Shown piece after piece: positions 1 to 59,560 of a DNA stretch of 59,560 nt. Numbering within the stretch: the stretch's first letter is position 1; each line of letters starts with the position of its first letter. The translations under genes and the position numbers were made by a program. The DNA is from a bacterium (GTDB lineage Bacteria; Patescibacteriota; Minisyncoccia; Phycocordibacterales; UBA6899), in contig JAJZQJ010000009.1 of assembly GCA_021851895.1 (NCBI GenBank), positions 1 to 59,560 of the forward strand, written 5' to 3'. The notes below the pieces were generated by a model. The model had not been told where the DNA came from. It worked only from the letters and a program-made list of their open reading frames with translations, and did not search any database.

Positions 1-32
1 ACGAGACGGGAGTTCGATTCACCCTACCCGAA
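1..32 (+). tRNA. 3' end of a tRNA gene truncated by the window edge (T-arm and acceptor strand)
   Basis: gggaG-TTCGATT-C T-arm followed by an acceptor-like strand and then a hairpin terminator; 5' part lies outside the window. Confidence 0.5.
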
Positions 33-94
33 CAAAAAGAAAAACAGAGCGAAAGCCTCTGTTTTTCTTTTTGTGCGGGTAGGGAGAATCGAAC
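12..94. repeat. Long inverted repeat: tRNA 3' end plus terminator hairpin plus inverted tRNA 3'-end copy
   Basis: Arms 12-49 and 57-94 are complementary over 38 nt with 2 mismatches. Confidence 0.9.
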
Positions 95-285
95 GGAAAG
101 GGGTCGGGAGAGGAGTACCTCTCCCGTCGAGGAGAGCAGGTGTTTCTTGTTTCACAAGAAACACCGTCGAGAACCGTGGGTTCTCGAAGAACTTTGCCGT
201 GCGGGTCCCTTTAGGGTGCGCGAGCAAAGTTCGCGAGATATCTCCCCTTCGGATCCAAGCAAGGCTTGGATCCGAAGATTATTGA
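95..285 (+). repeat. Hairpin-rich dispersed element (copy 1)
   Basis: Shares 'GGGTCGG-hairpin-...GTCGAGAACCGTGGGTTCTCGA...CCCTTTAGGGTGCGCGAGC' with 3521-3686 (minus) and, in part, 59190-59270; ends with hairpin cttcggatccaagc/gcttggatccgaag. Confidence 0.75.
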
Positions 286-302
286 GTTGATAAATATGCA
301 TT

Positions 303-714
303 TTGTCCTTTATCCCCATTATCCACAGGTTTATTCACAGACATTATGTGGAAAAAACATCTCAGAACTAGCTAAGCAGGAAAATTTCCTTTAAATAAGC
401 CACCATACAATAAGACATTGTGGACAAGCCTGTGGATAACGTGGATAACTGTTCTTTAAAGACGCGAGAATAGTGTAAAAACACGGTTTCTTCAGGGATT
501 TTTGGCATTCATACACCACAGAGTGTCTTCATGAGATCGTGAAAGCGCCTTAATGTTCCCCTCCCCGCAAAATAATATGTCCTTTATCCCCAGTGTACAC
601 AGGTTTATCCACAGACAATATGTGGAGAAATTTGCTATTGCTATGAAATATGCTGAAAAAAGTACGTATCTTAGGGGTAAAATTCATGCAGGCTGTGGAA
701 AAGCATGTGGATAG
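303..714. promoter_or_regulatory. Candidate replication origin (DnaA-box cluster)
   Basis: TTATNCACA boxes at 319-327, 331-339, 605-613; TGTGGATAA at 431-439; near matches at 419, 440, 621, 694, 706; ~54-bp imperfect direct repeat 303-356 / 577-630 carrying boxes. Confidence 0.5.
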
Positions 715-762
715 AGTGTATAAAGGACATCCTGAAACTTCCCCAGGCTTCTCCTTGAGCCA

Positions 763-1570
763 TGTTTCATGGGAAACATATTGGTATATACTAATTTTGA
801 TGCATGCTCGACTGAGAAATATTGATATCGGAACTATCGGTGAATCACTAGCTTCTCGCTACCTCAAGGAACATGGTTTTGATATTCTCTTAAGAAATTA
901 TGCAATTTCCGGTGTTGGAGAGATCGACATACTCGCATATAAGGATGAAACGTTGTATTTTGTCGAAGTCAAAACATCGGAAGATCGTGCTATTACGAGC
1001 GAATATCATGCAGTAGCGCATTTCGATGTCCAAAAAAAGAAAAACTCGCTCAAAACCATGAGAAAGTTCTGTTCATTAAAAGATGTGTCAATGAGGCGGA
1101 CACTAAGCTTACTTACCGTTTCATTTTCACGTGAAACATTGAAGGCACAGATACTGTTCGAGCCGTTTATTGTCATAGACACTATATGATAGCATTCTGT
1201 CCTGTTTCACGCGAAACATTGTATCGTACTGAATTCATGTGCAAGTTACGTAGGAACACCATATGTTACACGTGGAACTTTGCCATTCTTATGCTGGCTA
1301 AGCCCTTTGAGCATACTGTGCTGTCGTCACAATGTATATGTTTATGGGCGTAGTGTGTTTCACGTGAAATTTGCAACTATTCTATGTTTAATATGTTTTG
1401 TTCGCGTATCCTCCGATTGGCTAAGATCCATTGTCTTGCGGTATGTAACTTCGCGCCGGCTTTTACTGAATATGATCATATTGATTTGTTAATTGAAAAC
1501 CTCACGTTATTCCTTGGGTACACGCAGTTGTGTCAATTTTGTTGGGAGGGGGCGGATTTCACGTGAAACG
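763..1570. promoter_or_regulatory. Cluster of parS-like ParB-binding palindromes
   Basis: Matches to TGTTTCACGTGAAACA: 763-778 (14/16), 1123-1138 (14/16), 1203-1218 (15/16), 1356-1371 (14/16), 1555-1570 (13/16). Confidence 0.55.
800..1189 (+). CDS. YraN/UPF0102 family endonuclease-like protein
   Basis: IGESLASRYLKEHGFDILLRNYAISGVGEIDILAYKDETLYFVEVKTS matches the family pattern; internal ATG at 800 preferred over 650. Confidence 0.85.
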   Translation: MHARLRNIDIGTIGESLASRYLKEHGFDILLRNYAISGVGEIDILAYKDETLYFVEVKTSEDRAITSEYHAVAHFDVQKKKNSLKTMRKFCSLKDVSMRRTLSLLTVSFSRETLKAQILFEPFIVIDTI

Positions 1571-1695
1571 GTGTGGGAATATAGACTTGTAACTACGTAA
1601 CATTGTTTCTTTATCTGTTATTTAAATAATATGTCTTTTATTTTACTTCCATACTGAGCGTGGTATAATGGGTATGTCCTATAGAAAAGCTATAT

Positions 1696-2025
1696 ATGTC
1701 ACATCACCCATTACTCATTGTCAAGGCACGTCATGTCGTTAGGCATTCGCATCTTTCGAATGTTGATAAGCAGCTTATGTACGAGCGCATCCCTTTTCTT
1801 GACCTTGGAATGTTGGCACTTTTCATTGATTCTGCTGAGGAAAATCCGTTTGCTCTCGATGCGATCGTTTCAAGCATGAAGAAAAAGCTTGATGCGCGCG
1901 GCAATCTCCATCGGCTCCACGAAATACTCGAGACCGAGGCAAAGGAGATCGAGGCAAGGGACAGCGAAGATACAGATGAGACAAAGGTTGAAAGTGAAGA
2001 TGAGTCTAAGCTTGTAGCACACTAA
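1696..2025 (+). CDS. Hypothetical protein (109 aa)
   Basis: Open frame with upstream TATAAT; followed closely by the next ORF. Confidence 0.6.
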   Translation: MSHHPLLIVKARHVVRHSHLSNVDKQLMYERIPFLDLGMLALFIDSAEENPFALDAIVSSMKKKLDARGNLHRLHEILETEAKEIEARDSEDTDETKVESEDESKLVAH

Positions 2026-2036
2026 CTAATAGCACC

Positions 2037-3005
2037 ATGAGAGAGCAATTTCACAAACCACAAGATGAGTTTGTCGCCGCTTACGGTGGAGACGAGGGTG
2101 TAGCGTTTGAGCCGACTGCGCCGCAGGGGGAGCAGGAGGGCGGTTATGAAGGAGAGGTGGGTGGCAAAGAATCAGAGGCTCAAGCGTTTCTTGAGCGCCA
2201 TTCAAGCGAGGAGCGCAAATTGGCTGAAGATATAGTCGGTGCCATAGAGGGTATTTCGAATCAACTTGAGTCGGAACATATAGTCTCTCGTGAGATGGCG
2301 GCCGAGTCTATGATCGCAACGGCATTTGCTGCTGCGCCTACTTCGGGAGTAGAGGATGGCGAGACTTCTTTGTGGAAGTCTGTATTGCGCGGCGCATCAT
2401 TGGGTGCTCGTAATGCGGTAAAAGCCGTTGCGCTCACTTCGATGATGTCTGCTTCGCCAGCTTTTGCTCAGGATTATATGCATCCGAGCCCCCAGATTCA
2501 AAAGAAAGTCGATTATCTTTTTGGAAAGAACATATTCGAGCGATTTGCAAATAAACGCGCATCATATAAGGAAGCATATACGCAGCTTGAAATGCATAAG
2601 GAGGAGGTACAGCATCGAATCGACGAGCTGAATGATCCTCGCCCGAGAAGCACTGCGGAGGAGGCACACATCAAACGTGTTGAAGCCGATAGGGATGCGA
2701 AACTTGCCGCGCTGAGAGTGGAGCGCACTTTAGAGAAGGCAGCATTTGAAGATCTTCATACGAACGATCCGACAGAGCGCGCCGAATATGATGCGAGGAT
2801 CGCTGCAATCGCTGCGCGTGAGGCAAGGGTCGTCGAAGATTGTGAGGCGCTACTTCTTGCAGAACATCGCAAGGCTGCCCCTCAGCAAGAGCTTCAAGAT
2901 CTCTATCGTGAGATCGTGCGCATTGAGAGGGAAGAGAACGAACTTGTCCGAAGGTTTTATGCACTGAAGCGTAGTGCTTATGGTTCGTACTGGTCTCGTT
3001 GGTGA
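2037..3005 (+). CDS. Hypothetical protein with internal hydrophobic segment and predicted coiled coil (322 aa)
   Basis: Long ORF 12 bp after the previous one; followed by a strong terminator. Confidence 0.65.
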   Translation: MREQFHKPQDEFVAAYGGDEGVAFEPTAPQGEQEGGYEGEVGGKESEAQAFLERHSSEERKLAEDIVGAIEGISNQLESEHIVSREMAAESMIATAFAAAPTSGVEDGETSLWKSVLRGASLGARNAVKAVALTSMMSASPAFAQDYMHPSPQIQKKVDYLFGKNIFERFANKRASYKEAYTQLEMHKEEVQHRIDELNDPRPRSTAEEAHIKRVEADRDAKLAALRVERTLEKAAFEDLHTNDPTERAEYDARIAAIAAREARVVEDCEALLLAEHRKAAPQQELQDLYREIVRIEREENELVRRFYALKRSAYGSYWSRW

Positions 3006-3017
3006 TGAGTAATAAAA

Positions 3018-3050
3018 AATAACAGAGCAATCGTGCTCTGTTATTTTTTT
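3018..3050. terminator. Intrinsic terminator
   Basis: aataacagagcaatcgtgctctgttattttttt. Confidence 0.85.
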
Positions 3051-3385
3051 TATTTTTCATCGTCGGTATATTCAAGAAAAAGTCTTTCTTCGAATCCTCC
3101 GCGTTTCTCTCGCTTCGATCGCTTCTTCTCCATGAGAGCATTCGTGTCAATGTGATGATGCGCAACGATCGCATCTACGATCTCAAGTAGATCAGAGATC
3201 TCGTTGATCATGTCGTCATTCGATTTTGCTTCGAGCAACTCCATTGCCTCTTCGACGATCTTTTGCTTAAGCGCGAGGGCGAATTGTTCATCACTCAGTA
3301 CAGAGATCTTTGGTGTCGCATTGTCTGCGATGATGATATCAGGTATTTTGTCTCTGATGAGTTTATTGTAGGTGATGCGTGCCAT
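3050..3385 (-). CDS. MazG-like / phosphoribosyl-ATP pyrophosphohydrolase-like NTP pyrophosphatase
   Basis: YNKLIRDKIPDII...KIVEEAMELLEA...NEISDLLEIVDAI motif. Confidence 0.75.
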   Translation of the reverse strand: MARITYNKLIRDKIPDIIIADNATPKISVLSDEQFALALKQKIVEEAMELLEAKSNDDMINEISDLLEIVDAIVAHHHIDTNALMEKKRSKREKRGGFEERLFLEYTDDEK

Positions 3386-3520
3386 GAGATCATTGTAACA
3401 TGGAGAGAGGGAAGGTGAGTGCATCTTAGATATAAAAATTTGATAGCGTAAAAACAATTCCGGGAAATCGAGCAAACATTTGAACGCGCACTCCTGAGGA
3501 GCTCATTCAAAAAAGAAGAG

Positions 3521-3686
3521 CCGGGAAATCGAACAACCTTCGGCTCGCGCACCCTAAAGGGTCCCGCGCGGTCGAAGGTTTCGAGAACCCACGGTTCTCG
3601 ACGCTCGAGGACTCGCTGCTCTCCTTCACGGAAGAGGACGGTGTCCTCTTCCGACCCATCTCCTGTTCGAATCCCGGCACGCCGAC
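3521..3686 (-). repeat. Hairpin-rich dispersed element (copy 2) with T-arm-like terminal inverted repeats
   Basis: Ends ccgggaaatcgaac ... gttcgaatcccgg; internal hairpins and motifs shared with 95-285. Confidence 0.75.
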
Positions 3687-3748
3687 AAAAAAAGAAAAAC
3701 CTCTTTGCAGAGGTTTTTCTTTTTTTGTCGGGGCGCCGGGATTCGAAC
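3665..3748. repeat. Inverted repeat spanning tRNA-Pro 3' end, terminator and inverted tRNA 3'-end copy
   Basis: Arms 3665-3704 and 3709-3748 complementary over 40 nt with 2 mismatches. Confidence 0.9.
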
Positions 3749-3800
3749 CCGGAGTCATCCGCTCCCAAAGCGGACATGTTAGCCGTTACACCACGCCCCG
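3728..3800 (-). tRNA. tRNA-Pro (anticodon TGG), no encoded CCA
   Basis: cggggcgtggtgtaacggctaacatgtccgctttgggagcggatgactccgggttcgaatcccggcgccccga folds as a cloverleaf. Confidence 0.92.
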
Positions 3801-3953
3801 AATTTTCGAGACCACTTCTGGTCGCGTTTTTGCATAGTAGCATAGTTTCCAAAAAATGCCAGCCCTCCCAAGTTTGCTTGTGCCCATTTTGAAATGCAGT
3901 ACTATTGAGTCATACTCCATGAACTCAAGTGAGCGACATGGAACACAAATATC

Positions 3954-4583
3954 ATGAACGATGTACAGAGAAAAAAGCATGCCGCAGATGTCCTGCGAAA
4001 GCTCAAGAAACTATTTCCGCATGCAAGGATGTTTTTGAATTACACGACCCCTTTTGAACTTCTTGTCGCAGTGATGCTCTCTGCGCAGTGTACTGATAAG
4101 AAGGTGAATGAGGTGACGCCGGAGCTCTTTCGCCGATTTAAGACCATAGATGATTATGCGCAAGCACCAATACGAGAACTTGAGCGACTCGTCTATCAAA
4201 CCGGTTTTTATCGAGCGAAGGCGAAGCATATAAAAGAGGCAGCTATCGTGATAAGGGACGAATATGGAGGAGTGCTCCCAAGGACAATGCGCGAGATGGT
4301 TTCCATTCCTGGTGTTGGAAGGAAGACCGCGAACGTCGTACTCGGAAATGCATACGGAGTAAGTGAGGGCATAGCGGTCGATACGCATGTGCGACGGCTT
4401 GCAGGTGTTCTCGGACTCTCAAAGGAAAAGGCCATCCCTGCGATCGAGCGTGACCTTATGAAACTTTTCCCAAAGAAAGAGTGGTTCAGGCTGACGTATT
4501 ATCTTATCGAGTACGGTAGAAATTATTGCCCTGCAAAAAAGCATGATCATTCGAAGTGCCCACTAGGGCATAGTGCCAGCTAA
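3954..4583 (+). CDS. nth: Endonuclease III
   Basis: HhH-GPD: LLVAVMLSAQCTDKKVNEVTPELF, PGVGRKTANVVL, VDTHVRRLAGVLGL. Confidence 0.93.
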   Translation: MNDVQRKKHAADVLRKLKKLFPHARMFLNYTTPFELLVAVMLSAQCTDKKVNEVTPELFRRFKTIDDYAQAPIRELERLVYQTGFYRAKAKHIKEAAIVIRDEYGGVLPRTMREMVSIPGVGRKTANVVLGNAYGVSEGIAVDTHVRRLAGVLGLSKEKAIPAIERDLMKLFPKKEWFRLTYYLIEYGRNYCPAKKHDHSKCPLGHSAS

Positions 4584-4856
4584 TGCAATTAAATTGCATA
4601 TGTGAGCAATTATCGTTTTACTGTTTCAGGTAAATGCGGTTTGTGAAACAAGTTTTACAGAGAAAAAACACGATATTTTGAAAATAAAATCACTTAACAC
4701 TCAAATTTAGAAGAAATTTTCAGCAGAAATGTGTTGTGAAACATATCTGGGGCGCTGTGGCGGGGTGTACAATGTTTCACGAGAGACTAGTCACTTATAA
4801 AAAATAGGAGAAATAGAAAAACGCGAGCATGCTCGCGTTTTCAATATGATGATTCG

Positions 4857-5237
4857 CTACTGCTGGCGACTTAAGATCTGGTCGCCTTTGCGGTCGAGAA
4901 TACCCTTGAAAATGTTCTCTTTCTGGAGCCCCATGAATATAATAATGGGAATGATGACTTGCCTCGACTGCGGATGGGTATAGATGTAATTCAACCCGCT
5001 GCAAAGAGGGCACTTTATCGAGCACGTCGGTAGCTCTGACGGATGCCAGCAGTCAACGAGGTTGCCCGTCTTCGAGCTGTGCCCATAGTGGTCTTGGATG
5101 AATTCCGAGTTGCCGAGCGAGAAGTCACTGAGACAGTGTGTACACATGATCATGGTCTCGCGCGCCCGCTTGAGTTTCTCTTCTGGAGTAATCGTGTCGC
5201 GCGCATTTTCGCGCGAGTTATCGAGCTGAGTATCCAT
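4857..5237 (-). CDS. Hypothetical protein with two CxxC pairs and C-terminal hydrophobic stretch
   Basis: MCTHC ... CPLC motifs; flanking hairpin terminator at 4819-4843. Confidence 0.5.
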   Translation of the reverse strand: MDTQLDNSRENARDTITPEEKLKRARETMIMCTHCLSDFSLGNSEFIQDHYGHSSKTGNLVDCWHPSELPTCSIKCPLCSGLNYIYTHPQSRQVIIPIIIFMGLQKENIFKGILDRKGDQILSRQQ

Positions 5238-5369
5238 TTCAATCCTTATTGAGCAATATATCTGAAACGAAACTAACATACTGAACGGGAGCGTCAATAA
5301 AATCATCCATTGCAAAATTCGTGATTTTTGTTAGTATGGCTTTACTCTCATCATCGATCGAGCATTCAT

Positions 5370-5440
5370 GCGGGTGTAGTTTAGTGGTAAAACTCCTGCC
5401 TTCCAAGCAGGTGTCGGGGGTTCGATTCCCCCTGCCCGCA
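5370..5440 (+). tRNA. tRNA-Gly (anticodon TCC), no encoded CCA
   Basis: gcgggtgtagtttagtggtaaaactcctgccttccaagcaggtgtcgggggttcgattccccctgcccgca. Confidence 0.93.
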
Positions 5441-5503
5441 CAAAGTCAAAAAATCTGCGTAAGCAGATTTTTTGTTACTTGTACGAGGCAGGGGGAATCG
5501 AAC
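5420..5503. repeat. Inverted repeat spanning tRNA-Gly 3' end, terminator and inverted tRNA 3'-end copy
   Basis: gttcgattccccctgcc...aaaaaatctgc / gcagatttttt...ggcagggggaatcgaac. Confidence 0.85.
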
Positions 5504-5640
5504 CGGCCACAGACGGGCACCCTCGCTCGCGCGTCTCCGCGCAGCGCAGGGTCGTCGAAGCGGGCTCGCGAGCACTTTGTTTTCTGTCGCGCGAAGCGCG
5601 TCAGAAAACTTAGTGACTCGTGAGTTCGATTCCTGTTTCT
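5486..5640 (+). repeat. Hairpin-rich element downstream of tRNA-Gly
   Basis: Starts ggggaatcgaac, ends gttcgattcct; contains accctcgctcgcgcg/cgcgcagcgcagggt and gttttctgtcgcgcgaagcgcgtcagaaaac hairpins. Confidence 0.65.
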
Positions 5641-5879
5641 TGTTCTGTGCGCGAAGCGCTCAAATTGATCAGAGCTCAGTTCATGACAATTCTTGCCGTG
5701 AGCACTTAGTCGCAGCAAGATGAAGCTGACGCGAAACTTAGAAACTCGTGACCGATTCCTCAAATCCGATTTAGCGTGCGAAGCACTCAATGAAATAAAA
5801 ATACAAAGTATTTTTATTTCCCCTTTCTTCAGACTAATTTTATATTTTCCTTTCGCTCATTTCATGACATACTTTATCC

Positions 5880-6203
5880 ATGTCTACCCAGCACTCCACT
5901 GCCTCCTATCTTCTTCAGCTTTTTGGTACCGATCGCTTCTCCACTCGTGCCATGTTCGGTGAGTACGCATTGTATTGTGATAGTAAAGTTGTCGCACTAA
6001 TTTGTGATGATCTTCTCTTTGTGAAAATACTTCCTCAGAGCAGTGGGCTTGAATCCATCTGTGAAAAAGGTGAACCCTATCCTGGCGCACTGCCGCACTA
6101 CCTCGTTGAAGAACCGCAGTGGAAATCCATCGATGGTCTTCGCGAAATGCTGATCGATATTGCAGAAGTGCTTCCACAGAAAAAACCTAAGAAGAAAAAA
6201 TAA
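5880..6203 (+). CDS. TfoX N-terminal domain protein
   Basis: RAMFGEYALYCDSKVVALICDDLLFVKI motif. Confidence 0.85.
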   Translation: MSTQHSTASYLLQLFGTDRFSTRAMFGEYALYCDSKVVALICDDLLFVKILPQSSGLESICEKGEPYPGALPHYLVEEPQWKSIDGLREMLIDIAEVLPQKKPKKKK

Positions 6204-6229
6204 AAAAACGGCATTGCTGCCGTTTTTGT

Positions 6230-7054
6230 TCATCGTGTTGCGCGAAGCATGGCGCGACCCATGTAGTAAATTCCATCCTTGTCTTCCATGAAGAACTGGA
6301 TATTGAGTGCGTCGCCATTTTGCTTTGCCTTGAAATATCCGTACGCTCCTACCATTCCACCTGGGCACCATGTGCCCGCATAACCTTCAACGACACCTTT
6401 TTTCGTGATGATGAGGTCTGTAGTATTGAAGATCATGAGCATGCTGTATTTTGTGTAAAGCTGAAACTCAGCGTATGTGTGCATATCTGATCCGACGGTG
6501 CCGACGTAGTAGATGGTGTGCCTACCAATCCCGTTGAACGTCTCACTGAACTGCATCGTTCCAAAATAATTTGCGCCACTCTCGATCGCAGCTTTGCGTA
6601 TCGCGAGCAGTCTTTCGTCAAATGCGTAATCTTTGTTTTCTTCGACGAAGGAGTATCCTTTGCGCAATCCCATTTTCCTAGAGGCTGCGAGTCGAGCAAG
6701 AAAATCATCGTGGGCGTATTTTCTATTCGATTGGTTCTCGATGCTCGAGGGGTGCAAAGTTTTTCCCGCGCCCTCGTCCTGCTTATGAAACAACCATGCG
6801 ACGAATATGACGATAATGACTGCCGAGATGGCCAACGTTAGTAACCAAAGCAGCAATTCTCTCATTCCCGGCGTCATCTTGCCCAAGAACTTTGAAGCAA
6901 GGTTGCGAACCGAACGGTATTTCGCGTGTTCTCGAACCCAAGAGGCATCTTCGTTGTTCATGGAGTTCGTGAAAACGAGATGGTTGAAGATGCGCAGCGC
7001 CTTCTGCTCGTCATCTCCATGAGCGAGGGTATAGCGGTCGGAGTCGTTTATCAT
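6230..7054 (-). CDS. Hypothetical membrane protein (one TM segment)
   Basis: LLLWLLTLAISAVIIVIFVAWLF; start chosen relative to the predicted promoter. Confidence 0.6.
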   Translation of the reverse strand: MINDSDRYTLAHGDDEQKALRIFNHLVFTNSMNNEDASWVREHAKYRSVRNLASKFLGKMTPGMRELLLWLLTLAISAVIIVIFVAWLFHKQDEGAGKTLHPSSIENQSNRKYAHDDFLARLAASRKMGLRKGYSFVEENKDYAFDERLLAIRKAAIESGANYFGTMQFSETFNGIGRHTIYYVGTVGSDMHTYAEFQLYTKYSMLMIFNTTDLIITKKGVVEGYAGTWCPGGMVGAYGYFKAKQNGDALNIQFFMEDKDGIYYMGRAMLRATR

Positions 7055-7114
7055 GGTATCCGCCAAAGCGTTCTGAGAAAAAATTAACACACACATAGAG
7101 GATAGTCAATTAAT

Positions 7115-7143
7115 TGACACCAACTATAATATGTTTTATATTA
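7115..7143 (+). promoter_or_regulatory. Near-consensus sigma70 promoter
   Basis: TTGACA-N17-TATATT. Confidence 0.7.
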
Positions 7144-7175
7144 TTGTTAGATGAACCTTCAAAAAGGAACTTCCC

Positions 7176-9434
7176 ATGTCCAGCGAAGACGGAAATAAGT
7201 CATTTTTGAATGTAGGCATACCCTCAGCCGGTATTTGGGGTCCGATGGGTGAAGGGCGAGTGGGTTACTATGCCCTCCGCACTATCGACAATGATTATCG
7301 AATCGGAATGCTCGCAAGCCGTCTCGGCACTGAAAAGCTCCTCGCTAAGACCTTGTTGTCTCAAGTCGAAATGGGCAATGTCCAATTACAGTATCTTGAC
7401 CGTCAGGCGAAGGAGCAAGGCATCATGAATGTGGAGCTCCGAGCACTACGCGGAGCATCTACGGCGACACATGAGGCGTTGTCCGACTTTGCAAGGCGTT
7501 ATGAGGTGCGCGCTGATGCGTATGTCGAGGAAACTGTAGGTGCGATTCGTGAAGGAGCAGATCTTATCTCTAGCGCCATCGAAGATGGGTTCGATCGCAC
7601 GATCGATGCCATCTACGAAAACGGCAGAATGGTTGCCGACGCAATTGGCGCTTCAACGGAAGTCCTCAAGTCCGCTCTGGACGACATCGGCGAGCAGTTA
7701 CGTTCATCGAACGACACACTGAAGCAGATCGCGAAGTATCTCGAGACACCCGGTGATACTCGAGTCAAGGAGCTGCTTGCTCGTTCGACGCAGCTCGTTG
7801 ATGAAGGCATGAAAACCCACGGTAGGTGGCGCTACGATAATTGGCGAGACGCCCTCGTTGTATTGAGAGAGGCTGCGAGCTGCGCGATTGGAAGTACCAA
7901 TCCCATGGTCTGGCTACAGATCGGATTCCTCACTTGGAAATGCAATGAGCGATCGAAGATGGAAGAGCAGCGCCGGATGAAGTTATCCGAAGCGAAAGAT
8001 GCCTTCGGCGCCGCAGCTCGTCTCTTCACGGAGAGACAGGCCTCAAATTTTACGAGGTCGATTCGACACAAAGCCCATATGCATTATTTGCTCGGTGATC
8101 ATCGTGGTGCTCTTGCCACGGTGAGCACATTGCTCAAGAGGAACGCCTCTTCAGAAGTTATGATCGAGGCAGCTCGTTATAATGAGCTCGTCGGTAATAG
8201 GCAGGAAGCGCTCTCTTTGATCGAACGCTGCATTGTCTCTCAGCCATCATATGCGATCTCTATTTTCGGTGAACCCGATTTTGGCGATATGACTGGTGAG
8301 CTGATCGTACTCATTGCGGGCGTTCGCGAAAGGATCAAGAGCTCCCTGTCTCAAAAAATTTCGGCGATTGCGGAGCGTTCGCTCGCTTTCGATCCTCTCG
8401 TGAGTGTCGATCGCGGTAAGAAATCTGGCACCTTCGCGCTTCATTTGCGCTTAAAAGAGGTGGCTACACCCTTCCTGCAGTCGAAAAATTATATCCACAC
8501 CCATCGTCTGTCGGCAGAGCTTGATTCGATTCTTGCGCAAATGGAAACATCGGATCCGTCCCCACTTGATCATGCCCGAATCCTCGTTCTCTATGGTGCT
8601 AATGGTAAAGCAGTTGAACTGCTTCAAAAGCTCGTCGAGACCGATAGGGATATTGTGAACACGATCGCGTCAGATGGTGCGTTCGCGTCGATCATCGATG
8701 CGATCACGCCGTGCATCCATCGATCCACGATCGATGCGAAGGCGGAGGCGGTGCGTGAGTGGAAGAGGATGGAGCTCATTGTTGATATTATCCGAGGTCG
8801 CCGTGCGCATGCGCAAATCAAATCATCGTTGAGTCCGGAATTCATCGCGCTCTTCCAGGAGGGTGAGAAGATCGACAAAATGGGATATGCGCAGGCTGTC
8901 GATTTCATGAGGCGTGCAAGGCAGATGCGTTTCGACGCGTTCCGCGAGCTGCCCTGTAGAAATCCCTCTTACACGGCAAATCGATTTTCGCTGAAGTTCC
9001 CGTTTGTTGCTCTGCATGAGTTTGGAACTGGACCGCTATCTCGCTCGCTTGCCCAGTATTACTTCGATTGCCTAATGACCATGGTCGAAGAATTTCCTGG
9101 GTCTGTAGTAGAGGATGTGGCGCAGGCGAAGGCACTCCTTGATGCACTCGAACGCTATAACCAGGATCGTGTGCTTGGTCGCAATAAGCTCGAGAAGAAC
9201 GACCGTAATGGCCTCGGCTCGAATTGGATTTTCCATGTCGCGATCAAGGATCAGAAAGGAAGATTCGTCAATTATCCTTTCTTCGTTCCGCATGGAAAAC
9301 CAAAACATTTTTTCGGTCGCAAGATCGAATTCAAGGTAGGCGATCGCATTGAGCTCGAAGCCCTGCTCGTGCAGTGGGTAGAGAAGGTGCGTGACCCTGC
9401 GTTTGCCCGAATTTTGAGGGGCATGATTTCTTGA
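7176..9434 (+). CDS. Large hypothetical protein (752 aa), possibly TPR-like in the middle
   Basis: Long ORF with upstream aaaaaggaacttcccATG and promoter; helical repeats such as HYLLGDHRGALATVSTLLKRNASSE / NELVGNRQEALSLIERCIVSQPSY. Confidence 0.75.
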   Translation: MSSEDGNKSFLNVGIPSAGIWGPMGEGRVGYYALRTIDNDYRIGMLASRLGTEKLLAKTLLSQVEMGNVQLQYLDRQAKEQGIMNVELRALRGASTATHEALSDFARRYEVRADAYVEETVGAIREGADLISSAIEDGFDRTIDAIYENGRMVADAIGASTEVLKSALDDIGEQLRSSNDTLKQIAKYLETPGDTRVKELLARSTQLVDEGMKTHGRWRYDNWRDALVVLREAASCAIGSTNPMVWLQIGFLTWKCNERSKMEEQRRMKLSEAKDAFGAAARLFTERQASNFTRSIRHKAHMHYLLGDHRGALATVSTLLKRNASSEVMIEAARYNELVGNRQEALSLIERCIVSQPSYAISIFGEPDFGDMTGELIVLIAGVRERIKSSLSQKISAIAERSLAFDPLVSVDRGKKSGTFALHLRLKEVATPFLQSKNYIHTHRLSAELDSILAQMETSDPSPLDHARILVLYGANGKAVELLQKLVETDRDIVNTIASDGAFASIIDAITPCIHRSTIDAKAEAVREWKRMELIVDIIRGRRAHAQIKSSLSPEFIALFQEGEKIDKMGYAQAVDFMRRARQMRFDAFRELPCRNPSYTANRFSLKFPFVALHEFGTGPLSRSLAQYYFDCLMTMVEEFPGSVVEDVAQAKALLDALERYNQDRVLGRNKLEKNDRNGLGSNWIFHVAIKDQKGRFVNYPFFVPHGKPKHFFGRKIEFKVGDRIELEALLVQWVEKVRDPAFARILRGMIS

Positions 9435-9482
9435 TATTTTGCCGCAACCTCGTGTTGCGGCATTTTTATTTGTGATGAGGTA

Positions 9483-9703
9483 AAACAAAAAACACCCGAG
9501 GGCGTTTTCTGTTGTATGTTTGAAAGCTAGCAGTTAATTACTTAACCGCGTCCTTGAGTGCCTTCGCTGCGCGGAACTGAGCTTCTTCGCGCTTAAGCAT
9601 GTCGCACAAACAAAAAACACCCGAGGGCGTTTTCTGTTGTATGTTTGAAAGCTAGCAGTTAATTACTTAACCGCGTCCTTGAGTGCCTTCGCTGCGCGGA
9701 ACT
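9483..9703. repeat. Direct duplication of the hup 3' end and terminator (96 bp, two copies)
   Basis: 9483-9578 identical by eye to 9608-9703 (offset 125). Confidence 0.93.
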
Positions 9704-9935
9704 TCGGAACCTTCATCGCTGCGACCTTGATGGTCTCACCGGTACGTGGATTACGTGCGGTGCGTGCTGCGCGAGTGTTCACTGAAAAGATGCCGAGGCC
9801 TGCGATCGAAACTTCACCCTCCTTCTTGAGGCCATTGGTGATCGTCTCGATGACGGTCTCAACAGCCTGCTCAGCAGAAACCTTGGTGCCACCAAGTTTC
9901 TCGTGGACTGCTTCGACGATTGACTGCTTGTTCAT
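9663..9935 (-). CDS. hup: HU family DNA-binding protein (90 aa)
   Basis: MNKQSIVEAVHEKL...GLGIFSVNTRAARTARNPRTGETIKVAAMKVPKFRAAKALKDAVK. Confidence 0.95.
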   Translation of the reverse strand: MNKQSIVEAVHEKLGGTKVSAEQAVETVIETITNGLKKEGEVSIAGLGIFSVNTRAARTARNPRTGETIKVAAMKVPKFRAAKALKDAVK

Positions 9936-10198
9936 ATTTTTGGGAGCAGTATTGCTACTAATTGGTGCAATGGCGCACCGTGCACAACAGCATTCTATTT
10001 GAGTATTGCTGTGCACGGTACACCACCACTCCAGCGGAGGCGACCCTCCTAACTTCATTGTACCAACTAGAATTATCCGCGCAACAGAGCCATAAAATTC
10101 GAAAACAAAAAATGTGGAAAACAATGGCTTAACCACAAGGGACACATAAAAATACGGCCTTGTTGGGCCGTATTTTTATGTCCAATAGGAAACCTTGA

Positions 10199-11731
10199 CT
10201 AGTGTGCAAATTCAACGCATCGTGTTTCGCGTATAATACACACCTTGATTTCTCCTGGGTATTTAAGTTCTTGTTCGATATCGTGGGCAATTTCACGTGC
10301 GAGCTGCAGTGCATGGTAGTCGTCGACGCTCTCGGGGCGAACAAACACGCGAATCTCGCGACCCGCAGAGAGAGCATATGCTTTTTCCACGCCCTCTTTG
10401 TTTCCTGCAATGCGCTCAAGATCTTCGAGTTTCTTGATATACTGCTCAACAGATTCGCGGCGCGCTCCAGGTCTACCTCCAGAGATCGTGTCGGCCGTTT
10501 GGACGATGATCGCCTCAAGCGTTTCATAAGGGTATTCCTCATGGTGCGCTTGCATGGCAAGGATGATGCGCTCGTCGACGTTGAATTTTTTAAGTATACG
10601 TCGACCGATCTCCACGTGCGTACCTTGTACCTCGTGGTCGACTGCCTTTCCGATGTCATGAAGCAGCGCACCAGCTTTTGCGATGGAGACGTCTGCTCCA
10701 AGCTCTGCTGCGAGATATCCGGCGATGTGCGCCATTTCGACAGAGTGCTGAAGCACGTTCTGTCCATAGCTTGTGCGGAAATAAAGTCTTCCGATGATCG
10801 ATATGAGTCGTGGGTCGATATTGAGGAGACCACACTCTGCAGCAGCTTGCTCACCCTTCACCTTGATGATGTGATTGATGTCCGCCTTTGCTTTTTCAAC
10901 AAGCTCCTCGATCTTTGCAGGTTGGATGCGCCCATCAAGTATGAGGTTCTCAAGTGCGATGCGAGCGATTTGTCTTCGCACTGGGTCAAATGCAGAGATC
11001 GTAATGATGCCCGGAGCTTCATCGACGAGCAGTTCTACGCCCGCAATACGTTCAAACGTACGGATGTTGCGCCCTTCCTTACCGATGATCTTTCCTTTGA
11101 GGTCTTCGCTTGGAATGGTGACATGTGTGGTCATTACCTCACCAGCGTTTGAAGAGGCAATGCGCTGGATCGCGGTCGCGAGAATATCCTTCGCACGTCG
11201 CTCGAGTCGTTCGAACGAATCCCTTTCGAGCTTGATGGTTCGGGCCTGAAGGTCGTCATTTGCTTGTTTTTCCACCTTTCCGATAAGTTGCTCTCGGGCG
11301 TCCTCGGTCGATAGGCCGCTTACACGCTCAAGTTCTTTTGTTATCTCTTCTTTTTGCGAAATGAGATTTTCCTTTATTGTGCGTACCTCAGCGACCTGAT
11401 TCTCTAATTTCTTGCGGTCCTCTTCGAGCTTTTGTTCGCGGTTGGCGAATGCAGTTTCTTTTTGATAAAGGTGTTCCTCGCTTTTTTGCAGCTTTTGCGT
11501 GTGCTCACGCTCGGTCTCGCGAAGGCTTGCAATATGCTTTTCCGCTTGCGCTGTTGCGTCCGCAATGATCTTTCGTGAATCTTTTTGTGCATCGAGACGT
11601 ATCTTTTCCGCATCGAGGCTTGCGGTGCTGTTCCTGCGAATGGTGAGCACAAAGTGGAGAAGGTATCCCGCGATGAGGCCCAAAAATCCACTTGCTGCGG
11701 TGGTTGCGATGATGTTTCTGAGTTGGTCCAT
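10199..11731 (-). CDS. rny: Ribonuclease Y
   Basis: N-terminal TM, coiled coil, KH (GRNIRTFERIAGVELLVDE) and HD (LLHDIGKAVDHE) domains. Confidence 0.96.
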   Translation of the reverse strand: MDQLRNIIATTAASGFLGLIAGYLLHFVLTIRRNSTASLDAEKIRLDAQKDSRKIIADATAQAEKHIASLRETEREHTQKLQKSEEHLYQKETAFANREQKLEEDRKKLENQVAEVRTIKENLISQKEEITKELERVSGLSTEDAREQLIGKVEKQANDDLQARTIKLERDSFERLERRAKDILATAIQRIASSNAGEVMTTHVTIPSEDLKGKIIGKEGRNIRTFERIAGVELLVDEAPGIITISAFDPVRRQIARIALENLILDGRIQPAKIEELVEKAKADINHIIKVKGEQAAAECGLLNIDPRLISIIGRLYFRTSYGQNVLQHSVEMAHIAGYLAAELGADVSIAKAGALLHDIGKAVDHEVQGTHVEIGRRILKKFNVDERIILAMQAHHEEYPYETLEAIIVQTADTISGGRPGARRESVEQYIKKLEDLERIAGNKEGVEKAYALSAGREIRVFVRPESVDDYHALQLAREIAHDIEQELKYPGEIKVCIIRETRCVEFAH

Positions 11732-12007
11732 GGTCTAAGGCGACCTGTGGTTGAGGCTGAGCTCGATAATAATGGTTTCAGCCCTTACGCTGTCGACAAA
11801 ATAGCGCTGCAAAAGTGTTTTGCAAAGAAAAGTTCATGAATACGTTTTTTGAGTTTGCATTCGTCTTCTGCCACATAGGTCGGTCACTGCTGTACAGTGG
11901 TATAGTAATTCTAGCACGAGCCCAAAAAATGGCAAAAAGGGAGTACTTTAGACTACTTTTTGCATATTGGTGTCTATTAAGCACAAAAAAGACCGCCAGG
12001 GTGGTCC

Positions 12008-12598
12008 CTAGCGGCTTTTTGGTTTGATGACCTCGTCGACAAGACCATACTTCTTTGCCTCATCAGCAAGCATCCAATAGTCTCTGTCTGAGTCTTTCTC
12101 TACTTGTTCAACGGTCTTGCCTGTGTTTTTTGCGAGAATCTTGTTGAGATTCTCCTTGGTGCGCAAGATGTGTCGTGCAGTAATTGCGATGTCCGAAGCC
12201 TGACCTTCCGCGCCACCCATCACTTGATGGATCATGACTTCGGCATTCGGTAGGCAGTAGCGCTTACCCTTTGCTCCTGCAGAGAGGATAACGGACGCCA
12301 TGCTTGCGGCGATACCGATACAGATCGTCGCGACATCGGGCTTGATATGCTGCATCGTATCAAAGATGGCCATGCCTGCCGTAACTGATCCGCCTGGGGA
12401 ATTGATGTAAAGTTTGATCTCTTTCTTCGGATCTTCCGCTTCAAGGAAAAGGAGTTGTGCGACGATGAGGTTCGCCATCATATCGTCGATTGGACCCTGG
12501 AGAAAGATGATGCGCTCCTTAAGGAGTCTTGAATAGATATCAAAGGCTCTTTCGCCCATGTTTGTCTTTTCTATGACTGTTGGTACTAGGTATGACAT
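12008..12598 (-). CDS. clpP: ATP-dependent Clp protease proteolytic subunit
   Basis: [51 protein letters not shown]. Confidence 0.96.
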
Positions 12599-12724
12599 AT
12601 ATACGCAATTATTACTTTTCGAACGGTAATGTCAAGCGCTCAGATCGTTCGCCATAATATTTGTTTTGACTCGATGTTTCATACATGGTAGTACTTAGAC
12701 GAGGTTCTTTACAGGAGGCCATCA

Positions 12725-13315
12725 ATGGCTAAGCCCACGAAGAAGGATGGAATTATTGCGCATTTTGGCGCACCGCGAAGGCTTGAAGACCGGGGGGACA
12801 GTCAGTTTTCCGAGAAGCGTTTCATGGAGATCAGGCACCTTCGTAAGACGGTGCAGGTTCCCTTGGATTATGACCAGGAAGCGCAGCTCGGTCGACATAT
12901 GCCCACGACGCGCTTGGGGTCAAAAAATTACATCGACCCGCTCGCTGTGCGCGCGGCACAAACGTGTCCTACGGATGTGATCATTCCTGGGGCGCGCTAT
13001 GACGTCCGGTTCTTCGCGCTCGGGGGTAAGACGACTTCGATCGAATGCGTTAAATTCCTTCGCAGTGAAGGTTCACTACAAGTCGGAATCCAAGGACTTT
13101 CGCTTTTCTATGGACTGATGCAGGGTGGTTTCCCGCCCGACCGTTGGGTGGTTGCGATTGACGATCGAGGACATCTGTTCGCAGACGACGAGGGAAGCTT
13201 CAGGGTTCCCATGCTTCTGCAGCCGCTTGTGGGAAGTTCCTCTCTCTCACTTGGCCATTTCAATTGCCCCTGGCACAACAAGCACGTGCTTCTTCTTTCG
13301 AAGCGTATCGGCTAA
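12725..13315 (+). CDS. Hypothetical protein (196 aa)
   Basis: aggaggccatcaATG start; TTGACT at 12666 upstream; terminator downstream. Confidence 0.65.
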   Translation: MAKPTKKDGIIAHFGAPRRLEDRGDSQFSEKRFMEIRHLRKTVQVPLDYDQEAQLGRHMPTTRLGSKNYIDPLAVRAAQTCPTDVIIPGARYDVRFFALGGKTTSIECVKFLRSEGSLQVGIQGLSLFYGLMQGGFPPDRWVVAIDDRGHLFADDEGSFRVPMLLQPLVGSSSLSLGHFNCPWHNKHVLLLSKRIG

Positions 13316-13373
13316 GCAACAACCACCTCCGGGTGGTTTTTATAAAAAACACCCGCAATGCGGGTATTTTTTT

Positions 13374-14414
13374 TTATTTTTGCTCTTCGAGGAAAGAGAA
13401 CACCTTTTCGTTTTCGAGTATCATACGGACGAAACCCTCGATACGCTGCTTGTCGGTATTTGGATAGCGTGCGGCAAGTGCAGTAACTTCGCGATCCATG
13501 TCTTCCTTGCTTGGCTCGAGCTTTTCTTCTTCTGCGATCTTTGCGGCGATGATCTGTGTCTTTGCACGTGCAATCGCATCATTGCGCCACTCTTTGTGCA
13601 TATCCTCCCGTGTCTTTCCAACCTGAGTCAGATATTTTGGGAGATCCATGCCCATACGCGCGATATCGGCACCGAATTCCTCCTCCATACGCATAAGCTC
13701 TTGCTCGATGAGTATTTCTGGGAGTTCCATCGTTGTCTCTTTGACGAGCTCTTGCATGATTTCGACGCGCACCTTGTCGCGTGCTTGACGTGTCTTCTCT
13801 GCAAGAATGTTTTCCTTGAGCTTCTCCTTGAATTCTGCGACATTCTCAAATGCGCCAAGTGCTTGTACCCATGTGTCATCAATCTCTGGAAGTGGAAGTG
13901 ATTCATCATACTCCTTTCCTTCCTTCTGTGCGTCACTCTTCGCGCGGAGGCGCTTAAGCTCCTCGATCGTCTTCTCAACCTCGTCTTCGCTAGCGGTCAC
14001 CGCTTCCTTCTTTGCAACGATCTTCTTTGCGATCTCCTTATATTCAGGAAGTACGAACTTCGGGAAGATAGCGGTGGTGATCGTGAACGAGAGTGGTGAT
14101 CCGATCGCGAGTTTCGTTACCTTCACGTCGGGGCGCCCAATGACATCGAGTTTATTGCTGATCACTATCGTTGGGTACGCGCGACCGATTGCAACCTCAG
14201 CCATCTCTTCGAGGATCGCTGACTCACCAATGCGTGCGAGAAGGATGGACTCGGGAACCATGCCCTTTCGAAAACCTGGAAGGTCGGCGTGCTCTTGGAG
14301 ATGTTTTATCGCCTGTGGGCGAGCCGCAGCGAATTCGTCTGCTGAGATCTCTGCGGTGATTTCGATGCGAGATCCCTCGAGATCCTTCATCGTAATATTG
14401 TAGTTCTTTTCCAT
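13374..14414 (-). CDS. tig: Trigger factor
   Basis: RIEITAEISADEFAAARPQAIKHLQEHADLPGFRKGMVPESIL and C-terminal helical region. Confidence 0.9.
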   Translation of the reverse strand: MEKNYNITMKDLEGSRIEITAEISADEFAAARPQAIKHLQEHADLPGFRKGMVPESILLARIGESAILEEMAEVAIGRAYPTIVISNKLDVIGRPDVKVTKLAIGSPLSFTITTAIFPKFVLPEYKEIAKKIVAKKEAVTASEDEVEKTIEELKRLRAKSDAQKEGKEYDESLPLPEIDDTWVQALGAFENVAEFKEKLKENILAEKTRQARDKVRVEIMQELVKETTMELPEILIEQELMRMEEEFGADIARMGMDLPKYLTQVGKTREDMHKEWRNDAIARAKTQIIAAKIAEEEKLEPSKEDMDREVTALAARYPNTDKQRIEGFVRMILENEKVFSFLEEQK

Positions 14415-14531
14415 AAGTACGCCGATGCTAACATAAAAACGGTGTTTAGGAAATGGGTAGAGAAGCTATGTACAAACAAAAAGACCGACGCGTGTTGTCG
14501 GCCTTTTGCTGTATGTTTTCTTCTGAAACGA

Positions 14532-14867
14532 TTAGATGTCCTTGAGATCATCTATAGTGCGAAGATTCGCTTCCATCTCTGAAAGACTTAATTCTATCGT
14601 TGGAAGCTCTGCGCTATTTGCAAGGGGAACCGCGACTGTTGCTTTGGTGGCGTCCGTTGCTTTTGTCTCTCCGTTTTGCGTTGTATTTTGCTGTGGAAGT
14701 GGTGGGACAGCTGTGCTGATGCTTGTGTCGCTGATGTACCAGATGACACCTGCAGTTACGATGACGAGAGCGAGGATGCCAAAAAGCATCGGCTTATTCT
14801 TGAGCATATCTTGCCCTTTTGGCTCATGAGCAGGAAATGGATTTTCTCCGTGTGGTGTTTGTTCCAT
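14532..14867 (-). CDS. Hypothetical membrane-anchored protein
   Basis: Single TM MLFGILALVIVTAGVIWYIS. Confidence 0.55.
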   Translation of the reverse strand: MEQTPHGENPFPAHEPKGQDMLKNKPMLFGILALVIVTAGVIWYISDTSISTAVPPLPQQNTTQNGETKATDATKATVAVPLANSAELPTIELSLSEMEANLRTIDDLKDI

Positions 14868-14892
14868 GATAGGGAATTTAGTTCGTGAATAA

Positions 14893-15408
14893 TTATGGTT
14901 TCGCTGTCGGGGTCGTCTCCATAGGACGATTGACGGTTACCGCCTTAAGCTTTTGGATGCTTTCAATGAGCAGGTCTCTTGTCGCTCTTATCGCTGTGAT
15001 CGTCTTTGCGACACCATCACGGATGGCTGCGGTCTTTGTTTTGTCTTTAAGGTCGACGGTGTTCAGCATGTTCTCGAGGCTTGCGATGTCGCTCTTTACT
15101 TCTGCGAGTTTCGTTCGTGCGCTTCCGAGCGTTGCCTCTGCGCCAGAAACATCGCCTCCCTCCTGCTTGAATTTCGCAGATTGATCGGCAATTTTTGTAA
15201 GTGCGGTATCAAGAAGCATTTCATGATTCTTGAGCGCGAATATCACGTTTCCGATACGCTCTTTGAGTGGGTTTCCGACCGTAGTGCCTTGCGTTGTTTG
15301 CACCGTAGGTCGAGTTGGTTTTGCGGCAGCAGGACCAGTTTGTGCGAATCCTAGTGCCGGTACACTTAATGCAATGAGTGCCATTGCTGTGGTGATGTGC
15401 TTGTTCAT
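14893..15408 (-). CDS. Hypothetical secreted protein
   Basis: Signal peptide MNKHITTAMALIALSVPALGFAQT. Confidence 0.6.
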   Translation of the reverse strand: MNKHITTAMALIALSVPALGFAQTGPAAAKPTRPTVQTTQGTTVGNPLKERIGNVIFALKNHEMLLDTALTKIADQSAKFKQEGGDVSGAEATLGSARTKLAEVKSDIASLENMLNTVDLKDKTKTAAIRDGVAKTITAIRATRDLLIESIQKLKAVTVNRPMETTPTAKP

Positions 15409-15634
15409 AATCAATATGTTCACGGTTATGTCAATATTATAGCACTATATAGAGGAGGAGGCTTGTGTTATTTGTGTATAAGTGAGGCCAAGGTGGGGTG
15501 ACTTGCTTTTTGGGACCTACTTGCTATAGTGATACGGTAAGCGAGCTACTGTAAGGTATCTCGCCGCTTCTTTTCTTAGGCGCTTGAGCGTCCTACTGAA
15601 GCGATTAACATACAATTGAATAACAATTAAATAT

Positions 15635-16996
15635 ATGTTGGATATAAAGACAATGAAGCTTGCCATCGAGCAGCTCGAAGAAGAGAAGGGTCTTCCAAAA
15701 GGGAAGCTCATCGAAGCGATCGAGGCATCACTTGCGGCCGCATACAAAAAAGACTTCGGCAAGAAGGGTCAGATCGTTCGCGCCGTACTCGACGAAGACT
15801 CTGGTGCAGTGGAATACTCACAGGTAAAGATCGTCGTCGATGATACTATGGTGCGGCAAGTTGAAGATGGTGAGGAGTTGGGCGACGAGATTTCGCTCCC
15901 TGTCATTCCAACCCAACAAGCATCGATCGTCGTTCCTCAGGGCGAAGAAGATATGAATGGCGAGCCGATCGATCTTCGCGTGCGTTTCAACCCAGAGCAT
16001 CACATCATGATCGAGGATGCACGTCTCTTTAAGCGAGGTGCAGCCCTTGGCGAGGAGATCATCTTCCCACTCGAAATGAAAGATGATTTCGGACGCATTG
16101 CAGCACAGACTGCAAAGCAGGTCATCATCCAGAAGATTCGTGAAGCAGAGCGCGGTGCGATCCTCGAGGAATTCGCTCAGCGCGGAGACGAGGTGATCAC
16201 CGGAACCATTCAGCGTATTGAACGTGGAAATATATTTGTGGATCTTGGCCGTGCAACAGCGATCCTTGCTCATGACGACCAGATTCCCGGTGAGCGTATT
16301 CGCATTGGTGATCGCATTCGTGCATACCTGTATTCAGTAGAGGAGACACCAAGGGGAGTTTCGTTGCGTCTCTCTCGCGCACATCCATCCTTTGTTAAGG
16401 CACTTTTCGCGCTCGAAGCTCCGGAGATCGCAAATGGAGTTGTAGAGATCAAGAGCATCGCTCGCGAACCAGGTTCTCGCACAAAGATAGCGGTCACTAC
16501 CTCTGATGAGCACATCGATCCTATCGGTACGTGTGTCGGCCAGCGTGGTACTCGAGTTTCAACGATCATCAACGAGCTTGGTGGCGAGAAGATCGATATC
16601 ATTCAGTGGTCACCGAATGCGGAAGACTTCATTGCTGAAGCGCTTTCTCCTGCGCGAGTTGGAGAAGTTGTCATTGATGAAGATGCAAAGCATGCTCGCG
16701 TGCAGGTTGCCGGAGATCAACTCTCTCTCGCGATCGGTAAGAGCGGACAGAACGTACGTCTTGCAGCGCGCCTTACGGGGTACCGCATCGACATCAATTC
16801 ACATGAGTCTGAGGCGGTACTTGCAGAAGAAGACGCTCCTATGCACGCAGAGACTGCGACGACCCCAGAGGAAGAAGTTGCTGAATTCATCGCTTCCGAT
16901 GATAATGCTGAGGCTGTCGATAGTGAAGTTAGTGCAGTAGAAGAGCGCATCGACGACCGATCTGTGGTTGAAGAGAATACGAACGACGAGGCATAG
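15635..16996 (+). CDS. nusA: Transcription termination/antitermination protein NusA
   Basis: S1 and KH regions; ARVQVAGDQLSLAIGKSGQNVRLAARLTGYRIDI; acidic tail. Confidence 0.95.
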   Translation: MLDIKTMKLAIEQLEEEKGLPKGKLIEAIEASLAAAYKKDFGKKGQIVRAVLDEDSGAVEYSQVKIVVDDTMVRQVEDGEELGDEISLPVIPTQQASIVVPQGEEDMNGEPIDLRVRFNPEHHIMIEDARLFKRGAALGEEIIFPLEMKDDFGRIAAQTAKQVIIQKIREAERGAILEEFAQRGDEVITGTIQRIERGNIFVDLGRATAILAHDDQIPGERIRIGDRIRAYLYSVEETPRGVSLRLSRAHPSFVKALFALEAPEIANGVVEIKSIAREPGSRTKIAVTTSDEHIDPIGTCVGQRGTRVSTIINELGGEKIDIIQWSPNAEDFIAEALSPARVGEVVIDEDAKHARVQVAGDQLSLAIGKSGQNVRLAARLTGYRIDINSHESEAVLAEEDAPMHAETATTPEEEVAEFIASDDNAEAVDSEVSAVEERIDDRSVVEENTNDEA

Positions 16997-17043
16997 AATG
17001 CTCGTTGGTCGATGAATTATTACGATAAACAATTGAGAACATT

Positions 17044-17577
17044 ATGCCGTTAAATCTTTGGCACGATATACCCCGTGGAACAGCGGAAAATCTGAACGTC
17101 ATCATCGAGATCCCGATGGGCTCTCGTGTGAAGTATGAACTCGACAAGAGTACTGGCCTCATCAAGTATGACCGCGTACTCTACTCGCCAATGCATTATC
17201 CCGCAAACTATGGTTTTGCTCCGCAGACATTGTGGGATGATGGTGATCCTCTTGATGTGCTCGTATTGGGCGCAGATGAGCTCATCCCTGGATGTCTCAT
17301 TGAGGTGCGTCCAATTGGTGTCCTCGATATGATCGATGGCGGAGATGGTGATGCAAAAGTCCTTGCTGTCCCAAGTCATGACCCTCGCTGGAATAATACG
17401 AAGAACATCGATGACGTCGAGTCACACATCCTCGAGGAGATCAAGCATTTCTTCAAGGTCTACAAGGATCTTCAGAATAAGCAGGTCTTCGTCGGTGAGT
17501 GGCGCGATCGACAAGAAGCAACGAAGGATATCGAGAAGTCATTCGAGCTCTACGAAGGGAAATATAAGAAGCAGTAG
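17044..17577 (+). CDS. ppa: Inorganic pyrophosphatase
   Basis: EIPMGSRVKYELDKSTGLIKYDRVLYSPMHYPANYGF, DGDPLDVLVL. Confidence 0.96.
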   Translation: MPLNLWHDIPRGTAENLNVIIEIPMGSRVKYELDKSTGLIKYDRVLYSPMHYPANYGFAPQTLWDDGDPLDVLVLGADELIPGCLIEVRPIGVLDMIDGGDGDAKVLAVPSHDPRWNNTKNIDDVESHILEEIKHFFKVYKDLQNKQVFVGEWRDRQEATKDIEKSFELYEGKYKKQ

Positions 17578-17642
17578 ATAAACGACCTCATCATGAGGTC
17601 GTTTTCATTTGCGAAATCATGCTGTGCTATAATATGTACGAT

Positions 17643-19397
17643 ATGCTCGCCGAGGAAGTAAAATTAAAGAAGTTCATCATCGATTCTGGCGTCGTTACTC
17701 GAGCCGATGTGCTTGCTGCGGAAAAGGAGGCGGAAAATAGCAACTCCACGCTTGCCGACGTGCTCGTCCGTCAGGGGAAGGCCACCGCAGATGATATGCG
17801 TCGTATGCAGGCTTATGTCCTCGGCATACCTTATGTCGATCTACGCGGGCAGAAGATCGATGCGGAGGTGCTTGCGCTCGTTCCTGAGCCGATCGCTCGC
17901 CGACATAATATCGTTGCTTTTAGACGAAGCGAACAAGGTGTGGAGGTTGCGATGCTCGACATCAATGATTTGGAGGCCATTGATTTTGTTCGTAAGAAAG
18001 TTGGAGTTCGCGTACTCACGCGACTCACTGATCGCGAATCGATGAAGTCAGTGCTTTTGCAGTATCAGAAATCACTCAAAGCAGAGTTTGGTGACATCAT
18101 TCAGCAGGAGGCGAAGGCAATGAAGGTCATCCGTGGCGAATCAGGAGATGAGCCAGCATCTGAGATGGATCTCAAGAAGCTTGCTGAGGATCTTCCTGTT
18201 GTGCGTATCGTTGATACTCTGCTGAATCATGCCATTCTTCAAGGAGCATCAGACATTCACATTGAGCCGATGGAGAATCAGTTGTTGGTGCGCTATCGCA
18301 TTGATGGTATCTTGCATGACGCCATGGTGCTTCCAAAAGATACCGCTCCAGGTATCACCGCTCGCGTGAAGGTGCTCTCGAATCTCAAGCTCGATGAGAA
18401 GCGTTTGCCGCAAGATGGACGATTCAAGATACAACTTGATGCGGAAAAGGTCTCATTCCGTGTGTCAACACTGCCAACACACTTTGGAGAGAAAACCGTT
18501 ATGCGCCTTCTGCGTGAATCTTCTGGAGGGTATACGTTGGAATCACTTGGTTTCCACGGCTATTCGCTCGAGACATTACATCAGGCGACTAAACAACACA
18601 TCGGTCTCATCCTCGTCACGGGTCCGACGGGCTCTGGTAAGACGACGACGCTTTATACGATGGTGGATATCCTCAATACTCCGGATGTGAACATCTCGAC
18701 CGTCGAGGACCCTATCGAGTATCAAATGCCACGCATCAACCAGACGCAGATCAGGCAGGATATCGGACTCACCTTTGCGGCAGGATTACGTTCGCTCTTG
18801 CGTCAGGATCCCGACATCATCATGGTCGGAGAGATCCGTGACGGTGAGACCGCCTCACTTGCGATCAACGCAGCGCTCACTGGACATCTTGTGCTTTCAA
18901 CTCTGCACACGAACTCTGCATCTGGAGCAATACCGCGCTTCATCGATATGGGTGCAGAGCCGTTTCTCATCGTGTCCACGGTGAACGTCGTGGTTGCGCA
19001 AAGACTCGTGCGCCGCCTAACGGGTGCAAAGGAGCGCTATACGATGACCCCAGAAGAGTTACGTAATCTCGCACGCGGCGTGAACATGGATCGCCTGCTC
19101 GAGTCACTGATCGAAGAGAAGGTCGTTCCCGAGGGGACGCGCTGGGAAGAAGTGCCATTCTATAAACCGAAACCTGGAGCGGACAGTGAAGATGGCTATA
19201 AAGGACGTGTCGGTATTCATGAGGTACTTAAAATGTCGACAATGCTCCGCGAGCTCGCACTCAAAAATGCTCCCGCTGAGCAGATAGAGTCGCAGGCGCG
19301 AAAAGAGGGGATGTTCACGATGCTTGAGGACGGTATATTCAAGGCTGCAATGGGACTGACCACCATCGAGGAGGTGTATAGAGTCGTTAATGAATAA
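17643..19397 (+). CDS. pilB: Type IV pilus/type II secretion assembly ATPase (PilB/GspE)
   Basis: VTGPTGSGKTTTLYTMV, STVEDPIEYQ, LRSLLRQDPDIIMVGEIRDGETA. Confidence 0.94.
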   Translation: MLAEEVKLKKFIIDSGVVTRADVLAAEKEAENSNSTLADVLVRQGKATADDMRRMQAYVLGIPYVDLRGQKIDAEVLALVPEPIARRHNIVAFRRSEQGVEVAMLDINDLEAIDFVRKKVGVRVLTRLTDRESMKSVLLQYQKSLKAEFGDIIQQEAKAMKVIRGESGDEPASEMDLKKLAEDLPVVRIVDTLLNHAILQGASDIHIEPMENQLLVRYRIDGILHDAMVLPKDTAPGITARVKVLSNLKLDEKRLPQDGRFKIQLDAEKVSFRVSTLPTHFGEKTVMRLLRESSGGYTLESLGFHGYSLETLHQATKQHIGLILVTGPTGSGKTTTLYTMVDILNTPDVNISTVEDPIEYQMPRINQTQIRQDIGLTFAAGLRSLLRQDPDIIMVGEIRDGETASLAINAALTGHLVLSTLHTNSASGAIPRFIDMGAEPFLIVSTVNVVVAQRLVRRLTGAKERYTMTPEELRNLARGVNMDRLLESLIEEKVVPEGTRWEEVPFYKPKPGADSEDGYKGRVGIHEVLKMSTMLRELALKNAPAEQIESQARKEGMFTMLEDGIFKAAMGLTTIEEVYRVVNE

Positions 19398-19422
19398 AAA
19401 AATGTAGCTCTGCTACATTTTT

Positions 19423-20226
19423 TTATTCATTCGCTGTATCAATAAATGCTGTTTCAGTTTTTGCGTGTGCATCATTCCACAGTGCATCAAAAAGTGTTTT
19501 TTGCATGCTCGCAATATGCGGGTCGACGATGAGGACGCCGACCATGGGGTCGCTCAGTGTGATATAGGAGACTTTATTGTCATAGATCTGCATGAGTGTG
19601 TGCGTGGGCGCCTCGTGCATCGGGAATAAGCGGACTTCTGTGATGTCAGAATGTCCGTATTGGAGAACAAGTGTGCGGTTCTCTGTGGTATCCGCGACAA
19701 GATTTTTTCTACGTAATTTGTAGCGCGCGCGCAGCTTCGTGAATTCTGCTGAAATATCAGGAATACTTGACGCGACCTGTTTGAGATCGATGTATGCGCG
19801 AACTTCCTCTTTTGCATCAAGCGCATCAAAAAGACAATTCTTCACTCCTTCCTTTCCTTCGAAAAATTGCACGCCAGGCTTTCCGCTGCGAATATTGAAA
19901 TCCGAGATGAGTTTCGTGACAACGCCATCGATAGCAGTTTTCGCATCCTTTGCCTGCTCTATGCGCTTCTCGCCGAGCTCTTTAAGTGTCAGTGGATGTG
20001 CTGCTTCAAAAGTAATCACCTTCCCCTTCTTTTCAATGCGTAGTACGAGGCCCAGATCGATGAGTTCGCCAAGGAAGTGATATGCGATCGTGCGCGAGAT
20101 GCCCGCAATGCGTGCCGCAGAGCTCGCGGGGAGGGCGCCGTGCTTCACGAGAATCTCATAGAGCTTCGCCGCTTGCTCGGAAATGCCTGCTTGGGTAAGG
20201 GTTTGCGTATAGATGATGTCTGCCAT
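19423..20226 (-). CDS. TrmB-like transcriptional regulator
   Basis: AAKLYEILVKHGALPASSAARIAGISRTIAYHFLGELIDLGLVLRIEK winged-helix. Confidence 0.75.
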   Translation of the reverse strand: MADIIYTQTLTQAGISEQAAKLYEILVKHGALPASSAARIAGISRTIAYHFLGELIDLGLVLRIEKKGKVITFEAAHPLTLKELGEKRIEQAKDAKTAIDGVVTKLISDFNIRSGKPGVQFFEGKEGVKNCLFDALDAKEEVRAYIDLKQVASSIPDISAEFTKLRARYKLRRKNLVADTTENRTLVLQYGHSDITEVRLFPMHEAPTHTLMQIYDNKVSYITLSDPMVGVLIVDPHIASMQKTLFDALWNDAHAKTETAFIDTANE

Positions 20227-20355
20227 ATGGTCTTATTTTAGTACGTTCTTGAAATATGTCAATTATAAATTGACAATAATATGGCCTTAATCAAAATATA
20301 TTGCAAAATATAAGCATTTGCTCATACACAGAAGCAAATAAACGTAGAAAATGTA

Positions 20356-20384
20356 TTGACATAACGCTATGCACGTGGTATACT
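20356..20384 (+). promoter_or_regulatory. Near-consensus sigma70 promoter
   Basis: TTGACA-N17-TATACT. Confidence 0.75.
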
Positions 20385-20390
20385 GGTCTC

Positions 20391-20975
20391 AGAAAGATAA
20401 AGAGAAAGTTCATTGAAGGCACAAGCAAACAACGTCGCTGAAGGTGTGGCGAAACAGACGCCAAGGTTACTGCAGCCTCTCCCGTAGGGAGCAAAGAGCA
20501 GCAAGAAAACCTGAGACGAAGTGGACCTTGTGTTTGCGCAAACCCCAGCTTGCATGCTTCTCCTCCGCGCAAAAGAGTTGAAGCACAAGATGAAGCCGAG
20601 TGTCCATCTTCTCCAGATGTTCCGGTAGGCAAGGGGACCCGGTCTTGAAATGAGATCCGCTTGCACTCATCACCTAGTGAATGATGGGTGCAGGAAATCT
20701 CCTTTGAAGAGAGACAAGATATTTGGGCACATATGGCATCGCTTCGGAGTGCGACTCACTCAATGGGCACGAGCCCATCTCCCTCGAGTTTCCACTCCTC
20801 CAGCGGATGCCATCTGCATCCCAAAGCTCTTATCTCGATAATGGAGAAGTTCATTGAAAATGATACAAGTCGTTCCTGACCATATACACATCATTCCACT
20901 GTGGGGCTCATGGTGTGTAGGTGGTCAGGAATGACCGCAATATCATGTTGATATTGCGCGCGCCTTGGAGGGCGT
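20391..20975 (+). ncRNA. Candidate structured leader/ncRNA upstream of the 20976 ORF
   Basis: No credible CDS; hairpins gtcgttcctgacc/ggtcaggaatgac (20869-20881/20923-20935), gcaatatcatgttgatattgc (20937-20957), SD-containing cgccttggagggcg (20961-20974). Confidence 0.5.
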
Positions 20976-21605
20976 ATGAATACACTGAATAGTTTTAAAG
21001 AACTCATGGCTGCCACGCTCGAATGTCCGCTTTCGCAAGCGGTGAGCATTGTGCGAATCGCCTTTGGAAAGGCGGAGGTTGCGCTGGAAAATCTCCGGAG
21101 ATTCGAGCCGTGTTCCTCGAAGGCGAGCTGGTACGTAGCCGACCGCCAACGGGCATACGAGGTATATGAGTGGGCGCTAGGAGAGGCGTCAAAGATTAGC
21201 GAGGCATTAAAAGAAAGGCAAAGAAAGTTTGAAAATAACAGGCTCGAGAACCTCGCCTCGAAGCTAGGCTGGGAGCCCGTCTATCAATATGATAGATGTA
21301 AGGCACTGCGAAATGGTGAGGGAATTCAGTTTAAAGTTGAGTTTCATGATGATCCAATTGTCGTTGTTGAATTATGCTATGGCAAGTGGATTGGGTCCGG
21401 CGCGGGGACAGAAGTCCTCGCGGGAACACTAAGGATTCCCGAGGGCATGCGTGCTCTTGAGGTGGTTGTGGGGCAAGGATCACATGGTGAGAGACTCCAG
21501 TTCATGGCAAACGATGCGCACGAGCTTTCCTGTTTCGTCACCAAGTCCGCTTGGGCTTGTGGTTGGGACACCTACACCTCATGGGTGCTTCACATTTTTA
21601 ATTAG
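20976..21605 (+). CDS. Hypothetical protein (209 aa)
   Basis: ttggagggcgtATG start. Confidence 0.65.
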   Translation: MNTLNSFKELMAATLECPLSQAVSIVRIAFGKAEVALENLRRFEPCSSKASWYVADRQRAYEVYEWALGEASKISEALKERQRKFENNRLENLASKLGWEPVYQYDRCKALRNGEGIQFKVEFHDDPIVVVELCYGKWIGSGAGTEVLAGTLRIPEGMRALEVVVGQGSHGERLQFMANDAHELSCFVTKSAWACGWDTYTSWVLHIFN

Positions 21606-21976
21606 GGGAATCTCGGAAATCCAGTGCAGCTCGTACCGGCGAGCAACAACACTACCGTGCGCTCCGGTAAGCGCACATTCACTTTTCACTAAAAGGAGGT
21701 GTTTGGGAAACTACGGTTTCCCTTCATCATTCTGTAATTCATCTTGTATGGATTCCAGATCATGAATACCCATCTTCCATAAAACAGTAAGGCGAAATAT
21801 CTTGTATATCATTCAACATATATACATTTATGACATTTGCGCATGTCGTCACTTTCTCTTCGTGAACGGTCGGTGCACAAATGGCAATTCATTGCTATTT
21901 CTGCGGCGACGTTCACGTTCGCCTTACTGTTTTGGGGAGGATTCGCAGAACGGGTATTCTGTATTATGATGAATGT

Positions 21977-24073
21977 ATGTCTGAAAGTTACTTGGGAACC
22001 CCGTCAGCAGAAGAGCATGATGAGCAGGCTTGTGAAATTCAAGAACAAGGAGAACGTCTCAGTCGCGAGAGTGCGCGCAAATTGCTTGATTCCTGCATGC
22101 AAAGCCCGCATGGGTATTTTTGCTTTCTGAATGTATTGCCACGAAATGAAAATATTACTGCCGATGCTGAAAGTTCATGGGCTGTAGGGTTGAGAGCTGC
22201 AATCGATGGACTATGCGCATTGCCTGAACTAGATCAGCATAATGGCAATTGGTCTGACCCCGCGATGGAGCATTACCAAGAATATGGGGAATTGATTGGC
22301 GCAATCATCCAGAATCCTCAGATGCTACATCCAAAGCATTATTTGGAGATCATCTGTGATACGCTTGCTAATCCTATTGCGCGAGACCGTGTAAGTTATC
22401 GCTTATTTGAGGGAATGAACTATGCGCTGAGAATGTTCAGTCATGACCCTCGCTATCCCGAAGCAATTAGGGAGCAGTTAAATTTTGTTGACCCTCAGTC
22501 ATTTTCGCATACTGCCTATATGCTTGAGTTTTTGTCTTCCCTATATGCGATGGGTGGAGATGCTGATAATTATGGTGATGGCGAATATATTTTTTCTGTA
22601 GTACGCGAGCAGTTGCAGGATGCAGTTGATTCGAACAAAGGGAGCTATCTCCTTCATGAAAGAGCCGCGCTTCTCCTCGATAGCATTAACGGGGTGAGGT
22701 CTGAATTGCAGGGCGACCTGTCTCTTCGACATATTGCTCGAGGGGCTATTGGAATTGTTGATAGGAAGGGGGTACGTATTTTCCCGGAGACAAGTCAGGC
22801 TGAGGTTAAGAAAATATACGAAGAGCTGGAGGGTATTAAATCCCAATTTTCTCAAGGAGGCTTGTCAGAGCGAATGCGAATAAATGCAAGGAGAAATGAG
22901 CTTACACAAGCGCTTCAGGAGATTCCGTCGCGTATGTTAAATAGTGAAGATGTAAGTGTTCCAGGGAGATTGGCAGATGAACGCGCATTTCGAGATTGGG
23001 AATACCTGACAACCCATGCAATGAGGACTACGATCAAGGAAGATTTTGGCGTTGAGTGTGACGAGCTAACACTGCGTGAGCAGTTTGCGTTCCTAGATTA
23101 CCTAAAGGCTGTTCCTGTAGAAGACGCAAGTCAATTGAAAGCATTTACTTTTAGGTATGGCACATCAGCCTTACGTATATTTTTGAGCGTAGGAGATGAC
23201 CAAGCACTTCGTCAGCGTGTCCAATCTTTTGCGGAGAGTTCTGATGAGGCACTCGTTAAAGAAGTATTTTCGGGATACGGGAAACTCGTCGAACACATTG
23301 ACGATGCTGGCGACTACTTGAAACAAAACTTCGGTGAAGGAAGTGCTTCCCATGCCAATGCGGTCGTCGAGCAACTCCTTACCCGCGCGCGTAAACTCCT
23401 TGAAGAAGCCGTTGAGGTGAATGATGAATCAAAGGAGGCATTTCTTGAGAAGGTGCGCATGGTTGACGAAGATGTCGCACTCTTCACGAGTGCATGTCGT
23501 ACATTGAAGAAGAGTGGTGCACTGAAGCTCGAAGATGTCGAAGGGGTCAGTATTTCTGAGAAGCCGGCGGGTGCGTTGAGTGCGGAGGAAAAAGCAAAAC
23601 TCCTCTCTCTCCAAGATCAAGCCTATCGCTCGCTCTATACTCCAGAATTCCTCGCCTCACTCCGCGAGGTGCTCAAGACCACTCTTGAAAACCCTCATAC
23701 TCATTTCTATTTCTTGAGAAAGTCTGAAGGTGAAGAAGATGCTATCGTCAGCACCCTTCGTTTTGATGAGAAGGATCCTGTGGCTAATACCAAACATCTC
23801 GCCTCTTTCTTCACGGACCCTTCCTATAATGGTGGCGCGATCGGAGAGGCACTGCTCGATGAAGCGCTCATGCGTGAGCAGGCAGATGGCTCCGCGATCG
23901 TACTCGAATGCTCGCCGCATCTTCTTGAGTTCTATATGAAGCATGGATTCAACGAAACGGGACGTTTCGAATTCAAAGGGGAATCAGGTATCTCGATGCG
24001 CAAAGATCCCGTCATGCAGCCGTATACAAAACCCTCCGATGAGGAAACGTTTGCCGAACAAAAAACCGCTTAA
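21977..24073 (+). CDS. Large hypothetical protein with C-terminal GNAT-like acetyltransferase domain
   Basis: C-terminal FFTDPSYNGGAIGEALLDEALMREQADGSAIVLECSPHLLEFYMKHGFNETGRFEF; ORF extends to 21881, start uncertain. Confidence 0.7.
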   Translation: MSESYLGTPSAEEHDEQACEIQEQGERLSRESARKLLDSCMQSPHGYFCFLNVLPRNENITADAESSWAVGLRAAIDGLCALPELDQHNGNWSDPAMEHYQEYGELIGAIIQNPQMLHPKHYLEIICDTLANPIARDRVSYRLFEGMNYALRMFSHDPRYPEAIREQLNFVDPQSFSHTAYMLEFLSSLYAMGGDADNYGDGEYIFSVVREQLQDAVDSNKGSYLLHERAALLLDSINGVRSELQGDLSLRHIARGAIGIVDRKGVRIFPETSQAEVKKIYEELEGIKSQFSQGGLSERMRINARRNELTQALQEIPSRMLNSEDVSVPGRLADERAFRDWEYLTTHAMRTTIKEDFGVECDELTLREQFAFLDYLKAVPVEDASQLKAFTFRYGTSALRIFLSVGDDQALRQRVQSFAESSDEALVKEVFSGYGKLVEHIDDAGDYLKQNFGEGSASHANAVVEQLLTRARKLLEEAVEVNDESKEAFLEKVRMVDEDVALFTSACRTLKKSGALKLEDVEGVSISEKPAGALSAEEKAKLLSLQDQAYRSLYTPEFLASLREVLKTTLENPHTHFYFLRKSEGEEDAIVSTLRFDEKDPVANTKHLASFFTDPSYNGGAIGEALLDEALMREQADGSAIVLECSPHLLEFYMKHGFNETGRFEFKGESGISMRKDPVMQPYTKPSDEETFAEQKTA

Positions 24074-24127
24074 GGCGGTTTTTTGATATTTACCAAGCTC
24101 GTGTCGAGCTGTGGTATTATTAAGTCA

Positions 24128-25348
24128 ATGACGAAGTTCCAGTACAAGGCACAGTTGATCGCGACGGCAGGGGAAGTTGGCGGTGTGGCTGAGGCGAAAG
24201 ACAAATTCGAGCTCGCACACAAACTCAAAGATGAGGGCAAGTTGCTGATCTCCGCGACCCCTGTCACTGGGTTTCATTTCAATATGGACGCGATCAATGC
24301 GCATCTCACGCGCGTTGATCTGCGCGACAAGATCCTGCTTGCGAACAATCTCGCCACGATGATCCAAGCGGGACTTCCGCTTTCTCGCGCACTTGGCATC
24401 ATATTGAAGCAGACGACGAATCCAAAGATGCGCCAGGTCATCGGTAGTCTTGTCGAAGGAATCAATAAGGGTATGACGCTCTCCGATGCGCTCGCAAAGT
24501 TTCCAGACATATTCCCCCCAGTATTCATTTCGATGGTGCGCGCAGGTGAAGAGTCGGGAGGACTCGTCGAGGCACTGCAGGTCGTGGGTAGTCAGATGGA
24601 GAAGACCTATATGCTCACAAAGAAGGTGAAGGGGGCGATGATGTATCCGCTCGTGGTGACTTCCGTGATGATCGCGGTTGGTGTCCTCATGATGATCTAT
24701 GTCGTCCCGGGCCTCGCACAAACATTCAGCGAGGCAAATGTCGAGCTCCCAACCCTTACGAAGATCTTCATCGGGACTGCGAATTTCTTGAAGAATGACA
24801 GCGTACTCGCTGCACTCTCGGCTGTTGGAATCGTCGTGGCATTCGTGCTCTTCAAGCGAACGAAGGTCGGCAAGCGGAGTCTCGCATTCCTGGCGTTGCG
24901 CGTTCCGATATTCGGTGTGCTCGTCAAGCAATATAATTCAGCAATCGTGACGCGTACGCTCTCCTCCCTCATTTCTTCTGGTGTAGACATCGTTCGTGCA
25001 ATCGATATCACTCATGACGTCGCAGGTAATCTCTATTATCGTGAGACGCTTGAAGCGGCAAGGGAAGATGTTCAGAAGGGTATTCCACTTTCACAAACTT
25101 TCGTGAAGAATGCGCATATCTATCCAGTCATGGTCGGCGATATGATGGAAGTCGGTGAGGAGACGGGACAACTCTCAGAAATGCTCAAGAAGATCGCGGG
25201 CTATTATGAACAAGAAGTCGATCAGGCGACGAGCGATATGAGTAAGCTTGTCGAGCCATTCCTCATGGTCATGATCGGAGCATTCGTTGGACTATTTGCA
25301 ATGGCAATGATCAGCCCAATGTATTCGATCATGTCGAGTATCGGATAA
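24128..25348 (+). CDS. pilC: Type IV pilus/type II secretion inner membrane protein (PilC/GspF)
   Basis: LANNLATMIQAGLPLSRALGIILKQTTNPKMRQVIGSLVEGINKGMTLSDALAKFPDIFPPVFISMVRAGEESGGL. Confidence 0.93.
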   Translation: MTKFQYKAQLIATAGEVGGVAEAKDKFELAHKLKDEGKLLISATPVTGFHFNMDAINAHLTRVDLRDKILLANNLATMIQAGLPLSRALGIILKQTTNPKMRQVIGSLVEGINKGMTLSDALAKFPDIFPPVFISMVRAGEESGGLVEALQVVGSQMEKTYMLTKKVKGAMMYPLVVTSVMIAVGVLMMIYVVPGLAQTFSEANVELPTLTKIFIGTANFLKNDSVLAALSAVGIVVAFVLFKRTKVGKRSLAFLALRVPIFGVLVKQYNSAIVTRTLSSLISSGVDIVRAIDITHDVAGNLYYRETLEAAREDVQKGIPLSQTFVKNAHIYPVMVGDMMEVGEETGQLSEMLKKIAGYYEQEVDQATSDMSKLVEPFLMVMIGAFVGLFAMAMISPMYSIMSSIG

Positions 25349-25373
25349 TAAAACACCCACATACGTGGATGTT

Positions 25374-25544
25374 TTATTTTGCTACGGTGTGCACGATGAA
25401 TTGCGGAGAGGTCTCCAGCCCGTTTTGTAGCTTCGCCTTCTCAGTGCGAAAATAGAAGGTGTATGCGACTAGTGGAATCGCCGAAATGACGATAAGTAGG
25501 GTGCCCAATCCCGTGCCGATCTTTGTTGCGCGTAATGTGTGCAT
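25374..25544 (-). CDS. Small single-TM hypothetical protein
   Basis: MHTLRATKIGTGLGTLLIVISAIPLVAYTFYF. Confidence 0.4.
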   Translation of the reverse strand: MHTLRATKIGTGLGTLLIVISAIPLVAYTFYFRTEKAKLQNGLETSPQFIVHTVAK

Positions 25545-25697
25545 ATATAAAGAATACCATGGCACCATGTGCTGCATACTTGTCGAAATGGCTTAAATAT
25601 TGGTCTTTTTTTATACAGACAAAGTTGTAATTGCAATTGTGATTATATATATGTATATGGAGGCCACGCGTGTGCATGGGTGGTATAATGTTTTGAT

Positions 25698-26459
25698 ATG
25701 AAATATATCGTGGGAAACTGGAAGATGTATCCGCGGAGTTTCGCGGAAGCGAAGGAAATCGTCACAGAGATACGTCCGTTGGCGAGAAAGGCAGTACAAA
25801 AAGGAGTGCAACCGGTTATCTGTCCTCCCGCGATATTTCTCTCGGGGCTCATCGGGAGCGGCACGGCATTGCAATTCGGAGGCCAGAATGCCTCAGCATA
25901 TGGCGAAGGTGCGTTTACGGGTGAGATTTCTCCCGTTCAGTTGGCCTCACTTGGTGCGAAATATGTCATTCTCGGTCATTCTGAGCGTAGGGCACTCGGT
26001 GAGACGGATGCGATGGTTGCCGCTAAGGCGATTGCTGCTGCAAAGGCTGGGCTGATGATCATCCTCTGTGTGGGGGAACGAGAGCGTGATAGTGATGGAA
26101 GATACTTTGCTGAGGTCGCGAATCAGCTGCGTGCTTCACTCGAAGATTTTCCTGAATCAAAGTCTGTGCATCTCATGATCGCCTATGAACCCGTATGGGC
26201 AATTGGCACTGAGGCAACAGGGGCCGCAACGCCGCGTGACCATGAAGAGATGAGCATGCTCCTAAGGCGCACGCTGTCCGAACTGTTCGGAAAGCAGAAA
26301 GGATTTCACATACCACTACTCTATGGTGGTTCGGTGGATACGAAGAATGCGCAGAGCTTTCTTGATGCCGGTGCGGATGGTTTGCTCATTGGGCGCGCAA
26401 GCTTGCGTGCAAAAGATCTCGCTTTGATTATTCACAACGCCGTACAAAACAATGCATAA
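25698..26459 (+). CDS. tpiA: Triosephosphate isomerase
   Basis: VGNWKMYPRS, LGHSERRALGETD, YEPVWAIGTEATGAATP, LYGGSVDTKNA. Confidence 0.96.
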   Translation: MKYIVGNWKMYPRSFAEAKEIVTEIRPLARKAVQKGVQPVICPPAIFLSGLIGSGTALQFGGQNASAYGEGAFTGEISPVQLASLGAKYVILGHSERRALGETDAMVAAKAIAAAKAGLMIILCVGERERDSDGRYFAEVANQLRASLEDFPESKSVHLMIAYEPVWAIGTEATGAATPRDHEEMSMLLRRTLSELFGKQKGFHIPLLYGGSVDTKNAQSFLDAGADGLLIGRASLRAKDLALIIHNAVQNNA

Positions 26460-26472
26460 AGGATTTCCACTC

Positions 26473-27600
26473 ATGACTGCGCACGCTGATCTCTTCAAAG
26501 GGAAACGTGTGCTGTTGCGCCTCGACCTAAACGTCCCATTGGCGCTTGATACAATTCGCAGCGATTATCGCATACGCGCATCACTTCCCACGATCAACTT
26601 CTTGCGCACACATGGTGCACATGTGATCATCTTGAGTCATATCGGTAAGGGCGCGCCCAAGGATACACTTCGTCCGATCGCAGATCATCTTTCGCATATG
26701 ATGCCACTCTTGTTCCTCGATCGATTTGATGCTGAAGAGAATAAAAAAGTCATCGATGCGATGAATGATGGTGATGTCGTCATGCTTGAGAACCTGCGTC
26801 TGCATGAAGGCGAAGCGAATAATTCACCTGCTTTTGCACAAGAGCTCGCTTCACTCGGTGACTACTACGTGAATGATGCTTTTGCCGTGTCGCATCGCGC
26901 CCACGCCTCGATCGTCGGTGTGCCTGCGCTCTTGCCATCCTTTGCAGGAATGCGCTTTGCAGAGGAAGCAGCAGAACTTTCTCGTGTCTTTGACCCACAG
27001 CATCCGTTTCTCTTCATCATGGGTGGCACGAAGGTTTCCACAAAACTCCCATTGCTTAATAAGCTGAGCGTGCTCGCAGATCATATTTTTGTTGGTGGTG
27101 TCGTTGCAAATGATTTTCTCCGTGCTAAAGGCTATAATGTCGGATGCTCAGTTTGTGATTCGGACCTCGGCGATGGGCTCATGAAATTGAGTGAGGATCC
27201 TCGTATGATCATTCCGATGGATGTCGTTGTGAAGGGTGGTGGAGGTAATCGTACGGCACTTGCTGATGACATTCTCGACGGAGAGATGATCGTCGATATT
27301 GGTCGCGAGACGGTTACCGCGCTCGAGCGTATACTCGGTGAGGCGAAGCTCGTGGTATGGAATGGCCCCCTGGGATTCTATGAAGAGGGTTATACTGATG
27401 GAAGTCGTGAGTTGCTTGAGCGTATTCTTGGAAGCAATGCGTATGCCATCTTGGGTGGTGGCGACACGGTCGCGCTCGTAGAGTCTATGGGCAATATCGA
27501 TCGCTTCGGCTTCGTGTCGACCGGCGGTGGTGCGATGCTCGAGTATCTCGCCAATGAGACACTTCCGGGACTTGAGGCCCTCCGCGGCATTAGTGAATAA
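26473..27600 (+). CDS. pgk: Phosphoglycerate kinase
   Basis: KRVLLRLDLNVPL, LENLRLHEGE, FGFVSTGGGAMLEYL; alternative start 26452 overlaps tpiA. Confidence 0.95.
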   Translation: MTAHADLFKGKRVLLRLDLNVPLALDTIRSDYRIRASLPTINFLRTHGAHVIILSHIGKGAPKDTLRPIADHLSHMMPLLFLDRFDAEENKKVIDAMNDGDVVMLENLRLHEGEANNSPAFAQELASLGDYYVNDAFAVSHRAHASIVGVPALLPSFAGMRFAEEAAELSRVFDPQHPFLFIMGGTKVSTKLPLLNKLSVLADHIFVGGVVANDFLRAKGYNVGCSVCDSDLGDGLMKLSEDPRMIIPMDVVVKGGGGNRTALADDILDGEMIVDIGRETVTALERILGEAKLVVWNGPLGFYEEGYTDGSRELLERILGSNAYAILGGGDTVALVESMGNIDRFGFVSTGGGAMLEYLANETLPGLEALRGISE

Positions 27601-27641
27601 CAAAAGACGCCAAACGGCGTTTTTTGTTATACAATACCCAT

Positions 27642-29300
27642 ATGACAAGTGAACAGTTAGCACGTGAATTACAGACTTTGATCAAGGGTGATGTCGTCTA
27701 TGACGACAAGACGCTTGATCGTATGAGTCACGACATGAGTATCTTCGAAATGAGGCCACTTATCGTTGTTTATCCTAAAGATGCCGTTGATGTATCGATC
27801 ATCGTGAGATTTGTGAAGATGAAGAAGGCGGCCGGTGAGGATATCTCTATCACCCCTCGGGCTGCTGGAAGCGATATGTCTGGTGGTGTACTTACGACGA
27901 GCGTATCTATCGTATACACGAAGTATATGAATCAGCTCAAGGAGGTTGGTGATGACTATGCGGTCGTCGAGCCCGGCATGTTCTATCGAGATTTCGATGT
28001 CGAGACAAAGAAGCATGATGGGCTTATCCTTCCAAGTTTTCCTGCTTCGCGTGAGATCTGTGCGCTTGGCGGCATGATCAGCAATAATTCTGGAGGTGAG
28101 CTTAATCTCATGTATGGAAAGACGGAGCGTTATGTGCAAGGTCTCTCCGTGACACTCTCCGATGGTTCCACGGCGGAATTCAAGAAGCTCTCGTTGCGTG
28201 AGCTTGAGGACAAAAAGAATGGAAGCACGCTCGAGGCACAGATCTATCGCGACATGCATCGTCTTATCGTCGATCATCGTGATGAGATAAGAGACGCTGC
28301 TCCTTCGGTGACGAAGAATTCAGCGGGCTATGCATTGTGGGATGTTCTTGATGAACAGGCAGGTACATTCGATCTTTCTCGATTGCTCGTCGGCGCGCAG
28401 GGGACACTCGCACTCATCAATGAGGCAAGAGTTGGTCTCGTCAGACCAAAGAAACATCGTGCGATGATGGTCGCATTTCTCAATGATCTCAAGGATGTGC
28501 CCGAGGTGATGCATCGGATACTTCCACTTGGCCCAGAATCATGCGAGTCGTATGATGAGAATACGCTTAAGTTGGCATTACGCTTCTTCCCGCAGCTCTT
28601 CTCTCAGCTCGGAGTGATGAATATGATAAGGCTTGGCGTGTCGTTCGTTCCTGAGCTTATGATGTTCATACGTGGAGGAGCTCCTGATCTCATCATCATG
28701 GTGGAGTTCGCAGAGGATTCCGATGAAGAGGCACTCAAGAAGGCACGTGCTGCAGTGTGGGAGTTGCGTGATATGCATGCGACAACTGAGGTGGTGCATA
28801 CCGCTCTCGGAGCGAAGAAGTTCTGGACGATACGTCGCGAGAGCTTCAGCTTACTACGCAAGAATCCTAAGGGTCTTAAGGCGGCACCATTCATCGATGA
28901 CTTCGTTGTGCACGTCGACGATCTACCCGAATTCCTTCCCGAGCTCAGCGCATTGCTTGCACCTTATCATCTCACGTTCACTATTGCAGGGCACGTTGGT
29001 GATGGAAACTTCCATATCATTCCGTTGATGGATCTTACTGATCCTAAGGCACACGATATCATCCTCGAGCTCTCGATGAAGGTGTATGCGCTCGTGAATA
29101 AATACCATGGCTCAATAACCGGCGAGCATAATGATGGTATCATTCGCACACCTTACCTCCCGATGATGTTCAATAAGACCATGCTCGAGTTGTTCGCACA
29201 GACGAAGAAGATCTTCGATCCGCAAAACATCTTGAACCCTGGAAAGAAGGTTGGAGGATCTGTTGATGACATCAAGCGCTACATGATCGTTCATAAATAA
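27642..29300 (+). CDS. FAD-binding oxidase (GlcD/D-lactate dehydrogenase-like)
   Basis: ITPRAAGSDMSGGVLTTSVSI, FPASREICALGGMISNNSGGELNLMYG, HVGDGNFHIIPLMD. Confidence 0.9.
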   Translation: MTSEQLARELQTLIKGDVVYDDKTLDRMSHDMSIFEMRPLIVVYPKDAVDVSIIVRFVKMKKAAGEDISITPRAAGSDMSGGVLTTSVSIVYTKYMNQLKEVGDDYAVVEPGMFYRDFDVETKKHDGLILPSFPASREICALGGMISNNSGGELNLMYGKTERYVQGLSVTLSDGSTAEFKKLSLRELEDKKNGSTLEAQIYRDMHRLIVDHRDEIRDAAPSVTKNSAGYALWDVLDEQAGTFDLSRLLVGAQGTLALINEARVGLVRPKKHRAMMVAFLNDLKDVPEVMHRILPLGPESCESYDENTLKLALRFFPQLFSQLGVMNMIRLGVSFVPELMMFIRGGAPDLIIMVEFAEDSDEEALKKARAAVWELRDMHATTEVVHTALGAKKFWTIRRESFSLLRKNPKGLKAAPFIDDFVVHVDDLPEFLPELSALLAPYHLTFTIAGHVGDGNFHIIPLMDLTDPKAHDIILELSMKVYALVNKYHGSITGEHNDGIIRTPYLPMMFNKTMLELFAQTKKIFDPQNILNPGKKVGGSVDDIKRYMIVHK

Positions 29301-29301
29301 A

Positions 29302-29335
29302 AACAAAAACCGCTTCAGCGGTTTTTGTTTTATTT
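29302..29335. terminator. Intrinsic terminator
   Basis: aaaaacaaaaaccgcttcagcggtttttgttttatt. Confidence 0.85.
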
Positions 29336-29375
29336 TGTTTGGGATATAAGCTTTAGATTTGGGATGCGATTATTC

Positions 29376-29501
29376 CTAACTTCAGAATTTAAATGAAATT
29401 TGCCCCGCTGGAGACATGTGAACTCTAGCGAGCCGTATGGGTTATACGGTGAGCGAGTCACATGTTGAAGCGAGGCAAAGTTCGTTAAATTCGGAAGTTA
29501 G
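29376..29501. repeat. Large palindromic element (~126 bp) with inner hairpin
   Basis: ctaacttcagaatttaaatgaaatttgcc...ggcaaagttcgttaaattcggaagttag outer arms; inner ccgtatgggttatacgg. Confidence 0.85.
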
Positions 29502-31810
29502 ATCTCACAGACACCTGAGGAGCATGCCAATTCCTTTGCCCCCTGTGTCTCATCGACACGCTCATAGGATACGATCTTTGAGAAGTCGATATGCTCCCAT
29601 TTCTTTAGAAGTTCCTCATACTGCGCCTTCGAGATCTCCTCATATGGAGCGAGCTGGTAGACGTGATTTTCACGAGGAAGGAATGCAAGTCCTCCGATGA
29701 TCTCCCAGTTTTCGTAAACCCATGTTGCTACCTTGAGCCATTCGTCTTCACCGATAGAAACGGTGACTGATGGATTGTGCTCGGTGTAGTGCTGCTTTAC
29801 GATCTTCCAGTGGTCAAGCTGGTCGATTGCGCTAATGTCGTTCTTGAATGTAGAGCCGCCAGGAGCCTTTACTGGGAAGTCGATGACGTAGGTCGCTGCA
29901 TTCTCCGCGTTCTGTCCGACTTCAGGTGAGTAAGGAACTCCTTGGTCGCGAAGCATGCGGAAGAGGCTGTCTGTTGCAGAGATGCGAATGCGGCGAATGT
30001 AGTAAGGTGCATGGCGTGGGTGCATTCCAGATGATGCATCGACGAGCTGTGACACCGTACCTGATGGCTTCACACAAGTGACTGCGGTCGATGCGTTGAT
30101 GCCAAGGCGCTTTGCATAGATCTTGTTGGTCTCGATCGCTGCATCACGGAGCTCGGAGAGAAGCTCAGCGTCATGCATTGGATCTGGATTATCCCATTGG
30201 CCCGTCAGCGAAACGCCGAGCAGGCGCTCTTCCTCACAGTTCTTCTTCCACTCCTTTGAGAGGTAGCGGAAGTTCGTGAGTGAAGACTGGTAGGTTCCCA
30301 GCATTGCTGCGAGGCGCACCTTGCGGAGCAATGATTCCTTGGTGTCTTCAGCACGTACGACGACTTCTGAGAGGTTGCAGAATTGCTTTGAGCGGAGAAT
30401 GATCTCACCACAAGGATTTGTACCCGCGGTATCGATGTAGCCACTGAAGTTCTTCGCGCGACGTGCGGGGAGTTGCTTCATGAGTGAGCCGCGATTGAAG
30501 ATACCGCGCTCACCCGATCCTGACTTCATGAGCGCTGTCCACTCGTCAACGAACTCTGTGATCGTCGGCTTCTGTGTATATGTCGCAGAGTTGTTTGCGA
30601 TCATGCGCTGCGGTTCGTTCAGGTAGAACTGTCCACTCTTTGCGTTACGCATATCATGGTCTTCAAGCTCCGAGAGGGAGATGAGTGCGCTTCTGCGGAC
30701 TCCACCAGAGACGACGACTTCACCGATCTTGCAGATGATGTCGTGAACATCGATGTTCGTGAGTCGCTTACCTTGGCGGCGGAAGATCTTTTCGCGAGCG
30801 AAATTGATGAGTGAACGCAATGGCTCTGGGCCAGAGGACTTGCCACCCATGGTCATGAGGCGAGCACCAGCGGGACGAAGTTGCGAGTAGTCGAAATCGA
30901 TATCTTCACCTTCGTACCAAGTCTTGAGACCTATCGCGAGTGCATCTGCCCATCCCTCCTTCGAATCGCCGACGACATGTGTTTTTGCTTTCTTGCCTGT
31001 TTGTTTCTTGATCTGTGGGAGTTGTTGTACCGTGTTGCTCTCAACAGAGAATCCGACTCCGGTGCCACACATCGAGAGGTACATGATCTCTGCGAAATCT
31101 TGAAGTTTTGTTGGAGCGATGAAGGAGCAGTTATATCCCGTGACATTCGTCTTGCGTGCTGCAGGTCCTGCGCTCCACATGAGTCGCATCGATGGCATGA
31201 TCTCGTGCGCAAGGATCGCTTCACGAAGCTCTGCATATTCCTTGTCCTTGAACTTGCCATCGATATTCTCTTTCATGAAAGCAATATAGCGATCGACGGT
31301 TTCGATCCACGTTTCGCGGCGGCCTTCCTCCTCTATCCAGCGTGAGTATGAACGATAGTAGACGAACTCTGCGAGTGCATTGCGGAAGTATTTCTTGCTT
31401 TCGACTGCGAGCTCTCGGACGCGTGATGGGACGATACCTGTCGTCTCGCGGATCTTCTTGTGCTCCTCACGGTAGAGGATGTATGCCTTCGCTGTGCGTG
31501 CGTAACCACAGAGTATGAGCTCTGTCTCCACCGCATCCTGAATATCTTCGACATCGATAACGTATCCCTTCTTGCGTGTCTTCTGGATTTTCGTGAGTGA
31601 AGTGACGATGCGGTTTGCAACTTTTTGTGCGTCGGCCACGGTGCCTTCGCCTACTGCGGTCATTGCGCGCTCGATCGCGCTGATGATACGAGTCTTATCG
31701 AACGGGACGGTGGCATTATCGCGCTTGCGAATCATGTCGAGCCCGGCCTTCTTCGATGAAGTTTTTGCTGGTGTGTTCTTCATGGTGTGTAAAAGGCTTG
31801 CCTTGGTCAT
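29498..31810 (-). CDS. nrdJ: Adenosylcobalamin-dependent (class II) ribonucleoside-triphosphate reductase
   Basis: N-terminal ATP-cone-like region, NCSFIAP, GTNPCGEIILRSKQFCNLSEVVV, C-terminal CSSGVC. Confidence 0.92.
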   Translation of the reverse strand: MTKASLLHTMKNTPAKTSSKKAGLDMIRKRDNATVPFDKTRIISAIERAMTAVGEGTVADAQKVANRIVTSLTKIQKTRKKGYVIDVEDIQDAVETELILCGYARTAKAYILYREEHKKIRETTGIVPSRVRELAVESKKYFRNALAEFVYYRSYSRWIEEEGRRETWIETVDRYIAFMKENIDGKFKDKEYAELREAILAHEIMPSMRLMWSAGPAARKTNVTGYNCSFIAPTKLQDFAEIMYLSMCGTGVGFSVESNTVQQLPQIKKQTGKKAKTHVVGDSKEGWADALAIGLKTWYEGEDIDFDYSQLRPAGARLMTMGGKSSGPEPLRSLINFAREKIFRRQGKRLTNIDVHDIICKIGEVVVSGGVRRSALISLSELEDHDMRNAKSGQFYLNEPQRMIANNSATYTQKPTITEFVDEWTALMKSGSGERGIFNRGSLMKQLPARRAKNFSGYIDTAGTNPCGEIILRSKQFCNLSEVVVRAEDTKESLLRKVRLAAMLGTYQSSLTNFRYLSKEWKKNCEEERLLGVSLTGQWDNPDPMHDAELLSELRDAAIETNKIYAKRLGINASTAVTCVKPSGTVSQLVDASSGMHPRHAPYYIRRIRISATDSLFRMLRDQGVPYSPEVGQNAENAATYVIDFPVKAPGGSTFKNDISAIDQLDHWKIVKQHYTEHNPSVTVSIGEDEWLKVATWVYENWEIIGGLAFLPRENHVYQLAPYEEISKAQYEELLKKWEHIDFSKIVSYERVDETQGAKELACSSGVCEI

Positions 31811-32041
31811 CGGCAGGCCTGCTATTAAAAATGCAGGAATGTCTCTCCTTGCGGCGCAAGTTTTGCCGTAAGGAGAAACATCAGTGCCTCCCCATTGTAC
31901 ACCAGGGACCCTATTCGATATGTGGACAGTAATATGGCCTTATATATAGATAAAATCGATAAATTAGGTCATAGAATATTACGGTTCGCAAGGGGCTCTC
32001 AAATAGTGAAAAACCACCTCATTCGATCGAGGTGGTTGTTT

Positions 32042-32752
32042 TCATTTTTGCACGCTCCTGAGTGTCGAAGCGAGTGTCATCGCTGCAATTGCAGCGGTCT
32101 CTGCACGAAGTACGAATGTAGGAAGCTGAATAAGTTTTCCTCGTGATTGCAGGGCATCGATCTCGTGCTCGGCCCATCCTCCTTCCGGTCCGATGAAGAG
32201 GGCGAGCTCATCCCGGGTAAATATCTGAGGATCGAAATTCGTTCCGGTTGGATCGAAGCCGATGATCGCAGTATTGCTTGGAAGTTCGTCGAGCGCATGT
32301 TCGAAGTCTGTTGGTATATGTACTTTCGGTATATCTGTACGACCGCATTGCTCTGAAGCTTCGATGAGGATACGCTCGGCGCGTTCTTTGTTCAAGCCTT
32401 TTTTCTCACTGCGCTCACTGATGATAGGGATGATCTCTGTTGCACCGAGCTCCGTCGCTTTTTGCAGTATGAGATCGAAGTTGTCTTTTTTTACGAGTGC
32501 AGCACAGAGGATGAGTGGTCGCTGAGCGCGCGCTCCATGAGCGGTGCTGCGTACACGAAGTGTTGCTGATTTTCGATCGATCGTTTCAAGTGCACAGATA
32601 TATTCTTCGTTTGATGTATTGAAGAGTATAACTTCATCTCCTTCGTGCATTCGAAAGACGTTCTTCCACTGATGGATGAGGTCGATGCTGTTGATCGTGA
32701 TGTTTGCTCCCGATGGGTGTACATCTCCGATATAGAAACGGTGAAGTCGCAT
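32042..32752 (-). CDS. rsmE: 16S rRNA (uracil1498-N3)-methyltransferase
   Basis: KATELGATEIIPIISERSE, LFIGPEGGWAEHEIDAL, LRAETAAIAAMTLAS. Confidence 0.93.
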   Translation of the reverse strand: MRLHRFYIGDVHPSGANITINSIDLIHQWKNVFRMHEGDEVILFNTSNEEYICALETIDRKSATLRVRSTAHGARAQRPLILCAALVKKDNFDLILQKATELGATEIIPIISERSEKKGLNKERAERILIEASEQCGRTDIPKVHIPTDFEHALDELPSNTAIIGFDPTGTNFDPQIFTRDELALFIGPEGGWAEHEIDALQSRGKLIQLPTFVLRAETAAIAAMTLASTLRSVQK

Positions 32753-32757
32753 AGTTA

Positions 32758-32795
32758 GTGAGAAGTAAGAAGTAAGAAGTAAGAAGTGAGGAGTA
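32758..32795. repeat. Heptameric tandem repeat (AAGTAAG)n
   Basis: gagaagtaagaagtaagaagtaagaagtgagg. Confidence 0.85.
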
Positions 32796-32867
32796 AAAAG
32801 GAAGGGGGAGCAGGCAAGATGTATTCGGATCTGACCTCCTTGCTCCTCGCTAGCCCCCCGCACTCTA

Positions 32868-33281
32868 CTAGAGCTCTTTGCGAATAGCGATCGCTGTAGA
32901 TGCGATCTCCTCGGCGGTGAGTTTCTTTCCTTGCCAATGTTCATGTCCATCTCCGTCGAAACGAGGCATGACGTGTACGTGTGCATGGAATATGACTTGG
33001 CCTGCAGCAGATCCATTATTAATACCGATGTTTATACCGTCTGCGCTGACTGCGCGTTGGATGACCGGTGCAAGCATGCGCACGGTTTCCATGACCGCGG
33101 CAAGATCATCCTTGCGGATGGTCATGATATTTTCCGCGTGATGTTTCGGAATGACCAAAGTGTGACCTTTGTTTATTGGGTTGATGTCGAGGAATGCAAA
33201 AGTATGGTCGTCCTCGTAGACTTTTTCTGAGGGAATGGTGCCTGATGCGATCTTACAAAAAAGACAATCTTCTGGTGACAT
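32868..33281 (-). CDS. HIT family protein
   Basis: CLFCKIASGTIPSEKVYEDDHTFAFLDINPINKGHTLVIPKHH ... HAHVHVMPRF. Confidence 0.94.
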   Translation of the reverse strand: MSPEDCLFCKIASGTIPSEKVYEDDHTFAFLDINPINKGHTLVIPKHHAENIMTIRKDDLAAVMETVRMLAPVIQRAVSADGINIGINNGSAAGQVIFHAHVHVMPRFDGDGHEHWQGKKLTAEEIASTAIAIRKEL

Positions 33282-33320
33282 AATTGGAGTTTTTATGGTT
33301 ATGTTACAATTATAGTCCAT

Positions 33321-33986
33321 ATGATCTTGAAAACAAATCTCCATCTTCATACAAATGACGACCCCGAAGACGGTCTCCAATATTCCTTCATACAAGCACT
33401 TGATGAGGCGAAACGTCTCGGTTTTGGCTGCCTCGCGCTTACCTGTCATAATAAATTCATCGATGATCCGACGTATGCAGCAGCCGCGAAAGAGCGAGGC
33501 ATACTTTTCATTCCGGGGATAGAATTATCCATCAACCGACAGCATGTCGTCATATTGAATGCAGACAAGAGTGTTGAGAAGGTGGGGAGCTTGCAGCAAC
33601 TCGCGCGCTATAAGGCGGAGCACCCTGAGATCTTCATTCTCGCACCGCATCCATACTTCAAGACCGCCTTTTGTCTCGGTGAGGAGCTCGAGAAGCACCA
33701 AGAGCTCTTTGATGCGATAGAGCGCTCATGGTTCTATACAAAAAGAATCGACATGAACGTGAAGGCTGAGGCATTCGCGAAGTCTACGAATAAACCATAT
33801 GTCGCGACATCGGATCTCCATGACCTACGTTTCATGGATGTGAGTTATGCGAATATCGAAGTAGAAGAGCAGAGCATCCACGCTGTGTTCGCAGCCCTTC
33901 GCGCACAGAAATTCAGCAATGTCTCATCTCCGAGGAAGTTATTTCGTGAGCTTATTCCGTATTTCTTTTACCGCATACTTCTCTAA
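33321..33986 (+). CDS. PHP domain metal-dependent phosphoesterase-like protein
   Basis: NLHLHTNDDPEDG, LTCHNKF, FIPGIELSIN, LAPHPYFK, ATSDLHDL. Confidence 0.82.
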   Translation: MILKTNLHLHTNDDPEDGLQYSFIQALDEAKRLGFGCLALTCHNKFIDDPTYAAAAKERGILFIPGIELSINRQHVVILNADKSVEKVGSLQQLARYKAEHPEIFILAPHPYFKTAFCLGEELEKHQELFDAIERSWFYTKRIDMNVKAEAFAKSTNKPYVATSDLHDLRFMDVSYANIEVEEQSIHAVFAALRAQKFSNVSSPRKLFRELIPYFFYRILL

Positions 33987-34045
33987 AGAGTCGAAGTGTG
34001 TTCTGGCCTCCTTTGGGAGGTTTTGTTTATGCTAAGATATGCGAC

Positions 34046-35701
34046 ATGCATCCCCTGACTGACCAACTCCTCCGCAATCGAGGAATCATCGACCCTGAAG
34101 AACAACAGCGTTTTCTCGTGCCTGATTATGGTCGTGATGTGCGTGATCCTTTCGGCATACTTGGCATGGACAAGGCAGTAAGTCGTATTCTTGATGCCAT
34201 GCGCGGGGGTGAGGAGATCGTCATATTTGGGGATTACGATTGTGATGGAATTCCTGGATCAGTTATCTTGCACGATCTGTTTACGAAGATAGGCTATGCG
34301 AATTTTCGTAATTATATTCCTCATCGCCATAATGAGGGATACGGACTTTCCGTGGCTGCGATCGAGCGCTTCATTGAAGAGGGTGTTGGTTTGGTGATTA
34401 CGGTTGACTGCGGTATCACCGATGTTGCCGCAATTACGAAGGCCAAAGAGGCTGGCCTCGATGTCATCATTACCGATCACCATCTCCCTGGCCCTGTACT
34501 GCCACCTGCATTCGCTGTCCTCAACTCAAAGCAAGAAGGGGATACCTATCATGACAATATGCTCTGTGGCGCGGGTGTCGCATTCAAGCTCGCTCAAGGC
34601 ATCCTTGCGCGCGGTGGGTTTGATGATATACCGACGGGGTGGGAAAAGTGGTTGCTCGATATGGCTGGCGTTGCGACGATCGCAGACATGGTGCCGCTCA
34701 CAAAAGAAAATCGTGCATTGGCATATTTCGGTCTCAAGGTATTGCGTCGCTCAGGGAGACCAGGCTTGCGTGCTTTACTCTCGACAGCAAAAGTCGATCA
34801 GCGATTTATTACCGAAGAGGACGTCGGCTTTACGATCGCTCCAAGGATCAATGCGGCATCGCGCATGGCAGAGCCTATTGCAGCATTTCATATGCTCGCA
34901 ACCGAAGATGAAGCAAAGGCCATAGATCACGCACGCGCACTTGAGAAATTGAATGATTCTCGAAAGCTCGCGACGAAAGCAATGGCAAAAGAGGCGCATG
35001 CGCAGATAGGAGAGCGGAAGAAACTCCCCGAAGTACTTGTTGTTGGTAAACAGGGATGGGCCGTCGGTGTCGCAGGCATTGTGGCTGCGCAGCTCGTAGA
35101 GCATTATCAGCGCCCCGTCTTTGTCTGGTGTGGAGATGGTGACTCTATAAAAGGATCTTGTCGGTCGGATGGTACGATAAGTGTCGTTGAGTTGATGCAT
35201 GCAGTTACTGATGAGGTCTTTGTTGCACGTGGCGGACATGCAAATGCTGGTGGTTTCTCGGTAAACCCCGCACATATCGACGAGCTCGAAGATGCACTGA
35301 ACCGAGCGTATAAGACGATCGAAAAGCATATACTCCCAGAGAATCTTTATGAGCTTGATGGGCAGCTGCAACTTTCCGAAGTGTCTCGTGATACATTTGC
35401 CGCAATTGCTGCACTCGCGCCATTTGGAGAAGGAAACCCTCGCCCCATCTTTGCTTTTCGTGGAGTGCGCGTCGCTGATGTGCAGATGTTTGGAAAGACG
35501 AAGGAGCACTTGAAGGTTACACTTATCGACGAATCGGGAAGTATGAGTGAGGCGATCGCTTGGTATAAACATCAGAAGAGTTACCCACATGTCTCAATAG
35601 AGAAGGGTATGAACATTACGATGATCGCACATATCGAAGAGTCCCGCTTCCTCGGGAAAGTACAATTACGATTGCGTATCGTCGATGTGTTACCAGCATA
35701 A
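34046..35701 (+). CDS. recJ: Single-stranded-DNA-specific exonuclease RecJ
   Basis: VIFGDYDCDGIPGSVIL, VITVDCGITD, VIITDHHLPGPVLP, ARGGHANAGGFSV. Confidence 0.95.
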   Translation: MHPLTDQLLRNRGIIDPEEQQRFLVPDYGRDVRDPFGILGMDKAVSRILDAMRGGEEIVIFGDYDCDGIPGSVILHDLFTKIGYANFRNYIPHRHNEGYGLSVAAIERFIEEGVGLVITVDCGITDVAAITKAKEAGLDVIITDHHLPGPVLPPAFAVLNSKQEGDTYHDNMLCGAGVAFKLAQGILARGGFDDIPTGWEKWLLDMAGVATIADMVPLTKENRALAYFGLKVLRRSGRPGLRALLSTAKVDQRFITEEDVGFTIAPRINAASRMAEPIAAFHMLATEDEAKAIDHARALEKLNDSRKLATKAMAKEAHAQIGERKKLPEVLVVGKQGWAVGVAGIVAAQLVEHYQRPVFVWCGDGDSIKGSCRSDGTISVVELMHAVTDEVFVARGGHANAGGFSVNPAHIDELEDALNRAYKTIEKHILPENLYELDGQLQLSEVSRDTFAAIAALAPFGEGNPRPIFAFRGVRVADVQMFGKTKEHLKVTLIDESGSMSEAIAWYKHQKSYPHVSIEKGMNITMIAHIEESRFLGKVQLRLRIVDVLPA

Positions 35702-35730
35702 AAAAGAGGCGCTTGCGCCTCTTTTTGCAT

Positions 35731-36462
35731 TTATAGTTTCACGCCCCAGCTTTTGAGTATTGCTTCCTCCTCAGCTTCAGTAAGCGCTTTTTTATATTTC
35801 ACTCCTGGTTTGCCTTTGACTCTCGCCTCGCACTCTGCCCATGTTTTGTGGCGCTTCACTTTTCCATCGACGAGTGACAGATAAGAATATGCTGGCCCCG
35901 AACGTTTCTTGATCGAGTCTTTCTTTTCCATTGCGGTTGGATCGATACCGACATTAAGGATGTCTATCGCATAGTCAGAGAGTTTCCCGTTGTAGAGTTC
36001 GGGGTCGTCTTTGCGTGCGAACGAGGTCGCGATCGTATCACAGCGTTCATTTCCAGACACTCCGACATGACCGGGGACATATTGGAAATGCACCGCCCCG
36101 TGTTTCTTGTGTGCATCAATGCGCGCATCGATCTCTTCAAAGAGCTCGCGATGTAAGACGGGTTGCTTCGTTGTCGTCTTCCATCCATTCTTTTTCCATC
36201 CGTGGAGCCATTTCGTCACTGCGTTGATGACATATTGAGAGTCTGTGCAGCAGAGTACATCGCCTCGTTCACCTTCAATACGGCGTAGTCCCATGAGGAG
36301 CGCCATGATCTCCATGCGGTTATTTGTTGTGTGTTCCTCGTAACCACCGAGCTCAGTGATCAGCTTCTTTGATAGGATGACGACGGTGCCCCATCCTCCG
36401 GGGCCTGGATTTCCGAGTGCAGCACCGTCAGAGAAAATGATGTGCGTATACTTTTCAAGCAT
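35731..36462 (-). CDS. rnhA: Ribonuclease HI with C-terminal viroplasmin/hybrid-binding-like domain
   Basis: FSDGAALGNPGPGGWG, NNRMEIMALLMGL, CTDSQYVINAV, GHVGVSGNERCD; C-terminal TWAECEARVKGKPGVKYKKA. Confidence 0.93.
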   Translation of the reverse strand: MLEKYTHIIFSDGAALGNPGPGGWGTVVILSKKLITELGGYEEHTTNNRMEIMALLMGLRRIEGERGDVLCCTDSQYVINAVTKWLHGWKKNGWKTTTKQPVLHRELFEEIDARIDAHKKHGAVHFQYVPGHVGVSGNERCDTIATSFARKDDPELYNGKLSDYAIDILNVGIDPTAMEKKDSIKKRSGPAYSYLSLVDGKVKRHKTWAECEARVKGKPGVKYKKALTEAEEEAILKSWGVKL

Positions 36463-36550
36463 TTCTAGAGTATACCATTGTGGACAAGCAGTGGGTAGTT
36501 TGGGGATACTATGTATCTTGCATGTTGGTAACTTATATTATACTTGTGAG

Positions 36551-38194
36551 ATGCTCCGCTTGCGCGAATACATCCTACCTGTGCTCTATGCATTCGCTCT
36601 TGGTGGTGTTGTTGGCGTCTATGCGTCATATCCGATCACTCTCGGCGTTGTGCTGAGTATGCTTGGTCTCATATTGCTCGTGCGTGCATTGCGCGGACAG
36701 TATCCGCTCACGATGATAATAATTACCGCAATCATCGGTTGCGGTGTCGGTATCTTTCGTGGGGCCGCATATGCTGAAACGTATCGTTGCGGTATGCTCT
36801 GCGCGAAGGTTGGTATTTATACTGAGTTCACGGGTCAGGTCGTCGATGAGCCGAGTACTCTCGGCGGTGGTCAGCGGTTTTATTTTAAGCCGAATGCATA
36901 TGAAGGGGAGGGTACGCTGCTTGTTTCGTCGGGGCGTTATCCAGAGGTTGCCTATGGAGATATCATTCATATCGGTGGAGTGGCAAAGTTGCCTGAAGTC
37001 ATTGAGAGTGAGCGTGGTGCGGATTTTCGCTATGACGATTTTTTGCGTGCGCGGGGGAGTATCTTGCTCTTTCGTGCGAAAAGTCTGCGCGTTGTAGAGC
37101 CGCGCAAAGGCAATGCTATCGTTACGAAGCTCCTTGACCTCAAAGGAAAGATCGCAAATGTTGTAAAGCGCCTGCCCTCTCCTGAGAGCGGTTTACTGAT
37201 GGGCATGATCTTTGGTGGAAAAAATGGATTGCCAAATGATGTACAAGATGATTTCCGCGTCGCTGGCCTGATTCACCTCGTCGTGCTTTCAGGGCAAAAT
37301 CTTGCGATCATTGCAGCGCTCGTGACCCTTTTTATTCGGCGTCTACTGGGATTCATATCGGGGACGTTCGTCTCATTGGGCGTCGTGCTCGCATATGCGA
37401 TCATCGGTGGTATGCAACCCGCGACCATGCGAGCGCTTTGTTTCATTGCACTCGTACTGCTATCGATCCTTTTGAAGAGAGAAGCACATCCTCCGCGCTT
37501 GTTTTTTGTGACACTTTCAATACTCCTCGTGCTCGATCCGTATATGCTCCTCGACGATCCCAGTTTTCAACTTTCTGCTCTAGCGGTTGCGGGGCTCTTC
37601 TTCATCGGACCGATCGTCGAGCGGATCTTACTTGCGCGGCACTATCCAGTGCTCGTCGTTACTTATCTCGCGCCACTTTTCGGTGCGCAACTTGCGGTGC
37701 TCCCTTATCTCGTTTGGTCGACGGGCCAATTGGCGCTGTATGCGTTTCCTGCGAATCTCGTCGTGCTTCTATTTGTCGGAGCACTTTCTATTGGAGGACT
37801 TTTCGTTGTTGGGGTTGGTTTGTTCTTTGGGGCAGTGTTCTCCCTTGTCGCGCTTCCTGTAACGGCAATGCTCTCCGCAGTACTTTTCGTTGCGCACTTT
37901 TTCGCACATCTTCCTTTTGCAAGCATACCTTTTGCACTGTCGGCAACAGCAATGCTTGCTGTTTATGCATTCATTGCGGTGTACCTCTTCTTCCGTTGGC
38001 GGCACTTGGATATGACTCCGCTTGCGCGTTATGCCTTGCGTGAGGAGGTGAAGGCGCTGCGAAATAAAAAAATCCCATGGACTCCTCCGCTTCCGGAGGA
38101 ACATGGGATCACACTTATGGGGAGTACGTGCTCGTTCGTATTCGAGAAGACCAACTCTCATACACGGGAAGACGTCATCGATTGGAGTGAGTGA
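36551..38194 (+). CDS. comEC: ComEC/Rec2 family DNA uptake channel (competence domain only)
   Basis: DDFRVAGLIHLVVLSGQNLAIIAALVTLFIRR and multiple TM helices; no C-terminal MBL domain. Confidence 0.9.
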   Translation: MLRLREYILPVLYAFALGGVVGVYASYPITLGVVLSMLGLILLVRALRGQYPLTMIIITAIIGCGVGIFRGAAYAETYRCGMLCAKVGIYTEFTGQVVDEPSTLGGGQRFYFKPNAYEGEGTLLVSSGRYPEVAYGDIIHIGGVAKLPEVIESERGADFRYDDFLRARGSILLFRAKSLRVVEPRKGNAIVTKLLDLKGKIANVVKRLPSPESGLLMGMIFGGKNGLPNDVQDDFRVAGLIHLVVLSGQNLAIIAALVTLFIRRLLGFISGTFVSLGVVLAYAIIGGMQPATMRALCFIALVLLSILLKREAHPPRLFFVTLSILLVLDPYMLLDDPSFQLSALAVAGLFFIGPIVERILLARHYPVLVVTYLAPLFGAQLAVLPYLVWSTGQLALYAFPANLVVLLFVGALSIGGLFVVGVGLFFGAVFSLVALPVTAMLSAVLFVAHFFAHLPFASIPFALSATAMLAVYAFIAVYLFFRWRHLDMTPLARYALREEVKALRNKKIPWTPPLPEEHGITLMGSTCSFVFEKTNSHTREDVIDWSE

Positions 38195-38761
38195 TCACGC
38201 GATCTCTGTTCTTTTGTAACTTCTCCACAGAAAGAAGACCACGACGATCGATATGAGTGCAAGCGCTCCGGTGTAGGGCTTCCAGATCTCGGTGTTTTTG
38301 CCGAAGAACATTCCGATCTCTACGAAGATGAATGCCCAGATGAGTGAAGCGAGAAACATCAATGATGCGTAAGCAATGCGTGGCGCCTTTCCAATGCCTC
38401 CGAAAATAGGTACGAAGACTTTAAGTGTTGGCAATAGTTTTGCAATGAAAAGGAAGCCAAGCCCCTTCTTCTCGAAGAAGCGCTCGGTCTTCGCAACATG
38501 ATGCGGCTTCATGGGGAGAAACTTGAGGGCTGCATTCATGCCATGCTCACGTGCGATCTCATAGAGGGCGATGTTTCCTATCGTGTTTCCTATGGCACCG
38601 ACGACGATCGCAGTAGGAAGCGAGAGCATTCCTGTGCCGACGAAATAGCCGACGACGATATAAAGTACCTGGCTCGATGGGAAAGAAAAGATCCCGTTCG
38701 AGAACATGAGTATGAATACTCCAAGGTAGGAGAGTGCGGAGATGATCTGCTCGATTTCCAT
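38195..38761 (-). CDS. DedA family membrane protein
   Basis: VLYIVVGYFVGTGMLSLPTAIVVGAIGNTIGNIALYEIAREHG, FIAKLLPTLKVFVPIFGGIGKAPRIAYA. Confidence 0.88.
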   Translation of the reverse strand: MEIEQIISALSYLGVFILMFSNGIFSFPSSQVLYIVVGYFVGTGMLSLPTAIVVGAIGNTIGNIALYEIAREHGMNAALKFLPMKPHHVAKTERFFEKKGLGFLFIAKLLPTLKVFVPIFGGIGKAPRIAYASLMFLASLIWAFIFVEIGMFFGKNTEIWKPYTGALALISIVVVFFLWRSYKRTEIA

Positions 38762-38888
38762 CGAATTATTGTAGCACGAGAACGGGGAGTCGGCTTTTTG
38801 CTTTCCTTACGGTGTGTGGGTCGCGCTCGACATGGCAATGGGTCGGTGTCAACGGTTCCTGTGAGTGGGAATGCACTATAATATGTGC

Positions 38889-41800
38889 ATGTCAGTATCG
38901 CAGCAATTTGATGAGGAATACAAGAAGTTGACCCCACTCCAAAGAGAGGTTGTCGACACTATAGATGGCCCGCTCATGGTGGTCGCCGGCCCTGGAACAG
39001 GCAAGACCCAGGTGCTTGGTCTCCGTGTCGCGAACATCCTGAAGCAGCGTGATGTTGCACCGAACAACATTCTCTGTTTGACATTTACCGATGCGGGTGC
39101 AGTAAATATGCGCGAGCGCCTTTCGCGTTTCATCGGTTCCGATGCATATCGCGTCGGCATCTATACGTTTCACGCATTTTGTAATGCAACGATAGGTCGG
39201 TATCCTGAATATTTTTACAATGCAGCGACATTCAGTGCGGCTGATGATATCGCGCGCGCAGAGATCATGGAGGCATTGTTTCGTAAGCTTCCACACGGTC
39301 ATCCCTTGGCGAGCTATCATCCCGATGAGGGCTTCGTGTATCGAAGAGATGTGATCGATCGTATCAAGCACATAAAATCCGCGGGATTCACTCCAAGTGA
39401 ATATGCGCATGAAGTCGAGTCTGCGATCAAGGAGATGCCGAAGGCAAGCAAGGTGATCGCATCATGGCCGGAGCGTCTCTCTATAAAAGCGCTTGCCCCT
39501 ATCGAATCGATCCTTGCGGAACTCCTCGCACAGAACACGAGCTATGCGCTTTTCCTGGCGAAGACCCTCTCGGTTGCTTACGAAGAAGCGCGCGACCTTG
39601 GTAAGACTGGTCCTTTGGGTGACTGGAGGAATAAATTCACTGAGAAGGGTGACGACGATGTGCGTGTGCTCAAGGACATCGGTCGCATCGAGAAGATGCG
39701 TGCAGTTGCACAGGTCTATGAGGAATATGAAAAGGCGCTGCATGAACGAGCGCTGTATGACTATGACGATATGATCATCGACGTGCGTTGTGCGCTCGAA
39801 GAGAATAGTACGTTGCGCAACATGCTCGAGGAGCAGTATCAGTATATCCTTGTCGACGAGTTTCAGGATACGAATGAGGCGCAGATGAAACTGGTTTCCG
39901 CACTCTCTTCGAATCCTGTTCATGAAGGGAAGCCAAATGTTATGGTCGTTGGTGACGATGATCAAGCGATCTTCAAATTTCAAGGTGCCGAGTTGTCGAA
40001 CATTCTCAATTTTGAAAGGATGTACAGAGACGTGGCGACCATCGTGCTCGACAAGAATTTTCGTTCGCATGAGAACATACTCACTGCTGCACGAAAGGTC
40101 GTATTGCAGGGCTCGTATCGTCTCGAGAATGTGAAGAATATCTCAAAGGAATTATCTCAAGGAAATAAGGGACTCAAGGAGGGAATCGTCGATTACAAAC
40201 AATATGGTTCTGATGTAGAGGAGTTTGCTGCTGTTGCGGCGCGCATACGTACGATGATCGATGCGGGCGAGGATCCATTGGAGATAGCGGTGATTGCACA
40301 CAAGCATGCGCAGCTTCAAGAGTTCTTGCCATATCTTGAGCGTGAGGGCGTCCCTTATGCATATATACGCAGAGCAAGTGTCTTTGATGAACCACATGTT
40401 CACGAATTGATCACCGTATGCGAGTATGTTGCTTCATTATCTGGCGAGGGTGGGCGGAAGGATGATCTGCTTCCACGCTTGCTTTCGAGTCCGACGTTTG
40501 GCCTCTCGCGCATACAGCTTTTCAAGATCGCAGTCCGTGCAAAAGATGAGGACATGAGTTGGGCAGAAGTCATCGGAACGATGGATGACCCGGCGATCGT
40601 TAGCGCGTTTGAATTGCTCGCACGTTTAGGTGGGAATGCGGAGAGTATGCCACTCGAGCATCTTCTCGATGAATACATGCGGGAATCAGGATTTCGCCTG
40701 CATTACTTTGGCAAGGATGCGCTCAAGGAAAGACCAGCGCAGTATGTTGCATTTCTTGCATCGCTGAAGACATTCATCGAGGCGCTGAGAGGCTGGCGAG
40801 AGGGCGAACCACTCTTTGCACGCGATGTCGCTCCTTTTGTCGCGTTACATAAAGAGCAGGGCATAGGATTGATAAGTACGTCACCTTTCGTGAAAGGAGG
40901 TCGTGCAGTGCAGGTCATGTCTGCACACAAGAGCAAGGGGCTCGAGTTCGGTAGTGTGTTCATCATCGGTGCTCATGAGTCCGTCTGGGCACGATCGGGT
41001 AGAGCAAACAAAGCCCCGGTTCCCGCATCGCTCTTGCCGCGCATCTCTCCTGCGGGAGAAGACGAAGATGATTTCATCCGCATACTCTATGTTGCATTGA
41101 CTCGCGCGAAGCATACATTGTCCGTCACTGGACATGACAAGCTCGTGAAATATCTCGGTGCTGTCAGTGATACTCCCGAGGAGGGGGAGAAGATCGATCT
41201 TGCGTCTGATGCTGGCGAGCGTGCGATACTCGCGCATGAGCAGGTTCTTTCTCTCGTTGCCCCACCATATGTCGAGGATGAGTTTGCGGTGCTGAAGGAG
41301 GCACTCGTCGACTACCGACTTTCGGTGACGCATCTCAATAATTTTCTCGATGTAACGCAAAACGGTCCAGCATATTTTCTCGAGCAGAATCTTCTGCACT
41401 TCCCTCAGCCGATGAGTGTCGCGGGAACATTCGGTTCCGCGATCGATGCCGCGCTTACGGAGCTCATTCGTTATCCGAAATATAATGCGGGTGAGTCTGC
41501 ACCGCTCGAACGTCTCGTTGCGGTGTTTACACACGAGCTTGCAAAAGGCCGCTTGCCGAAGGATGAAGCGAAAAAACAGATCCGTCGTGGTGAAGAGGTG
41601 CTCGCTGCATATATGCAAGAGAAAAAGGGCTACTATCGTATCGAAGATGAAGCCCAGGTTGATTTTCGAAATGAAGGCATCGTTGTTGAGGGTGCACCAT
41701 TGTCGGGAAAGATCGATCTCCTCCGGGAAGAAAAGGGCGCATTCGATGTCATCGACTTCAAGACAGGAAAGACGAGTCCCGCGTGGGAAGCTTCGGGTAT

Positions 41801-42116
41801 GGATGTGCATGAGAAGATAAAATTGCACAAGTATAAGCAGCAACTCTTGTTTTATAAATTGCTCCTCGAGAAGAGTACTCGACATGCGATTCCCGTACGT
41901 TCGCTCTCACTTGAATTCGTGGAGAGTGCGATCGATGGCGATGTGGTGCGACTGTCTTATACGCCGACGGAGGATGAACTCATCAGACTGACAAAGCTCA
42001 TTGGTATCGTGTATAAGAAGATCATGGCACTCGATCTGCCTGACGTAACACAATACGACAAGAGCGTGAAAGGCATCATCGCATTTGAGGAGGATCTATT
42101 AAGCGGAAAGATCTAA
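38889..42116 (+). CDS. UvrD/PcrA-type superfamily 1 helicase fused to C-terminal PD-(D/E)XK nuclease
   Basis: VVAGPGTGKTQVLGLRVANIL, ILVDEFQDTNEAQ, VGDDDQAIFKFQGAE, MSAHKSKGLEFGSVFI, LSGKIDLLREEKGAFDVIDFKTGK. Confidence 0.93.
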   Translation: MSVSQQFDEEYKKLTPLQREVVDTIDGPLMVVAGPGTGKTQVLGLRVANILKQRDVAPNNILCLTFTDAGAVNMRERLSRFIGSDAYRVGIYTFHAFCNATIGRYPEYFYNAATFSAADDIARAEIMEALFRKLPHGHPLASYHPDEGFVYRRDVIDRIKHIKSAGFTPSEYAHEVESAIKEMPKASKVIASWPERLSIKALAPIESILAELLAQNTSYALFLAKTLSVAYEEARDLGKTGPLGDWRNKFTEKGDDDVRVLKDIGRIEKMRAVAQVYEEYEKALHERALYDYDDMIIDVRCALEENSTLRNMLEEQYQYILVDEFQDTNEAQMKLVSALSSNPVHEGKPNVMVVGDDDQAIFKFQGAELSNILNFERMYRDVATIVLDKNFRSHENILTAARKVVLQGSYRLENVKNISKELSQGNKGLKEGIVDYKQYGSDVEEFAAVAARIRTMIDAGEDPLEIAVIAHKHAQLQEFLPYLEREGVPYAYIRRASVFDEPHVHELITVCEYVASLSGEGGRKDDLLPRLLSSPTFGLSRIQLFKIAVRAKDEDMSWAEVIGTMDDPAIVSAFELLARLGGNAESMPLEHLLDEYMRESGFRLHYFGKDALKERPAQYVAFLASLKTFIEALRGWREGEPLFARDVAPFVALHKEQGIGLISTSPFVKGGRAVQVMSAHKSKGLEFGSVFIIGAHESVWARSGRANKAPVPASLLPRISPAGEDEDDFIRILYVALTRAKHTLSVTGHDKLVKYLGAVSDTPEEGEKIDLASDAGERAILAHEQVLSLVAPPYVEDEFAVLKEALVDYRLSVTHLNNFLDVTQNGPAYFLEQNLLHFPQPMSVAGTFGSAIDAALTELIRYPKYNAGESAPLERLVAVFTHELAKGRLPKDEAKKQIRRGEEVLAAYMQEKKGYYRIEDEAQVDFRNEGIVVEGAPLSGKIDLLREEKGAFDVIDFKTGKTSPAWEASGMDVHEKIKLHKYKQQLLFYKLLLEKSTRHAIPVRSLSLEFVESAIDGDVVRLSYTPTEDELIRLTKLIGIVYKKIMALDLPDVTQYDKSVKGIIAFEEDLLSGKI

Positions 42117-42188
42117 AACACTGGGCAGTAGCCCGGTGTTTTGTTTGTCCCCTTAGGAAGCCGGCGCTCGTGGTGTACAATAGTATCA

Positions 42189-43994
42189 ATGAACATTGAC
42201 TGCAGCGTAAAGGAGGATCGAGGTTTCACCTTGATAGAGACGGTTGTTTCCGTCGCGATTTTCGCTTTCGTTGCAATAGGACTCTATATGTCATATGCGC
42301 AGGTGATGAAGGTTGTCCATCGTGCGCAGTTGCGCGTGGCGACTACGGCACTCGCGACCGAGCAGTTCGAGATGATAAGAAATCTGCCATATAGTTCCGT
42401 TGGTTTGAAGAATGGAATTCCAAGCGGAGTACTCTCTCCACTGCAATCACTCGTGCGCAGCGGCATGACGTTCAATGTGGCAACGATGGTGCGCAATATC
42501 GACCTTCCCTTTGATGGGCTTGCTCCTAGTGATACGAATCCAGCAGACAATAAATTGGTCGAGCTTGATATCATGTGTACTTCGTGTAGCGATCAGATCC
42601 CGATGTCCTTCACGACACAAGTTGGGCCGAAAGATCTCGAGGCGTCATCGACGCTCGGCTCACTCTTCGTGCGTACCATAAATGCCACAGGAAGCGCACT
42701 GCCTGGCGCAACGGTGCACATTGTGCTCGCTTCATCTACTGCACCTGTTGACTATACGGACATCACTGGAGCAAACGGCATGTTGCAGCTCGTTGGTGTG
42801 CTTCCAGCGGTGAATGCATACCAAGTTTCAGCGACAGAACCTGGTTACTCCATTGATCAGACGTACTCTCCTTATGGTCCGACGACAACGCACCCCGTCC
42901 TTCCTTATGCAACGGTTGCTCCGGGGACAGTGACGCAGCTCACGCTCGCGATCGATAAACTTGCTGATCTCAATGTGACGAGTGTTACTCCCGCATGTAC
43001 GAGGATCCCTGGGGTGCCATTCACATTGACGGGTGCGAAGTTAATCGGCACCGAACCCGTCTATAAATACCAAGCGACGAGTACAACCGATGGTGGTGGC
43101 GGGCTTGAGTTGCCAAATATGGAATGGGATAACTACACTGTCGAGGCATCGAAAGCAGGGTATGATCTCGTTGGTATCAGTCCACTCTCGCCGTTTACAC
43201 TTGCGCCTGGTTCGACGCAAAATCTCCAGCTCGTACTTATCCCGCAGACGGGGAATCCTAATGACAATACGCTCCTCGTCACTGTTACAGACGGTGTGAC
43301 TGGGCTCCCGCTTTCGGGTGCGGATATCGTCGTTGAAAAGGGAGGTGAGGTTACGCAATATCTTACAACTGGACGTGGTTTCTTGAACCAGACTGATTGG
43401 TCAGGGGGTTCTGGGCAAGATATGTTCGTCGATCCAACCGCTTATTACAGTGATGATGGCAATGTCGATGTGAGTGGTACTGCGGGCTCGGTGAAGCTCA
43501 AGAAATTCGGTGGTGGTTACGCTTCATCAGGAACACTCGAGTCATCGGTCTTCAGTGTTGATACAGCAAGTAATTTCTATCAATTGCGCTTCTCACAGAC
43601 GACGCAGCCAGCAGGCACTGAAGCAAAATTCCAGCTCGCTACAGCGAATGCGACCTCGGGCCCATGGATATTCATTGGGCCGAATGGTACGACGACATCG
43701 TATTACACCGCGACGACGACTGATATAAGTCCGGTATCCTCTGGATATAAATATTTCAAATATAAACTCTATCTCTCGTCGACCGATTCGAATAAGACTC
43801 CTGTTGTTGATGATGTTTCATTTACGTTCTCTTCTGCATGTGTCTCATCCGGTCAGGCGTATGCTCAGGGGTTGCATAATGGTACATGGACCGTTACGGT
43901 CTCAAAATCCGGCTATGCGACAGAAGTTCAGAATGTCGTCATGAGTACGACCAAACCGTGGGGAACGGTATCGTTCCAATTGAATCCAGCCTGA
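42189..43994 (+). CDS. Prepilin-like surface protein with carboxypeptidase-regulatory-like repeats
   Basis: DRGFTLIETVVSVAIFAFVAIGLYMSY; SALPGATVHIVLASSTAP...TDITGANGMLQLVGVLP. Confidence 0.85.
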   Translation: MNIDCSVKEDRGFTLIETVVSVAIFAFVAIGLYMSYAQVMKVVHRAQLRVATTALATEQFEMIRNLPYSSVGLKNGIPSGVLSPLQSLVRSGMTFNVATMVRNIDLPFDGLAPSDTNPADNKLVELDIMCTSCSDQIPMSFTTQVGPKDLEASSTLGSLFVRTINATGSALPGATVHIVLASSTAPVDYTDITGANGMLQLVGVLPAVNAYQVSATEPGYSIDQTYSPYGPTTTHPVLPYATVAPGTVTQLTLAIDKLADLNVTSVTPACTRIPGVPFTLTGAKLIGTEPVYKYQATSTTDGGGGLELPNMEWDNYTVEASKAGYDLVGISPLSPFTLAPGSTQNLQLVLIPQTGNPNDNTLLVTVTDGVTGLPLSGADIVVEKGGEVTQYLTTGRGFLNQTDWSGGSGQDMFVDPTAYYSDDGNVDVSGTAGSVKLKKFGGGYASSGTLESSVFSVDTASNFYQLRFSQTTQPAGTEAKFQLATANATSGPWIFIGPNGTTTSYYTATTTDISPVSSGYKYFKYKLYLSSTDSNKTPVVDDVSFTFSSACVSSGQAYAQGLHNGTWTVTVSKSGYATEVQNVVMSTTKPWGTVSFQLNPA

Positions 43995-44057
43995 TAAACA
44001 CGATCGTCTTTGCGATCGTGTTTATTTTCGTCTTTGTGTCGTGTACAATGATGAGGT

Positions 44058-44693
44058 ATGTTCGCTCCGCAAAAGAAGAATTCGCTTTCCGATACTCGTG
44101 GTGTGACGATCATCGAGCTTATCGTAGTGCTCTTCATCCTCTCGCTTATCGCTGGGGCGGTCTATGCGTTTCAGAAAAACGTGTTTAGTACATCACGACT
44201 CTTGCAGACAAGTTTACGGAGTGAATCCGACGTGCGGAACGTCTTTAAGAATTTCACTGCAGAGGTGCGTCGCGCGTCACCAGGCTGGAATGGTGCATAT
44301 ACGATCGAAACTGCTGGTACTTCTACCTTTGTGTTCTATACGACCATGGACGGTGATACGTATACCGAGAGGATGCGTTATCAGCTTTTCGGAACGACGC
44401 TTTTGCGTGGAGTCACGAAATTCAACAGCACTACAGGCGCATATGATCTCCCTGAATCAACGAGCACGGTGATGTCAGGAATCAATGCGGATCCTTTCGG
44501 TAAGATATTCACTTACTACGACAAATCGTATGATGGTACCGCTACCTACCCAGCACTTACTGATCCCGTTGATATCGCGCGCGTACGACTCGTGCGCTTC
44601 GATCTTCCCGTGGCTCCGCTCGGAACATCGGCTTCCTCGACGAAGGTGAATTCTGTCGAAGTGAATTTACGGAATCTGAAAGATAATTATTGA
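44058..44693 (+). CDS. Prepilin-like protein
   Basis: TRGVTIIELIVVLFILSLIAGAVYAFQ. Confidence 0.85.
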   Translation: MFAPQKKNSLSDTRGVTIIELIVVLFILSLIAGAVYAFQKNVFSTSRLLQTSLRSESDVRNVFKNFTAEVRRASPGWNGAYTIETAGTSTFVFYTTMDGDTYTERMRYQLFGTTLLRGVTKFNSTTGAYDLPESTSTVMSGINADPFGKIFTYYDKSYDGTATYPALTDPVDIARVRLVRFDLPVAPLGTSASSTKVNSVEVNLRNLKDNY

Positions 44694-46141
44694 GTATGCA
44701 ATCTATTCAATTACAAAAAGGTGCGCTACTCATACAGGTCGTCGTTTTCCTTGCGATCGGTCTTATGATGCTTTCGGGTATCATGGGTTGGGGTGTGAGT
44801 GCTGTGCGGCTCGCGCATCATACAGAGAATCGCGAGCAGGCCCTGCAGGTCGCTGAAGCGGGTATTGATTATTATCGTTGGCATCTCGCTCATGACGCTA
44901 CTGATTTTTACGATGGAAACGGGGCAACGAGTACAGGTCCATATGTGCATGACTTCTTCGATAAAGACGGGAAGCAGATCGGGCAATATGCATTGACGAT
45001 CACTCCACCTCCTCCGGGATCTTCGCTGGTCACTATCGCGTCCACGGGTACGGTACTCGTGGATCCTACTGCGGTTCGCGCAGTCGTTGAACGTGTTGCG
45101 AAACCTTCATATGCGAAATATGCATTCGTCTCGAATGCTGCAGGAACGTATTATGGCTCGGGCGATGATGTTTATGGAGAGATCTATTCGAATGGCGTGC
45201 TGCGTTTCGATTCTCCTGCGAAGGCACACGGTCTCGTCTCGAGTATGCTCTCTTCAACGACCGATCCCTATTATGGAAAGATCTGGGGAGTGTCATGTAC
45301 GGGAGATCCGACACCACCGACGATGTATACGAGTGCGTCTTGTCCGAACATCTTGCTCGCGGGTCGTAATATCAACGCACCGCAGATAAGTTTCAGTAAT
45401 CTCGCGCTCGATCTGTCGTCACTGCGCACCAAAGCGATCGCAAATAATAATTACTATGCCGATTCCGGTGCAAAGGGATACCTCATCCGATTGAAGACCG
45501 ATGATACATACGACCTCTATCGCGTGAATACGGTGAAGTCGACACCAGGAGGATGTTCGAATGCCTATAGTGAGACAGGGTGGGGAATTTGGAGTGTGAA
45601 TACAACGAGTTACATCGGAAACTATCCATTCCCCTCAGATGGCATCATCTTCGTTGCGGACGATCTTTGGGTCGAAGGACAGATCAATGGTGCTCATGTC
45701 ACTATCGCGGCAGGAAGGAATGCCGGTGGTGGCTCGCTGAAGCCGAATGCGAACATCATCGTGAATAACAATCTGCTCTATACGAATAAAGATGGGAGCG
45801 ATGGTATTGGGCTGATCGCAGAAAATAGTTTCGTCGTCGGTCTCTACTCTGCGGACAATCTCGAGGTCGATGCAGCGATCATCGCCGAGAATGGGTCGAC
45901 AAGGCGTAATTACTACAGCTCGAACTGCAGCGCAACCTATTACAAGCGTAGTGCACTCAAGATATTCGGCATGATGGTCTCGAATGGCCAGGGGTATTTC
46001 GTTTGGACTTCGAGCGGATTCGTCACTTCGGGATATGCGACGCAGCCAGTACAGTATGACGGAAACTTGCTTTACGCACCGCCACCGTCATTTCCACTCA
46101 CTACAGATCAATATCAAATCGTCAGTTGGAATGAGATATAA
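44690..46141 (+). CDS. PilX-like pilus-associated protein
   Basis: KGALLIQVVVFLAIGLMMLSGIMGWGVSAVR...EQALQVAEAGIDYY; overlaps the previous ORF by 4 nt. Confidence 0.75.
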   Translation: MSMQSIQLQKGALLIQVVVFLAIGLMMLSGIMGWGVSAVRLAHHTENREQALQVAEAGIDYYRWHLAHDATDFYDGNGATSTGPYVHDFFDKDGKQIGQYALTITPPPPGSSLVTIASTGTVLVDPTAVRAVVERVAKPSYAKYAFVSNAAGTYYGSGDDVYGEIYSNGVLRFDSPAKAHGLVSSMLSSTTDPYYGKIWGVSCTGDPTPPTMYTSASCPNILLAGRNINAPQISFSNLALDLSSLRTKAIANNNYYADSGAKGYLIRLKTDDTYDLYRVNTVKSTPGGCSNAYSETGWGIWSVNTTSYIGNYPFPSDGIIFVADDLWVEGQINGAHVTIAAGRNAGGGSLKPNANIIVNNNLLYTNKDGSDGIGLIAENSFVVGLYSADNLEVDAAIIAENGSTRRNYYSSNCSATYYKRSALKIFGMMVSNGQGYFVWTSSGFVTSGYATQPVQYDGNLLYAPPPSFPLTTDQYQIVSWNEI

Positions 46142-46233
46142 AAACCAGCCCTGAGGCTGGTTTTTGACAAATTATGATCGCGTGTTATGGTCTTGGTTAG
46201 AACATTTTCGAAAGCCCCTATTGGAGCGTAGTC

Positions 46234-46995
46234 ATGTCACATGATCCCAAGTTTGTGGATGCGATTAAGCGAGTGTACAGTCAGATCGAACGGAAAGACT
46301 ATCCCGCCGCATTGCGAACTTTTGCACAAACAAATTATTTGCCTGAGCGGGCAGTCATGGAATTTGTGAGAAATGCTCCACCTTCGCTTGTAGTGCAGTT
46401 CGAGCATGCATTTTCTATGTACTGCCTGGATGGTCTTGCGAAAGAAAATATTTTTGATCGCTCGATTAATATTACCGTCTTGCTCACCGTTGCTCGAGTA
46501 AGGGGGTTACTGAATTACCTCAAGATGCGCGATCGGTTTTGCTCTCTAGTTGCAGATTTTCCGAGACCATTGCCGCTTATCATTACGGCTAAAATGAGCG
46601 CCTTTGATGATTCGATCATGATGAACTCTAGGCATTCAGTGCTCACTGCTCGCGGCTTCGTCCGTGTACAGTTTAATGCGAAATTTTCTCAATATTCACA
46701 CCCCGAACTTTCCTCTCTACTTACGGTGTGCACTTCGCGCGATCAAGCGAAAAAGCTTGAGAGGGAACGAAAGGAAGCTGAAGTTGTGAAGAGCAAATTT
46801 GTGAGGCCAAAGACGCATGAAGGATGGCTTGAGCTTGGTTTCAAAGTAAAAACGCTAGGGCATAATTACGTTGTATACACAGGCTGTAATGAAAGTGGTA
46901 GGGAGGTTTACTATACGGCCTGGTATTCAATAGAGAAGATGGATGCGCTCCATCTTGAAAGTGTATGTACTGGACTTGCACAGGTTGACTTATAG
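46234..46995 (+). CDS. Hypothetical protein (253 aa)
   Basis: TTGACA-N16-TATGGT upstream; ttggagcgtagtcATG start. Confidence 0.65.
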   Translation: MSHDPKFVDAIKRVYSQIERKDYPAALRTFAQTNYLPERAVMEFVRNAPPSLVVQFEHAFSMYCLDGLAKENIFDRSINITVLLTVARVRGLLNYLKMRDRFCSLVADFPRPLPLIITAKMSAFDDSIMMNSRHSVLTARGFVRVQFNAKFSQYSHPELSSLLTVCTSRDQAKKLERERKEAEVVKSKFVRPKTHEGWLELGFKVKTLGHNYVVYTGCNESGREVYYTAWYSIEKMDALHLESVCTGLAQVDL

Positions 46996-47049
46996 GTAGA
47001 AGGTAAATAACAAGTGGCCCAGAAGGGCCATTTTAAATAATATGTTATA

Positions 47050-47078
47050 TTGACAAAAGTAGTAATATATGATATATT
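47050..47078 (+). promoter_or_regulatory. Near-consensus sigma70 promoter
   Basis: TTGACA-N17-TATATT. Confidence 0.75.
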
Positions 47079-47119
47079 ATTACCGTTCTTTCCCAACCAC
47101 CTTTGCGAAAGGAGGCCCC

Positions 47120-47629
47120 ATGGCCACCGAGATCCCCGTCACCATCACTTCCCCCCGCATCAAGGAGGAGAAGCCGGCTCCGACCTTCATCCCGCTCCCC
47201 TCGGGGAACGTGCGCGTCGCGATGACCCTCTCCAGCCTGCCGACGTGGGCCGCCGCCCTCGACTACACGCCGAGCTCCTCGGAGCCGGTCACCCATGCCT
47301 CCGGCAAGGTCGAGCGGTCCGGCCTGAAGGACCTTTGCCTCGGCGCCGCGATCTTCGAGACCCACGCGCTCGTCTCCGTGCGCAAGAAGAATGTCCCTTA
47401 CGGCGGCAAGCAGCGGGAGAAGTTCGTCTTCTTCCTCGTCCCGCGTACCCGCCTCGTCGGTGATCAGACGGAGCTCATGCTCCACATCGAGGCCTCGCTG
47501 CGCAACGATCTCGCGTACCTCGCCTTCAACGACGGCAAGGTGTTCGACAACGGTGATCACCACTGCGTGGACCTCCGTGGCCCTGCCGGCCGGCGCAACG
47601 CGAACAACTCGTTCGTCATCGGCAAGTAG
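47120..47629 (+). CDS. Hypothetical protein in an unusually GC-rich segment
   Basis: aaaggaggccccATG start; promoter at 47050; terminator gggcccccgacatcgggggcctttttcg at 47648-47675. Confidence 0.75.
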   Translation: MATEIPVTITSPRIKEEKPAPTFIPLPSGNVRVAMTLSSLPTWAAALDYTPSSSEPVTHASGKVERSGLKDLCLGAAIFETHALVSVRKKNVPYGGKQREKFVFFLVPRTRLVGDQTELMLHIEASLRNDLAYLAFNDGKVFDNGDHHCVDLRGPAGRRNANNSFVIGK

Positions 47630-47743
47630 CACCTTAGAGCATTTCGGGCCCCCGACATCGGGGGCCTTTTTCGTACCCTTGCCGAGATGATAATTTCGTT
47701 CTCTAGTATTTACAAAATTTTAATTTATGGTATAATGTTACAT

Positions 47744-48130
47744 ATGACAAATAATTCAATGGAAGAGGGGAAGCTCCCCGAGGGCGTAACGCCAAGCACA
47801 GAAGGTGCTATTGAATTGAACGCTGAGGATTATCCGAATGATCTCCATGAAGTGAATAAGCAGGTGAATGAGGAGATCGCTGCGCGTGAGCAGGCGGCGG
47901 CCGAAGCGCACGAAGCGCTTGTAAACAGTCTCCCAGGATCACTCCCTGAGGGCATTGAGCAGCGTATCAAGGATCTCGAGGTCGCGATACAGAAAGAGAT
48001 CGAAGCACGAGGTGTCGATACGACTGGTTTCAATAATGCGACAGGAAAGATGGAGAACCTCTCACCTGAAGATCATGCGAAGGTGAATGAGGCAGCGAAA
48101 GCTGCCGATGATATGCAGAAATCCGCATAA
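47744..48130 (+). CDS. Hypothetical protein (128 aa)
   Basis: TATAAT 7 nt before ATG; terminator downstream. Confidence 0.6.
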   Translation: MTNNSMEEGKLPEGVTPSTEGAIELNAEDYPNDLHEVNKQVNEEIAAREQAAAEAHEALVNSLPGSLPEGIEQRIKDLEVAIQKEIEARGVDTTGFNNATGKMENLSPEDHAKVNEAAKAADDMQKSA

Positions 48131-48193
48131 ACGAAAACACACGAGCGATGCTCGTGTGTTTTCGTTTTGCGCGTACGCTATAATGATGGAGAT

Positions 48194-49057
48194 ATGCGTT
48201 CTCTGCTCCTCAATCATCGACGAAGGCTGTTCGTGATTTCTGTGTTCATACTCCTCCTTATCATCACCGGCCTCTTCTTGAGAAGCACGCAACACGAGCT
48301 CCTCATCACTTTCCTTGATGTTGGACAGGGTGATGCAGTGCTCCTCACTGCTCCAAATGGGAATCGTTTGCTCTATGATGCTGGTCCGCCCACAGGAGCA
48401 GTCGTGAGCGCGCTCGGAAAGGAACTCGGATATTTCGATCATGACATCGCGATCATGGTGGCCTCGCATCCAGATGCTGATCACATTGGAGGCTTTGCAG
48501 ATCTTTTCGCTCGCTATACACCAAAGCTCTATCTTGATGCGCACACGTATTCCTCGAGCGAAGATTTCGAGGTGCTCGAGAAAGACCTCAAGCAACGTGG
48601 TGTCGAACGACGAACGTTACCGGTTGGCTCAAAGATCGATCTCGGCTCGGGTGTATTCATTGATGTGCTCGCGCCCGAACGCTCGAATGTCGATGCATCG
48701 ATAAACGGGAGATCACTCGTCCTTCATGTACATTATGGTGCGATGTCATTGCTACTTACGGGAGATCTCGAGCAGGATGGTGAGTCATCACTCATTGAGC
48801 GTTTGGGGAATCGATTACACGCGACCATACTGAAAGCGGGGCACCACGGGTCGAAGACATCGACGAGTGAGCGATTCTTGGATGCGGTTGATCCGCAACT
48901 CGTCATCATCTCTGCGGGTGCACATAATATTTATGGTCATCCACATCAAAGTACGCTTGCGCGTTTGCAGTCGCGCAATATCGAAATCTTGCAGACTGCG
49001 ATGATGGGGAACATCCATTTTTCCTGTTCGCCGATACGTTGCGCGCTTCTCAAATAA
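48194..49057 (+). CDS. ComEC C-terminal-type metallo-beta-lactamase as a stand-alone membrane-anchored protein
   Basis: LLITFLDVGQGDAVLLTAPNGNRLLYDAGPP, ASHPDADHIGGFADLF, LKAGHHGSKTSTSERFLDAVDPQLVIISAG. Confidence 0.92.
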   Translation: MRSLLLNHRRRLFVISVFILLLIITGLFLRSTQHELLITFLDVGQGDAVLLTAPNGNRLLYDAGPPTGAVVSALGKELGYFDHDIAIMVASHPDADHIGGFADLFARYTPKLYLDAHTYSSSEDFEVLEKDLKQRGVERRTLPVGSKIDLGSGVFIDVLAPERSNVDASINGRSLVLHVHYGAMSLLLTGDLEQDGESSLIERLGNRLHATILKAGHHGSKTSTSERFLDAVDPQLVIISAGAHNIYGHPHQSTLARLQSRNIEILQTAMMGNIHFSCSPIRCALLK

Positions 49058-49083
49058 AAAAGGGCCATTGGCCCTTTTGCGTT

Positions 49084-50481
49084 TCAATCTTCTAAGAGGT
49101 AATGCATGACTTCGCTGACTCCATAGGAGTCATGCTCGTCTTTGAGCAACTTGCGTACGAATGAGACATCATCGCCGAGCGTGATGATCGACGGCGCGTT
49201 CCGATCAGCCTTTGTCGTCGTCGAGAGGAGGCCATTGCACAGACATTCGGCACCTTCGGCATCCGATGCTTTTCCACCTTTCTTGAGGAAGATGTCGAGC
49301 GGCTCCGCTGGGCAGCGAAATCCGATACTACCATCTTCTCTCTCATAGGGTTTGAGCAGTAGACCCTGATCGCAGAGCGGCTGACGCTCTTTGAGGCGTT
49401 CCCTATCTGCGATCGTTCCCGGAAGGTCGACGACCTTGAACGGGAAACCCGTCGGTGAGAGTTCGAGATCCGTGCGCGTGCGGACTTCGCCGTTGTAGAT
49501 GCGTCGAAGGAGTTCTTTGCGCAAATCGTCGCGCAGTCCAGAGTCGCGCGAGAGCGCCATGATCGAGCCGACTTGAATGCCCGATGCTCCATTTTCGAGC
49601 GCCCACTTGAGGCCGTCAGGAGATGCGAGTCCTCCGCCGATCCAAAAGGGGATGCCGAATTCGCGCATCTTCGCGAGATCGGCGAAATCCTTCTCTCCAT
49701 AGATGGGTTCGCCTTCATGGTCGAGGATGATCTTTCCGCGTGGCGGGGCATTGTGTCCACCCGCAGACGGACGTTCGATCACAAACGCTTCGATGGAGCC
49801 ATTGCTCTTCTTCATGAGGTACGAAGCAGCGAAGTCCGTCGTAATGATCGGAATGAAATCTGGACGCTTGAGCCCCGCGAGCGATGTGCCGAAGAATTTC
49901 TTCACGTCGAATTCGGAAGGAATCGATGCTCCTCCGTCAGTCGAGATGTTGTACGTGGGATTTCCGCCCGCCGCGATGACGTCGAGCATGCCGGGCACTT
50001 TGTTCGGGAGTCCGGCGCCCATCGTGACCGCATCGACCCCCGCAAGCATCGCCCCAACCATATTGTATGTATGTTGGAGCTGTACCTTTTCGAGATAGTT
50101 GATCGCGATCGGACGATCGTGACCTTCTTTGGCGAGCCAGACGATTGCGAAGTTCGCACACAGTGTAAGCGCGATCAGTTTTTCGCTCGGATCGAGGAAG
50201 AACTGAGGGACGACCTTGAAACGTTGTCCCTCCTTAAGGCCGCCATCGACGAAATAGGTTTCGAGGATGCGGTCGACAAAGTGAGGAAAAGGGAAGTGCG
50301 CGAGTGCACGGCGAAAATGTCCGCCAGGATCTCCGAGCTGGAGCGTGCGTGCCATGATGCGGTCCGCCATGACTCCAGAAACCGTTCCCAGTCCACCATT
50401 CTTTGCGACGGTGTTCGCGAGGTGCCATGTCGAGATGTCTACTCCCATTCCGCCCTGGCGGATCATCTGCTGCTTGTTCAT
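49084..50481 (-). CDS. Nitronate monooxygenase / 2-nitropropane dioxygenase-like flavoprotein
   Basis: GGMGVDISTWHLANTVAKNGGLGTVSG, AGVDAVTMGAGLP, AGGHNAPPRG, GIPFWIGGGLASPDGLKWALENGASGIQVGS. Confidence 0.85.
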   Translation of the reverse strand: MNKQQMIRQGGMGVDISTWHLANTVAKNGGLGTVSGVMADRIMARTLQLGDPGGHFRRALAHFPFPHFVDRILETYFVDGGLKEGQRFKVVPQFFLDPSEKLIALTLCANFAIVWLAKEGHDRPIAINYLEKVQLQHTYNMVGAMLAGVDAVTMGAGLPNKVPGMLDVIAAGGNPTYNISTDGGASIPSEFDVKKFFGTSLAGLKRPDFIPIITTDFAASYLMKKSNGSIEAFVIERPSAGGHNAPPRGKIILDHEGEPIYGEKDFADLAKMREFGIPFWIGGGLASPDGLKWALENGASGIQVGSIMALSRDSGLRDDLRKELLRRIYNGEVRTRTDLELSPTGFPFKVVDLPGTIADRERLKERQPLCDQGLLLKPYEREDGSIGFRCPAEPLDIFLKKGGKASDAEGAECLCNGLLSTTTKADRNAPSIITLGDDVSFVRKLLKDEHDSYGVSEVMHYLLED

Positions 50482-50588
50482 GATTGCCTCCTTGGCAAAG
50501 AACGACACGAAATCGAGTGTGTAGTGCCAGTAGAAGCATACAGTAAAAAGTCCATAAATCAAATGAAATAAAAAACCGGCAAGCCGGT

Positions 50589-51200
50589 TTAAAATCCTCC
50601 AAGGATGAAATTATGTAATACATCGATGACCGGAGCGATATAGCTCGAGAGGAAGAAGACGAAGATGAGCAAGATGATGATCCCCTGATGCTCCATGAAG
50701 TAGATGAACTTCGCGTAGCGTGTCGAGAGAAATGAGGTGAACACCTTGAAGCCGTCGAGCGGAGGTATCGGTACGAGGTTGAAGACCATGAGCGCGAGAT
50801 TGATGTCGACGATAGCGACAAGCATGCTTCGCATCGCATCACCAACGTAAGGAGCACTGAGTCGTGTGATGATGCCGAAGATGACTGCAATGAGGAAGTT
50901 CGTCGCGGGGCCTGCAGCTGCGACGAGTGCCTCCCCCCAGCGCTGATTGCGGAGGTTATAGGGATTGTAAGGGACAGGCCTTGCCCATCCAAAAGGAACC
51001 TTGAAAAGAAGGATCGAAAAAAGTGGTACGACGAAAGAGCCGATCGGGTCGAAGTGTTTCGCTGGATTGAGCGTGAGTCTTCCTGAAAGTCGTGCGGTCG
51101 GGTCGCCAAGCGAGAGTGCCATGTAGCCGTGTGCCACTTCATGAGCAATGACCGATAAAATAAGGATTCCTAGGGCTGCGATTGCGAGTTCTGGTGTCAT
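50589..51200 (-). CDS. Site-2 protease family (M50) membrane metalloprotease
   Basis: VIAHEVAHGYMALSLGDPTARLSGRLTLNPAKHFDPIGS; NLVPIPPLDG. Confidence 0.93.
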   Translation of the reverse strand: MTPELAIAALGILILSVIAHEVAHGYMALSLGDPTARLSGRLTLNPAKHFDPIGSFVVPLFSILLFKVPFGWARPVPYNPYNLRNQRWGEALVAAAGPATNFLIAVIFGIITRLSAPYVGDAMRSMLVAIVDINLALMVFNLVPIPPLDGFKVFTSFLSTRYAKFIYFMEHQGIIILLIFVFFLSSYIAPVIDVLHNFILGGF

Positions 51201-51229
51201 ATTGATGTATGCATTGTAGCAGAAGAATA

Positions 51230-51372
51230 TGCGAGGGTATAGGGAATAGGGAATAGGGAATAGGGTTGATACAAAACTCCAATAAATATGACTTAATGTG
51301 TCTATGATATATGTATTCCGTACCCGCATTTACCCTGTTTCCTATTTCCTATTCCCTTTTCCCTTATTTTCC
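51230..51372. repeat. Inverted arrays of a (TAGGGAA)n-type heptamer
   Basis: agggtatagggaatagggaatagggaataggg ... ccctgtttcctatttcctattcccttttccctt. Confidence 0.85.
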
Positions 51373-51434
51373 CTTGCCTTTTTCTCTTATCTATGCTAAT
51401 CTGCCAAGTACTTAACGCAATTAATCTTATACGT

Positions 51435-51653
51435 ATGGCATCAACGAATATCTGCGTACTTTGTGCGAAGGGTACCCGCGTTGCAGGGGGTTACTCAAAT
51501 CGCGTTCGCGCCACAAAGTTCAATCCAACGGGGAACGTCCGCAAGTACCCAAATCTTCAGTGGGCAACCCTTCCCGAGAATATCGGTGGTGGCCGCATAA
51601 AGATCTGCACACGCTGCCTCAAGGGCAACAAGCACCTTGAGCTCGCAAAGTAA
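51435..51653 (+). CDS. rpmB: 50S ribosomal protein L28
   Basis: CVLCAKGTRVAGGYSNRVRATKFNPTGNVRKYPNLQ...ICTRCLKG. Confidence 0.9.
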   Translation: MASTNICVLCAKGTRVAGGYSNRVRATKFNPTGNVRKYPNLQWATLPENIGGGRIKICTRCLKGNKHLELAK

Positions 51654-51805
51654 AAACACCGAAAGGTGTTTTTCTTTTTTTGTTTGTTTTGTGGCCTCAA
51701 ACTTACAATTTAATGACTTTCATCATTGACAGTAGCCCCCCCGTTAGTGTATGCTACGCGACTGGTCACTCGACTTTATCGAGTTGTACTTTACAATAGA
51801 ATCAT

Positions 51806-52267
51806 ATGTCAAAACGCGATCGCATCATCACACTCGTTGGTGCAATAGTTATTGCTTTCGGAATTTATGGTATCAAGTATTACCTCGATCATCGCACAGT
51901 TATCAACGGTATCCATGTACCGATCATGCCGAACAGAAAGGAGAATAATAGTACCCTGCATGGTGTAGATACTGATCACAATGGTGTGCGCGATGATATC
52001 GATCGTATGATAGCGGAGGCATATGGAAATGATCCTGTAAGATACCGCCTAGTGTTTTCATATTTCAAAGCACTTACACTTGCGGTAGAAAATCCTACGA
52101 AGGAAAATGTAAGAAATGTGGGATATCGAGTCGCATGCATTCTGGGGCCAACTTATAAAGATGTGACAATTATTGAACATCAATACTTGGAGACTCCAGA
52201 GGTAGGAAAGGCCTATTCTCACGCGATGGCAGGTGCTATTGCAGACCTAACATGCATTCCTGAATAA
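51806..52267 (+). CDS. Hypothetical membrane-anchored protein
   Basis: MSKRDRIITLVGAIVIAFGIYGIKYYL N-terminal anchor; dockerin/EF-hand-like VDTDHNGVRDDID. Confidence 0.65.
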   Translation: MSKRDRIITLVGAIVIAFGIYGIKYYLDHRTVINGIHVPIMPNRKENNSTLHGVDTDHNGVRDDIDRMIAEAYGNDPVRYRLVFSYFKALTLAVENPTKENVRNVGYRVACILGPTYKDVTIIEHQYLETPEVGKAYSHAMAGAIADLTCIPE

Positions 52268-52287
52268 CAAATACAGAGGAGATACTT

Positions 52288-54525
52288 ATGCGTTTATCGC
52301 ATATTTTTGCCAGCTTCATTTTTGCTTTATTCATTTCAACAGCGCTTATGGCGCAAACACCAGTTCGAGTTATTTTTATTAATGGTATACAAAATACTCG
52401 AAAAGAAATTGCTGATTCTGCGAATGTGATTAGAAATGTTCTAGCAGCGCCGACACGGCACCAGCAAGGTAAGTATGCATTTAATGTTGAGTATATCGAA
52501 AACCCAATTGGGTGGAACGGTATCGACGCACCAAACTCACTATGGCAAGACAGCATTGAGCTTTTCCTCATGAAATTAGCTGAGGAGCAATATGCTGGAG
52601 ACCTGCTCAATCTGAAGTCTCCCGTGACTGGTCCGCCGCTCCCTACGAACCTGCAAGCAGCAACAAACGTTGCGCAGTTTGCCGGGAAGCTCAGGGTGAT
52701 GAATGCGGGCCCGACGCGTGATTTCAGCGCAGTACCATATGGGACACTCTTGGGTGACAATGATATCGATAGTGGTGGAGTTATTTCGGATACCGATCTT
52801 CAGGCAACCCAGGAATGCATTACACAACTTGCAGCAACACTGACCAGTGCAACCGCGCCCATCATCATCATTGCGCATTCGCAAGGTAATCTCATCGCTA
52901 ATCTCGCATATGCGAAAGCGGCGCGTGATATGTACCCAAGAAACATCAGTTCGTTTGTGAAGATCGTGAACATCGCGAATACTTCACAGATATCGCTCCA
53001 TAATCTCAACCTCACCCATGCGGACGATAAAGCACTTTTCTCTCCCATTGCCAGCCTATCAGGTCTCCCCTCATGGTACGGATGGAACAGAGCGGTCCCT
53101 TCGCTCGACACGAATACGGGGATAACCACCTATAGTCTTTCGACTCAGAACTTCACGCTCGATACTCCAACAGCATCGGGCTTAGTGAGTTTTACGTGGA
53201 CAGATCTCACGGAGCACGGACTCGTCGATGTGTATCTCTCGAATGATCCCGTCACCATGTCTGATACTCGCGGAATTACATTCTCTCCGGGATCATTCTG
53301 TATGCGTGACTACTTCGAAGATCTCGTCTGGACCGCTGCCGCGAGTCTCGATACAACCGCAGCGATGCCGACAGTGCAGATGCTCAACCCCTGTATCATC
53401 GCAGGTGAAGGCCAAAGTGTGACCCTGAGTGCTCAGGCAATGAGCCAGGTGGGTTCATTAGTTGAGGTTCACTGGGAACGGCTCGACCACCCCGAGGTGA
53501 ATTTCTCACTTCCCGCGTACGCCAATACCACCATGAGTGGCAACACCGCAACAAGCTCAGTGACATTCACTACGCCGTTTGTTGCGGCAACAACCACATT
53601 CAAGGTCGGCTTCTTTGCAAAAGATGACCGCGGTATGGTGAGTAGTGGTACTGCAGAAGTGCAGGTCCAGCATGGAAATCTTGCTCCAACCATCACTGCG
53701 GATCCGAGTTATGCAACCATATCAGGAACTGGGGTGACGCTCCATGTTTCTGCAGCAGATGCTGACGGCTACCTTGTTTCTGCGGTCGTTGAGCAAATAA
53801 GTAATACCAGCTGGCTCACAATTGATTCGCCGCAGACACTCACGACGAACAACAGCAATACTGCGAGCTGGGATATCCCAGTGACCATACCGGGGAATAC
53901 TCCCGGCGGTACTTATACATATCGCTTCACGGTTACGGACAACGATGGTGCTATGACTACGCGCTCTATTGACCTGGTGGTCACCCCAGACTATTTTGTC
54001 GATGATTTCTCTACGGTCACGTCAGTAATCCCAACACATTGGGCTGTTAATTCATTTGGTTCCAGTGCATTCGTCTCGGGTGGTGTGCTCAATCTCCAGC
54101 ATCTTGTTGCGCAGTCAATGAGTCTCGGCACACGAGCATTTCACGAGGGTACGAACTTTCGCACATACGCGAAACTCTCCGATGGTGGCTCCGTGCGCCT
54201 TACCGCAGGCATGGATGGTATCGCCATTGTGCAAAATGATGCCAGTTTTTCGCAGCGGTATCAGGTGCAGGTTTGGACAACAGATCCAAACACCTATGTA
54301 ACACAAACACAATACTTCGACTTTGCTATTGCGCCTGATGTGTATCATCTTTTTGAGTATATCTATGGAGTAGACGGTATGGTGACCCTTCGCGTCGATC
54401 AGGTATCGCTCGTGCAGACAATGAAGACGGCTCCGTTCTTTTATGGCGCCCGAATGCAGTTCAGCTATGGGCAGACGCTTCACGGCACGGGCACAATCGT
54501 GCAGTGGGCGGGCGTGACCCCATGA
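52288..54525 (+). CDS. Secreted alpha/beta-hydrolase-like protein with Ig/PKD-like C-terminal domains
   Basis: Signal peptide MRLSHIFASFIFALFISTALMAQ; nucleophile elbow IIIIAHSQGNLIANLA; gaggagatacttATG start. Confidence 0.75.
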   Translation: MRLSHIFASFIFALFISTALMAQTPVRVIFINGIQNTRKEIADSANVIRNVLAAPTRHQQGKYAFNVEYIENPIGWNGIDAPNSLWQDSIELFLMKLAEEQYAGDLLNLKSPVTGPPLPTNLQAATNVAQFAGKLRVMNAGPTRDFSAVPYGTLLGDNDIDSGGVISDTDLQATQECITQLAATLTSATAPIIIIAHSQGNLIANLAYAKAARDMYPRNISSFVKIVNIANTSQISLHNLNLTHADDKALFSPIASLSGLPSWYGWNRAVPSLDTNTGITTYSLSTQNFTLDTPTASGLVSFTWTDLTEHGLVDVYLSNDPVTMSDTRGITFSPGSFCMRDYFEDLVWTAAASLDTTAAMPTVQMLNPCIIAGEGQSVTLSAQAMSQVGSLVEVHWERLDHPEVNFSLPAYANTTMSGNTATSSVTFTTPFVAATTTFKVGFFAKDDRGMVSSGTAEVQVQHGNLAPTITADPSYATISGTGVTLHVSAADADGYLVSAVVEQISNTSWLTIDSPQTLTTNNSNTASWDIPVTIPGNTPGGTYTYRFTVTDNDGAMTTRSIDLVVTPDYFVDDFSTVTSVIPTHWAVNSFGSSAFVSGGVLNLQHLVAQSMSLGTRAFHEGTNFRTYAKLSDGGSVRLTAGMDGIAIVQNDASFSQRYQVQVWTTDPNTYVTQTQYFDFAIAPDVYHLFEYIYGVDGMVTLRVDQVSLVQTMKTAPFFYGARMQFSYGQTLHGTGTIVQWAGVTP

Positions 54526-54624
54526 TCTAAAATATATTGCGCCTACGATGTAGGCGCTTTTTAATTAGATTTCCATGAGTATATATCTAGACTTTCAAAT
54601 TTCTTAACTTGCAATGCTGTATAT

Positions 54625-54666
54625 ATGTCAAAACGTGATCGCATCATTACTGTTGTCGGTTTTTAG
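54625..54666 (+). pseudogene. Truncated duplicate of the 5' end of the 51806 ORF
   Basis: MSKRDRIITVVGF* versus MSKRDRIITLVGA with mostly synonymous differences. Confidence 0.7.
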
Positions 54667-54701
54667 TGCAACCCATTCGTGCATACTATATAATATGAAG
54701 T

Positions 54702-57605
54702 ATGCGTTTGAATCTCATCATTAGTGTGGTCGCTTTAGCATCGATGTTTGCCATGGTGACGTATGCGTCTGTAAACTACCCTTCATCAGTATCATCGGGA
54801 GTTGCGACGACATCCATTGCAGCTAGTGATGATCCTGCTCCAGCTCGACCATTTTTCACGTGGTCGAGTTCTCCTCGTGAGAATATTTTTGATGCGGTGC
54901 TTCCTTGGGGAGAGAACGCGACATATGCGTTCCTCGAAGAGAATGGTGTCATCGTCGCGTCGACGACGCTTCGCGCGCATACGCCGTTTTCAGAGAGATT
55001 TACCTTTACCGCACCGATCCCTGCCGATGGCTATTATGAATATGACATAAAGTTGTGTGGTATGTCATTGGACGAGCAGGCATGCACACGCTCCGCTCCA
55101 CTTGCACTTGTTGTCCAAAAAGGTGTCACTACTTTAGAGAGTGATCTCGATGCAAGTGACCAGACGACAGTGAGAATCGATGAATTGCATGAGCGCTCGA
55201 TCGAAAACGCCGCGGCGTTTTTCAGGTCAGCAGAGGTGCGCTTGCACGGACTTTCAGGAGACTTGAGTTTGGATAAAGTCAGAACGCAGGGTGAGGAAAG
55301 CAACCTTGATCGCATACGCCGTATCATCTCGAGCGAAAGTAGGCGTGCCTTATTCGCTCCGACAAATAACATCTCACGCTCAGATCTATATGCCGCAATT
55401 GCTCGTTTTCCTGCATTTTGTAATGAATCATCTGCTGATGAGACGCTTGATGTCGCCTGCACGAGAGAGCTCGCCGCAGTCATCGCCTATATCAGTTATT
55501 TCACGAGTCACGGCGAGCCGAGTCTTGTTTCGGGTATGCGCGATCCGGGAGGAATCGAAAGACTTCTCGGAAATGATGTCGCTCGCTTTGATGCGCTGTT
55601 TCCTGCGGAAGATGATGTGCGTGGGGCATCTTTTAAAGAACGTATTCGCGAGCATCCCAGCGATGCATTGCTTGCTATCTTGTGGTGGTACATGACCCCA
55701 CAGAGTCCAGAGCCCGATCCGCATAGCGCCTTGTTGGGTATTTGGATTCCAAGTCGCGAAGATAGCGCACGTGGCATTGCTCCTGGATTCGGTGCGACGG
55801 TAAATATCATGAGTCATGGAAAGAGTTGTGCTCGATCGTCAGCGAGTGGGGAGCGCGACACGTTGTCTGCTTTGTATCACGGATTTTTGCTTGCGCTTCA
55901 TGCGACGGATACTCGTAAGGACTCATGCCTTGGGCAAGAGGCATTTGATCTTTCAAGCTCATCATTTGCCCCGCAATATTGGTCATGGGATGCCGATACG
56001 TCATCCTGCGTGCTTGGTGTCACTGAGAATGCATTCTTCGTGCAAGACGAGCAGGGTTACACACAATGCATGCGTGCCCATGGTGCGATGTCCCCACTCC
56101 CGCCACCAGCAGAGGAACGCTATGACCGAGCTTCAAGGATGATCGATGCGCTCCGTACGCGCATCGGGACAAGTACTGTAGAAGAGGGCACCATCACTCC
56201 GCCCGATCCACGAACAGCACTCGGCACAACGATCATCGGTACATATAGAAATCAGCGCGTCGATATACATGAGACGCAGCCCGCAACAATTCCTTACGCA
56301 AAGTTGAACACATTGTTTTACGAAGGCGCATATGTGAATGCTTCAGGGACGCTTGCACTCAGCAATCCCTATGCATTTAATGACATGCCGTTTTCAGATG
56401 ATTGTTATCGCGAGGATTGTCCTCGCGGGCTTGCACACCGTTTTCTGCTTGCGCATGGTCAATATCCTCATTTGCAACTTGTACTCAGTATTGGTGGTTG
56501 GGACGGTTCGAACAACTTCTCTTTACTTTCGAATACGGCATTGCGTGAATCCTTTATTTCATCGGTCCGAGGATTTCTTCTCGCACAACCAGATTTCACC
56601 GGTATTGATATCTCATGGATGTATCCTCAATATGCGGAGTATGGCGTGGGCGGCAAGACAGTGAATGACAGAGAGACGATGCGTGAGATCGTGCGAGGTC
56701 TTCGAAATATGCTCGATGGACTGTATCAGCAGGATGGTATGTTGCGACGGTTGTACGTCGGAGTCGGAGCACTTCAGGATGAGGTTGATGCGATCGGACT
56801 TTCCGATATTGTGAACTTAGTCGATGGCGTGCATCTGATCACCTACGATCTCCATGGTCCATGGGAGCAGAAGACGGGGCATGATGCGCAGTTGTTTGCG
56901 ACAAACATCGGCGATGACGTTTTGAGTGTCGCGAATGCGGTGACATTTGCGCGTAAGGCAGGAGTCCCTTCGAAAAAACTCATCATCGGCATTCCTTATT
57001 ATGGGAGGATATGGAGAAACGTCCCCGTGGGAACGAATCTATTGCTTCCGGGTTTTCAAGTTGAAGTACCCGCACGAGAGACAGCATCTTTGCTTGATTA
57101 CCGTACTATTGCCGCATCGATACTTGGGAAGGGGCAGTATCAATATTATGTCGACGCATTACGTGGAGCAGCATATCTTTATGATGGAACGAATTTTGTC
57201 TCCTATGATGCGCCCGACATCATTGCGCGCAAGATGGAATATGTCTGGCGGGAAGGTTTCGGTGGCGTGCTCCTTTCTGATGTGATGGGCGATGACGGGA
57301 CACTACAAGATAGGGTACTGCGTGTCATTGCGGAGCGATCGCAAAAGAAGTCATGCACGCTCACTCGTATGCCTACGCGGAACCTTGCAGTAAATAGTCG
57401 TGGGGCAGATGTCTTCGCTTTGCAGACATTCCTCGCTTGCCTTGGTGATATGCCGGAATATATCGATATAAACGGGAACTACGGCCAGGCGACCCAACAA
57501 GCGGTGATGCTTTTCGAAAAGGCAGAAGGACTCCCAATAACAGGCGTCGTCGGGAAGGATGTCCGCGATCGCTTGCAAGCATATATGAGTTCAAAAACAC
57601 CTTGA
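54702..57605 (+). CDS. Secreted protein with GH19-like and GH18-like chitinase regions and C-terminal peptidoglycan-binding-like domain
   Basis: GH19-like LYAAIARFPAFCNE...WWYMTPQSPEPDPHSALLGIW...GFGATVNIMSHGKSC; GH18-like LVLSIGGWDGSNNFS, GIDISWMYP, LITYDLHG, IGIPYYGRIW; PG_binding_1-like NSRGADVFALQTFLACLG...YGQATQQAVMLFEKAEGLPITGVVG. Confidence 0.8.
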   Translation: MRLNLIISVVALASMFAMVTYASVNYPSSVSSGVATTSIAASDDPAPARPFFTWSSSPRENIFDAVLPWGENATYAFLEENGVIVASTTLRAHTPFSERFTFTAPIPADGYYEYDIKLCGMSLDEQACTRSAPLALVVQKGVTTLESDLDASDQTTVRIDELHERSIENAAAFFRSAEVRLHGLSGDLSLDKVRTQGEESNLDRIRRIISSESRRALFAPTNNISRSDLYAAIARFPAFCNESSADETLDVACTRELAAVIAYISYFTSHGEPSLVSGMRDPGGIERLLGNDVARFDALFPAEDDVRGASFKERIREHPSDALLAILWWYMTPQSPEPDPHSALLGIWIPSREDSARGIAPGFGATVNIMSHGKSCARSSASGERDTLSALYHGFLLALHATDTRKDSCLGQEAFDLSSSSFAPQYWSWDADTSSCVLGVTENAFFVQDEQGYTQCMRAHGAMSPLPPPAEERYDRASRMIDALRTRIGTSTVEEGTITPPDPRTALGTTIIGTYRNQRVDIHETQPATIPYAKLNTLFYEGAYVNASGTLALSNPYAFNDMPFSDDCYREDCPRGLAHRFLLAHGQYPHLQLVLSIGGWDGSNNFSLLSNTALRESFISSVRGFLLAQPDFTGIDISWMYPQYAEYGVGGKTVNDRETMREIVRGLRNMLDGLYQQDGMLRRLYVGVGALQDEVDAIGLSDIVNLVDGVHLITYDLHGPWEQKTGHDAQLFATNIGDDVLSVANAVTFARKAGVPSKKLIIGIPYYGRIWRNVPVGTNLLLPGFQVEVPARETASLLDYRTIAASILGKGQYQYYVDALRGAAYLYDGTNFVSYDAPDIIARKMEYVWREGFGGVLLSDVMGDDGTLQDRVLRVIAERSQKKSCTLTRMPTRNLAVNSRGADVFALQTFLACLGDMPEYIDINGNYGQATQQAVMLFEKAEGLPITGVVGKDVRDRLQAYMSSKTP

Positions 57606-57736
57606 TGCTTCGAGAGATACAGCCCTTTGCTGTCTTGCATTATTCGTAAAATAAGGTATAGTACCAGGACCTGATGGATTTACTGCTCCTCGATACATCG
57701 TGGAAGCACAGGTGAATAAAGAAGGTGTAAGCACTT

Positions 57737-57851
57737 CATATTTTTGACACATTGAGGCTCACGCTTCGGCAAAGTCGCTCGTCACCGTACAATCCGTACG
57801 ACTCCGACGGTCCTTCGCCTCCAGCGAGCCCCACTGTATTCAAAAATATTT
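57737..57851. repeat. Second copy of the large palindromic element family seen at 29376-29501
   Basis: atatttttga...tcaaaaatat arms; tcgctcgtcaccgtacaatccgtacgactccg and ctccagcgagcc resemble the minus strand of 29400-29460. Confidence 0.65.
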
Positions 57852-57933
57852 TGCGCTGAATAAGACCGTAAGGTCATATTTCGTCTCTTTGAGAGGAAAT
57901 ATTTTACTTCAAGTTAATTCAATAATCTGGCTC

Positions 57934-58350
57934 ATGCCAACACTCAATCAATTGAAGCGTAAGGCCCGCAAGGCGCCTGTTCGCAAGTCAAAGACGGTGG
58001 CTCTCGGTCGTGGTTTCAACGCGATCAAGAATCGTCCGAATGACTATGCATCACCATTCAAGCGTGGTGTATGTACGAAGGTTTCTACAAAGACTCCACG
58101 TAAGCCTAACTCAGCTATCCGTAAGATCGCACGTGTGCGCCTTACGAATGGTATGGAGATCACAGCCTACATCCCAGGTATGGGACATAAGCTCCAGGAG
58201 CACTCAGTCGTCGTCGTTCGCGGTGGTCGCGTGAAGGACCTCGGTCTTCGTTATACGATCGTTCGCGGTCGCCTTGATGCCTCAGGTGTCGAGAAGCGTA
58301 TGCAGGGTCGTTCATTATATGGTGCTAAGCGCCCAAAGGCAGCTAAATAG
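57934..58350 (+). CDS. rpsL: 30S ribosomal protein S12
   Basis: [13 protein letters not shown]...[61 protein letters not shown]. Confidence 0.97.
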
Positions 58351-58516
58351 TACTCATCTTTGGCGTATTTGACTGATGTTCAGTCGTACGGCTCCCGCAA
58401 AGGACTTCTATGTCCATTTTGGTCGCCGTCCTCCTTCCACATCAGCCAACTACATCCAAATCTGAGCACTATTTCAGTGTCCAGTTTGGAGCCAAAAACT
58501 CTAACTCAAAAATATT

Positions 58517-58987
58517 ATGCGTCGACCAGTAAAGAATCGTAATATCCGCCAGCCGGATTTCAAGTACAACTCTCTCGATATCGCACAGCTCGTGAATTAC
58601 GTGATGTGGGATGGAAAGAAGACCATCGCAGAAGCAGTCGTCTATGACTGTATGGATGAGATCGCGAAGAAGGCTAAGGTTGAGAATCCTGCAGAGGTCT
58701 TGAAGACCGCAATCCAGAACGCAGGTCCATTGATCGAAATCCGCTCACGCCGCGTTGGTGGTGCAAACTACCAGGTTCCCCGTGAGGTTCGTGATGAGCG
58801 CCGTCGTTTCCTCGCTCTCCGTTGGATCATCGGTGCAGCGCGTGCGAAGAAGGGCGTCAAGATGGCGTCAAAGCTCGCAGACGAGATCATTGCAGCATCG
58901 AAGAATGAAGGTGAGGCTATTAAGAAGCGCGACAATGTGCACAAAATGGCTGAAGCAAATAAGGCGTTCGCGCACTTTGCTTGGTAA
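58517..58987 (+). CDS. rpsG: 30S ribosomal protein S7
   Basis: VNYVMWDGKKTIAEAVVYDCMDEI...EIRSRRVGGANYQVPREVRDERRRFLALRWII. Confidence 0.97.
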   Translation: MRRPVKNRNIRQPDFKYNSLDIAQLVNYVMWDGKKTIAEAVVYDCMDEIAKKAKVENPAEVLKTAIQNAGPLIEIRSRRVGGANYQVPREVRDERRRFLALRWIIGAARAKKGVKMASKLADEIIAASKNEGEAIKKRDNVHKMAEANKAFAHFAW

Positions 58988-59189
58988 TAAAAATGAACCC
59001 TTAATCAGGGTTCATTTTTATTACCAAGAGCGCGAACGCGTTGTTTGCTTCATCCATTTTTGTTCCACAGTATGTTTGCGGCACTGGCCTTTTTCTCGTG
59101 ATCGTCTGCTTTTCGCTTTCGCGGTACCATTGTACCGCTTCAAGCTCCAAAGCTAGACGCTGACATTATATCGTCATCGATAAAATAGA

Positions 59190-59270
59190 AAGGGGTCGGG
59201 AAAACAACTGTTTTCCCGCGAAGGAAGGCAGCGAGTCTTCGAGCGTCGGAAAACCGTGGGTTTTCGAGGA
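59190..59270 (+). repeat. Hairpin-rich dispersed element (copy 3, not next to a tRNA)
   Basis: ggggtcgggaaaacaactgttttcccgcgaaggaaggcagcgagtcttcgagcgtcggaaaaccgtgggttttcgagg. Confidence 0.7.
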
Positions 59271-59406
59271 GTAAATATTTCTCAGTGTTTCATTGTGTGG
59301 GGTATGTGAAATGCAAATTGATTCCTTCGCTGTTTCATGGTGTTCATTACCTGACTGCGAAAAATCCAAAACGAAAGTATGGGATCGGCTATGCTATACT
59401 TTTGTC

Positions 59407-59560
59407 ATGAAGTTTTTTTCTCGTCGAGGTTTCACATTGATCGAGCTGCTCGTCGTTATTGCGATCATTGCGTTGCTCTCGAGTGTCATATTGTCAGTGA
59501 TGACCTCTGCGCGCGTGAAGTCTCGCGATGCCGCGCGTCTTGCGAACGCGCATCAGTTGA
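59407..59560 (+). CDS. Type IV prepilin-like protein (truncated by window end)
   Basis: MKFFSRRGFTLIELLVVIAIIALLSSVILSVMTSARVKSRDAARLANAHQL. Confidence 0.93.
   Translation, partial: MKFFSRRGFTLIELLVVIAIIALLSSVILSVMTSARVKSRDAARLANAHQL

Follow-up and report, generated by a model that had tools for sequence, protein, structure and literature searches.

A putative exported double pseudo-chitinase in which GH19-like and GH18-like regions have both lost their canonical catalytic residues

Can a bacterial protein composed of two chitinase-type regions, each apparently devoid of its catalytic residues, be a maintained gene product, and what might such a protein do? The question is raised by an open reading frame at positions 54702-57605 (+ strand) of the window, the 59,560-nucleotide stretch of DNA (contig JAJZQJ010000009.1) that was analyzed here. 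The frame encodes 967 amino acids, was aligned over its full length with an ortholog from a sister species, and is present in one copy in its own genome (1.1 Mb, 99.7% complete). Judged by eye, a candidate signal peptide occupies approximately residues 1-22 (54702-54767, +), with both orthologs showing a basic start, a hydrophobic run, and an A-x-A-like end (MRLN...VTYA and MQLN...AHA). The N-terminal domain that comes after it (approximately residues 46-140; 54837-55121, +) is unassigned and is possibly of the chitinase-A N-terminal type (FnIII-like), the ChitinaseA_N match of the corresponding domain of the ortholog being below the cut-off (E 0.19). The remainder of the protein comprises a GH19-chitinase-like region (approximately residues 199-457; 55296-56072, +), a GH18 chitinase-like domain (Pfam residues 530-858; 56289-57275, +), and a C-terminal PG_binding_1 domain (residues 900-958; 57399-57575, +) that matched PF01471 above the cut-off with an E value of 1.5e-11, compared with 5.2e-15 in the ortholog. 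A first-pass annotation had reported the open reading frame, the GH19 and GH18 signatures, the catalytic losses in both, and a PG-binding domain, all of which were borne out by Pfam and sequence comparison. AlphaFold models obtained from single-sequence input for residues 46-470 and 501-967 had pLDDT values of 34 and 36, respectively, too low to be usable, and the GH19 and GH18 folds of the product are predicted here by sequence homology.

Pfam GH19 (PF00182) matched residues 325-382 (E 2.2e-11; 44.4 bits against a cut-off of 25.5), with the match confined to positions 149-206 of the 232 in the profile, which correspond to the C-terminal block. Alignment to bacterial GH19 chitinases with hhalign covered 250 columns with a probability of 98.3 and an E value of 1.2e-14, the latter referring to a single comparison with no database search behind it. 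The alignment with the Photobacterium and Pseudoalteromonas GH19 chitinases reached both the N-terminal block (FPAFC...C.RELAAVIAYISYFTS) and the Cys-containing tail, and the whole region was alignable to gammaproteobacterial GH19 chitinases. When the GH19-like half alone was compared with the PDB, all 22 matches at E values of up to 10 (best, 5.5e-17) were labeled as chitinases or GH19-type relatives. The H/Q-E-T motif is represented in these alignments by Y-F-T (55497-55505, +), as had been annotated, so that the first catalytic Glu of GH19 is replaced by Phe here and by Tyr in the ortholog (Y-Y-T). Across GH19 chitinases in general, the two catalytic Glu positions show 91% and 94% conservation (PMC8547705). 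The YGRG...NY segment had been described as unrecognizable; that motif is indeed lost, with YFGRG of the enzymes aligning to LLGND and FLGND in the two orthologs, but the change had been understated. The middle of the GH19-like region (55506-55682, +) is shortened: 62-66 residues separate the first-Glu motif from TPQ, compared with 111-114 in bacterial GH19 chitinases, and the approximately 45-50 missing residues include the whole stretch of the second catalytic Glu (RExGW), with the placement of gaps in this segment being uncertain in detail. Six of the eight Cys residues of the enzymes are kept and are aligned in all five sequences, and the other two both lie within the missing segment. A complete Cys pair is removed and the other six residues stay aligned, which is what a trimmed but still folded domain would be expected to show.

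The GH18 domain matched PF00704 with an E value of 1.5e-52 (179.7 bits against a cut-off of 29.6). The best match in the PDB was 5gzu (E 2e-69), of the 5gzt/5gzu chitinase, which we take to be a Paenibacillus enzyme, and CHI3L1 structures were also matched. Alignment with four bacterial chitinases (from Deinococcus, Burkholderia, Embleya, and Eleftheria; 29-31% identity) placed TGIDISWM at the position of DGxDxDxE. The first-pass annotation had read this motif correctly but had placed it at 56601-56624, three bases downstream of its real position (56598-56621, +); it had also noted the loss of the Glu, now Met, together with that of one preceding Asp, whereas two acidic residues are in fact gone, with Asp1 replaced by Thr and Asp6 by Ser. 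The corresponding motif of the ortholog is RGVDINWM. A further substitution had been missed: the Trp near the last strand that forms the floor of the GH18 cleft, and which stacks on the -1 sugar, is replaced by Ser859 (57276-57278, +) and by Ala in the ortholog. This groove Trp is retained in YKL-40. The SIGGW, TYDLHG, and IPYYGR sequences (motifs of the SxGG, MxYD, and YYGR types) are kept in both orthologs. Between the two proteins, the cleft segments HLxTYDLHGPWE and GIPYYGRxW reach 82-85% identity, compared with 58% for the whole GH18 domain.

GH18 enzymes operate by a substrate-assisted mechanism and GH19 enzymes by an inverting mechanism. Given that the canonical catalytic carboxylates are lost from both predicted folds, hydrolysis by either mechanism is very unlikely. 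The protein might still be an enzyme that relies on noncanonical residues and acts as a hydrolase or transferase on a different glycan, in line with the retention of both folds and of substrate-positioning residues (YD and YYGR of GH18) and with the constraint on the gene described below. We nevertheless consider such an activity quite improbable, with the acid/base Glu of GH18 being Met and the assisting Asp being Ser or Asn, with one Glu of GH19 being aromatic and the segment of the other deleted, and with neither Met nor Phe or Tyr being able to serve as the acid in these mechanisms.

The absence of catalytic residues from two domains at once might also be attributed to a decaying pseudogene or to an assembly or sequencing error. 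The sister species, which belongs to the same genus, encodes a 959-amino acid ortholog that is 51% identical end to end, has the same three Pfam domains, and is located at a matching locus, with rpsL and rpsG just downstream in both. Every catalytic loss, including that of the floor Trp, is common to the two proteins. Homologs with intact catalytic Glu residues had been named in the first-pass annotation as a sign of error; the sole full-length homolog also lacks them, and the refutation proposed there therefore fails. Since the losses are repeated in an independent ortholog from a separate genome, they are not sequencing errors. Comparison of the two genes yielded a pN of 0.35 and a pS of 0.77 (0.20 for pN in PG_binding_1), with the synonymous differences being saturated, for which reason no dN/dS ratio is claimed. 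With pN below a saturated pS and the frame intact in two species, the gene does not appear to be decaying, and its frame is, on this comparison, kept by selection, the conservation being thinly sampled by just two members. We therefore rejected the error or pseudogene explanation on the basis of the ortholog with the same losses, and we give it next to no credence. The earlier proposal of a degenerate GH19 and GH18 fusion with a PG-binding domain, kept in a homolog, is supported by the alignments and by the ortholog.

Two other genes in the window were noted. The upstream gene (52288-54525, +) encodes a 745-amino acid product with a signal peptide-like start, a lipase-type HSQGN motif, and a PKD/Ig-like domain (PF22352, E 1.1e-6). 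Its counterpart was absent from the sister species and from 19 other relatives searched, which suggests that it was gained recently or is species-specific. In the product of the gene at 42141-43994 (+), which is possibly a surface or pilus-associated protein, a CarboxypepD_reg domain accompanies an N-methylation motif like that of type IV pilins.

The double pseudo-chitinase was found in 2 of the 397 genomes of the order, both of one genus; the order is very genus-rich, and its genomes are small throughout. A profile of the GH19-like region detected no further relative in 287 genomes of the phylum, nor did a profile of the GH18 part (E 1e-15) in 384 genomes of the class. Scans of genome-contig and viral-contig collections yielded no confirmed relatives, and tblastn against plasmids and phages yielded separate GH18 or GH19 relatives only, none covering 80% of the query. 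The GH18 family is itself present in 136 of the 397 genomes, and its members read from the best-scoring loci, a subset of the GH18 genes of the order, have DGxDxDxE-type motifs with the Glu kept. The genome that encodes the double pseudo-chitinase also encodes two SleL-like GH18 proteins with the catalytic Glu (intact DGxDIDYE), and the double pseudo-chitinase therefore appears to be a specialized copy. At locus L036 of this genome (genome contig 7, 12500-16800), two adjacent GH18 genes point in opposite directions, both with DG/NGxDIDYE motifs intact; their counterparts in the sister species (L037) are also adjacent. A separate group of GH18 loci (L008, L009, L010, L011, L012, and L014) has D/EGxDIDWE, which reads DGVDVNWE in L012, together with SYSMAG where the TYD segment is usual. 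GH19 exceeded the cut-off in the two genomes with the double pseudo-chitinase only among the 397. One other genome of the order encodes, at locus L005 (598-1818, +), an endolysin-like protein that matches GH19 below the threshold; its PG-binding-like N-terminus leads into a GH19 domain of the endolysin type in which the AHESG and YRGRG motifs are intact.

The retained groove segments, the preserved frame, the signal-like start, and the conserved PG_binding_1 domain together suggest an exported, wall-associated binding protein. On balance, we favor as somewhat probable the view that the protein is exported, is sited at the wall by PG_binding_1, and uses as a binding scaffold two former chitinase folds that no longer hydrolyze. 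Its signal peptide-like start would direct export, the C-terminal PG_binding_1 domain would seat it in or on a cell wall, and the GH19-type and GH18-type domains, if folded as predicted, would be displayed as a non-hydrolytic scaffold. Polymers that contain GlcNAc, whether peptidoglycan, chitin, or a glycan of a surface, would be the likeliest class of ligand, and the groove residues that are left, among them W600, Y715/D716, and the YYGR-W segment, would hold them; binding of a protein would be the main alternative.

PG_binding_1 is the most conserved part of the protein, with 72% identity between the two orthologs, and eleven matches to this domain in the genome indicate that it is used there routinely. 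Both observations would also suit a structural wall protein or autolysin regulator, in which the dead domains would rest on the cell's own peptidoglycan and either shield it or act as competitors of the active GH18 and of the cell's other hydrolases. We find this explanation somewhat doubtful, in that on its own it does not account for the keeping of large chitinase-type GH18 and GH19 regions. The lack of the floor Trp and catalytic acids in the GH18 groove might instead indicate a protein-binding scaffold in which glycan binding has been lost, as in GH18 proteins of the xylanase-inhibitor type, with an enzyme to be inhibited or a receptor on a neighboring cell as possible partners. Plant chitinase-like inhibitor proteins are known (PMC3045311), and a Bacteroidales GH18-like protein is described as having lost catalysis as well as any measurable binding to the tested glycans (PMC11180146). 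Such a scaffold is nonetheless doubtful, given that the non-catalytic groove segments are more conserved than the rest of the GH18 domain and that a PG-binding domain is present.

The first-pass annotation had proposed a surface lectin or adhesin, possibly used by an epibiont to recognize host cell walls; as a hypothesis, such a role is plausible. Glycan binding by the GH18 cleft is uncertain, and the loss of the -1 Trp together with the precedent of BT1284, the nearest tested bacterial analogue, for which no binding to the glycans tried was measured, dictates caution with regard to a lectin. The small genomes of this genus-rich order suggest membership of the Patescibacteria (CPR), from which an epibiotic life of the organism may in turn be presumed. 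Little is known about how epibiotic small-genome bacteria recognize their hosts and keep hold of them (PMC12206443), and, if this organism is epibiotic, the double pseudo-chitinase would be a concrete, expressible, and testable candidate for these functions. We judge it unlikely that the protein represents a new class of surface recognition, in which two chitinase folds have been made into a wall-anchored receptor for the GlcNAc-containing surface of the host of an epibiont.

Of the bacterial sequences found, those closest to the GH19-like region, its Cys tail included, are the GH19 chitinases of Photobacterium, Pseudoalteromonas, and Aeromonas; these proteobacterial enzymes have intact QET, RExGW, and YFGRG and do not have a GH18 domain. 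The 5gzt/5gzu chitinase contains two GH18 domains, both with an intact catalytic Glu, and gave no GH19 match. Precedents exist for binding by GH18 pseudo-chitinases: the chi-lectins (YKL-40, TCLL), narbonin, and concanavalin B have a GH18 fold with a mutated DxxDxDxE or a blocked site and are without chitinase activity (PMC3662789). These proteins are eukaryotic and single-fold, whereas a GH19-like region and PG_binding_1 are fused here. Among bacterial proteins, BT1284 and the B. faecium GH18-like protein have a GH18 fold in which both catalytic acids are substituted and are catalytically impaired, and Bacteroidales GH18-like proteins resemble the present one in having a beta-sandwich NH2-terminal to the barrel; they differ in being ENGase-type and encoded in a polysaccharide utilization locus, with no GH19 or PG-binding part described in the available text (PMC11180146). 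Non-enzymatic GH19 proteins of lectin-like or regulatory type also have precedents. As here, the catalytic Glu residues of the non-enzymatic plant proteins of groups CHIT 3 and CHIT 4 are deleted or replaced, although by Lys or Ala rather than by Phe or Tyr with loss of the whole second-Glu segment, and these proteins are not fused to GH18 (PMC8547705). Accessory domains and tandem GH19 domains, but no GH18 fusion, are described in the available part of the GH19 database paper. A search of open-access papers by title and abstract found neither a GH18-GH19 fusion of this type nor a protein in which both folds are inactivated in one chain. Pseudoenzymes of the GH18 family and of the GH19 family are each known singly, and, within the scope of that search, their joining in one chain is new. 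The protein, a single bacterial chain in which two unrelated folds have lost catalysis in parallel, could provide a model for the conversion of an enzyme into a binding protein.
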